DNA of 64,000 nt from Polynucleobacter sp. (GTDB lineage: Bacteria > Pseudomonadota > Gammaproteobacteria > Burkholderiales > Burkholderiaceae_D). The stretch is from NCBI GenBank assembly GCA_021737945.1, contig JAIPCX010000001.1, positions 1 to 64,000 on the forward strand. The letters are read 5' to 3'. The position numbers were made by a program, and so were the translations under genes. A model generated the notes under the pieces. That model did not search any database. It saw only the letters and a program-made list of their open reading frames with translations, and was not told the origin of the DNA. Positions 1 to 64,000 of this stretch are shown here, in pieces. Within the stretch, counting starts at the first letter, position 1; every line of letters begins with the position of its first letter.

Positions 1-137
1 GGATCATCCCCCAGATACTCAGCCCATGAAAGTGCTAATCCACGCTCGGATAGTAGCTCGATGATTTTGGCCAGATGCTTGTCGTTACGCTTACCTGACA
101 AGATTTCGTCGCCAATGATGATGATGCCAAATGCCAT
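1..137 (-). CDS. CinA/MoaB-type molybdopterin-binding domain protein, N-terminal part (cut by window edge)
   Basis: Only the first 45 codons are inside the window. The translation starts MAFGIIIIGDEILSG and continues with KRNDKHLAKIIELLSERG, which is the typical opening of the MoCF-biosynthesis/CinA fold (the 'GDEIL.G...D.N...L...L...G' pattern). The start at 137 is the ATG that begins directly at the first beta strand. The gene follows the EI24 gene on the same strand with a short gap of 28 bases, so the two may be co-transcribed. Whether it is a full CinA or the shorter stand-alone molybdopterin-binding form cannot be decided from this fragment. Confidence 0.75.
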   Translation of the reverse strand, partial: MAFGIIIIGDEILSGKRNDKHLAKIIELLSERGLALSWAEYLGDD

Positions 138-165
138 AAAGTTCTCGTTAAAAAAAGTCAGCTAA

Positions 166-1002
166 TTAATTGATGTCGATGACGCGTGTAGGGTCCACGT
201 CAACTATCGGGATACTTCTCAGACCCGCCAGAGTATCCAGACAATAAAATTGAAACCACAAACCACTAAAAACAAAAATCAATAAGTACATCCAAATCGC
301 TGCGGCCGCAAAGATGGGAAAGAAAATAACTGAGGCCACACCACCTAGCCACAACAAGCCCGGTGCAGCGCCCAGACTGCCCGTCACTACACCAATGATC
401 AGCATGGGAAACTGCTGCTTTCGAATCAGGGTTAACTCATGTTCGTCGGCAAACGACGATAGAGCTTCATACGACATCACTCGCGCCGTCAACCATCCCC
501 ATAATAAAGGCTGTACTAAAACAGCAAACAAGGGAACCAAATTCAGCGGGAGAACAATCAACCACGCGAATAAATAAATCACAAACGACGAAAAGGATAA
601 CCACAGGCCGGCTTTGATCGATCCACCCTCACGTCGTTTCAGCTGCGGGTAAAAACGATCACCGATGTAATTGGCAATCACGGGCATGGCCATCACATTC
701 ACCAACAGCAAAGCGCTAAGCACCATCAAAGGCAGTAGCAACCACATCGCAATCAAGGGGACTAATAAAGTTCTCAACGAGGCAAGCCCTAATGAATCGA
801 GCATATCGCCAGTCCAGCGAAATAATCCGTAGTCAGAGAACCAGGCCTGCAATTGATCGATCAAGGGCTGCAGACCCAACCAGAGCGCCACACCCCACAC
901 ACCTAGCGCAACGATAAATGGCAACAAGGTCAGCAGCAGCATGCGCGGATGTAGCTGCGCCATTAGCGCACGAAAGAACGAAGTAAAAACGGTCATCGAC
1001 AT
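166..1002 (-). CDS. EI24-domain (CysZ-like) integral membrane protein
   Basis: A 278-residue very hydrophobic protein with about six membrane segments (roughly residues 20-45, 75-110, 130-165, 200-225 and 230-255). The arrangement of long hydrophobic hairpins separated by short polar loops, and the motif region YIGDRFYPQLKRREGG, fit the EI24 family that includes the sulfate permease-associated CysZ. Family members sit in the inner membrane; the substrate of this one is unknown. It is divergent from the FKBP gene at 1074, sharing a 71-base intergenic region, and precedes the CinA-like gene on the same strand. Family assignment is by overall pattern, not by a unique motif. Confidence 0.7.
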   Translation of the reverse strand: MSMTVFTSFFRALMAQLHPRMLLLTLLPFIVALGVWGVALWLGLQPLIDQLQAWFSDYGLFRWTGDMLDSLGLASLRTLLVPLIAMWLLLPLMVLSALLLVNVMAMPVIANYIGDRFYPQLKRREGGSIKAGLWLSFSSFVIYLFAWLIVLPLNLVPLFAVLVQPLLWGWLTARVMSYEALSSFADEHELTLIRKQQFPMLIIGVVTGSLGAAPGLLWLGGVASVIFFPIFAAAAIWMYLLIFVFSGLWFQFYCLDTLAGLRSIPIVDVDPTRVIDIN

Positions 1003-1073
1003 TTCCTCATGCGTGCATTATAGATTCTGGCCGGCTGTTAAAATGATGGCTGCTAATAAATCGAGGGGAAACC

Positions 1074-1430
1074 ATGTCTCAAACCACTACTGCCTCTGGC
1101 TTGCAGTATGACGATCTCACGCTAGGAAGCGGGGCCGAAGCCGTCGAAGGTGATTACGTCAGCGTTCACTACAGTGGATGGCTGCAAAATCCTGATGGCA
1201 GCGCAGGCGAACTGTTTGATTCCAGCGTAGAACGCAATGAGCCCTTTGAATTTCCGCTCGGCGCCGGCCATGTAATTAAAGGTTGGGATGAAGGCGTGCA
1301 GGGAATGAAAGTCGGCGGAAAACGCAGACTCATCATTCCGTCATCGCTGGGCTATGGTTCACGCGTTGCTGGTGGTGTTATTCCACCGGATGCAACCTTG
1401 ATTTTTGATGTCGAATTACTGTCTGTCTAA
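1074..1430 (+). CDS. FKBP-type peptidyl-prolyl cis-trans isomerase
   Basis: A complete single-domain FKBP of 118 residues without signal peptide, so cytoplasmic. The family landmarks are present in order: VHYSGWL, FDSS, the FPLGAGHVIKGWDEG block, RRLIIPSSLGYG and the C-terminal ATLIFDVELL strand. These residues line the proline-binding pocket in FKBP12-like enzymes. It would speed isomerisation of Xaa-Pro bonds during folding. A clear ribosome site (GAGGGGAAACC) precedes the ATG. It is a single-gene unit, divergent from the EI24 gene and convergent with the PHA-system gene. Confidence 0.95.
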   Translation: MSQTTTASGLQYDDLTLGSGAEAVEGDYVSVHYSGWLQNPDGSAGELFDSSVERNEPFEFPLGAGHVIKGWDEGVQGMKVGGKRRLIIPSSLGYGSRVAGGVIPPDATLIFDVELLSV

Positions 1431-1459
1431 AACGGCGCATCGTTGTTCCAACCGCTGAA

Positions 1460-1738
1460 CTACGTAGAGAACACCTTTGCCATATTTTTGGTCACTTGTT
1501 CTTCTATTTTTCGAGAGAAGCCTTTGAGCATAATCCCTAGGCTAATCTCGAGTTCAGCGCGACCTGGCGTTAACGCCAGCGTGCCAGAAAAACCCGTGCG
1601 CTTAAAACTCAGCACATCATCCTGCCACTCGGCGACCATTTCGTAATCAATGACCATTTGGTCAGCGACTTTTTGTGCCGCAGCACGCGCTTCCTCCATG
1701 GCCATTGCATGATCTTGAACGATCGTTATATCGGCCAT
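1460..1738 (-). CDS. Polyhydroxyalkanoic acid system family protein
   Basis: A 92-residue cytoplasmic protein starting MADITIVQDHAMAMEEAR and ending in a region GIMLKGFSRKIEEQV, the pattern of the small PHA-granule-region family (PF09650 type). Members are found in PHA-accumulating proteobacteria, but their biochemical role is not settled. The presence of an intracellular PHA depolymerase at 4561 in the same window supports a PHA connection. It lies 39 bases downstream of the 2-hydroxyacid dehydrogenase on the same strand, so co-transcription is possible. Confidence 0.8.
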   Translation of the reverse strand: MADITIVQDHAMAMEEARAAAQKVADQMVIDYEMVAEWQDDVLSFKRTGFSGTLALTPGRAELEISLGIMLKGFSRKIEEQVTKNMAKVFST

Positions 1739-1777
1739 CTTTTTCTCCCGCGCTGTGCAGACCTTACGGTCTTATTT

Positions 1778-2758
1778 TTAAGGCTTGAATGTTTCTGCAT
1801 TCAAGAGATTAGGTGGTCGCTTAGCCGACAAGGCAGCGATTAAATTATCGGCAGCACAATAGGCCATCGCATGACGCGTGGGCACAGATGCACTACCAAT
1901 ATGAGATGTCAACACCACATTTTTTAGCGATAAAAAATCGGGGTTAAACGCAGGCTCATTTTCAAATACATCCACACCCGCCGCCGCAATCTGACCAGCT
2001 TTAAGTGCATTAATTAATGCTGCATCATCAACGATGCCACCGCGCGCGATATTCACTAAAGTCGCAGTCGGTTTCATGAGCGCGAGCTGCTCAGCACCTA
2101 TTAAATGATGCACCGCTGGCGAATAAGGTAGCACCAAAATCACATGATCAGCGGTTCGCAATACTTCATCACGACTGAGATACTGCGCATGATTCGCTGC
2201 TATCTCTAACTCAGGCGCCAACCGAGTTCGGTTGTGATACACCACCTTCATGTTGAAACCCATGGAACGACGTGCAATCGCTTGCCCTATTCGCCCCATA
2301 CCAATCACGCCGAGTGTACTTCCATGTACATCAACACCTAAAAAATCAAGGTAGTGCGACTTCTTCCAAAGGCCCGCACGTAAATAATGCTCAGATTCAG
2401 AAACACGACGTGCAGCAGCCATCATTAATGTCCAACCAAAATCAGCGGTGGTCTCATTTAAGACATCAGGCGTATTCGTCACCATCACGCCAGCAGCAGT
2501 AGCGGCAGACACATCGATATTGTTGTAGCCAACAGCCATATTGCAGACCGCTTTCAGGCTTGGACACGCAGTAAATAATTCTGCTGTAAAGCGATGAGTG
2601 GGGTTGGCAAACACGCCCGCTTTGCCCTGCAAACGCTGCACTAACTCGGCATCGTCGTAGCCCGCGTCATCCTGATTATCTTCAACATCAAAATGCTCAG
2701 ATAAATACTGAATGACTTGCGGAAAAATTGCGCGTGTAACAAGAATTTTTGGTTTCAT
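1778..2758 (-). CDS. D-isomer 2-hydroxyacid dehydrogenase (D-glycerate/hydroxypyruvate reductase type)
   Basis: A full-length 326-residue NAD(P)-dependent dehydrogenase. The Rossmann motif is GVIGMGRIGQAIARR, and the three catalytic residues of the family are all visible: Arg in NIARGG, Glu in DVFENEP and His in LTSHIGSAS. The region GVMVTNTPDVLNETTAD is typical of the GhrB/glyoxylate-hydroxypyruvate reductase branch. It probably interconverts hydroxypyruvate or glyoxylate with D-glycerate or glycolate in the cytoplasm; exact substrate cannot be read from sequence. It is followed by the PHA-system gene and preceded, 26 bases upstream, by lutC on the same strand. Confidence 0.9.
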   Translation of the reverse strand: MKPKILVTRAIFPQVIQYLSEHFDVEDNQDDAGYDDAELVQRLQGKAGVFANPTHRFTAELFTACPSLKAVCNMAVGYNNIDVSAATAAGVMVTNTPDVLNETTADFGWTLMMAAARRVSESEHYLRAGLWKKSHYLDFLGVDVHGSTLGVIGMGRIGQAIARRSMGFNMKVVYHNRTRLAPELEIAANHAQYLSRDEVLRTADHVILVLPYSPAVHHLIGAEQLALMKPTATLVNIARGGIVDDAALINALKAGQIAAAGVDVFENEPAFNPDFLSLKNVVLTSHIGSASVPTRHAMAYCAADNLIAALSAKRPPNLLNAETFKP

Positions 2759-2784
2759 TGAGATCGTCTAAGCACAACTTAAAT

Positions 2785-3447
2785 TCAGTTATCTCGTACT
2801 AATATCAGATGCACTCGATACGGTCCATGTGCACCAAGCACGATGGTCTGTTCAATATCACCCGTACGCGAGGGGCCAGAAATGAAATTCGTCGCACGCG
2901 GTAATTCACCTCGTTCTTTTTTTGCGAGATCAAAGGCATCTTCAATCGAACGAAGGATACGCGACGTGGGCACCAAAACGATATGTGTTTCTGGCAGTAA
3001 GGCTGCGGACGCGTAGGTTTGCGCACCTGAGAGCAGCATCAGCGTACCGGTCTCGGCAACAGCGCAGAAACAGCTAGTGATGCCCACCATGTCTTCATTG
3101 ATTGGGGGACGAAATTCAACGTGCAAACCGGATTCATTCCATGGAATGTCGGACAAGGTTTCCCAAGCGATTGCTGATCGGGCTACGCCTATGCTATCTA
3201 GATAGCGTGCGACGGCAGCAGGCGCATCACTCAGCGTCGCTATTTCATCTACCGTTTGCGAGGTGCGCTCGGCTTGAGTACGAAATCGATGAACTAAATC
3301 GGTACCGATGTCAGGTTGTGGGCCAGCATGACTTGAGGCGAGATATTTTTGAACCTCATCAAATTCGGCGGCGCTAGGCTCGGGCGGGCGCTGCTGAGCT
3401 TTACGAATCCGACCAAAAATAGCCGCGCGGGCTGCAGATGTATCCAT
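2785..3447 (-). CDS. lutC: LutC/YkgG-type lactate utilisation protein
   Basis: A 220-residue protein of the LUD (lactate utilisation) domain family. Recognisable parts are the N-terminal ARAAIFGRIRKAQ helix, the central GITSCFCAVAETGTL segment and the C-terminal FISGPSRTGDIEQTIVLGAHGP block, which in LutC proteins is the conserved ISGPS.T.DIE..L..G.HGP signature. LutC normally works with the iron-sulfur proteins LutA and LutB to oxidise L-lactate. Neither lutA nor lutB is next to it: the upstream neighbour is ferredoxin on the other strand and the downstream one is a 2-hydroxyacid dehydrogenase. The partners may be elsewhere, or the protein may act alone. Confidence 0.9.
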   Translation of the reverse strand: MDTSAARAAIFGRIRKAQQRPPEPSAAEFDEVQKYLASSHAGPQPDIGTDLVHRFRTQAERTSQTVDEIATLSDAPAAVARYLDSIGVARSAIAWETLSDIPWNESGLHVEFRPPINEDMVGITSCFCAVAETGTLMLLSGAQTYASAALLPETHIVLVPTSRILRSIEDAFDLAKKERGELPRATNFISGPSRTGDIEQTIVLGAHGPYRVHLILVRDN

Positions 3448-3765
3448 GATGTCCTCTTATGTAGTAGTTTGATTCTATCTCAGCAACCCCAAGCACAGCG
3501 CCTGCTATGCGTGAGTAAATTTTAGGCCGTGAGCCCAAAATAATTCACCACCAGAGGCCAGAAGACCGCTTTTATAACAGGGACATGAGTGATTTAATTT
3601 ATTTGCTTATTCAAAAACCATCTAAACCGGGTTTGTAGAGCAAGGTAGTTTGTCTTAAAATACAAAGCTTTGCGATTCAAGCCGTGAATCTGGTAAGGCG
3701 CCACGCAGTCTGAAGATCAAGAGCGCTTTGCCATAATTTCAAAAATAGATACAGATAGGATTTTT
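3448..3765. other. Intergenic region between lutC and fdxA
   Basis: A 318-base divergent intergenic stretch. I see no convincing ORF. An inverted repeat with 6-base arms, GATTCA and TGAATC, lies at 3674-3690, and an AT-rich stretch with CATAAT at about 3732 could be a -10 box for fdxA. Neither is strong. The region presumably holds the promoters of both flanking genes. Confidence 0.4.
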
Positions 3766-4089
3766 ATGACTCACGTTGTAACCGAATCGTGCATTCGCTG
3801 CCGTTACACCGACTGCGTGGATGTTTGCCCGGTTGATTGTTTTCGCGAAGGCCCGAATTTTCTGGCGATTGATCCTGATGAGTGCATAGACTGCGCGGTA
3901 TGTGTGGCTGAATGCCCTGTTAACGCAATTTTTGCGGAAGAAGATGTGCCTTCTGATCAGCAGCAGTTCATCAAAATGAATGTTGAGCTCGCGCGCAAAT
4001 GGCCCTCAATCACCAAGTCAAAAGCGCCGCTTGCAGAAGCCGATACTTGGAAAGATACGAAAGACAAACTCGAGTATCTGGAACGCTAG
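3766..4089 (+). CDS. fdxA: 7Fe ferredoxin FdxA
   Basis: A 107-residue ferredoxin, the standard length of the FdxA family. The N-terminal half carries the cysteines of the 3Fe-4S site (CIRCRYTDCVDVCPVDC) and the second half the 4Fe-4S motif CIDCAVCVAECP. The long C-terminal tail after residue 60 is typical for this subfamily. It is a soluble low-potential electron carrier. AGGA lies 8 bases before the ATG. A strong intrinsic terminator follows at 4125, so this is a single-gene transcript. Confidence 0.95.
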   Translation: MTHVVTESCIRCRYTDCVDVCPVDCFREGPNFLAIDPDECIDCAVCVAECPVNAIFAEEDVPSDQQQFIKMNVELARKWPSITKSKAPLAEADTWKDTKDKLEYLER

Positions 4090-4124
4090 TCTTTGAGCAG
4101 CACCACCCTGCATCAGGTTCTATT

Positions 4125-4154
4125 AACCCCGGCTCCCGCCGGGGTTGTTGTTTT
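4125..4154 (+). terminator. Intrinsic terminator of fdxA
   Basis: A perfect 9-base stem, AACCCCGGC paired with GCCGGGGTT around a TCCC loop, is followed by GTTGTTTT. It begins 35 bases after the fdxA stop codon. Confidence 0.85.
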
Positions 4155-4560
4155 AATCGGCATCTCCCTACACCCTAAAAATGCCGATCCCGAGATTATC
4201 TTGTGTTGAACTAACAAGCCTTTTTCACATAATCGAATCAATATTACTAAAATAAAAATATTCGATGCACTGATGGGCTCTTATCTCGCTGCGCTCCCAA
4301 GAAAATTGTCAATTATTCATAAAAGACTGGCTTTTACACTCAAAAAGGCAGGACTGTTCTGGGGCTAATCTTGTGTGCTATCGTTCTTCAGAGTAATGTC
4401 AGTGAGCACTTGCGCAGCTAGTTAAGCTTAATGCAGCAAGCTGCCATCAGCCTTTGATTGAAATTAGGCTTGGTCGTGACTATCTTTCAATTTTGCATTT
4501 GCTGCATTGCGGAATTTATCGATTGGCGTCACAATTCAGCGTCGTGAATAAGAGGTCATC
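4155..4560. other. Intergenic region upstream of the PHA depolymerase
   Basis: About 400 AT-rich bases with no supported ORF. It should contain the phaZ promoter, but I cannot name a clear -35/-10 pair. A ribosome site (AGAGGTCATC) stands directly before the phaZ ATG. Confidence 0.4.
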
Positions 4561-5790
4561 ATGCTCTATCAAATGCACGAAATGAACCGAACCCTATTAA
4601 GTCCCCTGATTCAGTGGGCCGAGGCTTCGTCCAAGTTATTTACCAATCCCGTATCCCCCTTTGCTCATACCCCCTTTGCCCAGCGCATAGCGGCAGGGTA
4701 TGAACTCATGTTCAGGCTCGGCAAGGACTACGAAAAACCCACATTTGGAATCACCTCAGTAGACATCGACGGACAGCGCGTTTCGGTGATTGAAGAAATC
4801 GAACTTGAAAAACCTTTTTGTAAGCTGCTCCACTTCCGCAAAGAGAGTCGAAACAGTAAGCAAACAAAGCAACCGAAAATTTTGCTGGTAGCACCACTCT
4901 CGGGTCATCACGCCACGCTACTTCGCGACACGGTAAATACACTGTTGCCTGAGCATGATGTCTACATCACCGATTGGACCGATGCGCGTATGGTGGCTTT
5001 AGAGCATGGTGCTTTTCATCTGCATGATTATGTCTATTACGTACAAGATTTTATTCGCCACCTTGGCCCGAATTTGAATGTCATTTCGGTATGTCAGCCA
5101 ACGGTGCCAGTTCTGGCAGCCATATCACTCATGGCTAGCAACAAGGAACCCAATCTTCCCAAAACTATGGTGATGATGGGTGGCCCTATTGATCCACGTA
5201 AAACACCTACACAGGTGAATGATCTCGCCACCAACAAGCCCTTCTCGTGGTTCGAGAATAATGTGATCTATAGCGTGCCACCTAACTATCCGGGTTATGG
5301 CCGTCGTGTTTACCCTGGGTTTTTGCAACATGCTGGATTTGTCGCGATGAATCCTAAGCGACACGCGCAAAGTCACTGGGAGTTTTACCTGCACTTGCGT
5401 GAAGGTGATAACGAATCTGCTGAAGAACATCGTAAATTTTATGATGAGTACAATGCCGTCCTCGATATGCCCGCAGAGTACTACCTTGAAACCATCAAAA
5501 CCGTATTTCAAGATCACGCACTACCGTTGGGTACGTGGGAAGTCGAAGGCCAACTCGTTCGTCCGCAAGATATCAAAGACGTTGCTCTACTCACCATTGA
5601 AGGTGAATTAGATGACATCTCTGGTTTGGGTCAAACTCGCGCTGCGCATGAATTGTGTGCGCACATTCCCAAAGAAATGAAGCAGCATTTCACTGCGCCG
5701 AAATGCGGCCACTATGGAATTTTTTCTGGTCGTCGCTGGCGCGAGGTGATTGCTCCAAAAATTGGTGAATTCATCCGCGCTCATCACTAA
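4561..5790 (+). CDS. phaZ: Intracellular polyhydroxyalkanoate depolymerase
   Basis: A 409-residue alpha/beta-hydrolase of the intracellular (n)PHA-granule depolymerase family. The hallmark is a cysteine nucleophile where most hydrolases use serine: the motif is ISVCQPTVP with Cys178. The motif ITDWTDAR and the C-terminal CGHYGIFSGRRWR, with the catalytic His, are also typical; the acidic member is probably in the TIEGELDDISG segment. No signal peptide is seen, in line with action on granules in the cytoplasm, releasing hydroxyacid units from stored PHB. It has its own terminator at 5819. The phaCAB genes are not in the window. Confidence 0.95.
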   Translation: MLYQMHEMNRTLLSPLIQWAEASSKLFTNPVSPFAHTPFAQRIAAGYELMFRLGKDYEKPTFGITSVDIDGQRVSVIEEIELEKPFCKLLHFRKESRNSKQTKQPKILLVAPLSGHHATLLRDTVNTLLPEHDVYITDWTDARMVALEHGAFHLHDYVYYVQDFIRHLGPNLNVISVCQPTVPVLAAISLMASNKEPNLPKTMVMMGGPIDPRKTPTQVNDLATNKPFSWFENNVIYSVPPNYPGYGRRVYPGFLQHAGFVAMNPKRHAQSHWEFYLHLREGDNESAEEHRKFYDEYNAVLDMPAEYYLETIKTVFQDHALPLGTWEVEGQLVRPQDIKDVALLTIEGELDDISGLGQTRAAHELCAHIPKEMKQHFTAPKCGHYGIFSGRRWREVIAPKIGEFIRAHH

Positions 5791-5818
5791 TCAGTTTTCA
5801 TTGATTAGTCACTGACTA

Positions 5819-5853
5819 TAACAAAGACCGCCTGAGGGCGGTCTTTGTTATTT
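5819..5853 (+). terminator. Intrinsic terminator of phaZ
   Basis: A perfect 14-base stem (TAACAAAGACCGCC with its complement GGCGGTCTTTGTTA) around a TGAG loop, ending in TTATTTT. It lies 28 bases past the phaZ stop. Confidence 0.9.
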
Positions 5854-5910
5854 TGCGGATTGACATTGATGCTGGCGAGCTGCCAGCGAAATGCCGGATA
5901 ATGCATAGCT

Positions 5911-6600
5911 ATGCGCGACCCTGCCCGCTCACTTGCCGATCAGATTGAAGATCTACTGCCACAAACTCAGTGTACGAAATGTGGCTATCCTGCTTGTCGT
6001 CCCTATGCAGAAGCCATCGCCGAGGGCGCAGCAAACTACAATCAATGCCCACCCGGTGGCGCAGAAGGCATCGCGCGTTTAGCGGCATTACTTGGGAAAC
6101 CGATCATCGCATTAAATCCGGTCAATGGCATTGAGCGAGAACGCCCGGTCGCCTTCATCGATGAAGCTGCTTGCATAGGCTGCACATTATGTATTCAAGC
6201 CTGCCCCGTGGATGCGATTGCGGGAGCTGCCAAGCAAATGCACACAGTGATTCCCGAACTGTGTACCGGTTGCGATTTATGCGTTGCACCCTGCCCGGTC
6301 GATTGCATTGCTATGATTCCCATCACAGAAAATAAAACAGGATGGCATGCCTGGTCAGCAGATCAAGCCGACGCAGCACGTCAGCGCTTTCATCAGCGTG
6401 AGCGACGACTACGCATAGAAAAAGAAGAACAAGATGCGCGACTCGCTGCCAAGGCAGCCGCAAAATTAAATGAAGTGAACAACGAATCTGCTCTCAGCCC
6501 GGAAGAATTAGCAGAAAAAAATCGTAAACGCGCAATCATTGAAGCCGCCATCGAACGTGCCCGCTTACAAAAAGCCGCTCAGGAACAGAAAAAATCATGA
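5911..6600 (+). CDS. rnfB: RnfB-type iron-sulfur electron-transfer protein
   Basis: A 229-residue protein with an N-terminal Fe-S domain ([19 protein letters not shown], then NQCPPGG) followed by two ferredoxin-like 4Fe-4S motifs, [16 protein letters not shown] and [16 protein letters not shown]. This is the RnfB layout, but the N-terminal membrane helix of complete Rnf complexes is missing and no rnfA, C, D, G or E is nearby. The C-terminal 70 residues form a charged, probably coiled-coil tail rich in Lys, Glu and Ala. It overlaps nth by four bases (ATGA), so the pair is translationally coupled. This solitary rnfB-nth pair suggests a soluble ferredoxin role, perhaps in Fe-S supply or electron delivery; that is inference. 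Confidence 0.85.
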
Positions 6601-7247
6601 ACGCGGAAAAGCGCAAACAAATCTTCGAACGCTTGAAGACAGCCAATCCCAATCCCACTACTGAGCTGGAATACACCACACCTTTTGAGCTGTTGATCGC
6701 CGTAATATTGTCGGCGCAGGCAACTGATGTGTCCGTCAATAAAGCGACACGAAAACTTTACATCGTTGCTAACACGCCAGAAAAAATTTTTGCCTTAGGC
6801 GTAGATGGCTTGATACCGTATGTGCAAACGATAGGCCTGTATCGCAACAAAGCAAAAAATGTGATCGATACATGTCGCCTGCTACTCGAACATCATCACG
6901 GTGAAGTGCCACGAGATCGCGAATCACTACAAGCTTTACCGGGTGTGGGACGTAAGACTGCAAACGTCGTTCTCAACACCGCATTCGGCCAGCCCGCTAT
7001 GGCGGTTGATACACATATTTTTCGTGTCTCCAATCGAACTGGCCTGGCTCCCGGTAAGAACGTTGATATCGTTGAACAAAAGCTGATGAAGTTCGTGCCG
7101 CCCGAGTATTTGCTGGATGCACATCACTGGCTTATCTTGCATGGACGATATACCTGCCTTGCACGAACACCGCAGTGCTGGAATTGCCCGATCGCTGACT
7201 TATGCGAATTCAAAACCAAAACACGTATGCCTGAAAAAGGGATCTGA
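6597..7247 (+). CDS. nth: Endonuclease III (DNA glycosylase/AP lyase)
   Basis: A 216-residue base-excision repair enzyme. The helix-hairpin-helix motif LPGVGRKTA contains Lys120, and VDTHIFR contains Asp138; both residues match the catalytic numbering of the E. coli enzyme exactly. The C-terminal 4Fe-4S loop has the C-x6-C-x2-C-x5-C spacing ([17 protein letters not shown]). It removes oxidised pyrimidines and nicks abasic sites. Its start codon overlaps the rnfB stop, and the GDT1-family gene follows 7 bases later. Confidence 0.97.
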
Positions 7248-7254
7248 CAGATTA

Positions 7255-7824
7255 ATGGAAGCATTTATCAACACAGCCGCCGTGGTCGCCTTAGGTGAAA
7301 TGGGTGACAAGACCCAAGTACTCGCTTTGTTACTAGCGGTTCGCTATCAGCGTACTTTACCTATTCTTCTTGGCATCTTAATCGCCACACTACTTACCAT
7401 GAGCGTGACCGCACTGGTGGGGACAACCTTTTCCAGCCTGATTCCAGACTCTATCCTTCGTTGGTTATTGGTAGTGATGTTTTTGGGCATCGCTATCTGG
7501 ACACTCATTCCCGAAGATGACGATGATGATGATGATTTACCACTCAAGTCATCAGTCAGTCTGATTTTTACAGCTTTCCTTACTTTTTTATTCGCCGAGC
7601 TTGGCGATAAATCGCAGATCGCGACCCTCATCATGGCCGCTAAGTATGGCGATTTCACGAGCGTGATGGCGGGATCAACTGTCGGGGAAATGCTAGCGAT
7701 CACTCCCGCTGTCCTATTAGGTAAAACAACCGCCCAGTGGATCCCGTTAGCGTGGATACGCATCGCTGCGGCAGCTATCTTTGCAGCGATGGGTGTTTGG
7801 ATACTGATCGTTGGATTAGGATAA
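7255..7824 (+). CDS. GDT1/TMEM165-family cation (Ca2+/Mn2+) transporter
   Basis: A 189-residue membrane protein made of two similar halves of three membrane helices. Each half carries the family motif E-x-G-D-K-(T/S): EMGDKTQ at residue 15 and ELGDKSQ in the second half. Between them is a cytoplasmic acidic loop with a run of seven aspartates. Bacterial relatives such as MneA export manganese, so Mn2+ or Ca2+ efflux is likely. I chose the ATG at 7255 because the first helix starts at once after it. An upstream in-frame ATG would overlap nth by over 130 bases. No Mn riboswitch can fit in the 7-base gap to nth. Confidence 0.9.
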   Translation: MEAFINTAAVVALGEMGDKTQVLALLLAVRYQRTLPILLGILIATLLTMSVTALVGTTFSSLIPDSILRWLLVVMFLGIAIWTLIPEDDDDDDDLPLKSSVSLIFTAFLTFLFAELGDKSQIATLIMAAKYGDFTSVMAGSTVGEMLAITPAVLLGKTTAQWIPLAWIRIAAAAIFAAMGVWILIVGLG

Positions 7825-7830
7825 TCAAGC

Positions 7831-8262
7831 ATGTTTAATCCAAGTAAAGACGAGGTACGACTTTTTTTTTGTGAGACCTGGAAAAAATCAGTGTCGGGTG
7901 CGGTGCTAACCCCCTTGGAAGCCATTGCATGCGACTGGATACAACAGCATCCAGAATATGAACACGACTTAACTGATAACGAACACGCCTTAGCGGCTGA
8001 CTATGATGCAGCAAAAGGGAAATCAAATCCCTTTCTTCATCTCTCCATGCATCTGTCGATTGCGGAACAAGTATCGGTGGATCAGCCTTCCGGCATAAGA
8101 GCAGCGTATGAAACATTGGCTATTAAGCTAGCTTCCGAACATGAAGCGCATCACCAGATCATGGAGTGTCTGGGTGAAATGCTCTGGACTTCACAACGCA
8201 ATGGCACTCCACCGGATGGTTTAGCCTATATTGAATGCATCAAACGACGAGCGCACGCATAA
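7831..8262 (+). CDS. DUF1841 family protein
   Basis: A 143-residue cytoplasmic protein with the conserved start MFNPSKDEVRLFF and the central block NPFLHLSMHLSIAEQ, followed by HHQIMECLGEMLW. These are marks of the DUF1841 family, common in beta- and gammaproteobacteria and of unknown function. The several conserved histidines suggest metal binding, but that is inference. It is the last gene of the rnfB-nth-GDT1 run, 6 bases after the transporter, and its stop codon lies inside the arm of a strong bidirectional terminator. Confidence 0.85.
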   Translation: MFNPSKDEVRLFFCETWKKSVSGAVLTPLEAIACDWIQQHPEYEHDLTDNEHALAADYDAAKGKSNPFLHLSMHLSIAEQVSVDQPSGIRAAYETLAIKLASEHEAHHQIMECLGEMLWTSQRNGTPPDGLAYIECIKRRAHA

Positions 8263-8299
8263 AAAAAACCGCAGCAAGCTGCGGTTTTTTTTATGCGTG
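8254..8299. terminator. Perfect 21-bp bidirectional terminator
   Basis: A perfect inverted repeat with 21-base arms (8254-8274 and 8279-8299) around a CAAG loop. The arms contain CCGCAG next to an eight-A run, so the transcript ends in a hairpin with a U-run in either direction. It serves the convergent DUF1841 gene and cytochrome gene, and it overlaps the DUF1841 stop codon. Confidence 0.92.
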
Positions 8300-8308
8300 A
8301 TGCACTAA

Positions 8309-8656
8309 TTATTTACGAGAAACTAGACCACCAGGCAAGCTTGCAAGATACGCAGAAATATTTTTAATATCTGTCTTCGAGAGTGGCTTGGCCATACCAG
8401 CCATAATGGCATTACCACGGCCATTAGCAGCGCCAGCGCCACGCTGATAAGCAACCAATGCGTGCTCTAGATAATCCGCATGCTGGCCAGCTAGCTTAGG
8501 GTAGCTAGGATCAATCGGGCTGTTAAAGTCAGCGCCATGGCACGATGCACAGTTATATTTTGCGGCAGCAGCCTTGCCAGCTTCTGCATCAGCCGCCAAC
8601 ACATTCATCGAAACGCAAGCCAGTATAGCCACCAGCAGTGAATTCATTTTATTCAT
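8309..8656 (-). CDS. Small exported cytochrome c (class I)
   Basis: A 115-residue protein with a Sec signal peptide (hydrophobic core up to VLAADAEA, about residue 22) and a single haem-binding site CASCH. The sixth ligand Met is probably in the AIMAGMAKPL segment. It resembles c553/c5-like periplasmic electron carriers. It follows a second small cytochrome gene by 9 bases on the same strand, so two mono-haem cytochromes are made from one transcript; together they resemble a split di-haem cytochrome c4. Confidence 0.92.
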   Translation of the reverse strand: MNKMNSLLVAILACVSMNVLAADAEAGKAAAAKYNCASCHGADFNSPIDPSYPKLAGQHADYLEHALVAYQRGAGAANGRGNAIMAGMAKPLSKTDIKNISAYLASLPGGLVSRK

Positions 8657-8665
8657 GGTGACTCC

Positions 8666-8986
8666 TTATTTCTGTTGCGCGTAGTACGCGGCAACGTCAG
8701 CGATGTCCTGATCCGACAGACCTTTAGCAATACCCACCATCGATGGGTGCGAACGCTCACCCTTTTTGTAGGCAGTCAGCGCTGCGACGATATATTTTTC
8801 CGACTGACCGCCCAGCATGGGCACGCGGTATACCTCAGGATACGTCGCTTTATAACCAGGGATGCCATGGCATCCTATGCACATCGCAACCTTATTTTTG
8901 GCGGCACTCGCATCGCCCTGGGCGTCTGCAGCAGCAGATACCTGAGCTACGCTCGCCAACACGAGAAGAGCAAAGATTTTTTTCAT
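8666..8986 (-). CDS. Small exported cytochrome c (class I)
   Basis: A 106-residue mono-haem cytochrome with signal peptide MKKIFALLVLASVAQVSAAA and haem motif CIGCH. A Met in the HPSMVGIAKGL segment is the likely axial ligand. The start at 8986 puts the Met directly before the signal peptide; an upstream in-frame extension to 9106 would add an unlikely leader. It is the first gene of the two-cytochrome transcript. The 219 bases between it and the MoxR gene hold both divergent promoters. Confidence 0.9.
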   Translation of the reverse strand: MKKIFALLVLASVAQVSAAADAQGDASAAKNKVAMCIGCHGIPGYKATYPEVYRVPMLGGQSEKYIVAALTAYKKGERSHPSMVGIAKGLSDQDIADVAAYYAQQK

Positions 8987-9205
8987 GATAGCTGGGTAGT
9001 TAATTCGACACCGAAAAGGCGGCCGTGAAATTCTGAAAAACACAGAATAATTTGTCACAAGACCGCTTAAAAAAAAGCCATTAATGATAACCGATTCACA
9101 TTTCAACGTCTATTTTGAAGATCCGATTACCGACAAAATTAGCCGAATCCAGTCTATTCACTCGTTTATACTCACTCTTATTTTCTTTGACTAATCAGTA
9201 CAACC

Positions 9206-10060
9206 ATGAATACCCCTGCACGCTTTGAAGGTTCCGAAAATTACGTTGCCACTCACGATCTCAAGCTAGCCGTCAACGCCGCACTAACGCTACAAAGGCC
9301 CTTGTTGATCAAAGGCGAGCCGGGAACCGGTAAGACTATGCTGGCCGAGGAAGTCGCCGCTGCGCTAAAGATGCCACTTTTGCAATGGCATATCAAATCG
9401 ACCACCAAAGCCCAACAAGGTCTGTATGAATATGACGCAGTTTCGCGCTTGCGCGATTCCCAGCTGGGTGATGAACGCGTCAAAGATATTCACAACTATA
9501 TTGTTCGCGGCGTGCTTTGGCAGGCATTTACCGCTGACGAGCCCGTGGTTCTGTTGATTGATGAAATCGATAAAGCCGATATCGAATTTCCCAATGACTT
9601 ACTGCGGGAACTTGACCGTATGGAGTTCTATGTTTATGAAACGCGCGAAATGGTGCGTGCCAAACATCGCCCTCTGGTCATCATCACATCGAACAATGAA
9701 AAAGAATTACCGGACGCTTTCCTGCGTCGATGTTTCTTTCACTACATAAAATTTCCTGAAAAAGAGACGATGCAGCAAATCGTCGACGTACATTTCCCGA
9801 ATTTGAAAAAAAACCTGCTGGCGCAAGCCATGCAAACGTTTTATGACGTGCGCGATATTCCCGGCTTAAAGAAAAAACCATCAACTTCTGAATTACTCGA
9901 TTGGTTGAAACTTTTGCTGGCTGAAGACATTCCTCCAGAAGCGCTGCGCAGTCAGGACCAAAAAGCGATTGTTCCACCTTTGCACGGAGCGCTTTTGAAA
10001 AACGAACAAGACGTACATTTATTTGAGCGTCTGGTTTTCATGTCGCGTAACAACCGCTGA
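9206..10060 (+). CDS. MoxR-family AAA+ ATPase
   Basis: A 284-residue AAA+ ATPase. Walker A is GEPGTGKT at residues 37-44, Walker B is VVLLIDEID near 114-122, and a sensor-type Asn lies in the VIITSNNEKELPDAFLRRC stretch with the arginine finger region. MoxR ATPases act as chaperones that mature or insert metal cofactors, usually with a VWA-domain partner. The VWA partner (CoxE type) follows 21 bases later. No carbon monoxide dehydrogenase gene is near, so the client of this pair is not known. Confidence 0.92.
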   Translation: MNTPARFEGSENYVATHDLKLAVNAALTLQRPLLIKGEPGTGKTMLAEEVAAALKMPLLQWHIKSTTKAQQGLYEYDAVSRLRDSQLGDERVKDIHNYIVRGVLWQAFTADEPVVLLIDEIDKADIEFPNDLLRELDRMEFYVYETREMVRAKHRPLVIITSNNEKELPDAFLRRCFFHYIKFPEKETMQQIVDVHFPNLKKNLLAQAMQTFYDVRDIPGLKKKPSTSELLDWLKLLLAEDIPPEALRSQDQKAIVPPLHGALLKNEQDVHLFERLVFMSRNNR

Positions 10061-10081
10061 TCGCGAGCATTTACTAAAATT

Positions 10082-11251
10082 ATGCTGATCGACTTTTTTT
10101 TCACGCTCAAAAGCGCGAAGATTCCCGTCTCGATCAAGGAATTTCTAGTGCTGCTGGAAGCCTTAGACCGTCTAGTGATTACAGCGTCACTGGATGATTT
10201 CTATTACCTCTCGCGCACTACCTTGGTTAAGGACGAAGCTCATTTTGATAAATTCGACCAGGCATTTGGGAGCTACTTCCATGGCGTTGAAACTCTGTTT
10301 GAAAAAAATCCAGAGATTCCCCTAGACTGGTTGATGAAACGTCTGCAACGTGAATTGACGCCAGAACAAAAAGCACAATTGGAAAAATTCGGCTATGACA
10401 AGCTGATGGACCGATTGAAGGAACTGTTAGACGAGCAAAAAGCGCGGCATGAAGGCGGTAACAAATGGATAGGTACCGGTGGTACTTCACCCTTTGGTAA
10501 TGGCGGACAAAATCCCGAAGGCATACGCATCGGTGGCGAAGGCGGCAATCGCAGCGCAGTCAAAGTATGGGAGTCACGCACCTATCGTGATTACGACAGT
10601 GAACGTGAATTAGGTACACGCAATATCAAAGTCGCGCTGCGCCGACTACGTAAATTTGCGCGTGAAGGCGCACAAGACGAATTGGCTTTAGACGACACCA
10701 TCCGCGCCACCGCCAATAATGCAGGCTGGTTAGATTTGGTGATGCAACCAGAGCGAAAAAATAAGGTCAAAGTACTGATGCTGATGGATGTAGGCGGCAG
10801 CATGGATGATCACATTGCCCGCGTTGAGGAATTATTTTCAGCCGCAAAGACAGAATTCAAGCATATGGAATTCTTCTATTTTCATAACTGCTTGTATGAA
10901 ACGCTGTGGAAAAATAATCGGCGCCGTCATGCGGAGCGCTTTGCAAGCTGGGACGTTCTGCGTAAGTACCCTGCCGATACTAAATTGATTTTTGTCGGCG
11001 ATGCCACCATGAGCCCGTATGAAATCGTGCAAGCTGGCGGCTCTGTCGAATACCACAATGAAGAAGCCGGAGCTGTTTGGCTACAGCGCTTCGCGCATCA
11101 GTTTCCAAAATTTGTCTGGCTCAATCCAGAGCCTGAAGGACTATGGCAGTATCGCCAATCCGTCACCATCATCAAACAGATCATGGGCCAGCGGATGTAC
11201 CCTATCACTATGGAAGGGTTGGAGCGGGCCATGCAAATGCTGTCGAAATGA
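10082..11251 (+). CDS. CoxE-like VWA-domain protein
   Basis: A 389-residue cytoplasmic protein. The N-terminal 170 residues are helical, with a Gly-rich linker around residues 125-160 (GGTSPFGNGG and similar). The C-terminal half is a von Willebrand A domain with the metal-ion site in the CoxE form DVGGSM (residues about 238-243). It is the standard partner of the MoxR ATPase directly upstream. Its role would be to recruit the client protein. The client is not identified in this window. Confidence 0.88.
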   Translation: MLIDFFFTLKSAKIPVSIKEFLVLLEALDRLVITASLDDFYYLSRTTLVKDEAHFDKFDQAFGSYFHGVETLFEKNPEIPLDWLMKRLQRELTPEQKAQLEKFGYDKLMDRLKELLDEQKARHEGGNKWIGTGGTSPFGNGGQNPEGIRIGGEGGNRSAVKVWESRTYRDYDSERELGTRNIKVALRRLRKFAREGAQDELALDDTIRATANNAGWLDLVMQPERKNKVKVLMLMDVGGSMDDHIARVEELFSAAKTEFKHMEFFYFHNCLYETLWKNNRRRHAERFASWDVLRKYPADTKLIFVGDATMSPYEIVQAGGSVEYHNEEAGAVWLQRFAHQFPKFVWLNPEPEGLWQYRQSVTIIKQIMGQRMYPITMEGLERAMQMLSK

Positions 11252-11412
11252 TGCCTGTTCATACATGCTGTCTTACCCCTAGCCACCGGCTAAACCAACA
11301 ATTTTTAGCTTAATTCAAACCGAACGAGGAATAAGCCCGAAAAATTCATTAGAATGCCGGGGATTTTTTACGTTTGGCACTTACGTCTATCACACTCACT
11401 CTTAGTCTACGC

Positions 11413-13404
11413 ATGGCAAGCAAAAAACCTGAATACAGCGAATCATCTATCCGTGTCCTGAAAGGACTCGAACCCGTCAAACAGCGGCCCGGTATGTATA
11501 CCCGGACTGAGAATCCGCTGCATATCATCCAAGAGGTGATAGACAATGCCTCCGATGAAGCCCTAGGTGGCTACGGAAAAAACATCATCGTCACACTACA
11601 TAAAGACGGCAGCGTCAGCGTTGAAGATGATGGGCGTGGTATTCCGGTTGGCATGCACCCCGAAGAAAAAGTACCTACGGTCGAGATCGTATTTACCCGA
11701 CTGCACGCAGGCGGCAAATTCGACAAAGGCTCGGGCGGCGCATACGCTTTCTCAGGTGGCCTGCATGGCGTTGGCGTGTCGGTCACGAATGCACTGTCTG
11801 TCAAATTAGAAATTACTGTCTGGCGTAAAGATGATAAAGGTCAGGGTGTACACACACTCGCTTTTTCTGGCGGCGACGTTACCTCGAAACTAAAATCACG
11901 TGCTGCAGGCAAAGACGATAAAAAATCAGGTACACGCGTCACTGTCTGGCCTGATCCAAAATATTTTGATTCCTCCGTGATTCCTATCGGTGACTTGCAA
12001 CGACTACTGCGTTCAAAGGCAGTGCTGCTGCCCGGAGTAAAAGTCACCTTCATCCAAGAGAAATCCGGCGATCAGCAAACGTGGCTATACGAACAAGGTT
12101 TGCGCGGTTATTTAAATGAAGCCTTGGCACAAGGCGGTAGTAGCGATACCTTAATCCCACTCTTCGAAGCCGAGCAATATGCACTCGGTGATGCAGAAGG
12201 CTTTGCCGAAGGTGAAGGCGCTGCATGGGTTGTGGCTTGGACAGAAGACGGCGCGATTGTGCGCGAATCGTATGTGAACTTAATTCCTACACCAGCGGGT
12301 GGAACGCATGAATCCGGTTTGCGTGAAGGCTTATTTTCAGCAGTGAAAAATTTCGTTGAAATGCATTCTTTGCTGCCTAAGGGCGTCAGGCTTTTACCCG
12401 AAGATGTCTTCGCACGCGCTTCCTTTGTGTTATCTGCCAAAGTGCTCGACCCACAGTTTCAAGGACAAATTAAAGAGCGACTGAACTCACGCGATGCGGT
12501 GCGCTTAGTCGGTGGATATTCGCGCACCGCACTTGATCTCTGGCTGAATCAACATGTCGATTACGGCAAAAAGCTGGCAGAACTCGTTATACGCCAAGCA
12601 CAAAGTCGGCTGCGTTCAGCACAAAAAGTCGAAAAGAAAAAATCGTCGGGTGTTGCTGTTTTACCTGGCAAGCTCACCGATTGCGAATCGACCGATCTCA
12701 CTCGTAATGAGATTTTTTTAGTCGAAGGTGATTCCGCTGGCGGCTCTGCCAAGATGGGCCGCGATAAAGAATTCCAAGCCATTCTCCCCCTGCGCGGCAA
12801 AGTATTAAATGCATGGGAAACCGAACGCGATCGATTATTCGCCAATAATGAAATTCACGATATTGCTGTAGCAATTGGCGTCGACCCACATGGCAAATCG
12901 GATAATCCTGATTTATCTGGTTTGCGTTACGGCCGCATTTGTATTTTGTCTGATGCGGACGTCGATGGCTCGCACATACAAGTTTTGTTGTTGACGCTGT
13001 TCTTTAAACATTTCCCCAAGTTGATTGATCACGGACATATACATATTGCCCGTCCACCGCTGTATCGCGTTGATGCTCCTGCACGTGGAAAAAAACCTGC
13101 ACAAAAAATTTACGCTCTGGATGAAGGCGAACTACATGCGGTGGAAGATAAATTACGCAAAGACGGCGTAAAAGATGGCGCGTGGAATATCGCGCGCTTC
13201 AAAGGTCTGGGTGAAATGAGCGCAGAACAATTGTGGGAAACCACGATGAATCCCGATACTCGCCGCCTGCTACCCGTTAGCATCGGTGAACTCGGTCTAA
13301 AAGCGTCGGAAGATCGATTCACTATGTTGATGGGCAAAGGTGAAGCCGCTGCTCGACGTTCTTGGTTAGAAGAACACGGCAATGAAGTTGACGCTGATAT
13401 CTAA
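11413..13404 (+). CDS. parE: DNA topoisomerase IV subunit B
   Basis: A full-length 663-residue GHKL-type ATPase/TOPRIM subunit. The ATP site has VIDNASDEALGGYG and VEDDGRGIPVG, the loop GLHGVGVSVTNALS is present, and the TOPRIM acidic motifs are EGDSAGGSAK and SDADVDGSHIQ. The length without the 170-residue insert of gamma GyrB, and the ParC partner directly downstream, favour ParE over GyrB. The start at 11413 (MASKKPEYSES) is preferred over an upstream non-ATG start. It decatenates daughter chromosomes together with ParC. Confidence 0.95.
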   Translation: MASKKPEYSESSIRVLKGLEPVKQRPGMYTRTENPLHIIQEVIDNASDEALGGYGKNIIVTLHKDGSVSVEDDGRGIPVGMHPEEKVPTVEIVFTRLHAGGKFDKGSGGAYAFSGGLHGVGVSVTNALSVKLEITVWRKDDKGQGVHTLAFSGGDVTSKLKSRAAGKDDKKSGTRVTVWPDPKYFDSSVIPIGDLQRLLRSKAVLLPGVKVTFIQEKSGDQQTWLYEQGLRGYLNEALAQGGSSDTLIPLFEAEQYALGDAEGFAEGEGAAWVVAWTEDGAIVRESYVNLIPTPAGGTHESGLREGLFSAVKNFVEMHSLLPKGVRLLPEDVFARASFVLSAKVLDPQFQGQIKERLNSRDAVRLVGGYSRTALDLWLNQHVDYGKKLAELVIRQAQSRLRSAQKVEKKKSSGVAVLPGKLTDCESTDLTRNEIFLVEGDSAGGSAKMGRDKEFQAILPLRGKVLNAWETERDRLFANNEIHDIAVAIGVDPHGKSDNPDLSGLRYGRICILSDADVDGSHIQVLLLTLFFKHFPKLIDHGHIHIARPPLYRVDAPARGKKPAQKIYALDEGELHAVEDKLRKDGVKDGAWNIARFKGLGEMSAEQLWETTMNPDTRRLLPVSIGELGLKASEDRFTMLMGKGEAAARRSWLEEHGNEVDADI

Positions 13405-13467
13405 GCCGACTGCAGATAACCTACGTCATTAAAAAATATTACTCGTCTCGGATAGTTAAAAAATACT

Positions 13468-15783
13468 ATGGCTGACCAAACCAATCTCTTTGAAGCTGCC
13501 GCTGATAACGGCGGAGAATCTCTGGCACTCGCCACCTTTGCTGAGCGCGCTTATCTCGATTATGCGATCTCTGTAGTTAAAGGTCGTGCGCTACCCGATG
13601 TGTGCGATGGACAAAAGCCCGTACAGCGTCGAATTTTGTATGCAATGAATCAGCTGCGCTTAGACCCAACCGCCAAACCGCGCAAATCGGCGGCTGTCGT
13701 CGGTGATGTATTAGGTAAATTACATCCCCATGGTGATCAATCGGTGTATGACGCCATGGTTCGTATGGCGCAAAAATTTTCATTGCGCTATCCCTTAGTT
13801 GATGGTCATGGAAATTTTGGTTCACGCGATGGCGATGGCGCAGCAGCGATGCGCTACACCGAGGCACGATTAACACCGATATCACAATTGCTGCTCGATG
13901 AAATCGATATGGGCACGGTAGATTTTTCGCCCAACTACGATGGATCGAGTGAAGAACCTAAGCTCCTACCAGCACGACTTCCATTCGCTCTCCTCAACGG
14001 TGCTTCAGGTATCGCAGTGGGTATGGCGACTGAAATTCCTTCGCACAATCTGAATGAAGTCGCTGCAGCGGCGATGGCAGTCATCAAGCAGCCCAAAATT
14101 ACGCATGACGAATTAATGGAGCTGATACCCGGTCCGGATTTCCCGGGCGGTGGTCAAATCATTACATCAAAGACGACCATCTCGGAAATTTATCAATCGG
14201 GACGCGGCAGTATCAAAGTCCGAGCTCGTTGGAAAATTGAAGATCTCGCTCGTGGTCAATGGCAGTTGGTCGTGACCGAACTACCACCGGGGACGTCTTC
14301 GCAAAAAATTCTGGAAGAGATAGAAGAGCTTACTAATCCTAAAGTTAAGCTCGGTAAAAAAAGTTTAACGCCTGATCAGCTGGGGAATAAACAAACCATT
14401 CTTTCTGTATTAGATACCGTACGCGATGAATCCGGACGCGAAGCTGCGGTGCGATTGGTGTTTGAACCCAAATCAAAAAATCAAGATCAAGAAGAATTTA
14501 GCAATCTTTTACTGGCTCACACCTCATTAGAAAACAGTGTGGGCGTAAATTTTGTGATGATAGGAGCTGATGGTCGCCCACGCCAAAAAGGGATAGGCGA
14601 AATTCTGCGCGAATGGGTGGGCTTTCGCTTTGACACCGTCACGCGCCGAACACAGCATCGCTTAGGTAAGGTTGACGACCGTATTCATATTCTCGAGGGC
14701 AGAGAAGCGGTTCTGCTCAACATCGATAAAGTCATCAAAATTATTCGCGAATCGGATGAGCCTAAACCTGCGCTCATGAAAGCGTTTAAGTTATCTGAGC
14801 GGCAAGCAGAAGATATTCTCGAGATCCGCTTGCGCCAGCTGGCACGACTGGAAGCGATTAAAGTACAACAAGAACTCTCCGAGCTACGTAAAGAAAAGAA
14901 AAGTCTGCAAGAGTTACTCGACAACCCATCGTCGATGAAAAAACTCTTGATTAAAGAGATAGAGACGGATGCAAAAACCTACGGCGATAAACGCCGCACC
15001 TTGATCAAGGTGGCTGAAAAAGCGGTCGCTGAAGTCAAAATTATTGACGAGCCTGTCACTGTCATCATCTCTCAAAAGGGTTGGGTGCGCGCACGTCAAG
15101 CTCACGGACATGATGCTGCACAATTTAGCTTCAAAGCCGGTGATGCGTTGTATGCGACATTTGAATGCCGCACCACCGACAATGTATTGGCTTTTGGTTC
15201 GAATGGACGCGTGTACACGATCGCTGTTGCTCAATTACCTGGTGCGCGCGGCGATGGCGTTCCACTCACAACGCTAGCTGAAGTCGAGGCTGGAACACGA
15301 TTAGTTCATTATTTTGTGGGCTTAACGGATACCACGCTGTTACTGGCATCCACCGGCGGCTTTGGATTTGCGGCCAAAGTCGGTGACATGATCAGCCGCC
15401 AAAAAGCCGGCAAAGCATTTATGGCGATGGATGAAGGGGATGAACCTGTTCGACCCAGCGTGATCATCAAGGGCGCTAGCGCTTTAGCTTGTCTTTCCGA
15501 GCAAGGTCGGATGCTGGTGTTTGGTTTAGACGAAATCAAAACGCAATCGGGTGGTGGTCGAGGTGTGACCTTGATGGATCTCGACCCTAAAGAAAAGTTA
15601 ATCGCGGCACAGCCTATCAATCAAAAAGGTGTGCGCATACTAGGTACGGCACAGCGCAGCGGCAAACCACAAGAAGTGATCTTGACTGGAAAAGATCTGG
15701 CACATCATTTTGGCAAACGTGCGCGTAAAGGTAAATTACTCGCATCGCGTCTACGCGCAACTAGCTTAGAAGCGAACTCGTAG
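13468..15783 (+). CDS. parC: DNA topoisomerase IV subunit A
   Basis: A 771-residue DNA-cleavage subunit. The catalytic tyrosine is Tyr130 in [10 protein letters not shown], preceded by [12 protein letters not shown]. The quinolone-determining region reads [12 protein letters not shown], so the position of E. coli ParC Ser80 is Gln91 and the Glu84 position is Asp95. I believe this is usual for this lineage rather than acquired resistance. The C-terminal third carries beta-propeller repeats such as [17 protein letters not shown] and [11 protein letters not shown]. It lies 63 bases after parE and forms an operon with it. Confidence 0.95.
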
Positions 15784-15905
15784 TTGAAAAATCATCATGA
15801 CAAAAAATCAAATCGCAGATTTGATGGGGTAAATTAGCTTTTATTGAATTGAAGTAAGAGAAGGTCATCTTTAGAATGGGCATTATTGCCCTACGCTAAT
15901 ATTTT

Positions 15906-17078
15906 ATGACCTTCCTCGACTTCAAACGTTTCGCCCTCCTCGCAAAAATGACGGGGCTGAGCCTTCTGGTTATCGTAGTCAACGCTAAGATAGCTTCTGC
16001 AGAAGCTTTGGATTCGACTATCAACGAACAAGTCATCATGCTGCCGGTGATTGAACATGGCAACGAATTTCAATTTGAAACCACTATCTTCAAACCACCG
16101 GGGTATGGTCCCTTCCCTCTCTTGCTAATGAATCATGGCAAAGAGATTGGCGATCCTCATAAACAAAAACGTGATCGCTTTCTGGCTATCAGTCGTGAAT
16201 TTGTCAAACGCGGCTACGCGGTTGCCGTACCCATGCGCCGAGGATTTGCCCGATCAACCGGAACCTATACAGATCACGGTTGCAATACGGCTGACAATGG
16301 TCATTTGCAAGCCGATGATATTGAAGCTGCACTCGTCGCATTACTTAAGCAAAACTGGGTTGATCGCGAACGCATCATTATCGGCGGACAATCCTATGGT
16401 GGGCTGGCTGCTATGGCCTTTGGAGTGCGTCAATTTCCGGGGGTACGCGCGTTAATTAATTTTGCGGGTGGACTTCGCGTGGATGGCCGCGGCTGCGACT
16501 GGAAAAATTCGTTGATCAAGGCCTTCGCAAGTTACGCAACCAATACCTCCCTACCCAGCCTCTGGTTTTACGGCGAAAACGATAGTTATTTTGATCATCC
16601 ATTAGCAATGCAATTACTAAACGCCTACCAATCTGCAGCCGTTGTGCCGGAATTATCTGCCTTTGGAAAATTTAAAAATGATGCACATGGCATGGCAGGA
16701 AGTCGCGATGGAGTCGCTATCTGGCTACCAGAAACTGAACGCTTCTTGCAAAGATTAGGCATGCCAACGTCACCAGTCGTTGAAATCGCAGAGATGGCCC
16801 GACCCGCAGCGACTAATTTTTCACCTTTAGAAAATATCGCTGCTGTACCTTACTTATCAAGCGCCGGACGTATGGGCTATCGCGATTACTTGAATAAATC
16901 GTCTCCGCGCGCGTTCGCATTATCAGCATCGGGAAGCTGGAGCTGGGCCTCTGAGGGGGATGATCCCTCCGATCGTGCACTAGTCAGTTGTCAGAAAAAA
17001 AGTGCCGTTCCATGCAGACTTTTTTCCATTGATAATGACATCGTATGGGTCGACTCTATGGCACCCATAGCTAATTAA
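15906..17078 (+). CDS. Exported alpha/beta hydrolase (dienelactone hydrolase-like)
   Basis: A 390-residue protein with a signal peptide (hydrophobic stretch ending IASAEA near residue 33). The catalytic triad is visible: nucleophile Ser in GGQSYGG, Asp in GENDSYFD and His in NDAHGMAG. After the hydrolase domain comes an extra C-terminal domain of about 90 residues containing GRMGYRDYL, FALSASGSWSWASE and a pair of cysteines, ending with DNDIVW. This tail recurs in periplasmic proteins of beta-proteobacteria, but I cannot name its function. The substrate is unknown. Monocistronic; 122 bases after parC. Confidence 0.8.
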   Translation: MTFLDFKRFALLAKMTGLSLLVIVVNAKIASAEALDSTINEQVIMLPVIEHGNEFQFETTIFKPPGYGPFPLLLMNHGKEIGDPHKQKRDRFLAISREFVKRGYAVAVPMRRGFARSTGTYTDHGCNTADNGHLQADDIEAALVALLKQNWVDRERIIIGGQSYGGLAAMAFGVRQFPGVRALINFAGGLRVDGRGCDWKNSLIKAFASYATNTSLPSLWFYGENDSYFDHPLAMQLLNAYQSAAVVPELSAFGKFKNDAHGMAGSRDGVAIWLPETERFLQRLGMPTSPVVEIAEMARPAATNFSPLENIAAVPYLSSAGRMGYRDYLNKSSPRAFALSASGSWSWASEGDDPSDRALVSCQKKSAVPCRLFSIDNDIVWVDSMAPIAN

Positions 17079-17248
17079 ATTTGAATCGCGTTAGTCTGAT
17101 TGGTTGTTGGCGTACTTCAAGAACACTTACTGTGTGATTGACGGTCTAATCAACACACTGCGAACAAGGCTGCTAGCAATCCTTAAATCTACGCCAGACT
17201 CACGATGATCTAAACTCGCCTATTTTTCAATATAGCTCCTACTTATTT

Positions 17249-17794
17249 TCATTGCGCACTGGCTATGCCCAGCGCAACAATGGTACCTACTGCGATCACG
17301 ACCCCATAGGGAATCAATAAACTTTTATTCTGTGGAATAAATTTTTTCGACCGATGTGATCGACGTAGAGTTCGATGACGCAAACAGACACCAAATGAGT
17401 CGTTATGATTTTCAACTGACATCTCACGATTAAATAAAATAATTACCCACAGACCACCGATAAGTGCGCTGACTAAGGCAATATCGACTGTCAGTTGCGG
17501 GCCTGCGTAGAGACCGATAACGGTCATTAATTTGACATCACCCGCTGCCATTCCTTTGAGTATGTAGAGCGGCAAAAATATAAGCAAACCAACCGCTGCA
17601 CCCAACAATGATAAATATAATCCCTGCGCTCCAGGAGCGTAGTTGGATAGCATCAATGCTGCTGCGGCGCTCGGTACTAGCAGTCGATTCGGTATGCGCC
17701 ATTGCTGAAAATCTGTCCAAGCTGCAGCAACAACGGTTAGCAAAAGAGCTGCTAACAGACTATTCGCAGGAAGTTCATTGGCAAGTAGTTGCAT
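17249..17794 (-). CDS. Type 4 prepilin peptidase, A24 family (CpaA/TadV-like)
   Basis: A 181-residue polytopic membrane protease. The two catalytic aspartates of the A24 family are present: Asp28 in WTDFQQWRIPN and Asp86 in the GMAAGDVKLM motif. It lacks the N-terminal methylase domain of PilD, which matches the CpaA/TadV type. The start at 17794 is supported by a good ribosome site (GGAGTAACT) and places the first helix right at the N-terminus. No flp, cpa or tad gene is adjacent, so its prepilin substrate must be encoded elsewhere. Confidence 0.85.
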   Translation of the reverse strand: MQLLANELPANSLLAALLLTVVAAAWTDFQQWRIPNRLLVPSAAAALMLSNYAPGAQGLYLSLLGAAVGLLIFLPLYILKGMAAGDVKLMTVIGLYAGPQLTVDIALVSALIGGLWVIILFNREMSVENHNDSFGVCLRHRTLRRSHRSKKFIPQNKSLLIPYGVVIAVGTIVALGIASAQ

Positions 17795-18238
17795 AGTTAC
17801 TCCATCTAGCGGGTAGTCAGGGCCTCTAACAACTGGCATGCTTCTATCCAGCTGCCAGAGGTTTTTTGATACGGCATAGTGCGTCGAGCTAGAAAACGTA
17901 ATTAAAGCGAAGTCGTTTTCCTCACTACATGTCGTTGGGCTTCATACTTTGCCCCATTGAGGTCAGACTTCCGCTCTGAAGGAGTATCTTGAAGACCACA
18001 CCTTGCTCTGCCCGACAAATATTGCTTATTTGTCAATTTCAGTTTAGGTACAGTGTGGCTAGGATGAAATAGTACAAACGCACTAATAAATGTGTATTTT
18101 TAGTAACTACTTAATTTCTTGCTTGTTTATGGCGCGAGTAATTACTAACTAATTGATAAATTTGTTGTGAGTTTTCAACCATGACAGCCGCGTAGCTTGC
18201 GCGGTGCAGCCAGCCGCCAAAAGAGAAAGAGTCAACCC
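17795..18238. other. Intergenic region upstream of the copper ATPase
   Basis: A stretch of 444 bases between the divergent prepilin peptidase and P-type ATPase genes. I see no convincing gene. It contains the palindrome at 18014-18034 described separately. The ATPase start has only a weak purine-rich ribosome site (AGAGAAAGAG). Confidence 0.4.
18014..18034. promoter_or_regulatory. Palindrome GACAAATA-n5-TATTTGTC, possible operator
   Basis: Perfect 8-base inverted arms around the spacer TTGCT, about 205 bases before the copper ATPase start. There is no T-run after it, so a terminator is unlikely. An operator for a metal-responsive or other regulator is possible, but it does not match a CueR box that I recognise. 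Confidence 0.35.
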
Positions 18239-20593
18239 ATGAAATCCCAAGAAATCAGCCGTCCCCGCTCTGCTTCGGCAACGGTCAGCCCACCTGATGC
18301 ACCCCAAGAAAAGCCTTATACCGATCCGGTGTGTGGAATGAAAGCGGCGGCTAATGCTGAAAAATCAGCGACTCACGACGGTCAGACCTACTACTTTTGC
18401 AGCAAGGGCTGCGTGACTAAATTCAACGCTGACCCTCAGCGCTACTTGTCACCTGAGACACGCTCGGTCAAAACGGGGCCTGTCGATGCGCTCTACACCT
18501 GCCCTATGGATCCCGAAATTCAGCAAATCGGACCTGGCAGTTGTCCCAAGTGCGGTATGGCACTCGAGCCCATGCAAGCGACGATGCAAGAAGACACGCA
18601 TGAATTAGATGACATGACACGACGTTTCGTGTTTAGCCTGTTGTTGTCGCTACCTCTTTTGCTGCTCACGATGGGCGACATGCTGGGTATGGATATTTCT
18701 GGTCAGCTCACGCCAACCACCAACGGATGGCTACAGGGTTTACTGGCCACTCCCGTCGTGCTGTGGTTTGGTGCTCCATTTTTACAGCGCGCTACGCAAT
18801 CATTTCGGACCGGTCACCTGAATATGTTCAGCCTGATTGGTGTGGGTGTGATGGCGGCGTGGCTGTTTAGCTTGCTAGGACTGATGGCACCTGATTTCTT
18901 ACCTGTTGCATTCACTATGGATGGCATGGCGCCACTGTATTTTGAAGCATCGGCAGTCATTGTTACGCTGGTTCTTCTTGGACAGGTGCTTGAATTGCGC
19001 GCTCGTTCACGAACGAATGCCACGGTGAGATCTTTATTGGCACTGACACCGAACACAGCGATACGACTGCAAAGTGACGGTAGCGAAAAAGAAGTACCAC
19101 TAGAACTGGTTCACAAAGAGGATCAACTACGAATCAAGCCGGGCACGACGATTCCAGTGGATGGTGTGGTCATTGATGGTCACTCGACGGTCGACGAATC
19201 GATGATCACGGGTGAGTCTATGCCCGTAGAAAAAACTCCTGGAAGTAAGGTGGTTGCTGGCACCGTCAATCAGCAAGGTTCATTAGTGATGCGTGCTGAA
19301 AAAATCGGTGCTGACACCCTGCTCTCAAAAATAGTCAATCTCGTCAATCAGGCAGGTCGATCACGCGCTCCGATACAAAAACTCGCTGATCGTGTATCAG
19401 GATGGTTTGTTCCTACAGTGATGGGCATCGCCATTTTGAGCTTCATACTCTGGACCACACTAGGACCAGCACCCGGTATGGCGCATGGTTTAGTCGCTGC
19501 AGTATCAGTACTCATCATTGCTTGCCCGTGTGCGTTGGGATTAGCCACACCTATCTCTGTGATGGTGGGTATAGGTCGAGGTGCGCGCGATGGTGTACTG
19601 ATTAAAGATGCAGAAGGCCTAGAATTGATGGAAAAAGTCGACACGCTAATCGTCGATAAAACCGGCACCCTCACCGAAGGCAAACCTAAGGTACAACAGA
19701 TCATTGCCAACGAAGGATTTGCACGAGCCGATGTTCTCGTTCTTGCAGCCGCATTAGAAAATCTTTCTGAACATCCTCTGGCGAAAGCCATTATTGAACA
19801 CATCAAAACACAATCACTGCCGATACTCGCAGTGAGTGACTTTAAAGCGATGACCGGCAAAGGTCTACAAGCCGTGCTTGATGGCCAACCAGTGCGCCTA
19901 GGTAATTCACTCATGTTGCAAGAGGCAGGTATTGATAACACCTCGCTGCATGACAAGGCGAATGAATTACAAAATCAAGGACAAACTGTGATGTTTGTAG
20001 CTGTAGGTGAGCGCTGCGCGGGCTTAATTAGTGTTGCCGATAGCATCAAACCTGAAAGTCGTGAAGCGATTCGCTTGCTGCACGCCGAGGGCGTGAAGAT
20101 CATCATGATCACTGGCGATAATGCAAATACTGCGCGCGCAGTTGCCGGATCGTTGGGCATTGATTCTATCTATGCGGATGTTCTGCCTCAAGATAAATTC
20201 AAACACGTACAGACTTTGCAAAAACAAGGTCACATTGTTGCGATGGCTGGCGATGGTATTAATGATGCCCCTGCATTAGCCGAAGCCAGTGTCGGTATTG
20301 CGATGGGTACGGGGACGGATATTGCCATGCAAAGTGCGCGCATCGTTTTAGTCAAAGGTGATTTGCGCGGCATCGCTAAAGCACGACAGTTGTCACGTGC
20401 GACTATGCGAAATATTCGACAGAATTTATTCTTTGCGTTTGCCTATAATTTTATCGGAGTACCGATTGCCGCAGGTGCTCTGTATCCTTGGCTAGGTCTA
20501 TTGTTGTCACCGATGATAGCGAGTGCAGCGATGAGCCTCTCATCCGTGTCCGTGATTGCTAATGCACTCAGACTTAGAAATGTGAAACTGTAG
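18239..20593 (+). CDS. copA: Copper-type P1B ATPase with YHS and heavy-metal-binding N-terminal domains
   Basis: A 784-residue heavy-metal pump. The N-terminus carries a YHS domain (YTDPVCGMKAAAN ... FCSKGC) and then a short zinc-ribbon-like metal domain (YTCPMDPEIQQIGPGSCPKCGM). No classic HMA domain with CxxC is present. The transmembrane metal site is CPC at residues 429-431, the phosphorylated Asp is Asp473 in DKTGTLTEGK, the HP motif is SEHPLAKA, and the hinge is GDGINDAPALAEA. CPC with these features indicates Cu(I) (or Ag) transport out of the cytoplasm. The ATG at 18239 is chosen over an upstream TTG. There is no copper regulator beside it. Confidence 0.93.
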   Translation: MKSQEISRPRSASATVSPPDAPQEKPYTDPVCGMKAAANAEKSATHDGQTYYFCSKGCVTKFNADPQRYLSPETRSVKTGPVDALYTCPMDPEIQQIGPGSCPKCGMALEPMQATMQEDTHELDDMTRRFVFSLLLSLPLLLLTMGDMLGMDISGQLTPTTNGWLQGLLATPVVLWFGAPFLQRATQSFRTGHLNMFSLIGVGVMAAWLFSLLGLMAPDFLPVAFTMDGMAPLYFEASAVIVTLVLLGQVLELRARSRTNATVRSLLALTPNTAIRLQSDGSEKEVPLELVHKEDQLRIKPGTTIPVDGVVIDGHSTVDESMITGESMPVEKTPGSKVVAGTVNQQGSLVMRAEKIGADTLLSKIVNLVNQAGRSRAPIQKLADRVSGWFVPTVMGIAILSFILWTTLGPAPGMAHGLVAAVSVLIIACPCALGLATPISVMVGIGRGARDGVLIKDAEGLELMEKVDTLIVDKTGTLTEGKPKVQQIIANEGFARADVLVLAAALENLSEHPLAKAIIEHIKTQSLPILAVSDFKAMTGKGLQAVLDGQPVRLGNSLMLQEAGIDNTSLHDKANELQNQGQTVMFVAVGERCAGLISVADSIKPESREAIRLLHAEGVKIIMITGDNANTARAVAGSLGIDSIYADVLPQDKFKHVQTLQKQGHIVAMAGDGINDAPALAEASVGIAMGTGTDIAMQSARIVLVKGDLRGIAKARQLSRATMRNIRQNLFFAFAYNFIGVPIAAGALYPWLGLLLSPMIASAAMSLSSVSVIANALRLRNVKL

Positions 20594-20629
20594 CAATAGC
20601 TGAGTTAGTTAATTTAGTAACTTACTTAT

Positions 20630-21454
20630 TTAGTTAACTTTCTCAGCCAGTTTGCGCAGCACCAGACCGGCAGCAACAAATCCAAAGCTAGCTGTCACGA
20701 CGACGGCTGAGCCATAGCCTGCGCAATTGAGTCCATTAAGGCCTTCATTACTTGCCTCGCTGGTTTCGTCATCCGTTACACATAACTCTGGATGACGAAC
20801 CGGTTCGGTGGAATACACCGCATCAATACCAAATTTATTTTTAGTCCCACGCGGAAAACCATGCAAGCGACGCAAGCGCTTACGCACGCGCGCCAATAAA
20901 GGTTCTTGTTCCGTACGCGATAAATCGCATACCGCTATTCGCGTAGGATCAACCTGTCCACCGGCACTACCTATAGTGACTAAGGGAATGTGATTCGCGC
21001 GGCAATGAACAACCAGCGCGGTTTTAGCCCGCGTGTTATCGATCGCATCAATCACATAATCAAACTGACCTACCGGAATCAGCGTTGCGACATTATCAGG
21101 ATCGATAAATTCTTCTACCCTCGTCACCACGCAATAGGGGTTGATCTGTGCAATGCGCTCCGCTAAAGCATCGACTTTCGATTGACCCAAGGTATCCGTG
21201 AGTGCGTGCAGTTGACGATTGATGTTTGATTCAGAGAGATGATCGAGATCAATCATGGTGATCTTGCCGATAGCGCTACGCGCTAGCCCTTCCACCGCCC
21301 ATGAACCCACACCGCCCACACCAATCACGCAGACATGGGCTTGTTTAAAGGATGTCAGCGCTGATTCGCCATACAAGCGCGCTATGCCGCCAAATCGACG
21401 TTCAAAATCGATCGCATCGGAATCCGGTGGAATTAATGGGAGTACAGTAGCCAT
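20630..21454 (-). CDS. tcdA: tRNA threonylcarbamoyladenosine dehydratase
   Basis: A 274-residue E1-like enzyme of the TcdA (CsdL/YgdL) family. The nucleotide-binding motif is CVIGVGGVGSWAVEGLARS, followed by the MIDLDHLSESNINRQ segment typical of the ThiF/MoeB fold. The central DAIDNTRAK and the C-terminal PLVTIGSAGGQVDPTRI are also diagnostic. It uses ATP to cyclise t6A37 in tRNA to ct6A. Another t6A gene, tsaC, lies at 25.2 kb but in another operon. It converges with copA and diverges from the MFS gene. Confidence 0.93.
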   Translation of the reverse strand: MATVLPLIPPDSDAIDFERRFGGIARLYGESALTSFKQAHVCVIGVGGVGSWAVEGLARSAIGKITMIDLDHLSESNINRQLHALTDTLGQSKVDALAERIAQINPYCVVTRVEEFIDPDNVATLIPVGQFDYVIDAIDNTRAKTALVVHCRANHIPLVTIGSAGGQVDPTRIAVCDLSRTEQEPLLARVRKRLRRLHGFPRGTKNKFGIDAVYSTEPVRHPELCVTDDETSEASNEGLNGLNCAGYGSAVVVTASFGFVAAGLVLRKLAEKVN

Positions 21455-21557
21455 CCCTACATTTTAACGGACAGTGCGTACCAGTATCCTCTACACTGCT
21501 ACCTTCCCAGATAATAATGAGTCAACTGCTGAATGCAGAGCGAGTAATTTTTTTACA

Positions 21558-22739
21558 GTGTCTTTATCTTCCCCACTTTTTAGGCTAATCGCTGTCGCCG
21601 TCACGGCGCATGTGGCGCTAGGTGCTGCACGTGTAACAACGGCGCTGTATGCGCTGTCGCTGCATGCTTCCGCATTTACAGTTGGAACATTGATAGCGCT
21701 ATTCGCTCTGTTTCCCATGATGCTAGCCGTACCTATGGGTCGTGTGATTGATCGCACAGGTATGCGTAAGCCATTGATGGTTGGCTGCTTGCTCGCCACA
21801 ATAGGCGTTTTACTGGCAGCGTCGATTCCGGGTCTTACCGTTCTGTATCCAGCGGCCATACTCATCGGTACTGGCTTCATGGCGATCTTCATCGGCACCC
21901 AACATGCGGTGGGCGTGGTCTCTGCACCTGAGCAGCGAACTGCTAGCTACAGTCGGCTCTCGCTAGGTTTTTCTATTTCATCATTTGCCGGACCATTGAT
22001 TGCTGGATTCATGATCGATCATGCCAGCTTTTCATACGCTTATTTGAGTTGCGGTATGTTCACACTCGCTGCATTAGCGTTGACTATGGGTGGTGCAATT
22101 TCACTCGTGACTGTTCAAGCTGTCACACATCACCAAAGCAAAGGCAGCCCTCTACAGTTACTTCGCGATCACGAACTGAGTGGCGTTTACTTTATCGGCA
22201 TTTTATTAGCTGCGGGCTGGGATATGTTTACCTTCGTCACACCCGTTCATGGAACACAACTCGGCTTCTCTGCTTCAACCATAGGGATGATTCTTGCCAG
22301 CTTCGCTGCGGCCACCTTTGTTGTTCGATTAGCCATGCCCGGTATTGTTCAGCGCTATCGAGAGTGGCAAATACTAACGGCCGCACTGAGTGTGACCGCA
22401 CTCTGTTACGTAGCATTTCCTTTTATGGATACACCCATCTCACTCGCCGCCACCGCCGCAGTACTTGGACTCGCCCTAGGTACCGGTCAACCAAATGTAC
22501 TGGCCTTACTGCACACGATGGCTCCTGCGGGGCGGGGCGCTGAAGCGATTGGAATTCGTGCGACCATAGGTAATGCGAGTTCTATCATGATGCCGATTGC
22601 ATTCGGAGCCGCTGGTGCCGCACTGGGACTGTTTGTCGTATTCTGGAGCCTGAGCTTAGCCATTGCTACTGGAATACCGCTAGCGGGGAGCAAAGCAAGA
22701 GCGCAGTCTCGAAAAAAATTATCGATTTCAAAGGAATAA
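21558..22739 (+). CDS. MFS transporter
   Basis: About 393 residues with 12 predicted membrane segments. The loop between helices 2 and 3 has the MFS motif form GRVIDRTGMRKPL. The protein is of the drug/sugar-efflux-like type; the substrate cannot be told. I place the start at the GTG at 21558 (VSLSSPLFRLIAV), which leaves about 100 bases for the divergent promoter with tcdA; a longer form from a GTG at 21474 is possible. It is followed by pdxH after 6 bases and is likely co-transcribed with it. Confidence 0.8.
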   Translation: MSLSSPLFRLIAVAVTAHVALGAARVTTALYALSLHASAFTVGTLIALFALFPMMLAVPMGRVIDRTGMRKPLMVGCLLATIGVLLAASIPGLTVLYPAAILIGTGFMAIFIGTQHAVGVVSAPEQRTASYSRLSLGFSISSFAGPLIAGFMIDHASFSYAYLSCGMFTLAALALTMGGAISLVTVQAVTHHQSKGSPLQLLRDHELSGVYFIGILLAAGWDMFTFVTPVHGTQLGFSASTIGMILASFAAATFVVRLAMPGIVQRYREWQILTAALSVTALCYVAFPFMDTPISLAATAAVLGLALGTGQPNVLALLHTMAPAGRGAEAIGIRATIGNASSIMMPIAFGAAGAALGLFVVFWSLSLAIATGIPLAGSKARAQSRKKLSISKE

Positions 22740-22745
22740 AAACGT

Positions 22746-23384
22746 ATGTCTATTGCTGATTTACGCCGCGATTACAGTCACGCGACTTTGTCTGAACACG
22801 AAGTAAGCGCTGATCCCATACTCCAATTTGACGCATGGTTTACACAAACCTTAGCTGCTGAAGTACCCGAACCGAATGCGATGAGTCTGGCTACTGTCGG
22901 TTCTAACGGACGTCCCTCCTCACGCATTGTGTTGTTAAAAGATTTTGATCAGCGCGGCTTTACTTGGTACACCAATTACGAAAGTCGAAAGGGTCACGAT
23001 CTCGCGACCCATCCTTTTGCAGCTATAACGTTTCATTGGGTAGAACTAGAACGTCAGATACGTATCGAAGGATCAGTGGAACGTGTAGCTGAGGCTGATA
23101 GTGAAGCATATTTTCAGATACGTCCTATCAAGAGTCGCTTAGGTGCGATTGCTTCTGCACAGAGTCAACCTATCGATAGTCGCGAGGATTTAGAAGAAAA
23201 ATTTGCGCAAGCAGAAGCACATTACGGCGACACACCACCACCGCGTCCTGCCCACTGGGGTGGCTATCGATTAAAACCTAACTGGATAGAATTTTGGCAG
23301 GGACGTCGCTCACGTCTGCACGACCGTATTGTTTACACGCTAGAGGCAGATGGCCAATGGTCACGTCAGCGCTTGCAACCGTAG
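22746..23384 (+). CDS. pdxH: Pyridoxamine/pyridoxine 5'-phosphate oxidase
   Basis: A 212-residue FMN-dependent enzyme that makes pyridoxal 5'-phosphate. Conserved parts are the N-terminal IADLRRDY, SSRIVLLKDFDQRGFTWYTNYESRKG with FMN-binding residues, QIRIEGSVERV, and the C-terminal PNWIEFWQGRRSRLHDRI. All are typical of PdxH and the length is normal. AAGGAA lies 10 bases before the ATG. It sits at the end of a two-gene unit with the MFS transporter and converges with msrA. Confidence 0.96.
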   Translation: MSIADLRRDYSHATLSEHEVSADPILQFDAWFTQTLAAEVPEPNAMSLATVGSNGRPSSRIVLLKDFDQRGFTWYTNYESRKGHDLATHPFAAITFHWVELERQIRIEGSVERVAEADSEAYFQIRPIKSRLGAIASAQSQPIDSREDLEEKFAQAEAHYGDTPPPRPAHWGGYRLKPNWIEFWQGRRSRLHDRIVYTLEADGQWSRQRLQP

Positions 23385-23398
23385 CGCATTGACAGCAC

Positions 23399-23932
23399 TT
23401 ATTTTTTGCGTAGCTTATCCGTAAACACTTTTCTGAATTTCGCGACCTTAGGTTCCACCACAAAAGCGCAATAGGATTGCAGCGGATGGTTAACGTAATA
23501 GTTTTGATGATACGACTCTGCCGCATGAAACACAGGGGCTTCAAGTAATTCCGTCACAATCGGCGCATCCCACACATGAGCCATTTCTGCCATTACTTTA
23601 CGTGCAACGCTCATCTGCTCATCGCTGTGAGTGTAGATCACTGATCGGTACTGAGTACCCACATCATTACCCTGACGGTTCAATGTGGTGGGATCGTGAA
23701 TCGTAAAAAATACTTCGAGCAGTTCACGATAAGTGGTTTGCTTGGTATCGAATTCTATGCGCACCACTTCTGCATGCCCGGTCTGTCCGCTACAAACCGA
23801 CTCGTAATCTGGGTGAGCTGTTTGGCCGCCGCTATAGCCTGACTCGATGCTAAGTACGCCGCGCATCTCTTGATAGACCGCTTCTAAACACCAAAAACAT
23901 CCACCACCTAGGGTTGCGATTTCGGTTGTCAC
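23399..23932 (-). CDS. msrA: Peptide methionine sulfoxide reductase MsrA
   Basis: A 177-residue cytoplasmic MsrA. The active-site motif GGGCFWC gives nucleophile Cys12; the YSGG segment and HAEVVRIEFD are conserved. It reduces the S-epimer of methionine sulfoxide in proteins and recycles with thioredoxin. It lies only 3 bases after the AMP-binding fragment on the same strand and must be co-transcribed with it. It converges with pdxH at 14 bases distance, with no visible terminator between them. Confidence 0.96.
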   Translation of the reverse strand: MTTEIATLGGGCFWCLEAVYQEMRGVLSIESGYSGGQTAHPDYESVCSGQTGHAEVVRIEFDTKQTTYRELLEVFFTIHDPTTLNRQGNDVGTQYRSVIYTHSDEQMSVARKVMAEMAHVWDAPIVTELLEAPVFHAAESYHQNYYVNHPLQSYCAFVVEPKVAKFRKVFTDKLRKK

Positions 23933-23935
23933 GAT

Positions 23936-24592
23936 TTACTCCTGTTGATTCGATAAATGAACTGATGCTATTTTTTCAATCGCTGAAAAACGCAGCGTCT
24001 GCATATCACGCAATGAAGGCAGGATTATGTTTGTTAACGATTCAACATCAAATATCGAACCCGTTACCCATTGCGATGAAGCTCTAGGTGAAAGCTTAAC
24101 GCATAATTCACTCAGACTCAGGTGATCGATTACCCCGGATGCGGAAGGCAGTAGCAACGACTTTGCTGAGGGATTTTCTTCATTCACTTCCGGTTCGAAA
24201 TGACACCAATCCGCTAGCAACTGCGGCAAATAGTGCGTAGTCCCACCAACTACCGTCGTGTGATCATCCACCACAACGTGCGATATCTCAGCTTGCTGCA
24301 TGAATGACATGGCAGCCTGGGTGGATATACCTTCCAACGGCATGAATGCAGCGCCAAGACGAAGTAAGGCAGCATACAAAACAACTATATCGGGATGCGA
24401 TGCGCCTACATACGCAATCGTCTGACCTTGTTGTACACCCCACTCACCTTGCAAACGCGCTGAGGCGCGTTCAATGCGCGACCAAAACCGGCGGTAAGTA
24501 ATCAAGCGCTCAGGTAACCAGTGACACAAGAGATCGCCATGCTCGTTCGCATGCGCCGATAACATCGCAAGTAATCGGGAAGATTCAATCAT
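23936..24592 (-). CDS. Short AMP-binding (ANL-type) protein, N-terminal domain only
   Basis: A 218-residue protein resembling the N-terminal subdomain of acyl-CoA synthetases: LITYRRFWSRIERASARL, GQTIAYVGASHPDIVVLYAALLRLGA and AFMPLEG are the usual A1-A2 regions. The expected P-loop (SSGTTG..K type) is replaced by LLPSASGVIDHL, and everything after it, including the adenylation motifs and the C-terminal lid, is missing. The frame is open throughout and codon use looks normal, so it may be a maintained protein with another role rather than a fresh pseudogene. It is directly upstream of msrA. No catalytic activity as a synthetase is expected. Confidence 0.65.
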   Translation of the reverse strand: MIESSRLLAMLSAHANEHGDLLCHWLPERLITYRRFWSRIERASARLQGEWGVQQGQTIAYVGASHPDIVVLYAALLRLGAAFMPLEGISTQAAMSFMQQAEISHVVVDDHTTVVGGTTHYLPQLLADWCHFEPEVNEENPSAKSLLLPSASGVIDHLSLSELCVKLSPRASSQWVTGSIFDVESLTNIILPSLRDMQTLRFSAIEKIASVHLSNQQE

Positions 24593-24680
24593 GGTCGAGA
24601 AAAAGCTCAGTCAAATCGGGACAACTCCGCAAGGAAACGCTAATTTGGGCATAATCTAGTTTAATCATCCTACGTACACT

Positions 24681-25202
24681 ATGTCTAATTCAACACTGAA
24701 CACCCCAGAAACAGGATTTAACGACGCACACTTCCGTGGCGCCTTGTCGCAGTTTGCTACCGGAGTCACCATCATCACTACGCGCGATGAAAGCGGTGGC
24801 TTCGTTGGATTAACTATCAGCTCGTTTAATTCTGTCTCACTAACACCGCCGCTGGTGTTGTGGAGCCTGTCAAATAAAGCTAGCAGCATGCCGTTGTTTA
24901 CAAATAATTCGCATTATGTGATCAACGTACTAGCCGCTGATCAAGCATCATTAGCAGAACGCTTCGCAAGCCGACTACCTGATCGTTTCGATGGTGTGAG
25001 TTTTGATCTATCACCTACTGGGCAACCGGTATTGCAGGGTGTCGCTGCTTGGTTCGAGTGTCAGAACCGCAGTCAATATTCTGAAGGTGATCATACTATT
25101 TTTGTCGGTGAAGTTGAGCGCTGCGCTTATGAGACCAAACCTGCTCTGGTATTTCATGGCAGCCGCTTTGGTACGATCGAAGGCTTAGCTCCAATTAAGT
25201 AA
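24681..25202 (+). CDS. Flavin reductase-like FMN-binding protein
   Basis: A 173-residue member of the flavin reductase domain family. Conserved pieces are FRGALSQFATGVTIITT, GLTISSFNSVSLTPPLVLWSL and NVLAADQASLAERFA, with the C-terminal GDHTIFVGEVER. Such proteins use NAD(P)H to reduce FMN or FAD for a partner monooxygenase, or bind FMN directly. No monooxygenase gene is adjacent, so its partner is open. It converges with tsaC at 8 bases distance. Confidence 0.9.
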   Translation: MSNSTLNTPETGFNDAHFRGALSQFATGVTIITTRDESGGFVGLTISSFNSVSLTPPLVLWSLSNKASSMPLFTNNSHYVINVLAADQASLAERFASRLPDRFDGVSFDLSPTGQPVLQGVAAWFECQNRSQYSEGDHTIFVGEVERCAYETKPALVFHGSRFGTIEGLAPIK

Positions 25203-25210
25203 ATTGATTT

Positions 25211-26260
25211 TCATCGCTTCAGCAGTCGCTCCACGATATCGCTTGAGTCAAACGCTGCACGACGCAAACGATCATTAACTCCTTGCCACTCATCGCCTGT
25301 CGGTGGACGCTCAATCACAATCAACGCAGTATTTTGTGTATCCAAGATTCTCAAACTCGCATATAAGCGATGCGCATACGCATACGCATCATCTGGCAAC
25401 TGCTCATTAGCTACGGCGTGTTGCTGTTCACTTGCCAGCGATGAGTACAGCGATGAATACTGCATCAGTCCATAAGTAACACCCGCCGAATCTAATCGCT
25501 GTAAAAGCGGCACTAGCTCTGCAGTATCAATTAACACTAACGGAGTCTTCGGCGCGTAATGCGCTTCAAGACTGCCTGATACACGTGGTGCTGCTACATC
25601 AGACGATGTAGGTAGCCCTGGCATACGACCCAGACACTGCGCTAGTTGCGTGACACTGATCTGCCCTGGCCGTAAAACAACCGGGCCGACAGTATCTAAC
25701 CGTGTGAGGTCCACAATCGTGGATTCAATACCAACATCGCTTTGTCCGCCATCCAACACACACGCAATCAGGCTGTCAGTGGTGTAACCAAATTCATCCA
25801 ACACATGCTGCGCAGTGGTGGGACTCACATGACCGAATCGATTCGCGGAAGGCGCCGCAATACCACCTTGACCGTGACGAAACTCTGCCAACAAGGCACG
25901 CGCCATTGGATGCGCAGGACAACGTAAGCCGATTGAATTTTGACCACCAGCGACTGCCGCAGGGACGCTATCAGCACGCGGCAAAATTAAGGTTAATGGC
26001 CCCGGCCAAAATGCATTGATAAGTAAATGAGCTTCTTCAGGAATATGACTTGCCCAACGCGTTAAATCAGCGTTGTGCGCCACATGAACGATGATGGGAT
26101 GATTCGATGGCCGACCCTTGGCCGTGAAGATTGCAGCAACAGCTTGCGGATTCGAAGCATCGGCACCCAAGCCATACACCGTCTCAGTAGGAAATGCGAC
26201 CAACTTGCCCTGCTCCAGCAAGCGCGCTGCTCGCTGAATTTCTTGAATATCCGGCATCAT
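25211..26260 (-). CDS. tsaC: L-threonylcarbamoyladenylate synthase (Sua5 form)
   Basis: A 349-residue protein with the YrdC domain (RAARLLEQGKLVAFPTETVYGLGADA, KGRPSNHPIIVHV, GPLTLILPR) followed by the extra C-terminal Sua5 domain containing APRVSGSLEAHYAPKTPL. It makes the threonylcarbamoyl-AMP used for t6A37 of tRNA. I chose the Met at 26260, four bases after the purK stop, because the YrdC domain begins right there; an upstream start would overlap purK. It is the last gene of the purC-purE-purK operon. Confidence 0.92.
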   Translation of the reverse strand: MMPDIQEIQRAARLLEQGKLVAFPTETVYGLGADASNPQAVAAIFTAKGRPSNHPIIVHVAHNADLTRWASHIPEEAHLLINAFWPGPLTLILPRADSVPAAVAGGQNSIGLRCPAHPMARALLAEFRHGQGGIAAPSANRFGHVSPTTAQHVLDEFGYTTDSLIACVLDGGQSDVGIESTIVDLTRLDTVGPVVLRPGQISVTQLAQCLGRMPGLPTSSDVAAPRVSGSLEAHYAPKTPLVLIDTAELVPLLQRLDSAGVTYGLMQYSSLYSSLASEQQHAVANEQLPDDAYAYAHRLYASLRILDTQNTALIVIERPPTGDEWQGVNDRLRRAAFDSSDIVERLLKR

Positions 26261-26264
26261 GGTA

Positions 26265-27467
26265 TCAAGCGTGAATGCCAAGTATTTGACATGCAGTGAG
26301 ACACTGCTTCTGTGCCTCTTCGAGATGCTCCGCAACAAAGCTTACGTGACCCATTTTACGACCAGGACGCGGATCATCTTTGCCATACAAATGAAGATTG
26401 GCACCTTTGATCGCTAATAATTTGTCCCATGCAGGCTCAGTAGGATACTGTGAATTCTTTGTAAACCAAAGATCACCCAGCAGATTCAGCATGACGGCAT
26501 ACGAATGCTGACGCGCATCACCCAAAGGCAATCGCGCCATCGCTCTGACTTGCTGTGCAAACTGACTCGTGATGCACGCATCCATCGTGTAATGACCGCT
26601 ATTGTGCGGACGTGGCGCCATTTCATTCACCACTAATGCACCATCACTCAGCACAAAAAATTCTACACACAGGACACCCACGTAACCTAGGCGATGAATA
26701 ATTTCTAGTGCAGCGGCTTGTGCACGTTTAGCGCAATCATCACTCACATTCGGACTAGGAACCGTCGTGGTAAACAGTATGCCGTCACGATGCACATTTT
26801 CTGCAATCGGATACACCACCGCTTGACCATCCGCACCACGTGCCGCTAACACCGAGACTTCGTAAGCCAGCGGCAGCATTTTTTCTAAAACGCATTCGAC
26901 ATGATTCATACCTTCAAAGGCCGCACGCACTGCTTCTTTGGAAGTAACGCGTACCTGCCCTTTGCCATCGTAGCCAAGGCGTACTGTTTTTAAAATTCCC
27001 GGAAACAGTGAGTCAGGAAGCGCATCGATATCCGCTGATGAAGCAATACGCTGGTGCGGTGCCGGCAGCACACCTGAGGCCTTAGCACAATCGATGAAAA
27101 ATTTTTTCTCAGCCAATCTATCTTGCGCAATTGAGACACACGCAGCCGTTGGCGCTACAAAGGTGTGCGCAGCTAATGCCGATAAACTTTCTGCAGGGAC
27201 GTTTTCAAATTCGGTAGTGACCGCAGAACACTGCGCGCCAAGTTCCGATAGCGCGTTAGCATCGGTATAGGCCGCAGCGAGCAAATGATCCGCTGCATGT
27301 CCGGCAGGGCAATCACTCGAAGGCTCAAGCACAGCGACTTTATAACCCATGGCCTGTGCCGCATGCGTGAACATGCGGCCGAGTTGACCACCACCCATCA
27401 CACCTAACCAGGTGGACGGTGAGGCTGAGGGTTTACATGAATTTTCTGGCGAAGTCGACGTGCTCAT
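26265..27467 (-). CDS. purK: N5-carboxyaminoimidazole ribonucleotide synthase
   Basis: A 400-residue ATP-grasp enzyme of purine synthesis. The N-terminal [12 protein letters not shown], the ATP-grasp core ([22 protein letters not shown]) and [23 protein letters not shown] are diagnostic. It converts AIR, ATP and bicarbonate to N5-CAIR. Its start codon overlaps the purE stop by four bases, so the two successive enzymes are translationally coupled. Confidence 0.96.
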
Positions 27468-27958
27468 GCAGGCAAAGTCATCGCTTTGGCAGCGTCTGTT
27501 TGTTTGGCGCGGAAACTGAGTAATTTGTCAGCCAGTGCTAAATCATCAGCCGCTAACATCGCTATCACGGCTAGCGCGGCATTCGCAGCACCGGCTTCAC
27601 CAATCGCAAAAGTCGCAACGGGTATACCTTTGGGCATTTGTACAATCGACATTAGCGAATCTTCACCACGCAAATATTTCGATGGCACCGGCACACCCAT
27701 CACCGGCACAATGGTTTGCGATGCCAACATACCGGGTAAATGCGCTGCTCCTCCCGCACCCGCAATAATCGCGCGTAAGCCACGCTCGCGCGCTGATTTT
27801 GCGTAGTCAAACATTTGGTCAGGCATACGATGCGCAGAAATTACTTGGGCTTCATGCGCAATGCCGAATTCCTTGAGCATCGACACCGCATGCTGCATGA
27901 CATCCCAATCGGAGGATGAACCCATAACGACTCCAACGACAGGCTTAGTTTGGCTCAT
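27464..27958 (-). CDS. purE: N5-carboxyaminoimidazole ribonucleotide mutase
   Basis: A 164-residue class I PurE. The signature [14 protein letters not shown], the [15 protein letters not shown] segment with the catalytic His, and [12 protein letters not shown] are all present. It moves the carboxyl group of N5-CAIR to give CAIR, the substrate of PurC, which is encoded directly upstream with a 1-base gap. Confidence 0.97.
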
Positions 27959-27959
27959 C

Positions 27960-28856
27960 TTAGTCTTTCAAGGTTTGTCCGGTTAAGCGTTGTAGCGCCT
28001 CGCGATATTTAGCGCCGGTTTTTTCAATCACATCAGAAGGTAGCGCAGGTGCAGGTGCAGTCTTGCCCCAGTCTTTTAGTGTTTCTAAATAATCGCGCAC
28101 GAATTGTTTATCAAATGAAAGAGGTGACATTCCTTCTGCATACGAATCCGCTGGCCAAAAACGCGAGGAGTCAGCGGTCAACACTTCATCCATCAAATGC
28201 ATCACGCCGTTATCGTCTAATCCAAATTCGAATTTAGTATCCGCAATAATGATACCGCGCGTCGCCGCATAATCGGCCGCCGCTTGATACAGCTGAATAC
28301 TGACATCACGCATTGTTGTAGCCAGCTCGCTGCCTATGCGATGTTCCATTTCATCAAAGCTGATGTTTTCATCGTGCTCGCCTAAATCTGCTTTGGCTGC
28401 AGGAGTGAAAATAGGCTGAGCAAGTTTTGCTGCCATCTTCAAGCCCGCTGGTAAGGGAATACCGCACACTGCACCCGTTGCCTGATAATCCTTCCAACCC
28501 GAACCAATCAGGTAACCACGCACAACAGCTTCCACCAATATCGGCTTGAGTCGCTTCGCAACTACTGCACGCCCACGTACCTGATCTGCCTCTGCAGCGG
28601 ACACCACTGATTCTGGTGTAACACCCGTCAAATGATTAGGGACGATATGACTTAATTTCGAAAACCAGAAATCCGACATCTGATTCAATACTTGCCCTTT
28701 GGTAGGAATCGGTTCATTCATCACCACATCAAATGCAGAAAGACGGTCGGTAGTGACGATCAAGATTTTGTCATTACCCACCGCATAATTGTCACGCACC
28801 TTGCCACGCCCTAGCAAAGGCAATGAGGTAATCGTCGATTCGTAAAGGCTGGTCAT
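27960..28856 (-). CDS. purC: SAICAR synthetase
   Basis: A 298-residue enzyme. The N-terminal [21 protein letters not shown], the [20 protein letters not shown] block and the [11 protein letters not shown] motif are typical of the longer bacterial/yeast-like PurC. It joins aspartate to CAIR. The Met at 28856 ([10 protein letters not shown]) is preferred to an upstream start that would add 16 atypical residues. It is the first gene of the purC-purE-purK-tsaC unit, separated from fba by a strong terminator. Confidence 0.96.
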
Positions 28857-28950
28857 AAAATTTGGATGTGATGCAACGCGGCTGGAGTGTTTCTGGCTTA
28901 TCAAATTAATTACTTACTTAATCACTTAACGAGCGACATTAAAAAATTAA

Positions 28951-28997
28951 TTTGCCAGGCTGTAGACATAATTATCGCGTCTACAGCGTCTGGCAAA
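28951..28997 (-). terminator. Intrinsic terminator downstream of fba
   Basis: A long interrupted hairpin: outer arms TTTGCCAG/CTGGCAAA and inner arms CTGTAGAC/GTCTACAG, both perfect over 8 bases. On the minus strand it is followed by AATTAATTTTTTAA. It lies 18 bases past the fba stop and separates the glycolysis genes from purC. Confidence 0.85.
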
Positions 28998-29014
28998 TAT
29001 ACAGTTTGTTTACT

Positions 29015-30079
29015 TTATTTAACTACCTGCGACAAGTCACCTTTGGTGTATTTGTCTGCCATTTTTTCTAGTGGCATTGGTTTAATACGAGCAGCCTGAC
29101 CTTCGCAACCGAACGATAAATAACGGGCTTTGCAAATTTGCATAGCCGCTTCACGCGCCGGCTTGAGAAAATCGCGCGGATCAAATTTCGATGGATTTTC
29201 TGCCAGATAGCGGCGCACTGCTGCGGTCATTGCCAAGCGTATGTCAGTATCAATATTAATTTTTCGTACGCCGTGTTTAATACCTTCTTGAATTTCTTCT
29301 ACAGGTACGCCGTAGGTTTCTTTCATATCACCGCCAAACTGACGTATCTCTGCCAACAATTCTTGCGGCACACTGGAAGAGCCGTGCATCACCAAGTGCG
29401 TATTCGGAATGCGCTGATGGATTTCTTTGATGCGGTCAATCGCCAAAATGTCACCGGTCGGTTTGCGCGAAAATTTATACGCGCCGTGGCTGGTGCCAAT
29501 CGCAATCGCCAATGCATCGCATTGTGTTTGACGTACAAAGTCGGCAGCTTGATTCACATCGGTGAGTAACTGCTCGCGCGTCATCGTACCTTCAGCGCCA
29601 TGACCATCTTCTTTGTCACCCTTCATGGTCTCGAGCGAACCGAGTACACCCAGCTCTGCTTCGACAGTGACACCAATCGCATGTGAAAACTCAACCACTT
29701 TACGCGACACCTCAACGTTATATTCGTAGCTAGCGACGGATTTTCCATCAGCCATCAGCGAACCATCCATCATGACCGATGAAAATCCTGATTTGATCGC
29801 CGCCATACACACCGCAGGTGACTGACCATGATCCTGATGCATCACTACTGGAATGTGTGGATACGCTTCCACGGCTGCTGAAATCAAATGACGCAGAAAA
29901 GCTTCGCCTGCATATTTACGCGCACCTGCTGACGCTTGCATGATGACGGGCGCACCGACTTCATCGGCCGCTGCCATGATGGCGGAGACTTGCTCAAGAT
30001 TATTGACGTTAAAAGCCGGAAGGCCATAATTGTTTTCGGCAGCGTGGTCTAGCAACTGACGAAGTGATACGAGTGCCAT
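29015..30079 (-). CDS. fba: Fructose-bisphosphate aldolase, class II
   Basis: A 354-residue zinc aldolase. Zinc and substrate residues are seen in [32 protein letters not shown] and [10 protein letters not shown]; the [11 protein letters not shown] motif near the end is also typical. It cleaves fructose 1,6-bisphosphate to the triose phosphates. It is the third gene after pgk and pyk, 55 bases after pyk, a classical betaproteobacterial glycolysis cluster. Confidence 0.96.
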
Positions 30080-30134
30080 GTCAAAGTCTCCTGAGAAAAT
30101 TCAAAAAATAATTGTAAAAAATAAGCGTAAAAAA

Positions 30135-31589
30135 TCAGCGATCACCGATCTTGGTGATCTTCAAAGCATTCGTGCCACCGGTCTGACCCATAGGCTCACC
30201 CCAGGTCATGATGACCATGTCGTCTTTTTTAACCAAGCCGCGTGCCAACAATAATTCTTCGGCAGCTTTCAGCACTGACTCACGATCATTCGCATCGGTT
30301 TTGAGTTCAAACGGCTGCACATTACGATACAAAGCGACTTTTCGTTGTGTGGCACGACTGGTAGTCATGGCGTAAATTGGCATGTCGATATTGTGTCGGC
30401 TCATCCACAACGGCGTTGAACCCGATTCAGTCAAGGCCACGATGGCACGTGCACGCAAATGGTAGGCGGTAAACAATGCGCCGTAAGCGATCGATTCATC
30501 AATACGAGAAAAAGTCACATTCAAAAAATCAGCATCGAGCGACATAGCCTCAGCTTTTTCAGCTTCTGCACAGACGGCCGCCATCATCTCAACCGTTTCA
30601 ACCGGATATTTCCCGGCCGCTGTTTCTGCCGACGTCATCACCGCATCGGTACCATCCAAAACCGCATTCGCCACATCCGATACTTCAGCACGCGTTGGAA
30701 CCGCGTTTTGTATCATCGACTCCATCATTTGCGTGGCTGTAATTGCCAGCTTATTCGAATGACGAGCCATACGAATCATGCGCTTTTGCAGCGCGGGCAC
30801 CATGGCATTGCCTACTTCAACGGCGAGATCACCGCGCGCCACCATGATGCCATCGGACGCATCGAGAATTTCTTGCAGCACCGGAATCGCTTCAGCTCGC
30901 TCAATTTTCGCGATCATCAGTGGTCGATGGGTGTTGTGCGCTTCTGCAGCAATGTTGGCCAACTGACGCGCCATGATCATATCGGTTGCGCTTTTAGGAA
31001 ATGAAACAGCGACATAGTCAGCCCCCAACTGCATGGCCGTCTTGATGTCTTCCATATCTTTAGCAGTTAACGCCGGCGCAGATAAACCGCCACCCTGACG
31101 ATTAATACCTTTGTTGTTAGACAGCTCACCACCCACTTTAACTGTCGTAAAAATCTCGCTGCCCTGTACACGATCAACGATCAGCACGATCAAACCATCG
31201 TTCAGTAAAAGAATGTCGGCAGGTTTCAGATCACGCGGCAATTCTTTGTAATCTAAACCAGCGCGTGTTTGATCGCCCATCTCGCAGGTCGCATCGAGGA
31301 TAAAAGGCGCGCCTTTAACTAACTCGATTTTTCCATCCTTGAATTTACCGACGCGAATTTTTGGCCCTTGAAGATCAGCCATGATGGCGACTTCGCGGCC
31401 GCACGCAGCGGCAGCATCACGTACCATTTGCGCTCGCAGCACGTGATCTTCAGCTTTGCCATGCGAAAAATTTAATCGCACTACATCGACACCTGCTGCA
31501 ATCATTTGTTGCAGCACTTCAGGCGTATTTGATGCAGGGCCTATCGTGGCAACAATCTTAGTGGCGCGTTGTTTTAGTTCAGTAGTCAA
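30135..31589 (-). CDS. pyk: Pyruvate kinase
   Basis: A 484-residue enzyme with the expected elements: KIVATIGPAS at the start, the VVRLNFSHG loop, the active-site MIAKIERAEA with the catalytic Lys, MVARGDLAVEVG, and the AITATQMMESM segment. The C-terminal effector domain is complete. It makes pyruvate and ATP from PEP. The gene begins one base after the pgk stop codon, so the two are co-translated. Confidence 0.97.
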   Translation of the reverse strand: MTTELKQRATKIVATIGPASNTPEVLQQMIAAGVDVVRLNFSHGKAEDHVLRAQMVRDAAAACGREVAIMADLQGPKIRVGKFKDGKIELVKGAPFILDATCEMGDQTRAGLDYKELPRDLKPADILLLNDGLIVLIVDRVQGSEIFTTVKVGGELSNNKGINRQGGGLSAPALTAKDMEDIKTAMQLGADYVAVSFPKSATDMIMARQLANIAAEAHNTHRPLMIAKIERAEAIPVLQEILDASDGIMVARGDLAVEVGNAMVPALQKRMIRMARHSNKLAITATQMMESMIQNAVPTRAEVSDVANAVLDGTDAVMTSAETAAGKYPVETVEMMAAVCAEAEKAEAMSLDADFLNVTFSRIDESIAYGALFTAYHLRARAIVALTESGSTPLWMSRHNIDMPIYAMTTSRATQRKVALYRNVQPFELKTDANDRESVLKAAEELLLARGLVKKDDMVIMTWGEPMGQTGGTNALKITKIGDR

Positions 31590-32780
31590 TCAGTGGGCTC
31601 GCTGTTCAAGTATTTCAACGGCAGGAAGAACTTTGCCTTCGAGGAATTCAAGGAAAGCACCACCGCCAGTGGAGATGTAACCCACTTTGTCCGTGATACC
31701 GTACTTGGCAATGGCAGCTAGCGTGTCACCGCCACCTGCAATAGAAAAACCTTTGGAGTGTGCAATTGCCATGGCGAGTGTTTTCGTTCCTTCGCCAAAT
31801 TGATCAAATTCGAACACACCAACGGGGCCATTCCATACGATGGTGCCGGCATCCATCAGTTGCGACGCTAACAGCTTGGCGGTTTGTGGTCCTATATCCA
31901 AAATCAAATCATCGGCCGCAACTTCATTCACAGCTTTCACTGTTGCTGTCGCGCTGGCTGAAAATTCTTTGGCACACACCACGTCAGTTGGGATAGGCAC
32001 GCTGGCACCGCGCGCACTCATCATATCGATGATGGCTTTAGCCTCTGAAACCAAATCAGCTTCAGCCAATGACTTACCAATCGGCAGGCCGGCGGCCAGC
32101 ATGAAGGTGTTCGCAATACCACCACCAACGATCAGTCGATCGACTTTGGCAGCTAAGGTTTTAAGAATCGTAAGTTTGGTGGAGACTTTAGAGCCCGCAA
32201 CAATCGCTGCGAGTGGACGGGCTGGATTGCCAAGTGCCTTGCCCAGTGCATCGAGTTCAGCAGCGAGTAATGGACCCGCACAGGCGATCGGAGCAAATTT
32301 TGCGATGCCATGCGTTGTTGCTTCAGCGCGATGCGAAGTACCAAATGCATCATTCACATACACATCACACAGCGCAGCCATTTTTTTAGCGAGCTCGTCG
32401 CTGTTCTTTTTTTCACCCGGATTCACGCGGCAATTTTCAAGTAGCACTACCTCACCCGGAGCGACGTCCACACCATTAACCCAATGTTGTTTCAGTGGCA
32501 CGGCACAGCCTAGTAACTCTGACAGTCGCTTTGCAATCGGTGCGAGCGAATCTTCTGGTTTGAACTCTCCCTCAGTCGGACGACCCAGATGCGAAGTCAC
32601 CATCACTGCAGCACCTGCTGCCAGTGCCGCCTGAATAGCTGGCACCGATGCTCGGATACGCGTGTCTTCAGTAATATTGCCCACATCATCTTGCGGCACA
32701 TTTAAGTCAGCACGAATGAAAACTCGTTTGCCACGCAGTTGATCGTTCTGCGTTAGATCGCTAAGTCGATTGAATCGCAT
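31590..32780 (-). CDS. pgk: Phosphoglycerate kinase
   Basis: A 396-residue enzyme. The N-terminal [22 protein letters not shown], the nucleotide site [12 protein letters not shown], and the C-terminal [12 protein letters not shown] and [15 protein letters not shown] motifs are all present. It transfers phosphate from 1,3-bisphosphoglycerate to ADP. It heads the pgk-pyk-fba cluster. A long antisense reading frame inside this gene is only a by-product of codon bias. Confidence 0.97.
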
Positions 32781-32860
32781 GATGGACTCGGATGAAGGTT
32801 GGAAAGCCGGGTATTTTACCGCAGCACACCCTCACAAAAACCATTGCCAGACCGGCATGT

Positions 32861-33190
32861 CTATAGCGCGGGAGCAAACAGCCTGAGTAGCGTAAAGACC
32901 GCCATGCCAAAGGCCAGCGTACTAATTAAATGACGTGTAAGCAAAAAGAAAATAGTCGCTGCAATACCCGCCAGCAGCTTCGCATTGGAGGGGTTAATCG
33001 CCAGCTGCCCGCCCGACATCAGCAAATCGGGAGCGATGATCGCCGCCAATGCAATCGCCGGCACATAGCCCAGCGCATGCTGCAGCCAGGGCGGCATGCG
33101 TGAATCGGCCAGCAAAAAGAAAAAACTGCGCGTAACCGCCGTCGTCAGCGCCATTAAAACCATCAACCAAAGGTAATCGATCACACTCAT
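32861..33190 (-). CDS. azlD: AzlD-family branched-chain amino acid exporter subunit
   Basis: A 109-residue protein with about four membrane helices, the size of AzlD (YgaH) proteins. The TRSFFFLLADSRMPPWLQHALGYVPAIALAAIIAP-like region is the typical P-W...L.YVP family pattern. AzlD works with AzlC to export branched-chain amino acids. Its start overlaps the azlC stop by four bases. Confidence 0.9.
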   Translation of the reverse strand: MSVIDYLWLMVLMALTTAVTRSFFFLLADSRMPPWLQHALGYVPAIALAAIIAPDLLMSGGQLAINPSNAKLLAGIAATIFFLLTRHLISTLAFGMAVFTLLRLFAPAL

Positions 33191-33933
33191 GATTTGCCCC
33201 GCTCTTGGTCAGTGGCCGAGCCAGTTATGCGATCAATGGTTACTGAAGCGGCAATACCTGCCAACATGGCAACCACTAATCCAAGGCGGTAAGGTAAACC
33301 TGATGCTGCCACCGCTACCCCGCTCGCAACAATCACCCCCGCTAAGGTGGCTCGATTAACTATTAAAGGAATGGTCAAGCCCAATAAAACTAGTGTGCCG
33401 GCAAAACCAATGCCCCACTCCCTAGGAATCTGACTGGCCAACAAAATGCCAATCAAACTACCCAACTGCCAAGAACACCAGGTAGGCATCGCCAACCCCA
33501 TGAAATAGCCCAGCTTGCCAGTCGGCTTAGAGAGAGTTTGCTGAGGAAAACGCTGCGGGAAGAAAGCCATCACCAAATCCGCATTGAAGTAGCCGTACCA
33601 AAGTCGGCGAGTCCAATGCAAATGGGAAAAATGGGGCCCCACCACCGCGCTAAAAATGATGAATCGAAAATTCACCAAAAGCGCGGTCAGAAAAATCAGC
33701 CAGACCGGCGCACCCGCCACAATTAACGGCAAAACTGCCAGTTGCGCTGAGCCGGCGTACACCATCAAGGTCATGACGATGGCTTGCCACAGACTCAAAC
33801 CTGACTGAACCAACACCATGCCAGTGACGGCTCCCCAAGCGACCAAGCCGGGCATGGTCGGTGCACTGATGCGAACACCATCCCAAAAAGCGGCTTTTTC
33901 ACGAGCGGCCTGCTCGGCTTGTAAAGAATCCAT
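33187..33933 (-). CDS. azlC: AzlC-family branched-chain amino acid exporter
   Basis: A 248-residue polytopic protein. The early segment FWDGVRISAPTMPGLVAWG and VYAGSAQLAVLPLI with NFRFIIFSA are diagnostic of AzlC (YgaZ). The pair AzlCD would export valine, leucine, isoleucine or analogues. It is transcribed away from ilvE, which transaminates the same amino acids, so the two sides of the shared 265-base intergenic region may be co-regulated. Confidence 0.93.
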   Translation of the reverse strand: MDSLQAEQAAREKAAFWDGVRISAPTMPGLVAWGAVTGMVLVQSGLSLWQAIVMTLMVYAGSAQLAVLPLIVAGAPVWLIFLTALLVNFRFIIFSAVVGPHFSHLHWTRRLWYGYFNADLVMAFFPQRFPQQTLSKPTGKLGYFMGLAMPTWCSWQLGSLIGILLASQIPREWGIGFAGTLVLLGLTIPLIVNRATLAGVIVASGVAVAASGLPYRLGLVVAMLAGIAASVTIDRITGSATDQERGKS

Positions 33934-34110
33934 GGATTAATTGGTTGAGCAGGGCTGATAACTAGCCCGCGAGGTGCTTATCTTATTGCTCTGGTTGCAA
34001 AAAGGCGTGTGGGTGGCGAATTTTATAGCGGGGCTGCATAACTGTCCGAGCCAGAATGTTATCGATGAATGCAAACCAGGTCGCCTTATTTTTTACAAAG
34101 CGGTCGAATT

Positions 34111-34152
34111 TATTTATTCCCGGATCACCGAGGCTGGCCTAGCCAGCGACCG
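34111..34152. promoter_or_regulatory. Nested inverted repeats upstream of ilvE
   Basis: Inner arms GCTGGC/GCCAGC at 34133-34147 around CTA, and outer arms CGGTCG/CGACCG at 34111-34116 and 34147-34152. The structure lies within 90 bases of the ilvE start, in the divergent azlC-ilvE region, and TAAAAT further downstream could be a -10 box. An operator or leader structure is possible; the evidence is weak. Confidence 0.3.
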
Positions 34153-34198
34153 AATCCGCTAAAATCACGCCTTTGCACTATCCATTGGAGAACTTGAC

Positions 34199-35119
34199 AT
34201 GTCTATGGCTGACCGCGACGGAAAAATTTGGAAAGACGGCCAGATGGTCGACTGGCGCGACGCCACTCTGCATATGCTTACCCACAGTCTGCATTACGGC
34301 ATGGCCGTGTTTGAGGGCGTAAGAGCCTACAACACCACCCACGGAACGGCTATCTTCCGTCTCAAAGAACATACCCAGCGCTTATTCAATTCGGCAAAAA
34401 TCTTTCAAATGAAAGTGCCGTTTGATATGGAAACCATCATGAACGCGCAACTAGAAGTCGTGCGCGCTAACAAACTCGAATCCTGCTATTTGCGTCCGCT
34501 GGTGTGGATAGGCTCAGAAAAAATGGGCGTCTCTGCACGCGGCAATACGATTCATGTGGGGATTGCTGCATGGCCGTGGGGTGCTTATCTTGGTGAAGAA
34601 GGTTTGGCTAAAGGTATTCGCGTTAAAACCTCATCCTTCACACGTCACCACGTCAACATATCGATGGTTCGCGCCAAAGCTAGCGGCTACTACATCAACT
34701 CGATTCTCGCTAATCAAGAAGTCACTGCGGATGGCTACGATGAAGCCTTGTTGCTCGATACCGAAGGCTATGTGTCTGAAGGTGCCGGTGAAAACATCTT
34801 CATCGTTAAAAGCGGAAAAATTTATACCCCCGATTTAGCTAGCTGCCTCGATGGCATCACGCGTGATTCCGTCGTCACCATTGCACGTGATTTAGGCATT
34901 GAAGTGATTGAAAAGCGTATCACGCGTGATGAAGTGTATTGCGCTGATGAGGCCTTCTTCACCGGCACCGCCGCTGAAGTAACACCGATACGTGAACTGG
35001 ATGGCCGTGAGATCGGTGCAGGCAGTCGTGGCCCAGTCACCGAAAAAATACAATCCATGTTTTTCGATATCGTCGGTGGCAAAGCGCCTCAATACAGTCA
35101 CTGGCTCACTCGCGTTTAA
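34199..35119 (+). CDS. ilvE: Branched-chain amino acid aminotransferase
   Basis: A 306-residue fold-type IV PLP enzyme. The family pattern is clear: HSLHYGMAVFEGVRAY, RLFNSAKIFQM, the PLP-lysine segment in VRAKASGYYINSILA, and DEALLLDTEGYVSEGAGENIF. The YVSEG.GEN..FIV block is diagnostic of IlvE. It interconverts branched-chain amino acids and their 2-oxo acids. It heads a run of small genes on the plus strand and is divergent from the AzlCD exporter. Confidence 0.96.
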   Translation: MSMADRDGKIWKDGQMVDWRDATLHMLTHSLHYGMAVFEGVRAYNTTHGTAIFRLKEHTQRLFNSAKIFQMKVPFDMETIMNAQLEVVRANKLESCYLRPLVWIGSEKMGVSARGNTIHVGIAAWPWGAYLGEEGLAKGIRVKTSSFTRHHVNISMVRAKASGYYINSILANQEVTADGYDEALLLDTEGYVSEGAGENIFIVKSGKIYTPDLASCLDGITRDSVVTIARDLGIEVIEKRITRDEVYCADEAFFTGTAAEVTPIRELDGREIGAGSRGPVTEKIQSMFFDIVGGKAPQYSHWLTRV

Positions 35120-35131
35120 TTGAATCACACA

Positions 35132-35332
35132 ATGACCCAGCAAACTCCGATGCAAGCAGTTGAACTCGATGGCACGCAACTGCCAGCCCACTGCCCCAAT
35201 CCAGCGATGCCCATTTGGTCGTCACATCCAAAAGTATCGCTGGATTTTTCTGATCAGGGCGAAGCACGCTGCCCTTATTGCTCTACGGTGTACCGTCTGA
35301 AACCCGGTGCTGTTATTCATCACGGCCACTGA
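35132..35332 (+). CDS. Zinc-finger domain protein (CHCC type)
   Basis: A 66-residue protein with one zinc-finger motif: CPNPAMPIWSSHPKVSLDF followed by ARCPYCSTVYRL. The C-x(n)-H-x(n)-C-x2-C arrangement matches the CHCC zinc-finger family related to the NDUFS6 subunit of complex I. In beta-proteobacteria it commonly follows ilvE, which agrees with its position here. I chose the ATG at 35132 after the ilvE stop. Function in bacteria is not established. Confidence 0.85.
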   Translation: MTQQTPMQAVELDGTQLPAHCPNPAMPIWSSHPKVSLDFSDQGEARCPYCSTVYRLKPGAVIHHGH

Positions 35333-35381
35333 CAATGTCGTTGGGCCTTTACCAGACCGCGCTTCAGTCTGTTGCACACAC

Positions 35382-35819
35382 ATGCCTACACCTGCAAAAT
35401 TGATGTCCAGCGCTGAAGATGTAGAGAATGCTTTCTACGATGCGATTGCACGCGCCGATCTTGAAAGTCTGATGGCGCTCTGGGCCGATGATGAAGAGAT
35501 TGTGTGTGTACACCCAGGCGCACCCAGACTGCAAGGGCATGCGGCGATACGCGAATCATGGGAAATGATTTTTGAACGCGGCCCAGTACACATACGGCCA
35601 CGCCAACTGCACATCAGCCACAACATGATGTGCTCAGTTCATAACCTGATTGAAGAAGTTAAAACCCCTGACGATCCTGACTGGCAGGAAGCGCATATTC
35701 TGGCGACCAACGTCTATCTCAAAACACCTCAGGGGTGGCGTATCGTGATTCATCACGCCTCCGTCGCGCCGGGTAAGGCCGCCGATGATCCTGGTTCTGC
35801 AGCAGCTATGCTGCATTGA
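35382..35819 (+). CDS. NTF2/SnoaL-like domain protein
   Basis: A 145-residue protein with the small cone-fold pattern: VENAFYDAIARADLESLMALWADDEEIVCVHPG, RLQGHAAIRESWEMIF and the C-terminal GWRIVIHHAS. These are marks of the DUF4440/SnoaL-like group, which contains enzymes and simple ligand-binding proteins. The substrate is unknown. The start at 35382 (MPTPAKLMS) is preferred; a Met 7 codons later is also possible. It lies between the zinc-finger gene and the YheT-like hydrolase on the same strand. Confidence 0.82.
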   Translation: MPTPAKLMSSAEDVENAFYDAIARADLESLMALWADDEEIVCVHPGAPRLQGHAAIRESWEMIFERGPVHIRPRQLHISHNMMCSVHNLIEEVKTPDDPDWQEAHILATNVYLKTPQGWRIVIHHASVAPGKAADDPGSAAAMLH

Positions 35820-35831
35820 TGTAAGCCCCGT

Positions 35832-36824
35832 ATGAGCGACTATTCCGCTCCCGGTTGGTTACCTGGTGGCCACCTACAAACGATTTATCCCGCCAAATTC
35901 ATAGAACCGCCGGCCGTCACACTTAAACGTGAGCGCTGGGATACCCCTGATAATGATTTCATCGACGTCGACTTCGTTGAAGGACTGCCTGGCAAACCAT
36001 TACTGGTGTTATTTCACGGACTAGAAGGCTCGTCATCGAGCCACTACGCTCGCTCCATACTCAAACATATTGAATCACTGGGATGGTCGGGCGCGATTCC
36101 GCATTTTCGTGGATGCTCTGGTGAACTCAATCATGCCCCACGCTTTTATCATTCAGGCGATTCAGGTGAAATTGATTGGATACTGCACAAGATGGTACGC
36201 CATCCGTTATATCGTAATGCCTCAAATTTTTTTGTTGCAGGTGTTTCATTAGGTGGCAACGCCTTATTACGCTGGCTAGGTGAATTCCCTGAAGACTCTG
36301 GCTTTGTCGATGCAGCCTGCGCTATTTCAGCGCCTCTCGATCTGGCCGCTGGCGGTGCCTCGCTATCGCGTGGCATCAACATGATCTACACACGCTCTTT
36401 TTTGCAAACGCTCAAACCTAAATGTTTGCAAAAACTAGAGCAGTTTCCGACTTTATTCGATCGTGAAGAAATGCTGAAGGCTCGCAACCTCTACGAATTC
36501 GATAATGTCGTGACCGCACCTCTACACGGCTATAGAAATACAGATGATTACTGGGACAGAGCGAGCGCAAAACATGTACTGCCTTCCATCGTCGTACCGA
36601 CACTGGTGCTAAATGCACGCAACGATCCTTTTCTACCCGCTAAACATCTGCCACGATCGGCTGCCGACGCCGTATTACTGGAATACCCGGCGCATGGCGG
36701 GCATGTAGGTTTCGCACGTGGCCGACCTCCCGGACATCTCGATTGGTTACCCAGACGACTAGTTAGATTTTTGAATGATCAGATTAACCTGCGGCGTCAA
36801 GAAAACTCGTCGCGATCAACGTAA
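35832..36824 (+). CDS. yheT: YheT-family alpha/beta hydrolase
   Basis: A 330-residue hydrolase of the YheT/ABHD1 family. It opens with the family's W-LPGGHLQTIYP pattern, and shows LLVLFHGLEGSSSSHYAR, the nucleophile Ser in FVAGVSLGGNALL, and the acid/His region NARNDPFLPA ... YPAHGGHVGF. The family is conserved but its physiological substrate is not settled; esterase activity is likely. It follows the SnoaL-like gene by 12 bases and is followed by a conserved hypothetical gene. Confidence 0.92.
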   Translation: MSDYSAPGWLPGGHLQTIYPAKFIEPPAVTLKRERWDTPDNDFIDVDFVEGLPGKPLLVLFHGLEGSSSSHYARSILKHIESLGWSGAIPHFRGCSGELNHAPRFYHSGDSGEIDWILHKMVRHPLYRNASNFFVAGVSLGGNALLRWLGEFPEDSGFVDAACAISAPLDLAAGGASLSRGINMIYTRSFLQTLKPKCLQKLEQFPTLFDREEMLKARNLYEFDNVVTAPLHGYRNTDDYWDRASAKHVLPSIVVPTLVLNARNDPFLPAKHLPRSAADAVLLEYPAHGGHVGFARGRPPGHLDWLPRRLVRFLNDQINLRRQENSSRST

Positions 36825-36846
36825 TCACTAGCCTAAAAAATCTTTG

Positions 36847-37449
36847 ATGGATGAACTCGTAAAACAGTCGCTAACGAAATGGCCTAACGTACCGCACTGT
36901 TATGGCTGGTTAGCGCTGGATGCGCGTGGTGCCTTCCGCATGCGCGATGAGGCAGCGCAAGCTGCACACCAGCAGGGAGACATTATTCGGCATGAATCAC
37001 TATTGGCTTTTATCTATCGCAACTACGATTGCGACAATCGCGGTGCCTGGTATTTTCAAAACGGCCCGCAACGCGTGTATGTCGAGCTTGAATCAACCCC
37101 CTTTATCGCGCGTACTGATCCTGAGCTAGGGTTTGTATTACATGACCGCACGCCTGTGCGTGAAATTGATTGTGTTTTCATGACCGATACAGGTCAATTG
37201 ATCATTCAAAGCCAGCAAAAAATCGCCATGCTGGATCCTAGCGATCTGGCGCACTGTTTAGCTATGCTGTATGTAGAAGATCATGCGGTAGCGGATGATG
37301 ATTTATTGAGATGGTTAAGCGTACCGAATCAACCATTACAAATAAAGTTTGGTAGCCAATTCAAAAGTGTGGAATGGGTAGCTTCGAATCAACTACAAGA
37401 ACGATTTGGTTTTATTGCTCATCCAAGCAAACTCGAGAATAAAAACTAA
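36847..37449 (+). CDS. Conserved protein of unknown function
   Basis: A 200-residue soluble protein starting MDELVKQSLTKWPNVPHCYGWLALDARG. It has the look of a conserved betaproteobacterial family that follows yheT; I recall a DUF number in the 2940s but cannot fix it. Notable features are many Trp, Tyr and Asp residues, DNRGAWYFQNGPQRVYVELE and a mid-protein FMTDTGQLIIQSQQKIAMLD. No membrane segment or catalytic motif is apparent. It converges with the M48 protease gene at 8 bases distance. The start is the ATG directly after a TTG. Confidence 0.75.
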   Translation: MDELVKQSLTKWPNVPHCYGWLALDARGAFRMRDEAAQAAHQQGDIIRHESLLAFIYRNYDCDNRGAWYFQNGPQRVYVELESTPFIARTDPELGFVLHDRTPVREIDCVFMTDTGQLIIQSQQKIAMLDPSDLAHCLAMLYVEDHAVADDDLLRWLSVPNQPLQIKFGSQFKSVEWVASNQLQERFGFIAHPSKLENKN

Positions 37450-37457
37450 ACCGTCGT

Positions 37458-38990
37458 CTATCGGCGTTTAGATTTTTCCATCAATTCTCGCCAGCTCGCT
37501 TGTAGCTCGCGTTCGCGCGCATCAATCACCGCTTGATCGTAAAACGAGGCGTCTGATGAGCCGCGTGCCATCTTTAACTGCTCGAGTGCTGCAGGTAGCG
37601 CACCCGTCAATGCGTAATATTCAGTCAGTGCCAGATGCTGCAGCGCTATCTTGCCCTGCTCTGCATAGGCGCGAGCTAAGGCCCTTTGCACACCAGGATC
37701 TTGGCGATACAACTGAGCCTGATCACGTAAAAAAGTAGTGGCTTCATTCTTTTTGCCATTCATCAGTAAGGTATCAGCGTACTGCATGGTGATGGCACGT
37801 GATAAAGGAAACTGAATGCGCGCTTCTTTTGCCAGTGCCAGCGCGTTAGTCGCCTGACCTCCCAACAACTCCAACTCAATCGCAAAACTCGACAAAATCT
37901 GCGAGGCAGGATACGCCGGAGCGCGCGCCACCTCCGCTTTTAACTCAGTTAACAAAGCAAAGGCGCGCGCCGAATCACGCTGACGTTGAGCCAACATTGC
38001 CAGCCCATATTTGGCCGCCATTAACTGCGCCCGCGTCCCCTGGCGCGCCTGCTCTAAAAACACGTTGGTCGCATCGCGCCAACCCTGCGGCGTATCGTCT
38101 TGCAGAACCCGCAAGCGTGATCGAATCAGTAAAAAATCTAAACTGTCGACATGCTGTTTGTAAGACAGCATACGAATACGCGCTTCAATATCGGCCATAC
38201 GTTCACCCGTCATCGGGTGAGTCCGTAAATACGAAGGCAAATTATCCGTGCGATTACGGCTAGCATTTTGTAATCGCCCGAAAAAATTCACCATCCCATT
38301 CAATTCAAAACCTGCGCCACGCAAAATCTGTAAGCCCACTCGATCCGCCTCACGTTCTGCATCACGCCCAAAACTCAGCTGACGTTGAGCGGCAAGGCCC
38401 GTTCCACCCATCATGGCTGCACCCGCCAAATCAGGACTACTGCGCGCGGCCAGCGCTGCAATCAACAAACCCGCCATAGGTAACAAGGCATCCTTACGTT
38501 GATTGCCTATCATTCGCGCAATATGTCTTTGAGACACGTGGCCTATTTCGTGAGCGAGCACTGCTGCCAGCTCGGATTCAGACTGCGCTGATAACACTAA
38601 GCCAGAGTGAGAACCAATAAATCCACCAGGCAAGGCAAACGCATTCAGCGAGGGATCTCTAACGCCAAAGAAAAAGAAATCGTAACCGGCGTCACCGCGT
38701 GCCTCAGAGCTACTCCCCAACAAAATCCCGCCTAGTTGATTCAGATAATCTAGCGTTGGCGCATCCTCGATGTAATCCGGATCACGACGGATGTTGTTCA
38801 TCACCTGCTCGCCCAGCCGCCGCTCCATCAATGGCGACAACTCTTCGCCATCCGTTCCACCCAAATTCGGCAAGTTCTGCGCATGCAAAAGCGAGGGCGC
38901 GATCAATACCGGACTTGCCAAGGCGAGCACTATGGCAACACCGAGGTGAATGGCTGGATGCAGGAAACGGGGATAAGACGCGGGTTTCAT
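37458..38990 (-). CDS. M48 family metallopeptidase with C-terminal TPR domain (BepA-like)
   Basis: A 510-residue exported protease. A signal peptide occupies the first 35-40 residues. The zinc site is AHEIGHVSQRH with the third ligand in the EREADRVG segment, as in M48 enzymes. The C-terminal half, from about residue 290, is a helical repeat (TPR-like) domain. This layout matches BepA (YfgC), a periplasmic chaperone/protease that assists assembly of LptD and other outer-membrane proteins. It ends in a short basic tail. Transcribed away from moaC. Confidence 0.9.
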   Translation of the reverse strand: MKPASYPRFLHPAIHLGVAIVLALASPVLIAPSLLHAQNLPNLGGTDGEELSPLMERRLGEQVMNNIRRDPDYIEDAPTLDYLNQLGGILLGSSSEARGDAGYDFFFFGVRDPSLNAFALPGGFIGSHSGLVLSAQSESELAAVLAHEIGHVSQRHIARMIGNQRKDALLPMAGLLIAALAARSSPDLAGAAMMGGTGLAAQRQLSFGRDAEREADRVGLQILRGAGFELNGMVNFFGRLQNASRNRTDNLPSYLRTHPMTGERMADIEARIRMLSYKQHVDSLDFLLIRSRLRVLQDDTPQGWRDATNVFLEQARQGTRAQLMAAKYGLAMLAQRQRDSARAFALLTELKAEVARAPAYPASQILSSFAIELELLGGQATNALALAKEARIQFPLSRAITMQYADTLLMNGKKNEATTFLRDQAQLYRQDPGVQRALARAYAEQGKIALQHLALTEYYALTGALPAALEQLKMARGSSDASFYDQAVIDARERELQASWRELMEKSKRR

Positions 38991-39063
38991 AGTGCTATGA
39001 TACCTGCAAGCATGCGCATCTCGCCTTTACTCACACGCTCTTACATATTGAAATTTTACTGAT

Positions 39064-39579
39064 ATGAGTTCTAAAAAATTATCAAACGATACAAAATCCG
39101 ATAATGGCGGCCTCACTCATTTTGATGATGGCGGTCAAGCCCACATGGTCGACGTCGGCGCCAAAGCCGAAACCCATCGTGTTGCCACCGCCAGCGGCGT
39201 CATCTTGATGAAACCAACGACCTTGGCGGTGATAACCTCAGGCAGCGCCAAAAAAGGTGATGTACTCGGTATTGCCCGAATCGCAGCCATCATGGGGGCT
39301 AAACGTACTGCAGACCTGATACCGCTGTGCCACCCACTGGCACTGACCCGCGTTGCGGTTGAATTCACCACCAACGACGCTGAGTCCAGCATCATGTGTA
39401 ATGCGCAAGTCGAAACCTACGGTAAAACCGGCGTGGAAATGGAGGCGCTCACCGCAGTCCAGATTGGCCTGTTAACCATTTACGATATGTGCAAAGCGAT
39501 TGATCGAGGAATGACGATTACTGAAGTGCGCGTGATGGAAAAGCTAGGCGGGAAGTCGGGGCATTGGAAGTCGGAGTAG
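39064..39579 (+). CDS. moaC: Cyclic pyranopterin monophosphate synthase accessory protein MoaC
   Basis: A 171-residue molybdenum cofactor enzyme. Conserved parts are [18 protein letters not shown] at the start, [16 protein letters not shown] with the active-site His, and [30 protein letters not shown] with the catalytic Lys. It works with MoaA to make cPMP from GTP. The last codons encode [16 protein letters not shown] diverged second copy of this 3' end exists at 50.27 kb, which suggests that an element once integrated here and rebuilt the gene end. Confidence 0.97.
39523..39555 (+). repeat. Candidate left attachment site within the moaC 3' end
   Basis: This segment matches 50273-50305 at 27 of 33 positions in direct orientation, including an exact 14-base core (39533-39546). 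In both copies the moaC reading frame gives E-V-R-x-M-E-K-L-x-G-K. Similarity stops abruptly upstream at the right copy, as expected for an att duplication made by site-specific integration in a gene end. Confidence 0.55.
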
Positions 39580-39832
39580 TCACTCCACAAATGAAAAAAC
39601 CACCAAGGCTGATTCCATCCGGCTTCAAGCCTTAATGCGCAACCCCTTGTGCAAACTAACTATGATCGCGCTACCCCCTCACGAATAACGAGGCTCAGAC
39701 ATCAACGGTTTAATAAAGAACATACCGGTGACTGTAACGAATGATCGAAAACCCATCTTTAACAGTTGCTCTAGCCTTAGCTTCTGTGTCAGTAAAAAAC
39801 GCATACTACTTTTTAAATATTTTCAGTCGCGG

Positions 39833-40393
39833 CTAGGGCAGTGCTTGCGTTGAACAAGTGGTTGGCAGCGAACAAGATGGAGTAGTGATTATTTTTTGTA
39901 AATATGAGCTGATACCCGGTGGATTTAACGTGGTCGCCAACCCGTCAGGATTTAGCATGTTTGCCGTGGGCAAGCCAAGAGGCAAAATGGCCGCGTCTTC
40001 AGATGTGGAAGCAAGCGCATCTGCCGTCTGAGATAAGGAGTTATTCGCACTTGGCCAGAGGTAGGGGGCTAATGCAGACTTTTCTGCTGGGTCTAGGGCT
40101 GCCAAAGTACGTGCTGTGACGTCAGACTTAACATCGCTCGCGGCCTTACTCGCTGACTCAAGCATGGACTTCATGGCTTCTGCTATCTGCGCGCGAAGAT
40201 CAGGCAATAATCCAGTCAAGCCTACGTCAGCACTCAGATTGTCAGGAGATTGGGTCTGTGTGGAACTAATGTCTGTGGGTTGGATGGGCTGGGGATCTAG
40301 CAACATAGGAACTCCTAAGTTACCTGCGAGGAAAAGTACGAAAATTCCGGTCAGAAGCCGACGTAAGCGATTCATTTTAAATAGCATGTTCAA
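39833..40393 (-). CDS. Hypothetical exported or membrane-anchored protein
   Basis: A 186-residue protein I do not recognise. It begins with a basic stretch and one hydrophobic segment (RRLLTGIFVLFLAGNLGVPML, about residues 10-30) which may be a signal peptide or anchor; the Met at residue 7 is an alternative start. The rest is rich in Ser, Ala, Pro, Leu and Thr and looks poorly structured, with one helical stretch around residues 65-100. It lies close behind the 58-residue ORF on the same strand. It could be a real accessory gene or a remnant. Confidence 0.5.
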   Translation of the reverse strand: MNMLFKMNRLRRLLTGIFVLFLAGNLGVPMLLDPQPIQPTDISSTQTQSPDNLSADVGLTGLLPDLRAQIAEAMKSMLESASKAASDVKSDVTARTLAALDPAEKSALAPYLWPSANNSLSQTADALASTSEDAAILPLGLPTANMLNPDGLATTLNPPGISSYLQKIITTPSCSLPTTCSTQALP

Positions 40394-40456
40394 AAAGACG
40401 ATAGCGAAGCATCACAGTCGATGACCTGCATGCCTTTGCGTCATTTTTGTAGGTAG

Positions 40457-40633
40457 TTATTTGTTCGAAGGGGTCGAGGAACTAGACCCAACCTCACTAC
40501 TTTCAGCAAAGTCATGAACACTAAGTTTGACCAGTTGATCTCGAAGATTTTGTAAATCAATACGATCTTGCTTGGATGCTGCCATCTTTGCTTCTAGCGC
40601 ATCAATCCGTTTAAGTAATAGTTCTTTAAACAT
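40457..40633 (-). CDS. Small coiled-coil protein, 58 residues
   Basis: An intact short frame starting MFKELLLKRIDALEAKM and continuing with QDRIDLQNLRDQLVKL, a clear heptad-like helix, then a Ser-rich polar tail. It starts 21 bases after the end of the dead HTH remnant on the same strand, and the 186-residue gene follows. No strong ribosome site is seen. It has no recognised family. The heptad pattern makes it more than random, but whether it is translated is unsure. Confidence 0.45.
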   Translation of the reverse strand: MFKELLLKRIDALEAKMAASKQDRIDLQNLRDQLVKLSVHDFAESSEVGSSSSTPSNK

Positions 40634-40654
40634 AGTTCGTGTCCACGAAAAAAC

Positions 40655-40796
40655 TCATCTTGCACGATTCAATTGCGACAATGTATTTCGGTGTCTCGTC
40701 CGTTTTACTAGAAATATTTTGAATGGAATGACTGAGTTCTTACTGGTGTTATTGGAGTTCAAACCCAATGGTGGATAGCTGCTTCTCATTAAGCAT
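40655..40796 (-). pseudogene. Dead copy of the RodZ-like HTH gene
   Basis: Reading from the ATG at 40796 gives MLNEKQLSTIGFELQ, then TAA at codon 16 and again at codon 19, but the same frame goes on as SHSIQNIS and YIVAIES. The intact gene at 47678-48073 reads MLTERQLTAIGVELK, QSIQDIS and CIVAIES in the same places. So this is a paralogue with two in-frame stops and loss of everything after about codon 47. The upstream DNA is also shared (see the repeat entries). Confidence 0.85.
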
Positions 40797-40911
40797 AATT
40801 ACTACTCACCACCCTAATGAATTAAAGACTTAATGATTTCCATCATATGATTTAATTCGATTTAAGAAATAACTATTCGCAACGGAAAATCTACAATTCA
40901 CTACGGTAAAG
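40655..40911 (-). repeat. Duplicated HTH locus, copy 1 (decayed)
   Basis: Homologous to 47943-48185 in the same orientation, covering the first part of the HTH gene and over 100 bases upstream of it, including matching blocks such as ATGATTTAATT, TTAAGAAATAA and CACTACG. Similarity ends inside the coding region on one side and near 40911 on the other. Confidence 0.85.
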
Positions 40912-40974
40912 TGGGGGGATGAGGGTGTGCCCGGATTTAGCTGGAGATTTTGAATAGGGGTGGGAGTAGTTGGT

Positions 40975-40996
40975 ACTAACTTTAAAAATAGTTAGT
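40975..40996. promoter_or_regulatory. Short inverted repeat upstream of the integrase fragment
   Basis: Perfect 7-base arms ACTAACT/AGTTAGT around an eight-base AT-rich loop, 50 bases before the integrase-fragment start. It could be an operator or recombination-related site. No T-run follows. Weak evidence. Confidence 0.25.
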
Positions 40997-41046
40997 GGGG
41001 GCGAAATAAGGTCTTGTCCAATTCCTGTCCAAATGAGGATAAGGAA

Positions 41047-41229
41047 ATGGCGTCAATCAGAAACCGCAACGGTGCATGGCAGGTACGTAGCTCATGTAAA
41101 AGCCAAGTATTTGTAAGCAAATTATTCACCACCCGACATGATGCTGAACGGTGGGCAAATCAAATCTCAGATCGACCAAGGGCGCTTCGTCTCACACACC
41201 CCGGCTTCCGTTTCGCGCGCGATCTCTAA
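41047..41229 (+). pseudogene. Integrase N-terminal fragment
   Basis: A 60-codon frame starting MASIRNRNGAWQVR and containing SKLFTTRHDAERWANQIS. This is the pattern of the N-terminal arm-binding region of phage-type tyrosine integrases (MA.IR.R.G.WQV...G....S..F.T...AE.WA...). The core-binding and catalytic domains are absent; the frame stops after RFARDL, and I see no integrase homology in the following 300 bases. A good ribosome site (AGGATAAGGA) is kept. It marks the accessory region as an old integrative element. Confidence 0.65.
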
Positions 41230-41359
41230 ATACTATGTACCTGGCTCTTGTTCGAATTTTGTCTAATGACTTGTAATGTCTGCGGTGCCACCACGTAGCC
41301 AGCCTAACCTTTCTTTATGCCATGCATAATTTTCAATGCACGCCACCGCTGAACTTGAA

Positions 41360-41536
41360 TCAAGCCATCAAATAAACGGCAATTCCGAAACAGATAGTTA
41401 GTAGAGTCATGATGAAGCCCGTGTGGTCTTTGCGCGGCAGGCGCTCGCCGGCGGGTGGTGGTTGCAGCCTTGATAAAAATTGATGACGCGCACGACGCGA
41501 GGACATAATCAGGTTATTGATAATTACGTAGCGCAT
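41360..41536 (-). CDS. Small membrane protein, 58 residues, downstream of the channel
   Basis: A short frame starting MRYVIINNLIMSSRRARHQ and ending in a single hydrophobic helix, FIMTLLTICFGIAVYLMA. Between them is a basic, Pro-rich linker. An excellent ribosome site (AAAGGAGAAATC) stands right before the ATG, which strongly supports translation. It begins 60 bases after the channel stop on the same strand, so it is probably the last gene of that operon. C-terminal single-helix proteins often act as channel accessory or regulatory subunits; that role here is only inference. No family recognised. Confidence 0.65.
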   Translation of the reverse strand: MRYVIINNLIMSSRRARHQFLSRLQPPPAGERLPRKDHTGFIMTLLTICFGIAVYLMA

Positions 41537-41596
41537 GATTTCTCCTTTGAGGAAGGGCTTGTTTGAAATAATAGGTAATGATTTGAGCGAGTTCGC

Positions 41597-43177
41597 TCAT
41601 CGTCGATCGATTTGGCGCCAGATTGCACGTTCATCGTCTGTTGCTCGCCCCGGCATATCAAACAGCTCCTGCATCTGTTTTCTGTTACCCTCGGTAGCAA
41701 TTTGCCGCAAATTAGAAATTGTGATCCGAAATTGTTCAAAAGCGATCTCGGGTTTTTCTCGAATAGCCGCAATCGGTAACTGATGTTGACCCATTTCAGC
41801 GCGCTCTTGTTTGACGCGCTCGATCAGCACAATTACCTCTTCTTGAGAGATATGAAGTTCTTGCGCCTCGCGCATTATTTGCTCGTAGTTTTCATCTGAC
41901 AGGCTGCCATCTTTCATGAAGCGCATCAGTTCTGCGTGCATCATCTCGCGATCTTTGTGTAACTGATCATTGAACGCTGTCGATAAGATGGCAGCAGGTA
42001 CGGCGAAGATACCAATACCCACCAGCGCCATAACAATCGTCATCAGACGCCCAACGGGTGTTATCGGTGAAATATCACCATAGCCAACCGAGGCAAGTGT
42101 CACAACCGCCCAATAAATCGATTGCGGGATGTTTTCAAACTTGTCCGGCTGTGCCTCATGTTCGAACAGAAAGCCAAGACTCGCGGTCAAAATCACCAGC
42201 AAAAGCATGATGAAGGTTGATGCGGCAATTACAGGCCACTCACGTCGAAGTGCCTTGACCAGAGTTCCTGTTGAGGTAGTGTAGCGAGTCAGTTTGAGCA
42301 AGCGCATCAATCTGAAAATCCGGAGGAATCTGAGGTCGAAAACCTGATGCAGCATAGTTTCGAGGAAAAAGGGCACGATCGCCAGCAGGTCGATCACAAC
42401 AATCGGCTGACTCGCGAATTCGAAACGTCCACCCAGACCTTTGAATTTCGGGTCTTCGGTGCAGGAATACAGTCGCAAAATATATTCGAGAGAAAAAATG
42501 AAAACAGCAATCGCATCCAGAACGATAAACTGAACATTCAGTATGTAATGAATTGATGCGACCGACTCCAAAATGACCGCCATCACTGAGATGAATACCC
42601 ACCAAACGATGAAACTATCAAGCAACTCTTGCAGCTTGCCACTGGTGGATGTCGGATTTAGTAAGGCATAGACTTGCTGTCTGAAAGTGCTCCCTTGGTT
42701 AAGTTGACGAAACTCCTGAACCGCAGGAACCAAAATACGGAATAACTTCAGCAGTCGAAGTAGCCGCAGCGTACGCAGCATACGCAGATCCATTGCAATG
42801 AAAGAGCTCAGATAGAACGGCAGAATTGCAGCCAAATCGATTAATGCATACAGACTAAAAATGTAGCGTAACCGAGGGAATCTTGATTTACCAAATTCTG
42901 AATCTTCCGGGGCGACATACAATCGTAATAAATACTCAATCGTGAAAACTGCTAGTGAAAATTGATCGAATACATGAAAAAGGAATTTGTTCGGCTCATA
43001 AATCGCAGGAATGTGCTCAGTCAGCATCCCGATCAAGTTCGCTATGATCAAGATAGAAATCCACTTATCAAACTCGCGCTGCAAGTTGTTGGGATTGGAC
43101 TGGTCAAACATCCAAGCGTAAATAAAACTACGCAGCGTTACCTCACGCGAGGCATAGTTTTCGAATGTTGCGGACAT
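41597..43177 (-). CDS. Ion channel with two tandem voltage-sensor modules and one K+-type pore
   Basis: A 526-residue membrane protein (numbering from the Met at 43177). The first module (residues about 35-150) has four helices and an S4 with charges every third residue: R132, R135, R138, R141, K144, R147. A second module (about 185-300) repeats this with R283, R286, R289, R292, K295, R298. Only then comes a single pore: a helix, the filter TLASVGYGD at 360-368 and a final helix. The filter predicts K+ selectivity. A charged helical tail of about 120 residues follows. The start at 43177 has a good ribosome site (GGGAAGGCAG); an upstream Met at 43237 would add 20 residues and overlap the preceding gene. 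Two sensors with one pore is an uncommon order. Confidence 0.85.
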   Translation of the reverse strand: MSATFENYASREVTLRSFIYAWMFDQSNPNNLQREFDKWISILIIANLIGMLTEHIPAIYEPNKFLFHVFDQFSLAVFTIEYLLRLYVAPEDSEFGKSRFPRLRYIFSLYALIDLAAILPFYLSSFIAMDLRMLRTLRLLRLLKLFRILVPAVQEFRQLNQGSTFRQQVYALLNPTSTSGKLQELLDSFIVWWVFISVMAVILESVASIHYILNVQFIVLDAIAVFIFSLEYILRLYSCTEDPKFKGLGGRFEFASQPIVVIDLLAIVPFFLETMLHQVFDLRFLRIFRLMRLLKLTRYTTSTGTLVKALRREWPVIAASTFIMLLLVILTASLGFLFEHEAQPDKFENIPQSIYWAVVTLASVGYGDISPITPVGRLMTIVMALVGIGIFAVPAAILSTAFNDQLHKDREMMHAELMRFMKDGSLSDENYEQIMREAQELHISQEEVIVLIERVKQERAEMGQHQLPIAAIREKPEIAFEQFRITISNLRQIATEGNRKQMQELFDMPGRATDDERAIWRQIDRR

Positions 43178-43214
43178 GGTTTCTGCCTTCCCGGATACTC
43201 GGATTCGTAATAGA

Positions 43215-43778
43215 TCAGAATGTGAATTCTGCGACATGGATCACGGAAAATCCTCGTCCGCAAATCGACAGTCTTAGTGGGATTGGCGCACCAAGTGGCT
43301 CAAGGTCCGACAAAGGCGCATACATCAGACTTGCGCCATCGGGAGGCTTGGGGGTGCCTTTTTCGAAAATGATTGATCCGAGCGTATCAAGTTGCGTTCG
43401 GTCGCAGGCTGGGCTGAAGAGCTTATTGCCACGACTTATCTCGTTATTAAGGCCTTTTAATGGTCCGCTTGAGCTGACTAGCCATTCACGGCAGTCGAAC
43501 CAGTTTTTTGTTTCGCCGCTGCACTCATGCGTCGAGCTTTCACCAGCAGACGCACGTTTGGATGCCTCATCCGTCATCAAGCTGACAATCGATTCGCCAG
43601 TCAATTTTGCCGACTCAGTGTGTCGACCTTCAACCCATGTTGAATAGCCTAACTGAACAATGCCGATTCCTAAGGCGCAAGCGATGACTACGAAAAAAAA
43701 GTCGCTCAACGAAAAGTAGGGTCTGTTGTTCTCGCTGTGTTTAGTGCTCGATGTCTGTTCAAGCTTCTCAGTGTTCAT
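43215..43778 (-). CDS. Single-helix membrane protein with cysteine-containing extracytoplasmic domain
   Basis: A 187-residue protein I do not recognise. Residues 1-20 are polar, residues about 23-46 form one helix (LSDFFFVVIACALGIGIVQLGY), and the rest is a periplasmic domain with four cysteines (in HECSG, WFDCREW, SPACDR and LSICGRG), possibly two disulfides. It ends GRGFSVIHVAEFTF. A strong ribosome site (AAGGGGAAAG) supports the start at 43778; an upstream in-frame start lies in an AT-rich region. It is 37 bases upstream of the channel on the same strand and probably its partner. The topology is like an auxiliary subunit, but that is inference. Confidence 0.75.
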   Translation of the reverse strand: MNTEKLEQTSSTKHSENNRPYFSLSDFFFVVIACALGIGIVQLGYSTWVEGRHTESAKLTGESIVSLMTDEASKRASAGESSTHECSGETKNWFDCREWLVSSSGPLKGLNNEISRGNKLFSPACDRTQLDTLGSIIFEKGTPKPPDGASLMYAPLSDLEPLGAPIPLRLSICGRGFSVIHVAEFTF

Positions 43779-44019
43779 GAATCTTTCCCCTTCAGTAGAC
43801 CATCTTTGAAAAATATTTTTTGACTGATATTTTTCTACTGATATTTTTCTTCGAAGAAAATCATGCACTAAAATTTTTCGAAAGCCAATGATTTACGATA
43901 TAAAATTTTAATTCAATGTTAATCAATTAATTTATAAACGGATTTTTTACGGATACTTTATGGAACTCTAATTAAATACTTATGCTTTCCTTATATTTGC
44001 AGGTGCAGACTCTTCAATC

Positions 44020-44430
44020 ATGACTAGCGACAACAGAAAGCTGCGACTGGATTTTGCGAGAAGACTCATTGAGGCACTCATATTTGCCGGTCTTGATGAC
44101 AGACCAACCACGCTTGCTCGTCACTTCAACACGAATAGCTACGGCATGGTTATCACTATGCATGGAGCGAGGCGTTGGTTGATTGGCGATTCGTTTCCAA
44201 CGCAGAGTCATTTGAATGCGCTAGCAAGCTTGCTAGGCGTATCTTCGGCTTGGCTCTTACTGGGACAGGGACCAATGCTAGAGGAAGCGGTTTCTGTCGA
44301 CGCAGTTCCGGCATCAAACAGTAATCTCGGAGAGGTTCTCGGTATCTTTCAGTCGTTGAAGGATTCAGAGCGGCAGCTTGTCTTGAACCTCATGATGACA
44401 TTGAACAGATCCCACAGTCACTCAACTTAA
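44020..44430 (+). CDS. HTH (XRE/phage repressor-like) regulator
   Basis: A 136-residue protein with an N-terminal helix-turn-helix: FARRLIEALIFAGLDDRPTTLARHFN followed by RRWLIGDSFPTQSHLNALASLLGVSSAWLLLGQG. The 'A.WLLLG.GP' ending of the HTH region is typical of short phage CI-like or plasmid regulators. The C-terminal part is a polar linker and a helix, DSERQLVLNLMMTL. It is divergent from the channel operon and precedes the two-component system by 134 bases, so it could control either. Confidence 0.75.
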   Translation: MTSDNRKLRLDFARRLIEALIFAGLDDRPTTLARHFNTNSYGMVITMHGARRWLIGDSFPTQSHLNALASLLGVSSAWLLLGQGPMLEEAVSVDAVPASNSNLGEVLGIFQSLKDSERQLVLNLMMTLNRSHSHST

Positions 44431-44564
44431 CTTATCATTACTCAATCTAACCCTCCGATCTGCTCGTTGTAATCGCGGGTCGAGTCTTACAGTTTTTTTC
44501 TGCTTTTCTTAATTCTATTGACCTCAAGCGCATTGGCGCTTCATGTCAGGATTCAGTCCTTACT

Positions 44565-46133
44565 ATGCCAAGTCAAGTAAACCGAGCCCTTCCTTTTCGT
44601 GAGCGCCACTGGTATGGCATTCTGGTCTGGATAATGGCCTGGTCATTGATGTGGTGGCTGGACGGGGATTTCGTGTTTCAGAACTTAGCCTTGATACTGG
44701 TGCTCGCAAGTGCAGTTGCGGGTCTTTGGATAGGCCCGCTAACTTCACTACTCATCAACACCTTATCGATTTTCTACTTCAGCTATTTTTTTGTTAATCC
44801 TCGCCTCTCGTTCACGCCCGCGTTGCGCGAGGATCTAATGTTACTAGTCTCTGTATACGGTGTCAGCATCGTTATAAGCTATTTGACGGTGCGATTACGT
44901 AGGGCCGTGACTAGCGAGGCATTACAAGCAGCTCGTACCAGCCAATTACGCTTACTGAGTGAGCAGTTGCGTGAGGCTACCGGGTGGTTAGCGAAGGTCG
45001 ATGTCCTGCGCAAGCTACTCGCTGACCATGCAGGTGTACCTGCCTATATCCTGCTAACCCGCTCACAGCTGGCGGTCTGCGATGGTCATCAGTTTGAATT
45101 TTTTGGTGAGCCCTCTCCGTTTCAGAAGCAGCGATTGATCTTGGAATGGAAACCATTCTCTGTCGATCCATCCACGCTATCGAAAGCGGATGACTCAGCG
45201 CGTGCGATTCCCATTCGTGGTCGAGAGAAGACTTGGGGGGTGGTCGTGTTTCATGATGGCTTCGAGCCTTCGACGGATTGGTTGGGATACCCGCACTTCC
45301 GCGATTTATGTTACCAGCTAGGCATAGAACTCGAGCGGTACATAGCGCTTGTTCAGGCGCGTGAGGCTAACGAGCAAGTGCGAACGCAAGCTATCCGGAA
45401 TACCTTGCTTACGGCAATTTCGCATGATTATCATACCCCATTGTCGACTATCATGGGTGCCGCGTCGGTCCTAGTCGAACAGACTAAAGGGGATCGGCAT
45501 GCTGAGTTCGCCGGGTTGGCTAGCACCATCGTGGAAGAAACTGAGCAGCTCCATCGCATGACGAATAACACACTGCAGATGGCGCGATTAGATGCGGTCG
45601 GTATTGAACTCAATAAAAATTGGGAATCACTAGAGGAGATAATTGGAACGGTGATCGCGCGTATAAAACGTCGCTGCTCTGATCGACAATTTATTGTTCA
45701 TCTGCCGCCCGATTTGCCTCTCTTGCATGTTGATGTTGTCTTGCTGATGCAATTGCTGGATAACGTGTTGCAGAACAGTTTGAAATATAGTCGCGATGAA
45801 TCTGTCATCACGATCGATGCGGTCAGCGCTGATCATGAAGTGTTTATACGGCTGTCTGACTGTGGCGAAGGTATCCCCGGATGGTGGCATGAAAAGGTGT
45901 TCGAAATATTCCAGCGAGTGGATGGCGTTGATCTTCCCTCTGACGGTCGAACTGGACGACAGCCACGTCGTGGTGCAGGCGTAGGCCTGGCAGTATGCCG
46001 CGCAATTGCGCGAGTACATGGAGGCAGAATCTGGATAGAAGATAATCCAGGCGGAGGTACTCGCGTGAACATTGCATTGCCCATTGGCGCGCCACCCGCG
46101 CTGCCATTGTCCGCGTCAGAGGAGTTAACGTAA
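44565..46133 (+). CDS. KdpD-like sensor histidine kinase lacking the N-terminal KdpD domain
   Basis: A 522-residue kinase. It has four membrane helices (residues about 17-110) of the DUF4118 type, a GAF-like segment (130-260), the phospho-acceptor His287 in LLTAISHDYHTPLS, the N box QLLDNVLQNSLKYS, and G boxes DCGEGIPGW and GVGLAVCRAIARVHGGRIW. This matches the C-terminal two thirds of KdpD. The KdpD/UspA sensor region of about 370 residues in front of the helices is missing. It overlaps the regulator gene by one base (TAATG). The K+ pump genes kdpFABC are not nearby. Confidence 0.88.
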   Translation: MPSQVNRALPFRERHWYGILVWIMAWSLMWWLDGDFVFQNLALILVLASAVAGLWIGPLTSLLINTLSIFYFSYFFVNPRLSFTPALREDLMLLVSVYGVSIVISYLTVRLRRAVTSEALQAARTSQLRLLSEQLREATGWLAKVDVLRKLLADHAGVPAYILLTRSQLAVCDGHQFEFFGEPSPFQKQRLILEWKPFSVDPSTLSKADDSARAIPIRGREKTWGVVVFHDGFEPSTDWLGYPHFRDLCYQLGIELERYIALVQAREANEQVRTQAIRNTLLTAISHDYHTPLSTIMGAASVLVEQTKGDRHAEFAGLASTIVEETEQLHRMTNNTLQMARLDAVGIELNKNWESLEEIIGTVIARIKRRCSDRQFIVHLPPDLPLLHVDVVLLMQLLDNVLQNSLKYSRDESVITIDAVSADHEVFIRLSDCGEGIPGWWHEKVFEIFQRVDGVDLPSDGRTGRQPRRGAGVGLAVCRAIARVHGGRIWIEDNPGGGTRVNIALPIGAPPALPLSASEELT

Positions 46134-46849
46134 TGGCTGGCCAAGTGCTTTTAGTCGAGGATGATCGGTCATTAAGGCAGACGCTGACCAAAGCCCTTGA
46201 ACTGGGTGGCTACCGCGTTGTACAGGCCGAGTCGATCGCGGAGGGAACGCTAAGCTTCAGTACTATGATCAATCGATCCGATTCTGAGGCCATAAAGTTG
46301 ATAATCGTTGATCTGGGCTTGCCAGATGGCGACGGTGCCAGTCTGATTCGCTGGGTGCGTACGCAATCGTCGGTACCCCTGATCATCATATCGGCACGAT
46401 ACGACGACAATAGCAAAGTGAATCTGCTGGATGCAGGCGCTGATGATTATCTAGTCAAGCCGTTTAGTTTTACGGAATTGATGGCAAGGATTCGGGTCGC
46501 GATGCGGCATCGACACCAAGATGAAAATCCCGCCCCCAGAATTTACAGGGCATCGGGCATTGAAATCGATTTGCAGCGCCATCAGGTCATCCGGCATGGC
46601 GAGCGGGTACGCTTGACTCCCACCGAGTTCAAATTGCTCGAGCGATTAATGCTGCAGTCAGGTCAGGTAGTTACGCATCGCCAATTACTAGCGGATGTTT
46701 GGGGTGCAGAATTCGTTGAGCACACACATTACCTCAGGCTATACATGGCACAGCTACGCAACAAACTTGAAGAAGTTCCCTCGCAGCCGAAACTACTGAT
46801 CACCGAGCCAGGGATAGGATACAGGTTAAGCGAGGCCGAGCCTATCTGA
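46133..46849 (+). CDS. KdpE-like OmpR-family response regulator
   Basis: A 238-residue regulator. The receiver has the acidic pocket VEDD at 9-11, the phospho-acceptor Asp60 in IIVDLGLPDGDG and Lys109 in YLVKPFSF. The C-terminal winged helix (RLTPTEFKLLERLMLQSGQVVTHRQLL and HTHYLRLYMAQLRNKLE) is of the KdpE type. It is translationally coupled to the kinase gene. Its targets are not evident; the channel operon 1 kb upstream is an attractive candidate but has no recognisable site. Confidence 0.92.
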   Translation: MAGQVLLVEDDRSLRQTLTKALELGGYRVVQAESIAEGTLSFSTMINRSDSEAIKLIIVDLGLPDGDGASLIRWVRTQSSVPLIIISARYDDNSKVNLLDAGADDYLVKPFSFTELMARIRVAMRHRHQDENPAPRIYRASGIEIDLQRHQVIRHGERVRLTPTEFKLLERLMLQSGQVVTHRQLLADVWGAEFVEHTHYLRLYMAQLRNKLEEVPSQPKLLITEPGIGYRLSEAEPI

Positions 46850-46970
46850 CTCGACGGCTATAACAATCAGCATTATTAACAGCGTACTATAGACACTTGC
46901 GCTTTATGAACTCGGGCGCGCTGATTGGAATGCTGCCACCCGTATGCTCACGATGTAAAACAATTTAAAT

Positions 46971-47324
46971 ATGAATCCCACCTCACCTCAACTAATCAAG
47001 TCGGGTCTTTGTACCTTTATTTTGCTGTCTGCGCTCAGTTGTGTAACAGCTCATTCAAGTGCCGCCAGCTTATTTGGCGATCTGTCCTGTCAATCTTGGG
47101 CAGATTTAGAGTACCCAAGAAAAAAAGCATGGACTAACGCATTTTTAGCACCGCTAAGTTTGACCCATCAAGGCCTTGAAAGAAAAAAGCAAGATCGTTA
47201 CAACGATGATCCCAATGCCTATGATCCCGCCATCCTTAGCATCGATAAGTTTTGCCTCTCTTATCCAAAACTAGGTCCGGCAGATGGGGCCGCTGCCTAT
47301 TTGAATAGTCTGCTTGAAAACTGA
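46971..47324 (+). CDS. Small exported protein with HdeA/Rap1a-like pattern
   Basis: A 117-residue protein with a signal peptide (LCTFILLSALSCVTAHSSAAS). The mature part has two cysteines about 55 residues apart in the pattern LSCQSWADL...AWTNAFLAPL...DKFCLSYP...AAAYLNSLL, the general form of small periplasmic all-helical proteins such as HdeA or Rap1a, with one disulfide. The similarity is only to the pattern and I cannot assign a function. It is 121 bases after the response regulator. Confidence 0.6.
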   Translation: MNPTSPQLIKSGLCTFILLSALSCVTAHSSAASLFGDLSCQSWADLEYPRKKAWTNAFLAPLSLTHQGLERKKQDRYNDDPNAYDPAILSIDKFCLSYPKLGPADGAAAYLNSLLEN

Positions 47325-47441
47325 CTTGGTCAGTTAATTCGCCTGAAAGAATTGCAGACGATCTGTACTATGCTCAATGCTCTTGATTAGAGGATGAGTG
47401 ACTTCCTGAATTAATCAAAATTCAAGTAGTGGCAAAGATCG

Positions 47442-47660
47442 TTAGTTTGAAATAATTTTAGCGATTTCAATATTTTTTCGTTCCGGATACCGCTCCGCCA
47501 AATACTCCAGAATATTATCTGCCGTAATACTGCGATCAGTTACCTTAAGCATTGCAGTCATTCGCAGACCATCATATATCTTGCGATCATTTGCCGTAAG
47601 CATTGCAGATATTTGCAAAGCATCATCTGAACTTTGTGAATAAATGAATCGAATAATCAT
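47442..47660 (-). CDS. Small hypothetical protein with an internal duplication
   Basis: A 72-residue frame 17 bases after the HTH gene on the same strand. It contains two 17-residue repeats, DDALQISAMLTANDRKI and YDGLRMTAMLKVTDRSI, encoded by DNA repeats offset by exactly 51 bases. The end, ILEYLAERYPERKNIEIAKI, looks helical. No strong ribosome site and no recognised family. The repeats keep the frame, which supports coding. Confidence 0.45.
   Translation of the reverse strand: MIIRFIYSQSSDDALQISAMLTANDRKIYDGLRMTAMLKVTDRSITADNILEYLAERYPERKNIEIAKIISN
47532..47625 (-). repeat. Internal direct repeat, 51-base period
   Basis: Two copies starting at 47532 and 47583, sharing GCGATCA, GTAAGCATTGCAG-like and TTCGCA/TTTGCA blocks. 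Each copy encodes 17 residues in the 72-residue ORF. Confidence 0.75.
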
Positions 47661-47677
47661 TTCAGATGCTTTTTCGG

Positions 47678-48073
47678 TTATACATTAGTTGCTTGATTGG
47701 CGATTTCAGTTCGCTTAACTATGACGGGCATTTTTGATTTTTTTAATGTCCTTGGCACTGCAGAGACTGTTTTCAGCAGGAATGAAGGCAAGTTCACTTC
47801 AGAATGGGGCTTGAAGTTATTTTGATTAAGTGTAGGAAGCTCTGAATCCAGAAAATCTGCCTTCAAGTGGAGTTTTCTTTTATAGAGCTTAATCAGTCGT
47901 GCAATTTCTGATTTGGCACCAGCAAAATAACTCAGGTTGCCGGATTCGATCGCGACAATACACTTAGGTGCCACGCCCATTTTTCTAGAAATATCTTGAA
48001 TGGACTGATTGAGCTGCTCCCGATGTTTTTTGAGTTCGACCCCTATTGCCGTCAGCTGCCTCTCGGTAAGCAT
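47678..48073 (-). CDS. RodZ-like HTH protein without membrane segment
   Basis: A 131-residue protein. The first 70 residues, IGVELKKHREQLNQSIQDIS ... IVAIESGNLSYFAGAKSEIARLI, follow the HTH pattern found in RodZ and XRE proteins. The C-terminal half is basic (LKKSKMPVIVKRTE) and has no helix for membrane insertion. The gene is divergent from the AraC regulator, with 181 AT-rich bases between. A decayed paralogue with the same upstream DNA is at 40655-40911. It is probably a DNA-binding accessory regulator of the element; that is inference. Confidence 0.7.
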   Translation of the reverse strand: MLTERQLTAIGVELKKHREQLNQSIQDISRKMGVAPKCIVAIESGNLSYFAGAKSEIARLIKLYKRKLHLKADFLDSELPTLNQNNFKPHSEVNLPSFLLKTVSAVPRTLKKSKMPVIVKRTEIANQATNV

Positions 48074-48185
48074 AATTAGGCCCCCACTTAATCAATTAAA
48101 TTTAATAAAAATCAATCTTATGATTTAATTAGACTTAAGAAATAAATATTCACAACGTAAAAACGACAACTCACTACGATACAAC
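47943..48185 (-). repeat. Duplicated HTH locus, copy 2 (intact)
   Basis: The counterpart of 40655-40911. It covers the start of the intact HTH gene and about 110 bases upstream. Common blocks include GCATAATTA at the start codon, ATGATTTAATT, TTAAGAAATAA and TCACTACG. The conserved upstream part probably holds the promoter. Confidence 0.85.
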
Positions 48186-48254
48186 TGAAAGTGAATTTAT
48201 TTCTACGAAATAATTAAAAATAACTACGAAATTAATTAAGATTGAATATATAAA

Positions 48255-49235
48255 ATGGCAATTTTAGGGCACAAAATTGAATGGCTATTTGAACAAGAGA
48301 CATACACTTCTGAGATTATTGGCTCCATAAGAAAATTTCAATTTCCTTACTCGCCAGAATTAGCAACTGGCTATACGGAGCATCTGGAAATTAGTGACGG
48401 CATTACCCTAATCAAATCTACTCATCATTTCAATAATGAAGATCGTCCTTCAGAATTTGCTTTAGGTAAGTATCAAGTAGCGTTTTCATCGCCTACTTTT
48501 ACCTCGCACATGGTGCACTCGGGATGCGTATCTTTATTTGATAATGCTAAAAATAATATTCTCAAAAGAACACCCGACATTGATCTGTTGGGCAGATTTG
48601 ATTTTTTTGATCTAGAACAAACTCTATTTACTGAGGAAGATATTTTCTTATCTACTCTTTTTATTTCCGAAATTGAGTTATTTAATTTATTGGGACCAGA
48701 AACTGCTGAAAATCTGTATATAAATTTAGATCTAGTTCAAAACAATGAATATCGCGCAATAAAAATTCCTCAAACTATTTCAAATAAGATTGCAAATTGC
48801 ACTCCCGATCATCTCGAAGGCAATATGCGATCACTGTTTGCGCAGTCCATCATTCTGCAATATCTACTTGAACTCAACCTCTACATATCATCTTCAAAAA
48901 GTTTTTTAAACAATCTAGAAAAAGATGATTTTAATGTGGCTGCTTTACGTACGGAACTTTTGCAAGTTACCGCAGATATACCTAACCTAGCAGAACTTTC
49001 CGAAAAATATAAGGTTAGCCCAGGAAAGCTAAACCAAGCGTTCATTAAAAAGTATGATCAATCTATTTATTCCTTTTTATCGAGTCAACGATTAGACCAA
49101 GCCTATCAAGCGCTAATCGATACCGATGTCCCAATGAAAACCCTTGCGCATAAAATTGGCTACTCGCACGTCAACCATTTCATTACCGCTTTTAAGAAAA
49201 AATTTGGTGTCACTCCAGGATCGATCAGGAATTAG
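48255..49235 (+). CDS. AraC-family transcriptional regulator
   Basis: A 326-residue protein. The C-terminal 90 residues form the AraC double helix-turn-helix: NLAELSEKYKVSPGKLNQAF, then VPMKTLAHKIGYSHVNHFITAFKKKFGVTPGSIR. The N-terminal 220 residues show no known effector domain. The gene is AT-rich compared with the flanking chromosome, with many AAA, ATT and TTA codons, which suggests acquisition from another source. Divergent from the RodZ-like HTH gene; the membrane protein gene at 49392 follows on the same strand and may be its target. Confidence 0.9.
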   Translation: MAILGHKIEWLFEQETYTSEIIGSIRKFQFPYSPELATGYTEHLEISDGITLIKSTHHFNNEDRPSEFALGKYQVAFSSPTFTSHMVHSGCVSLFDNAKNNILKRTPDIDLLGRFDFFDLEQTLFTEEDIFLSTLFISEIELFNLLGPETAENLYINLDLVQNNEYRAIKIPQTISNKIANCTPDHLEGNMRSLFAQSIILQYLLELNLYISSSKSFLNNLEKDDFNVAALRTELLQVTADIPNLAELSEKYKVSPGKLNQAFIKKYDQSIYSFLSSQRLDQAYQALIDTDVPMKTLAHKIGYSHVNHFITAFKKKFGVTPGSIRN

Positions 49236-49391
49236 TCAAAGTGGATCGACTGATCACGCGACCAATGACTTGGTTGGTAAAATAAATTACAAGTACCCAG
49301 CTTTGTATGGTCAAGTAAGCTTGATATACAAGCTTTTAAAATTTTCCAAACAATAGAAATTGTTGACACCGTCAACTAATGGAAATAAATA

Positions 49392-50183
49392 ATGCTACTC
49401 CCTACTCCCGGCGTTGACCAATTACTTGAAAGCCCACACTGGTCGGCTTTGAGTCTGGCTTCAAAAATCCTAGTGATTTATGGCGGCTTGATGCTAATAG
49501 CCTTAGGTCTTACGTATCTGTTTTCACTCGCTGATGCGAGAACCATTCGTGATGTGGGAGTCTGGGTCAAGCCTATGAAATTTATGGCTGCCAGCGCACT
49601 GTTTGCATGGACCACTGTCTGGTTAGTTAGCCTCGCGAATTCTTCAGTGGACCAAAGACAAGCGTATTCATGGATTACTGCTTTAATCATAATCACCTCA
49701 TTATTTGAGGTGGTCTACATCACCTATCAGGGCTCACGAGCTGAAGCCTCGCACTACAACGACAGCGACATGTTTCACATCATTCTCTTTGGCGTAATGG
49801 CTGTTGCTGCGATTGGCTTAACCGCTTCGCAAGGGTGGCTAGCGTGGGAAATTTGGAAGGAACAAAGTGCAACGGGTCTTTCGGCAATAACACTTAGTGT
49901 GGTGCTCGGTTTGCTACTGACCTTCGCACTATCAACCATCAGCGGATTTCTATTAGGCGGCAATCAACCGCCAGCTGGTGTCGGTCTACCTATCGTTGGC
50001 TGGCACTTGTACAGCGATATTCGCCCATCGCATTTTTTAGGCGTACATGCCCAACAATTTATACCCTTGCTAGGGCTTTTTGCAGAGCGATGGGGAGGAC
50101 GGTTCGATACATTAGGGGTGATAGCTGGAACAGCCACCTATATCTTTGCCTGGCTGTTTCTAACGTGGGCAGCACTGAGATAA
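49392..50183 (+). CDS. Hypothetical seven-helix membrane protein
   Basis: A 263-residue integral membrane protein with about seven hydrophobic segments (near residues 25-45, 65-85, 93-112, 127-148, 160-185, 220-232 and 240-262). Charged or polar spots such as DVGVWVKPMKFMAAS, YQGSRAEASHYN and VGWHLYSDIRPSHFLGVHAQQF look conserved in style, with histidines within or near helices. I do not recognise the family. It is the last gene before the right moaC fragment. The codon use is less AT-rich than the AraC gene in front of it. Confidence 0.75.
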   Translation: MLLPTPGVDQLLESPHWSALSLASKILVIYGGLMLIALGLTYLFSLADARTIRDVGVWVKPMKFMAASALFAWTTVWLVSLANSSVDQRQAYSWITALIIITSLFEVVYITYQGSRAEASHYNDSDMFHIILFGVMAVAAIGLTASQGWLAWEIWKEQSATGLSAITLSVVLGLLLTFALSTISGFLLGGNQPPAGVGLPIVGWHLYSDIRPSHFLGVHAQQFIPLLGLFAERWGGRFDTLGVIAGTATYIFAWLFLTWAALR

Positions 50184-50270
50184 ATTGCTGAGCGTTCGTT
50201 CAAGGCGGATGCGAAGCTGTGATAGCAACAAGCTTCAAGAAAATTAGAGTAGAAATAGATTTTGTTTTGA

Positions 50271-50307
50271 ACGAGGTGCGTTTGATGGAAAAGCTAAGCG
50301 GCAAAGT
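50271..50307 (+). repeat. Candidate right attachment site: diverged moaC 3'-end copy
   Basis: Encodes E-V-R-L-M-E-K-L-S-G-K then V-D-Y-stop in the frame that matches the moaC C-terminus. It shares the exact 14-base core TGATGGAAAAGCTA with moaC at 39533. The upstream 60 bases show no similarity to moaC. It may be the displaced original end of moaC, now free to drift. Confidence 0.55.
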
Positions 50308-50383
50308 GGATTACTGAAAGCTAAATAGACTGACTCAAACTCACTCGGGCCCGCACCGGCCCGAGCCGCCTCGACAGCAACAG

Positions 50384-50626
50384 TTACGCTGAGCGCGCAG
50401 GAATAGGACGATAGGTCGACCGGTTTCTCATCAAACTAACCAAGGTCTTGTCGCCCAAACGCATTTGCATGCCGCGCGTAGCAACCACTACGGCAGCTGC
50501 TCTAACGGACATAGAGGAAAATTTAGTCAGGTCGATTTCTTGCGCTAGATCTATGGCCTCATCGACCACATCAAACTCCATCGCTTCTAACTGTTTGAGT
50601 TCGGCAAGTAGTTCTGAACGTTGCAT
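50384..50626 (-). CDS. Small hypothetical protein downstream of bactofilin
   Basis: An 80-residue protein starting MQRSELLAELKQLEAMEFDVVDEAIDLA, largely helical, with a basic Pro/Arg tail (RNRSTYRPIPARSA). No membrane segment or known motif. It lies 55 bases downstream of the bactofilin gene on the same strand and might be co-expressed. Bactofilin partners are often small, but a link is only inferred from position. Confidence 0.55.
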   Translation of the reverse strand: MQRSELLAELKQLEAMEFDVVDEAIDLAQEIDLTKFSSMSVRAAAVVVATRGMQMRLGDKTLVSLMRNRSTYRPIPARSA

Positions 50627-50681
50627 TTTATTATTCCGGTTGAAGTCTGTAAAAAATAGGATACGAGGGATAACTACGGAC

Positions 50682-51128
50682 TCAGCTGAGTTTGCCGACC
50701 GAACTCAGTAATCGAACTGCCTCTTGCTCACTCATTGCTTCCTTAACTTGCGAATCGATATCGTGACCTTCGGTAGGAATAAAGTTACCGTTGATCTCAG
50801 CAGCTGGATTGATTTCGAGTGATTCATAGTAAAGATCACCAATCACGCGAGCACCTTCTTGCAGCTCTAGCGATTTCGCATGAATGTCACCCCATACGGT
50901 GCCTGCGATGATGGCGTTGGTGCAAAAAAGATTACCAGAGAGTTTGCCACGCATACCAATGATTACCGTGGTCTTCTCCAAGCTTTTCCCTTTTAAATCA
51001 CCGTTGATCGTGCCATCAACGAAAAAGGTGCCATTGAAATCGATATTGCCTTGAATAGTCGCTTCGAAATCAATTCGGGAATCGGCAAGCTGCCTATTGG
51101 TAGACAGTTGTTTTTCCAGAAATTTCAT
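50682..51128 (-). CDS. Bactofilin (polymer-forming cytoskeletal protein)
   Basis: A 148-residue protein with the bactofilin beta-helix: repeated short strands such as IDFEATIQGNIDFNGTFFVDGTINGDLKG, GKLSGNLFCTNAIIAGTVWGDIHAKSLELQEG and ARVIGDLYYESLEINPAAEINGNF. The regular hydrophobic-glycine pattern over about 100 residues is diagnostic. Bactofilins form filaments without nucleotide and place cell-wall or polysaccharide machinery. Here it is near envelope glycan genes, but those are in another operon. Confidence 0.93.
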   Translation of the reverse strand: MKFLEKQLSTNRQLADSRIDFEATIQGNIDFNGTFFVDGTINGDLKGKSLEKTTVIIGMRGKLSGNLFCTNAIIAGTVWGDIHAKSLELQEGARVIGDLYYESLEINPAAEINGNFIPTEGHDIDSQVKEAMSEQEAVRLLSSVGKLS

Positions 51129-51388
51129 CGGCTTTCCCTCACAACAAAACGCGGAGTCAAATTACTTTGCACGCAATACGAATACTGCGCAGATGCTGAA
51201 ATTTGGCGTAATTGAGAGTGACTGTCAACCAATCAATGTGTTCATATAGGCAAAGATAGAGAATGGACTTTCAGAGTACAGTGTTAGGCATTGATTTAGT
51301 TCAGAAAAATAATTTAGTTATTTTTTTATGTAAATACGTCAAAATTACGCACCCTAGAGCAAGAACTATTTAATTTGACAAGGTAATC

Positions 51389-51628
51389 ATGCGTAAAATC
51401 TTTTTGATATTATTTGTACTCGGGTTGCCATTGTTTAAAGTTAGTTTTGCTGAAACAATTTCCTCTTCAGCCAATACAGGAAAAGACAAAGATAATTACA
51501 ACACGGTGACATCACATCAGCATGGCGCACCTGCTAAAGTAGTTAAGCAATCCCCGAATATCAACCCCATTGTTGTCGTTCCAGTGGCGCCCGCTGGCCC
51601 TAGACCTTCGGCTCCGAATACCAAATAA
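51389..51628 (+). CDS. Small exported hypothetical protein
   Basis: A 79-residue precursor with signal peptide (MRKIFLILFVLGLPLFKVSFAE, cut near residue 21). The mature 57 residues are hydrophilic with a Pro/Val-rich end (INPIVVVPVAPAGPRPSA) and look unstructured. No cysteine, no known family. It lies 13 bases before the truncated haemoglobin gene and is probably co-transcribed. The 260 bases in front are AT-rich and probably hold the promoter. Confidence 0.6.
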   Translation: MRKIFLILFVLGLPLFKVSFAETISSSANTGKDKDNYNTVTSHQHGAPAKVVKQSPNINPIVVVPVAPAGPRPSAPNTK

Positions 51629-51641
51629 CTCTCGATAAAAA

Positions 51642-52016
51642 ATGACCGTTGCTCTTTTTGATAAATATGGTGGTGTACCCGCAGTAACACGGATAGTGCG
51701 CGACTTTCACGAACGACTGATGCGTCGACCTAACTTACGTCGCTACTTTGAAGAGATGGAAATGGATAAGGTCATCCAACATCACATCGCTTACGTTTCT
51801 TATGCTCTTGGCAAACCGAATCAAGACTTCACGATGAAGAAAATGCACGACCAGCACATGCAAGCTGGTGTGACAAAAGCTTCATACAATCAGATCATGG
51901 AAATTTTCTTTGCTGCGCTCGAGGAAGAAGGTGTTACCCCTGAAGATATCGAGATTATTGAGCAAACGCTGAAGGAAGTACGCGGTGAAATCGTCAGCAA
52001 AGGCTTGGAAAAATAA
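51642..52016 (+). CDS. Group 1 truncated haemoglobin
   Basis: A 124-residue 2-on-2 globin. The start ALFDKYGGVPAVTRIVRDFHERL is the typical N-terminal helix of trHbN, FEEMEMDKVIQHHIAYVSYALG is the B-E region, and HDQHMQAGVT contains the proximal haem His. It would bind oxygen or nitric oxide in the cytoplasm and possibly detoxify NO. A terminator follows at 52046. Confidence 0.87.
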   Translation: MTVALFDKYGGVPAVTRIVRDFHERLMRRPNLRRYFEEMEMDKVIQHHIAYVSYALGKPNQDFTMKKMHDQHMQAGVTKASYNQIMEIFFAALEEEGVTPEDIEIIEQTLKEVRGEIVSKGLEK

Positions 52017-52038
52017 TTACGCTGACCGTAGCAGCTAG

Positions 52039-52070
52039 AAAAAAACCCCGCACGTCGCGGGGCTTTTTTT
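52039..52070 (+). terminator. Intrinsic terminator of the globin gene
   Basis: A stem CCCCGC/GCGGGG with loop ACGTC, preceded by an A-run and followed by CTTTTTTT. The A-run and T-run make it usable from both directions, and the convergent outer-membrane gene ends 17 bases beyond. Confidence 0.9.
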
Positions 52071-52086
52071 ACCTAACTTGTTTACA

Positions 52087-52626
52087 TTATTTAATCGGTT
52101 GAGTAAATTGGAACATCACTGCGTTCAAGCCTAACAGGTTCACTTGAACTCGCTGATTACTATCGAATTCCCAACCTAGTGCTGGAACGATCGCGGGAGA
52201 GAATCCCTCATAGTTTGCAGGCACTTTATGTTGATACTTGCCGCGATAGCCATACAGAATACCCGCAGTCCATTGCGCATACATCTGGGGCTGGCCAAGT
52301 ACGCCACGGTACATCTGACCCCACGGGAAAAAGTAGCCGCTATCTTGACCAAATGAATTGCTAAAAAAGGCAGCGCCAGCGATTGACCCATTAGCACGCT
52401 CGCGTTCAGCACCAACAAGCCAGACGGTTTTATGATCATCACTGGGGCGAAAGTGATAGGTATAAGGAGAAGCGATCAGGCTCCAACGATCACCCGATTT
52501 GGAGGAGAGGTCGAAACCGTCAGTCCAATCGTAAGCTGATGCCACAGGCGCCACTAAAGCCGAAGCCAAGCCTATCAGCACAGCGATGACGTTTTTTGAA
52601 AAAGGAATGGTTGATAGTAAGCGCAT
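52087..52626 (-). CDS. Exported outer-membrane beta-barrel-like protein
   Basis: A 179-residue precursor with a signal peptide (NVIAVLIGLASALVAPVASA, cut near residue 31). The mature part consists of short aromatic-rich strands alternating with Gly/Ser turns, such as SLIASPYTYHFRPSDDHKTVWLVGAE, AGAAFFSNSFGQDSGYFFPWG and TAGILYGYRGKYQ, ending with alternating hydrophobic residues and a terminal IK. This resembles the eight-strand barrel size of PagP-like proteins, with WLVGAER and YHF reminding of it; assignment to an acyltransferase is not certain. It converges with the globin gene. Confidence 0.6.
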   Translation of the reverse strand: MRLLSTIPFSKNVIAVLIGLASALVAPVASAYDWTDGFDLSSKSGDRWSLIASPYTYHFRPSDDHKTVWLVGAERERANGSIAGAAFFSNSFGQDSGYFFPWGQMYRGVLGQPQMYAQWTAGILYGYRGKYQHKVPANYEGFSPAIVPALGWEFDSNQRVQVNLLGLNAVMFQFTQPIK

Positions 52627-52850
52627 AGATAGGATGTAAATTGAAATGGGATATTTTGCGTTGCGTCAAAAACAGGAAACGGTAACATTTATTAAATGTA
52701 ACTTCAACCGCCGTCCAATCTCGGTTTAACCGTTGTGGGCATACAGTAAATCAATTTCACTTTGATAACGATCTACCCTTAGTTCGCCTTGACGACCGTA
52801 ATCGGGCCATACCACTCGCAATAAATCGTCATCTACCGGACAATTCGGGT

Positions 52851-54356
52851 ATGCACCCAACCCGCCTTAGCAACCGCCAGCTGTTTTTACTGATACTTGT
52901 GATAACCACTGCCATCAAGCTGTGGCTGGCTTTCACTATTCCATTGATTGGGGATGAAGCGTATTTCTACCAATGGGGTAGGCACGTCGATTGGGGCGGT
53001 TTTTACGACCACCCACCGATGGTGGGCTGGTGGCTATGGGGGTTACAGCAGATTTCCTCCTCGCTGCTCGTACTGCGCCTTCCAGCAGTCCTGCTGTGGA
53101 TCGTTATTACGTTCGGCATGATGGATCTATTGAGGCGACTGCAACCGGGCAGCGAAGAAAAATCCTGGTTAATCGGCAGCCTGTTTCTTTTATTGCCTTT
53201 CACCTGGTCGCTGAATCTGATCACGACTGATACGCCGCTGATTTTTTTCTTATTCTTCTCAGGCTATGCCTTCATGCGCGGCGAGCAATCGGACAGCTTG
53301 CGCTGGCATGCTTTAAGCGGTGTTTTGTTAGGACTCGCACTACTATCGAAATACTTTGCTGGGCTGCTGGCGATTGCCTATGCGGTGTACTTCGTGACGC
53401 GTGGGCCGCGCGGCTGGCTAAGGCTAGTAATCATTGCTCTGTGTGCTCTGCCATTTATGCTGCTTAATCTGGCATGGAATTCGACGCACTGCTGGAACAA
53501 TATTCTTTTTAATCTTTTTAATCGCAATGAGGGATCGCATTTTTCGCTAAGTCACCTCGCCATTTACATCGCGATGATGATCTATCTGGTCACACCCTGG
53601 ACAGGCTGGCGACTAGTGCGTACCCAAGCATTGCGCCAAAACTGGCAACTAGCCTCCCTGTTTGCAGTTCCTTTTGTTTTATTTTTTCTACTGTCTTTTT
53701 ACAAAACAATCGGTCTGCACTGGGTATTAGCATTTCTTCCGTTTGTGTTTTTAGCGGTCGGCATGATGCTGAATGACGATGAACTTCGTTTACACAGCCG
53801 ATGGAATGTTTTTCTGGGAGTGCCGCATCTGATAGCGTTGGTGTTACTGGCCTACTTGCCTAGCGCGGCATTTCAAGGAATGAAGCTACATACTGATATC
53901 GTCATGCATCGTGATGCAAAAGTATTGATTAGCGCCATCAAAAAAGATGTGCCGCCCGACAGCGTGTTAATGACAGCTTCGTACAGCTCAGCCGCTTTGC
54001 TATCGTTTCACGCGGACGATTATCTGCCGGTGTTTGGCGAAGGCAGTTTTCATGCGCGGTTTGATGACAACATCACTGATTTTTCTACATTTGAAGGCAA
54101 GACGATTTTGATTGCTGGAACGCGCCGCATGAACGAAGCTAGTTTTGTGCCTTATTTCGAATCGGTGTCTGTGCGTGAACTGACGGTTGATGGCGCACGT
54201 TTTTGGGTGGCTGAAGGACGAGGATTTAAGTTTGAGCCTTACCGCGAAAACATACTGAAAAAAATTGCAGCGACTTACTATCGTATGCCCTCATTCTTAC
54301 CGCTGAATGGCTGCCGTTTTCTCGAGCAATATGATTTTGAACGGCAGAATCGCTAA
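52851..54356 (+). CDS. Glycosyltransferase family 39 (ArnT-like) membrane protein
   Basis: A 501-residue protein with about 12 membrane helices in the first 360 residues. The catalytic first loop reads DEAYFYQWGRHVDWGGFYDHPPMVGWW, with the acidic residue that ends helix 1 typical of PMT/ArnT enzymes. These enzymes transfer a sugar from a polyprenyl-phosphate donor to a lipid or protein in the periplasm. A soluble C-terminal domain of about 130 residues follows. Its position next to the polyprenyl-pentose operon (convergent, 32 bases) suggests it uses that donor. Confidence 0.88.
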   Translation: MHPTRLSNRQLFLLILVITTAIKLWLAFTIPLIGDEAYFYQWGRHVDWGGFYDHPPMVGWWLWGLQQISSSLLVLRLPAVLLWIVITFGMMDLLRRLQPGSEEKSWLIGSLFLLLPFTWSLNLITTDTPLIFFLFFSGYAFMRGEQSDSLRWHALSGVLLGLALLSKYFAGLLAIAYAVYFVTRGPRGWLRLVIIALCALPFMLLNLAWNSTHCWNNILFNLFNRNEGSHFSLSHLAIYIAMMIYLVTPWTGWRLVRTQALRQNWQLASLFAVPFVLFFLLSFYKTIGLHWVLAFLPFVFLAVGMMLNDDELRLHSRWNVFLGVPHLIALVLLAYLPSAAFQGMKLHTDIVMHRDAKVLISAIKKDVPPDSVLMTASYSSAALLSFHADDYLPVFGEGSFHARFDDNITDFSTFEGKTILIAGTRRMNEASFVPYFESVSVRELTVDGARFWVAEGRGFKFEPYRENILKKIAATYYRMPSFLPLNGCRFLEQYDFERQNR

Positions 54357-54388
54357 TGAATTCGAATGATTCATCAGCTCGTTAAGTT

Positions 54389-54796
54389 TTACGCCTGCTT
54401 GAATGAAAAACGCTTGTGACCTAAGTAACTGGTAAAAACCGGCACCACTACTCCAACAGCATGAGCTATTTCAGGAATAAATTGCGTCAAACCCATGCGG
54501 GGTAATACATAGTAAGCCAGTAGCATACTGATCACCCACGTCTGCATGACCGCAACTATATTTACCACCACAAACCACAGCGCGCTGCGCTGCATGGATT
54601 GATTACTCTCAGTAAAAACAAAGTGGCGTGCCAGCACAAAGGCCGTCACCATGCCTGTCAGGTAAGCCATCACCACTGCAACTGAAAAATTAACCCATTG
54701 GTTGTACAGAATACGCGAGCCAAAATTCACCGCTGCGGCCACGCCGCCGGTCACTAAAAATATGACGAATTGCCGTGACATAAAATGACTGATCAC
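54389..54796 (-). CDS. GtrA-family membrane protein
   Basis: A 135-residue protein with four membrane helices, the size and layout of the GtrA family ([23 protein letters not shown] at the start and KRFSFKQ at the end are typical). GtrA proteins are thought to flip polyprenyl-linked sugars across the inner membrane; relatives are also found in arabinogalactan synthesis of mycobacteria. It is the last gene of the six-gene operon, overlapping the flavoprotein gene by four bases. Confidence 0.9.
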
Positions 54797-56079
54797 TGCA
54801 CTGCCTCGCGCGCTAACTGACGACCAAATCCTATACTCTCTGAAATACCCCGATCTTCCGGGTAGTAATACGACGTATCAGCTACCCAAAGTCCTTGAAT
54901 AGGTAACGCCGTTGGCGGTAATTTACTCAGATACCCAGGATCACAAATAGGTTGCGCATGACGATACCGACTGGCGCGTATATCAATGAAATCATCATCG
55001 TGTAATTTAGGATTAACTTTCTTTAAGTAGGTTTTAACCTTCTCTAGAAATACCTCATCAGCCTCTGCAAACTTTGGATGCTCGCCGGGCATATAGAAAG
55101 GTACATACACGATGGAGTGCTCTAGCGGTCGCAAATTAGAATATTCAACTAGACCGGGAATATCCATTTCTGGATCATTGACGTTTAACCAAAAATTTTT
55201 CGATAGCGGCTTTTTAAGCTTAGCGATAACGCACACCACGGCGATATTTTTCAGTGCTTGAAATTTTTGGAGTATGTCTTGCGGCAAATCTGGTATCAAG
55301 CGCGGCACATACGGCAGGGGTACGGTGCTGATAACTTTGTCAAAGGTTTCGAGGCCTTCGCTCGTTTGAACGGCAGTCACTCTGCCCTGCTCGCAATGAA
55401 TTTTATGTACCGGCGAATTCAGCCGAATGATGCCGCCGTGTCGCTCAATATCCGTCTTCAGTGCATTTAAGAGTGTGGTTGAACCACCATCTAAGTAACC
55501 TAATTTTTCTCGGAATAAATTGTAACGTGAACGTCCAATTCGACGTATGCGACTCCATATCCATGCGGCTGAGAGATTGCTGCTGTAATCGTAAAACTTA
55601 TAGTCAAACAATCGGCGCCAAAGAATTTCCCAGGCTTCTTCACCAACCCAGCGTCGTATCCATCCAGTAGCTTCGACGTTATCTAAGGGTTTCCAATCCG
55701 TGCGTTTGGTACACAAAAAGGCATGCAAGCCATAGCGAAATTTTGCGATCAAACTCAAGCCGCGAAATCCTAATAAAGCAAACGGGTTACCCCAAGCTTG
55801 TAAACGGTTTTGATACCAGTAACCCATTTTGGTTTCGACCCAATGCATCTGATGCGCAATACCTAGCTCATCGAGCATTTGCAAAAACGCGGTATCTGAA
55901 GTGCAGTGAAAATGATAGTAGCGCTCAATTTGTAGGCCAGAAAAATCAAAGCACGCGGTCATACCACCGACGCGATCATCCGCTTCGAATACCACGGGGC
56001 GATGGCCATCACGCGCCAACTGATACGCTACAGCCAAACCCATGGGGCCAGCGCCCAAAACCGCTATGCGTTGTGACAT
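54793..56079 (-). CDS. FAD-dependent amine-oxidase/UDP-galactopyranose-mutase-like protein
   Basis: A 428-residue flavoprotein. The N-terminus is a dinucleotide-binding fold: [21 protein letters not shown], with [16 protein letters not shown]. The C-terminal part ends with [28 protein letters not shown], which is the FAD-binding second motif of this group. Such proteins include protoporphyrinogen-oxidase-like and UDP-galactopyranose-mutase-like enzymes of polysaccharide clusters. Its substrate is probably a sugar of the same pathway. It follows the epimerase by 2 bases. Confidence 0.82.
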
Positions 56080-56081
56080 GA

Positions 56082-57020
56082 TTAAAATTCCAGCACCACC
56101 CGGCCATACACCGGATGATTAAAAGTTTCTTCGATAGCTGCCGCAAACGAAGTACATGTCACGCCAAAAATAGTTGGCCAGTCGATGACTTCGAATTCAT
56201 CGCGCGCTATCAATGCAGCTAACTGCTGAGTGGTGAACGGAGGATTACGATCAAACTGACTCCATAACCACAGCAAAAAATAAAATACGCTGTAAGGTAT
56301 GCGTAGAATCAGCGCACTCGCTTTAGTCGTTCTTTTTATGGTGCGAATAATATCTATGTAATCAATTTTTTCATGGCCTGAAATAGTGAATACGCCTTTG
56401 CGTATTTTATTTTCTAAGCAGCTGATGATGATGTTGCAAAAATCACCGACATATAAAGGCTGACGCAAATAGCGGCCATTGCCTGGGATGGGAAATACCG
56501 GCACTTTTTTCATGAACCGTGATAACCAACCCAAGTGTTTTCGATCAAACCAACCAAACATTAACGTGGGGCGCAACACAGGACAGGCGATACCGCTATC
56601 GACCACCATCTGTTCCTGTAATTTTTTAGTCTGCGTGTAATAATCATCAGCGACCGATTCAACCACGGACGAACTGATGTGTATCAATTGCTCGACCTGA
56701 CCTGCTTTTATCGCCTCTAAAATCAAACGCGTTGAATTCAAATTGTTGCGCTCGAAATCGATGTAGTCATTCCCACCAATCTGAGCCTGCAACATCACCA
56801 CGGCACTAGCTTGATTGAAATGTCGCTGCCAATTACCCGGCTCAGCGAGATCGGCGTATTCAATGACGATATCCGGATGCAGTTGCTGCAACACGGCTAG
56901 ATTAGCGCGATGCTTATCCAACACGACTAAATTTTTATAACCGCGCTCTTTTAGTCGTACCACCAGATTCTGACCGACCAGACCGGCACCACCCGGCAAA
57001 ATGATTTTTTCTTGGTTCAT
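56082..57020 (-). CDS. NAD-dependent epimerase/dehydratase (extended SDR)
   Basis: A 312-residue extended short-chain dehydrogenase. The nucleotide motif is [16 protein letters not shown] and the active-site residues are in [19 protein letters not shown] (Ser, Tyr-x3-Lys). The rest is typical of sugar-nucleotide epimerases. It lies between the DprE2-like reductase (adjacent, zero gap) and the flavoprotein, so it most likely acts on a sugar nucleotide or a polyprenyl-linked sugar. Its exact substrate is unknown. Confidence 0.88.
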
Positions 57021-57779
57021 TCAGATATTTAACTTATTGAAAATCGCACGCGGTAAATGTCGAATCACCATCATGATAATGGCCCATTTAGCCGGCACAT
57101 AGGCAACAGGAGTTCCCGCATCAATTGCTGCGATGATGCGACTCGCAACCGCTTCTGCTGAAGCCATACCACGCTGTGGCAGATGCGCTGTCATGGGTGT
57201 GGCGGTAGGGCCCGGCTTGATCAGTACGACATTGATTTTGGAATGAGCAAACCGGTGCTGCATGCCCTGTAGGTAACGCTCAACCAAGCCTTTAGCTGCG
57301 CCATATACATAATTTGTTTTGCGACCTCTGTCCCCTGCTACCGACCCGATAACGGCGATCGTTCCGCGTCCCACTGGTTCCATCTGTTGAGCAAATGCTT
57401 CAGCAAATAAAACGGGGGATACGCCGTTAACTTCTAACGCCTCTCGAGCCTGCGTTATGTCTTGCTCGCATTCTTTTTGATCTGGCAGATTCCCATGTGC
57501 GATCAATACAATATCAATCGCTTTTTCTACAGCTAATTTTTGTGCCAGGGTCGTGATGCTAGCGGGATTAAAGAAATTAACTTCGTGGGCTGTGACGGAT
57601 GAATGAGGACTTCTTACTCGTAAATCAGCAGCGACACGTGACACACGAACTAAATCGCGCCCAATTAACACGATATCCACAGCAGCACGCACCCACAATC
57701 GTGCGCACTGCTCTGCAATCGCTGAAGTAGCGCCTATGATAACGATGCGCGGTCTGGACACGATGCGATTCCTTCTCAA
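57021..57779 (-). CDS. Short-chain dehydrogenase, DprE2-like
   Basis: A 252-residue classical SDR. The cofactor motif is IIGATSAIAEQCARLW, a form common in DprE2 and similar polyprenyl-linked keto-sugar reductases, and the catalytic residues are Ser in VIGSVAGDRG, then Tyr and Lys in YGAAKGLVERY. It overlaps the upstream DprE1-like gene by four bases. In mycobacteria this partner reduces the 2'-keto intermediate made by DprE1. Function here is inferred from sequence pattern and gene order. Confidence 0.86.
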   Translation of the reverse strand: MRRNRIVSRPRIVIIGATSAIAEQCARLWVRAAVDIVLIGRDLVRVSRVAADLRVRSPHSSVTAHEVNFFNPASITTLAQKLAVEKAIDIVLIAHGNLPDQKECEQDITQAREALEVNGVSPVLFAEAFAQQMEPVGRGTIAVIGSVAGDRGRKTNYVYGAAKGLVERYLQGMQHRFAHSKINVVLIKPGPTATPMTAHLPQRGMASAEAVASRIIAAIDAGTPVAYVPAKWAIIMMVIRHLPRAIFNKLNI

Positions 57780-59062
57780 TTACCCATAAGCCGTCGTGAC
57801 ATGGCTGAACTAATACCTGAATCACGATGGGTCAAAAATTCTTTTAAGCGTGGATAGCCTGATTCAAACAAATCAACCGGCATGCGAGCATCTTTAGCAG
57901 GATATAAGCGACCTTTAGCTTCACGAACTATCGCGTCTAATGCGGATAACAATTGCAGAGTCGGCGCACCTTGATTGGGAAAATCGAGTGCCAATGTCAC
58001 TCCAGGCATAGCAAAACTCAGCAGGCCTTTCGATTCTCGCTCACCAAAGGTTTTAAGGACGGCTAAAAATGATCCTGTACCCGACCGCGCAATTCGCCGC
58101 AGTATGGCTTGAGTCGCCTCTTTACCGACTGATCGAGGTAATACGCATTGATATTGGAAGAAACCGCGCGGCCCGTAAATACGATTCCATTCCAAGACGT
58201 TATCGAGCGGATGAAAAAAAGTTTCGTAATGCTGAACCGAGGCGCGCTGGGATTTTTTTTGATGAAAATAAAGCGAATTAAACGGACGCAGTGACCATTG
58301 ATTCACCAAAGACACTGGCGGCACAAACGGTACTTTGATAGATCGCCCTGAACGCGGCTGGTCTTTACCGGCATCAACGGAGTTAGCGCGCATAAAAATA
58401 CCGCGCCCTTCGCCACTCAAACAATCAACCCACGAAACGGTGTGTTCCCAATCAGCTTCGGAGGAATCGGCTAAGTCAAAAAATTCTGTCAAATTTCGAT
58501 ACGCGAGCGTTTCGACCGCAAGCCACGGACCAGGTACGCGCTGTAATTGCAGCTCGACTTCGGTAATGACGCCGGTTAATCCCAGCCCACCCACTGTGGC
58601 CGCAAACATGGCATCTGCGGGGCGATACTGCATCAAGCTACCATCGGTACGCGCCAAGGTAAATTGCAAAACATGATCGCCGAAACTACCCGCTTTGTGA
58701 TGATTTTTGCCGTGAATATCATTCGCAATCGCGCCACCTACGGTGACGTACTGCGTACCGGGTACCACAGCTAACATCCAGCCACGCGGTAAACATAGGC
58801 GTTGTATATCTCGCAGCAGCACACCGGCTTCACACAATAATTTTCCGCTGTTTTCATCAAAGCTGATGAAACGATCTAAGCCCGTGGTTTTCCACAGCAC
58901 ACCACCGGGATTTAAACAGACATCGCCATAACTTCGACCCATACCAAAGGCAAGGCCATAACGATCGCGTTGCAATTGATTGGCGACACTCAATCGATCA
59001 GATAATCGATGCACTTGATGCTCGAACTGACCTAGCCTGCCCCAGGAACTGACTGCTACCAC
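57776..59062 (-). CDS. FAD-linked oxidase, DprE1-like
   Basis: A 428-residue flavoprotein of the VAO/p-cresol-methylhydroxylase fold. The FAD domain shows FGMGRSYGDVCLNPGGVLW, the P-loop-like VPGTQYVTVGGAIANDIHGKNHH and ATVGGLGLTGVITEVELQL. The GGAIANDIHGKNHH form is very close to DprE1, which oxidises the 2'-OH of polyprenyl-phosphoryl ribose. I place the start at the GTG at 59062, where a GAGG site lies 6 bases upstream and the codon overlaps the stop of the UbiA gene; a longer upstream frame is antique-looking and less likely. Confidence 0.88.
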   Translation of the reverse strand: MVAVSSWGRLGQFEHQVHRLSDRLSVANQLQRDRYGLAFGMGRSYGDVCLNPGGVLWKTTGLDRFISFDENSGKLLCEAGVLLRDIQRLCLPRGWMLAVVPGTQYVTVGGAIANDIHGKNHHKAGSFGDHVLQFTLARTDGSLMQYRPADAMFAATVGGLGLTGVITEVELQLQRVPGPWLAVETLAYRNLTEFFDLADSSEADWEHTVSWVDCLSGEGRGIFMRANSVDAGKDQPRSGRSIKVPFVPPVSLVNQWSLRPFNSLYFHQKKSQRASVQHYETFFHPLDNVLEWNRIYGPRGFFQYQCVLPRSVGKEATQAILRRIARSGTGSFLAVLKTFGERESKGLLSFAMPGVTLALDFPNQGAPTLQLLSALDAIVREAKGRLYPAKDARMPVDLFESGYPRLKEFLTHRDSGISSAMSRRLMGN

Positions 59063-60489
59063 GAGATACCTCGCGTAGCGATGAACAGCACCAACGCAAA
59101 AGCACAACCAGATAATAAACTCGCTTTGTCGCGTACTGCGAATAACAGCGGATCATCATGCATTTCGCCACGATGGGCTTTCATCCACATCCAGCTAATC
59201 CAAAACAGCATGACGGGTACTGCACTCCACATCACCACTGGTTGCTGATACAGCTTCACCACGGCATCGCTATTTAAGTACAGGGCCAAAACTACCACGG
59301 CGGCATAACCTGAAGTGATACCCAATGATTGCACCAGCGGCGCATCCGACGTCCAGTAACCTCGTCCATGCGCGTGATCACGACCCACATCGGCGTGAGT
59401 TTTTAATTCCGCGTAGCGTTTTACAAAAGCTAGCGATAAAAATAAAAACACTGAGAACGCTAACAACCAAAACGATAAGGAAATTCCCGCTGCTGCGGCA
59501 CCGGCAATAATACGTACGGTGTAGAGCATCGCTAACACTAAACAATCGATCAGCACGACGCGCTTAAGGCCCCATGAATAGGCGCACGTCAGTAAAAAAT
59601 AAAAGAGTAGCCAACCTACAAACGCTGAGCCAATCGGGATGGCAAATAAAAAAGCATTCAGTAGCAGCAAAGAAAATAAGACCACGCCTTTCGCGACGCT
59701 GACCCGACCAGAAGCAAAAGGTCGTAGTCGTTTACGCGGATGATGACGATCACTATCTAGATCAAATAAATCGTTGGCGATATAAACAGCCGAAGCGCAT
59801 AAGCTAAATGAAAAAAATGCCAGCAACAACATGCTAGATAAATCAGCACTTGGGGCTTGATGCGCTGCGAGTGGCGCGATGAATAACAATAAATTTTTTA
59901 GCCACTGATGCATACGTAATACCGATGGCAAGGCACCGGCATTTAACGACAGCGATGGAAATTCTTTTTCAACCTCACCACGCTCACGTGCTAGTCGCTG
60001 TACGCTCGTTGATGCATTCACCACAATCGCGTGACGAGCCTCGCTCCACACCGGCAGATCATCAGCAGAATTACCTGCGTAATCAAATCCCTGATGACCA
60101 AAGCGCTCTTTCAGTGCCGCTGCTTTGTGAAGAGCACTCAGATTATTAACGCCATCGCTAGCCATCACTTCATCAAAAATACCCAGATGACTCGCAACGG
60201 CATCAGCCATCAAGCGATCGGACGCTGTACACAGGATTAAACGCCGACCCAGCGCACGCTGCTCTTTTAACCAGACTAGTAAATCGTGGTTATAAGGTAG
60301 TGCAGTCGCATCAAATTCAGTGAGGTTCGCCAGCCGCTGCTTGAGAAAGGCCTTGCCTTGGGCTAGCCAAAGCGGAATTTGCAGTGTCTGTAGCGGATGG
60401 GAACGCAGAGCCCGCACCGCGGACTCATGCAGGGTATCGGTCAGTATCAGTGTTCCGTCGAGATCAACGGCGAGCGGGATGGCAGTCAA
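59056..60489 (-). CDS. HAD phosphatase-UbiA prenyltransferase fusion
   Basis: A 477-residue two-domain protein. Residues 1-170 are a HAD hydrolase: motif I is DLDGTL with Asp9 and Asp11, motif II lies in LILCTASD and motif III is GNSADDLP. Residues about 190-477 form a UbiA-type enzyme with eight or nine helices and the first aspartate motif NDLFDLDSD at 239-247, then YSWGLKRVVLID. This half is closest in pattern to DPPR synthase, which joins phosphoribose from PRPP to a polyprenyl phosphate. The HAD half could then remove the 5'-phosphate. Both steps in one protein are an inference. First gene of the operon. Confidence 0.85.
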   Translation of the reverse strand: MTAIPLAVDLDGTLILTDTLHESAVRALRSHPLQTLQIPLWLAQGKAFLKQRLANLTEFDATALPYNHDLLVWLKEQRALGRRLILCTASDRLMADAVASHLGIFDEVMASDGVNNLSALHKAAALKERFGHQGFDYAGNSADDLPVWSEARHAIVVNASTSVQRLARERGEVEKEFPSLSLNAGALPSVLRMHQWLKNLLLFIAPLAAHQAPSADLSSMLLLAFFSFSLCASAVYIANDLFDLDSDRHHPRKRLRPFASGRVSVAKGVVLFSLLLLNAFLFAIPIGSAFVGWLLFYFLLTCAYSWGLKRVVLIDCLVLAMLYTVRIIAGAAAAGISLSFWLLAFSVFLFLSLAFVKRYAELKTHADVGRDHAHGRGYWTSDAPLVQSLGITSGYAAVVVLALYLNSDAVVKLYQQPVVMWSAVPVMLFWISWMWMKAHRGEMHDDPLLFAVRDKASLLSGCAFALVLFIATRGISW

Positions 60490-60557
60490 ATGCTGGTCCT
60501 CAGGGACGAAACTGAGCCGTATTGTAAATCAGAGAATTTATCTGCATAAAAAGAATA

Positions 60558-60591
60558 AAGGCCGTCGACCCCATTGGGGCGCGACGGCCTT
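60558..60591 (-). terminator. Intrinsic terminator of maeB
   Basis: Outer stem AAGGCCGTCG/CGACGGCCTT (10 bases, perfect) with an inner CCCC/GGGG stem. On the minus strand it is followed by TATTCTTTTT. It lies 18 bases past the maeB stop and 69 bases before the next operon start. Confidence 0.88.
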
Positions 60592-60608
60592 AGCTAAATA
60601 AGCATTCC

Positions 60609-62918
60609 TTAGCGCTGCGATACAGCGTCTACCACGGCCAGTGCGGTCATATTGACGATGCGACGCACGGTCGCTGACGGCGTCAAAACATGAACAGCAC
60701 GTGCGCAGCCGAGTAAGACCGGGCCAATCGCCACGCCATTACCCGCAGCCACCTTCAACAAGTTGTAAGCGATATTAGCCGAATCCATACTAGAAAATAC
60801 CAACAGATTGGCATCGCCTTTGAGCGGTGTATCCGGCATGGCTTGACGCAGCGTGTGCGCATCAAGTGCGACATCACCGTGCATTTCACCATCGACTTCC
60901 AATTCCGGCGCACGTGCACGAATCAGACTCAGTGCTTCGCGCATGCGGCAAGCGGATTCGCTATTACTACTGCCAAAGTTGGAATGCGAAAGTAAGGCGG
61001 CACGGGGATGCAAACCAAAACGTCGCATCTCTTCAGCGGCCATGATGGTAATTTCAGCGATCTGCTCAGCTGTCGGCGTCTCATTGACGTGTGTATCAAC
61101 CAGCACCACCTGACGATCAGGCAGCACCAAGGCATTCATCGCCGCATAAGTATTTACACCCGCACGACGGCCGAGCACCTGATCAATGTAATGCAGATGC
61201 AAATTAACGGTGCCGAAGGTGCCGCAAATCATGCCGTCTGCATCACCTTTATGAATCGCCATGGAACCAATCAGCGTATGACGACGACGCATCTCTAACT
61301 TAGCGTACTGCTCGGTGGTGCCCTTGCGGCGGGTCATCGATAAATAGGTTTCCCAGTAGGAGCGATAGCGGTCATCACGCTCGGGATTGATCACATCAAA
61401 ATCAATCTCTGGGCGCAGCCTTAATCCATAGCGCTCTATGCGTTGCGCTAACACGGCAGGGCGACCAATCAAGATAGGTTTAGCCAGACCTTCATCAATC
61501 ACTACCTGCACGGCTCGCAATACGCGTTCTTCTTCACCTTCTGCAAACACGATACGTTTTTTTGCTGCCGGCGCTTTTTTAGCCATAGCAAACACCGGCT
61601 TCATTAAGCTACCGCTGTGATAAACAAATTGCTGCAACTTGTCGGTATAAGCGGCGATATCTTTGATCGGACGTTGCGCCACACCAGATTTTTGCGCAGC
61701 TAATGCAACGGCAGGTGCGATTTTCAGCATCAAGCGCGGATCAAATGGCTTGGGGATGATGTAGTCTGAACCAAACGCCAAATTAGTCACGCCATAGGTC
61801 GTTGCAACCACATCTGATTGTTCTGCCTGCGCTAATTCTGCAATCGCATGTACCGTCGCGATTTCCATCGTACGTGTAATCGTGGTGGCACCGCAGTCGA
61901 GCGCACCACGGAAAATATACGGAAAACACAGTACGTTATTTACTTGATTCGGATAATCCGAACGACCCGTCGCTATGACGGCATCGTCACGCACTTCACG
62001 TACTTCTTCGGGAAGAATTTCTGGCGTTGGGTTCGCCAATGCAAGCACCAACGGACGCTCGGCCATCGCGCGCACCATCTCTGGTTTGAGTACGCCACCG
62101 GCAGACAGACCCAGGAAAATATCTGCGCCAGGAATTACTTCAGCCAAGGTACGTGCAGCAATATCTTGCGCAAAACGTTCTTTGTCCGGATCCATTAATT
62201 CTTTGCGGCCTTTGTAAACCACACCGGCCAAATCAGTGACAAAGATATTCTCGATCGGAAATCCAAGATCGACGATAAGATCTAAACACGCTAAGGCTGC
62301 AGCGCCTGCACCTGATACCACTAACTTACATTTGTTTAGATCTTTACCAACAACCTTCAGGCCATTCAAAATGGCTGCACCAACGATGATAGCGGTCCCA
62401 TGTTGATCATCGTGGAATACCGGAATTTTCATCCGGTCACGTAGTTTGCGTTCAATGTAAAAACATTCGGGTGCTTTGATGTCTTCTAAATTGACACCAC
62501 CAAAAGTAGGCTCGAGGGCTGCAATGATGTCGACTAATTTATCGGGATCGGATTCATTGATCTCAATGTCGAACACATCAATACCCGCAAACTTCTTAAA
62601 CAGAACACCCTTGCCCTCCATAACTGGCTTCGCTGCCAGCGGTCCAATATTGCCCAGACCCAGCACCGCCGTGCCATTGGTGATGACCGCCACTAGATTG
62701 CCACGAGCGGTATAGCGAAACGCATTCGCTGGATCGGCCGCAATCTCTTCACAAGCCGCCGCCACTCCGGGCGAATAGGCCAATGCCAGATCGCGCTGGT
62801 TAGTCAGCTGCTTAGTGGGGGTGACACTGATTTTTCCTGGGGAGGGGAATTCGTGGTATTCGAGAGCCGCCTGACGAAATTGCTGACGGAGTTCTTTTTG
62901 GTTCTGATCTGATTCCAT
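60609..62918 (-). CDS. maeB: NADP-dependent malic enzyme with phosphotransacetylase-like domain
   Basis: A 769-residue MaeB-type protein. The N-terminal 430 residues are the malic enzyme: [58 protein letters not shown] and the NAD(P) motif [15 protein letters not shown]. The C-terminal 320 residues resemble phosphotransacetylase and are thought to be regulatory in this family. It turns malate into pyruvate with NADPH. Length is typical. It has its own terminator. Confidence 0.96.
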
Positions 62919-63036
62919 GGAGGGGCAACTTTCTTTGATGCGTCATGCTAGGTTCTGGATTTTATCAGACGGCCGATTTTCGAACGCCCTGTCCCAAGAT
63001 AGCTTAGTTAGGGGCACTCTTAGGTAGAATCACCGC

Positions 63037-64000
63037 ATGCTTAGCGAATTTCAACTCATCACTCGTTATTTCAAACGCAGCTCAAGAGCAGGTAGCCCCG
63101 TACAGCTTGGGGTAGGTGATGATTGTGCCTTACTCCAACCACTGAGCGGTGAGCTGTTAGCGGTTTCCACGGACATGCTGATTGAAGGTCGGCATTTTTT
63201 CGTTGGCGCCAACCCCTACGATTTGGGTCACAAAGCACTGGCAGTAAATCTTTCCGATCTCGCGGCTATGGGTGCGCAACCCATCAGCTTTACCTTGGCA
63301 CTGGCCTTACCGGCGTCAGACCCGCATTGGCTTCAACCATTTTCGGAGGGTTTATTCCATCTGGCCGATGCACAGGGGATAGAACTCATGGGTGGCGATA
63401 CCACGCGCGGACCACTCGCCATTAGCATCACCGTGATCGGGAGTGTGCCAAGCACCCAGGCACTCAAACGCAGCGGTGCGCAAGCGGGCGATGAATTATG
63501 GATCTCAGGAACCCTAGGTGATGCACGCCTTGCTTTGGAAGTTTTACAAAATAAACGTACTCTTGGACCCGATCTGTTGACGAAGGCTTCTAAACGGCTG
63601 CACAGACCCGAACCGCGTGTAGCGCTGGGTTTGGCTTTGCGGGGCATTGCCAGCGCTGCGATTGATGTATCCGATGGCTTATTGGGTGATCTGGGTCATT
63701 TACTGAATCAGTCATCGCTTAGCGCTACCCTGTTCGCTGACGATCTGCCCTTCGGTGAAGCAGTAGCCAGTCAAACCATCGATACGCGCTATGAATTGGC
63801 ATTAAATGGTGGCGATGACTATGAGTTATGTTTCAGCGCAGCGGCAGATCAACATCAAGCGGTTATCGATGCCGGACAACGCAGTCAGACTCCGGTCACC
63901 TGCATTGGTCGGTTAAGTAAGGGATCGGGCATTCATGTGCACGATCATCAAGGTAATCTCATTTCAGCCGCCAATCATTCCTTCGATCATTTCACTGAAA
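63037..64000 (+). CDS. thiL: Thiamine-monophosphate kinase (cut by window edge)
   Basis: The reading frame runs from the ATG at 63037 to the window end, 321 codons, and appears to be close to complete. It starts MLSEFQLITRYFKRSS, shows the ATP/Mg site VQLGVGDDCALLQP, then STDMLIEGRHFF, HKALAVNLSDLAAMGA, GGDTTRGPLAISITV and SAAIDVSDGLLGDLGHLL, all typical of ThiL. It phosphorylates thiamine monophosphate to the pyrophosphate. Divergent from maeB with 118 bases in between. Confidence 0.93.
   Translation, partial: MLSEFQLITRYFKRSSRAGSPVQLGVGDDCALLQPLSGELLAVSTDMLIEGRHFFVGANPYDLGHKALAVNLSDLAAMGAQPISFTLALALPASDPHWLQPFSEGLFHLADAQGIELMGGDTTRGPLAISITVIGSVPSTQALKRSGAQAGDELWISGTLGDARLALEVLQNKRTLGPDLLTKASKRLHRPEPRVALGLALRGIASAAIDVSDGLLGDLGHLLNQSSLSATLFADDLPFGEAVASQTIDTRYELALNGGDDYELCFSAAADQHQAVIDAGQRSQTPVTCIGRLSKGSGIHVHDHQGNLISAANHSFDHFTE

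Follow-up and report, generated by a model that had tools for sequence, protein, structure and literature searches.

A putative voltage-gated potassium channel subunit from Polynucleobacter with two voltage sensors in series, a single pore and a genetically linked partner

Introduction

What would a potassium channel subunit do with two complete voltage sensors and only one pore? This question is raised by a gene in the first 64,000 nucleotides of contig JAIPCX010000001.1 (Polynucleobacter sp., assembly GCA_021737945.1, forward strand), referred to as the window. The summation of sensors and their coupling to pores are central questions of channel physics and have, to our knowledge, been studied nearly always where each pore domain has a single sensor. 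Should both sensors of the present protein be functional, the channel would have eight instead of four. A search of open-access titles and the opening parts of abstracts, with subscription papers and preprints lying outside its scope, returned no description of a two-sensor, one-pore channel, and the section list of a review (PMC13095418) names no such architecture. The reading favoured here, to which we assign a probability of about 0.6, is a K+-selective voltage-gated subunit with two complete sensors in series that is served, in the class to which the window gene belongs (class I), by a dedicated auxiliary partner.

Materials and methods

Genes were counted from six-frame readings of the open frames in each locus. 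The class I set comprised 87 rows with the window included, corresponding to 85 distinct sequences (L127 and L128 are cut copies), and residue counts are given per row (87) rather than per distinct sequence. Class II comprised 20 rows (19 distinct), of which L030, L144 and L145 are cut or broken, and the 6TM set 81 rows (79 distinct). For alignment A1, 82 rows were thinned at 85% identity to 50, and removal of the long-tailed L078 brought these to 49. The partner alignment A2 contained 39 sequences, drawn from 43 references and the window after five short or N-terminally truncated ones had been left out. The sensor tree was built from 106 sensors, taken from 26 two-sensor rows (thinned at 68%, with paralogues added) and all 54 single-sensor rows. 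The S4 segments, the pore helix and the S4-S5 helix were assigned from charge runs and the AlphaFold model, not from hydropathy.

Architecture of the channel subunit

The original prediction had placed the gene at 41597..43177 without giving a strand; the coordinates were correct and the strand is minus. The gene is divided as follows.

41597..43177, minus strand: gene for the tandem-sensor K+ channel subunit, 526 aa plus stop, with full-length relatives
42728..43072, minus strand: voltage-sensor domain 1, residues 36-150
42731..42790, minus strand: S4 of sensor 1, residues 130-149, six charges
42623..42727, minus strand: linker between the sensors, residues 151-185, presumably cytoplasmic
42275..42622, minus strand: voltage-sensor domain 2, residues 186-301
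42281..42337, minus strand: S4 of sensor 2, residues 281-299, six charges
41948..42274, minus strand: S4-S5 linker, S5, pore helix, filter and S6, residues 302-410
42074..42100, minus strand: selectivity filter TLASVGYGD, residues 360-368, single copy
41600..41947, minus strand: C-terminal helical region, residues 411-526, presumably cytoplasmic

An alternative in-frame ATG at 43237 would extend the channel to 546 aa. In L007, a relative with 91% identity, translation from the first start codon yields 526 residues, and the frame of the window's partner gene (see below) ends at 43215.

Both modules carried the predicted S4 pattern, a charge every three residues in the order R,R,R,R,K,R, with runs at residues 132-147 in sensor 1 (RMLRTLRLLRLLKLFR) and 283-298 in sensor 2 (RFLRIFRLMRLLKLTR). 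Among 20,000 shuffles of the channel protein, 5 contained at least one six-charge run, and the real protein has two; a chance origin of the runs was rejected on this basis. Each module alone scored as Ion_trans, and the monomer prediction that had been proposed as a check returned four helices for each. Residues 1-160 alone matched only the sensor part of the Pfam Ion_trans profile (positions 4-112 of 241; 55.9 bits, cut-off 25) and the sensors of Nav and Kv4 structures in the PDB (E about 3e-6 to 4e-6). The model placed the helices of sensor 1 at residues 33-53, 64-91, 109-126 and 131-159 and a further helix at 165-173 in the linker. When the profiles of the two sensors were aligned, a probability of 99.8% was obtained at 35% identity. 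By sequence and helix pattern, the first module is thus a voltage sensor, as had been predicted. Hydropathy yielded eight hydrophobic segments (40-58, 66-84, 111-129, 185-203, 212-230, 258-276, 316-334 and 380-398), which correspond to S1-S3 of each module, S5 and S6.

The single filter expected after the second module was found there, and the pore profile Ion_trans_2 matched one stretch only (residues 324-401, 62.5 bits); searches of the channel protein with Pfam Ion_trans and Ion_trans_2 found no second pore. The AlphaFold monomer had a pTM of 0.53, the pore part being poor (block pLDDT 43-57). Fold matches of the whole-channel model were dominated by sensor 2 and the pore, so that sensor 1 did not come to the fore. 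NCBIfam K_channel_Meth (NF040645) scored 63.5 bits, below its curated cut-off of 300. TerB was matched in the C-terminal region of 3 of the 49 aligned members (best E 3.5e-4), and in the window protein itself Pfam gave no TerB match. Taken together, domain searches, the helix pattern of the model and conservation across genomes support a subunit with two sensors and one pore.

Conservation and predicted function of the two sensors

In sensor 1, all six S4 charges (R132, R135, R138, R141, K144 and R147) were present in 87/87 class I rows; in sensor 2, the same held for R283, R286, R289, R292 and K295, position 298 being R in 83 and K in 4 rows. The S2 Phe/Glu and S3 Asp were likewise found in every class I row, both in sensor 1 (F78/E81/D114) and in sensor 2 (F228/E231/D263). 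In a review (PMC13095418), the charge-transfer residues of Kv1.2 are given as F233, E226 and D259, and on the basis of spacing we would equate both triplets with this set. The G-Y-G-D of the filter was invariant, and the remainder of T-L-A-S-V-G-Y-G-D varied only by I for V (5/87) and G for A (1/87), with position 361 counted separately, so that Ser precedes VGYG in all 87 rows. Many Kv channels have Thr at this position; hERG has Ser. Mean identity within class I was 61% for sensor 1, 56% for the inter-sensor linker, 66% for sensor 2, 80% for the pore and 39% for the C-terminal region. Kv-type features, namely spaced S4 charges and the charge-transfer Phe/Glu/Asp, were present in both sensors (87/87 class I rows), as was an S5-P-S6 pore with a GYGD K+ filter, whereas the Kv-type ratio of one sensor per pore subunit was replaced by two sensors and one pore.

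Because the S4 charges and charge-transfer residues are nearly invariant, both sensors are probably functional. Sensor 2 and S5-P-S6 would constitute an ordinary Kv-type unit that opens the pore via the S4-S5 linker; by analogy, four subunits should form one K+ pore, and a tetramer of this kind would, from Kv homology, possess eight sensors. Sensor 1, fused in front through a short linker, would most likely move its own charge, since the residues needed by a moving S4 are kept, and might modulate sensor 2 or the pore via the linker. Eight sensors per channel could give a steeper or two-step voltage response, and the channel would probably serve small freshwater bacteria in controlling their K+ flux and membrane potential. 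Conserved charges would be no proof that sensor 1 is coupled to the pore, and its action through the conserved linker is a guess; together with the direction of gating and the role of the partner, it belongs to the least certain parts of this mechanism.

Alternatively, sensor 1 may not sense voltage at all: it might instead be a conserved module with a structural or docking role, in assembly or towards the partner, and leave the gating of the pore to sensor 2 alone. Coupling of sensor 1 to the pore was not seen, the module lacks an S5, its sequence diverges a little faster than that of sensor 2 within class I (61% vs 66% mean identity), and a relative from Gemmobacter (see below) retains it with fewer charges. 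The complete retention of its six S4 charges, its S2 Phe/Glu and its S3 Asp in class I would, however, be unexpected for a mere scaffold, and we regard this reading as unlikely. Sensor 1 might also provide an ion pathway of its own, as a proton channel of the Hv1 kind fused to a K+ channel. Hv1 has an S4 signature with a Trp between arginines and no pore domain; in outline, a sensor fold that lacks a pore of its own is similar to it. Here, by contrast, the charge repeat of S4-1 contains no tryptophan, a K+ pore follows the sensors, and the Phe/Glu/Asp set of sensor 1 is of the Kv kind, which makes an Hv1-like pathway very improbable.

The partner gene

A second gene lies directly upstream of the channel.

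43215..43778, minus strand: partner gene, 187 aa; its open frame extends to a GTG at 43868

The partner model (mean pLDDT 90.6) showed a four-stranded domain and one long helix (residues 24-77), which is likely to contain a single membrane span. Four cysteines (C86, C96, C125 and C173) and residues D26, G44, W93, N112 and G134 were invariant in the 39 aligned relatives. The cysteine-bearing domain is probably periplasmic, and the cysteines may form pairs. For the window's partner, neither Pfam (E 0.1) nor NCBIfam (0.001) returned a match; across the 39 members, Pfam gave eight hits, each in a single member, with a best E of 0.011. A fold search with the partner model gave no clear relative among the matches listed, an outcome that excludes nothing. 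A comparison of the partner with type IV pilins and pseudopilins, which combine a long N-terminal helix with a beta sheet in a characteristic arrangement, gave no clear assignment.

The partner, detected by profile, adjoined 79/87 class I rows (77/85 distinct), or 68 of the 74 that remained when near-copies sharing a 120-residue stretch were merged. As for the class I genes without it, four (L018, L056, L062 and L080) start at a contig end, two (L064 and L070) have less than 800 bases upstream, and two (L075 and L125) have more than 4 kb upstream in which the partner is absent. It was found beside none of the 19 distinct class II genes, none of the 4 one-sensor relatives and none of the 79 distinct 6TM open reading frames, those of types A and B included. 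Of 21 genomes sampled from the genus, 6 encode a partner, and these are the same 6 that have a class I gene. Among 398 genomes of the order, it was detected in 5: G000, G502, G626 and G651, which are also the carriers of full-length two-sensor genes in the order search described below, and marginally G567 (E 1.7e-5, part of the profile only).

The genetic evidence for a joint function of channel and partner is strong. We infer that the partner is a dedicated auxiliary (beta-like) subunit, with predicted binding to the channel; binding would make it an example, from bacteria, of an auxiliary subunit for a voltage-gated channel. A further step, in which eight functional sensors are combined with a periplasmic subunit, so that voltage is read twice and the partner tunes the channel to the periplasm, is proposed tentatively, at somewhat less than even odds; the double reading could serve coincidence, steepness or a shifted window of voltage. 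Mirror-tree correlations between the partner and parts of the channel ranged from 0.47 to 0.74, with no contact domain standing out, and a search for residues peculiar to class I, as candidates for a partner site, gave only 4 scattered columns. A promoter scan picked up 7 candidate sites, where shuffled sequence averaged 5.1 (sd 2.0), and a terminator scan 1 candidate, where shuffles gave 3.9.

Distribution across genomes

The search for the same architecture that had been suggested as a check was carried out in public genomes: a two-sensor protein was encoded in 80/80 loci (the best 80 of 157 relatives), with the gene cut by the contig end in L056 and L075. A tandem fusion is unusual, and two genes run together by an error of assembly or gene calling could give the same picture. 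This reading is refuted by the homologues, since one open frame with the same architecture recurs in these 80 loci and in other genomes of the genus. The labels of the best 80 of 157 loci were mostly Burkholderiales, chiefly metagenome-assembled genomes, and included Oxalobacteraceae, Comamonadaceae, Limnohabitans and Polynucleobacter; odd labels were Beijerinckiaceae (2), Thermoflexus (2, from one bin) and Bordetella parapertussis (1), and such bins may be mislabelled. The hosts appear to be small, mostly freshwater bacteria, judging for the habitat by genus names and isolate titles.

Profile searches of genomes, which considered 3-5 candidates per genome at E limits of 1e-60 to 1e-40 and would miss weaker relatives, matched the A1 profile in 20/294 genomes of the family (E 1e-60) and 2/44 genera, 19 of the 20 belonging to the genus of the window. 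G122 contributed a one-sensor match only and G236 a cut piece (residues 4-189). One of the 21 genus members, G004, lacks a two-sensor gene; its genome is otherwise good. In the order, 12/399 genomes matched at E 1e-50, at full length only the four carriers named above. Searches of the class (369 genomes, E 1e-50) and the phylum (398, E 1e-40) gave full-length matches confined to genomes of the order; the remaining ones fell between about residues 120 and 480, a span that holds one sensor and the pore.

Outside these samples, a 491-aa protein with two sensors and one pore was found on plasmid NZ_CP028919.1 of Gemmobacter aquarius, an alphaproteobacterium from fresh water, with 40% identity to the window channel over residues 70-415. 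It is annotated as 'ion transporter' (WP_159082572.1; L156:2707-4182). R132, K144, R147, R283 and R286 are replaced by G, S, H, A and P, respectively, and F78 by L. The existence of this relative implies that the architecture is older or more mobile than the sample shows and that its charges can decay. No partner was found on the plasmid, which was the only replicon covered, in a search run without a positive control. Since class II genes (0/19) also occur without a partner, the two-sensor architecture needs none. A plasmid search gave 18 matching records, in none of which one place covered 80% of the query; despite this, the best record encodes a two-sensor protein. In IMG/VR, 3 relatives were found, one of which (L153) is of the tandem kind at 59%.

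Class II, one-sensor relatives and the origin of sensor 1

Class II proteins reached profile scores of about 412-676, compared to 763-943 for class I. The genome of the window itself contains a second two-sensor copy, which is 42% identical and of class II, on contig C36. The charge-transfer residues are kept in class II, and the last S4-1 position is Q in 8/20 rows; the count for R132 depends on gap placement in this class. In class II rows such as L129 and L132, S4-1 is one turn longer, with a Glu in front. One class II gene (L144:2850-4516, G249) is split into two frames, possibly by decay or an assembly error.

The one-sensor relatives (L119, L121, L095/L122 and L123) are open frames of 396-465 aa. 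They share the filter TLASVGYGD and the C-terminal region with the tandem channels and differ from them in lacking sensor 1 and the partner gene. In the sensor tree, sensor 1 formed one clade (100/95) and sensor 2 another (99/95), and sensor 2 grouped with three one-sensor relatives (L119, L121 and L122) to the exclusion of sensor 1 (99/92). The free tree alone would favour the fusion of a foreign sensor. A tree with sensor 1 and sensor 2 held as one clade was not rejected by the AU test (p 0.378), which had few columns and long branches to work with, and one in which sensor 1, sensor 2 and the one-sensor relatives were held together scored better than the free tree. An origin of sensor 1 by duplication is neither shown nor excluded, and the one-sensor forms may be either ancestors or later losses. 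One-sensor channels, tandem channels without a partner, tandem channels with a partner and a tandem channel with depleted charges form a natural series, which would allow it to be tested whether doubled sensors give a doubled gating charge and whether a sensor that lacks its own S4-S5 linker can act on the pore.

Comparison with known channels

The closest known systems are Kv-type channels (KCNQ/Kv7, Kv4, Kv2 and Kv1), from which the tandem channel differs by the second complete sensor that precedes its sensor-pore unit. Ordinary 6TM channels from other genomes of the phylum (such as L104, L110 and L115) align with sensor 2, the pore and the start of the C-terminal region but have one sensor, a TTVGYGD-type filter and no partner gene alongside. 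KCNE and the BK beta subunits are likewise small membrane proteins genetically tied to a K+ channel; in contrast to these, the window's partner is without a Pfam or NCBIfam match at the limits given above and has four invariant cysteines and a helix-plus-sheet model. Two-pore channels also have two sensors in one chain (PMC13095418). They consist of two 6TM repeats, each with a pore domain, whereas the tandem-sensor channel has one pore. Judged by sequence, the parts of the channel would be known folds, while their arrangement, with a sensor-to-pore ratio of 2:1 and a tied partner, could not be placed among the known systems.

Neighbouring genes and 6TM channels A and B

Two further features lie beyond the partner gene.

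44020-44430, divergent from the partner: DicA-like protein (27.3 bits, cut-off 101)
44565-46849, strand opposite to the channel: genes for a KdpD-like kinase and a KdpE-like regulator, beginning about 1.4 kb from the start of the channel gene

The short KdpD-like kinase comprises DUF4118, HisKA and HATPase (196 bits to KdpD, cut-off 1123), and the KdpE-like regulator scored 243.7 bits (cut-off 325). These neighbours hint at K+ homeostasis.

At other loci, the tandem-sensor gene is accompanied by 6TM proteins termed A and B. Their filter lacks one residue and has Asn at its end (TITS-GYGN in 23/81 and TIIS-GWGN in 21/81 6TM rows, plus three variants). A heteromer of A or B with the tandem-sensor protein is possible. 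In a stronger form of this idea, the tandem-sensor protein would act chiefly in such heteromers, and its pore would not be a homotetramer. A and/or B follow within 2.5 kb downstream in 13 of the 58 class I genes that have at least 2.5 kb of downstream sequence, several of these loci forming a tight run of two-sensor gene, A and B, and they occur nearby in 10 loci of class II genes from the window's genus. Against this, the other 45 of the 58 have no other channel within that distance, and in the window's own genome A and B are neighbours of the class II copy on C36, away from the window gene. That the protein works chiefly in such heteromers is improbable.

Loci with A and/or B downstream of a class I gene were L018-L021, L023, L028, L030-L032, L035, L037 and L073, and a single A or spaced pairs were also seen in L008, L013 and L015. 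In L100, A and B occur without a tandem-sensor gene in the stretch examined. In the window's own genome, A and B were located at L087:8239-9177 and 15871-16785. This locus (contig C36, 28-37 kb) combines B, the class II channel, a channel with the filter TITTVGFGD and A within about 9 kb.
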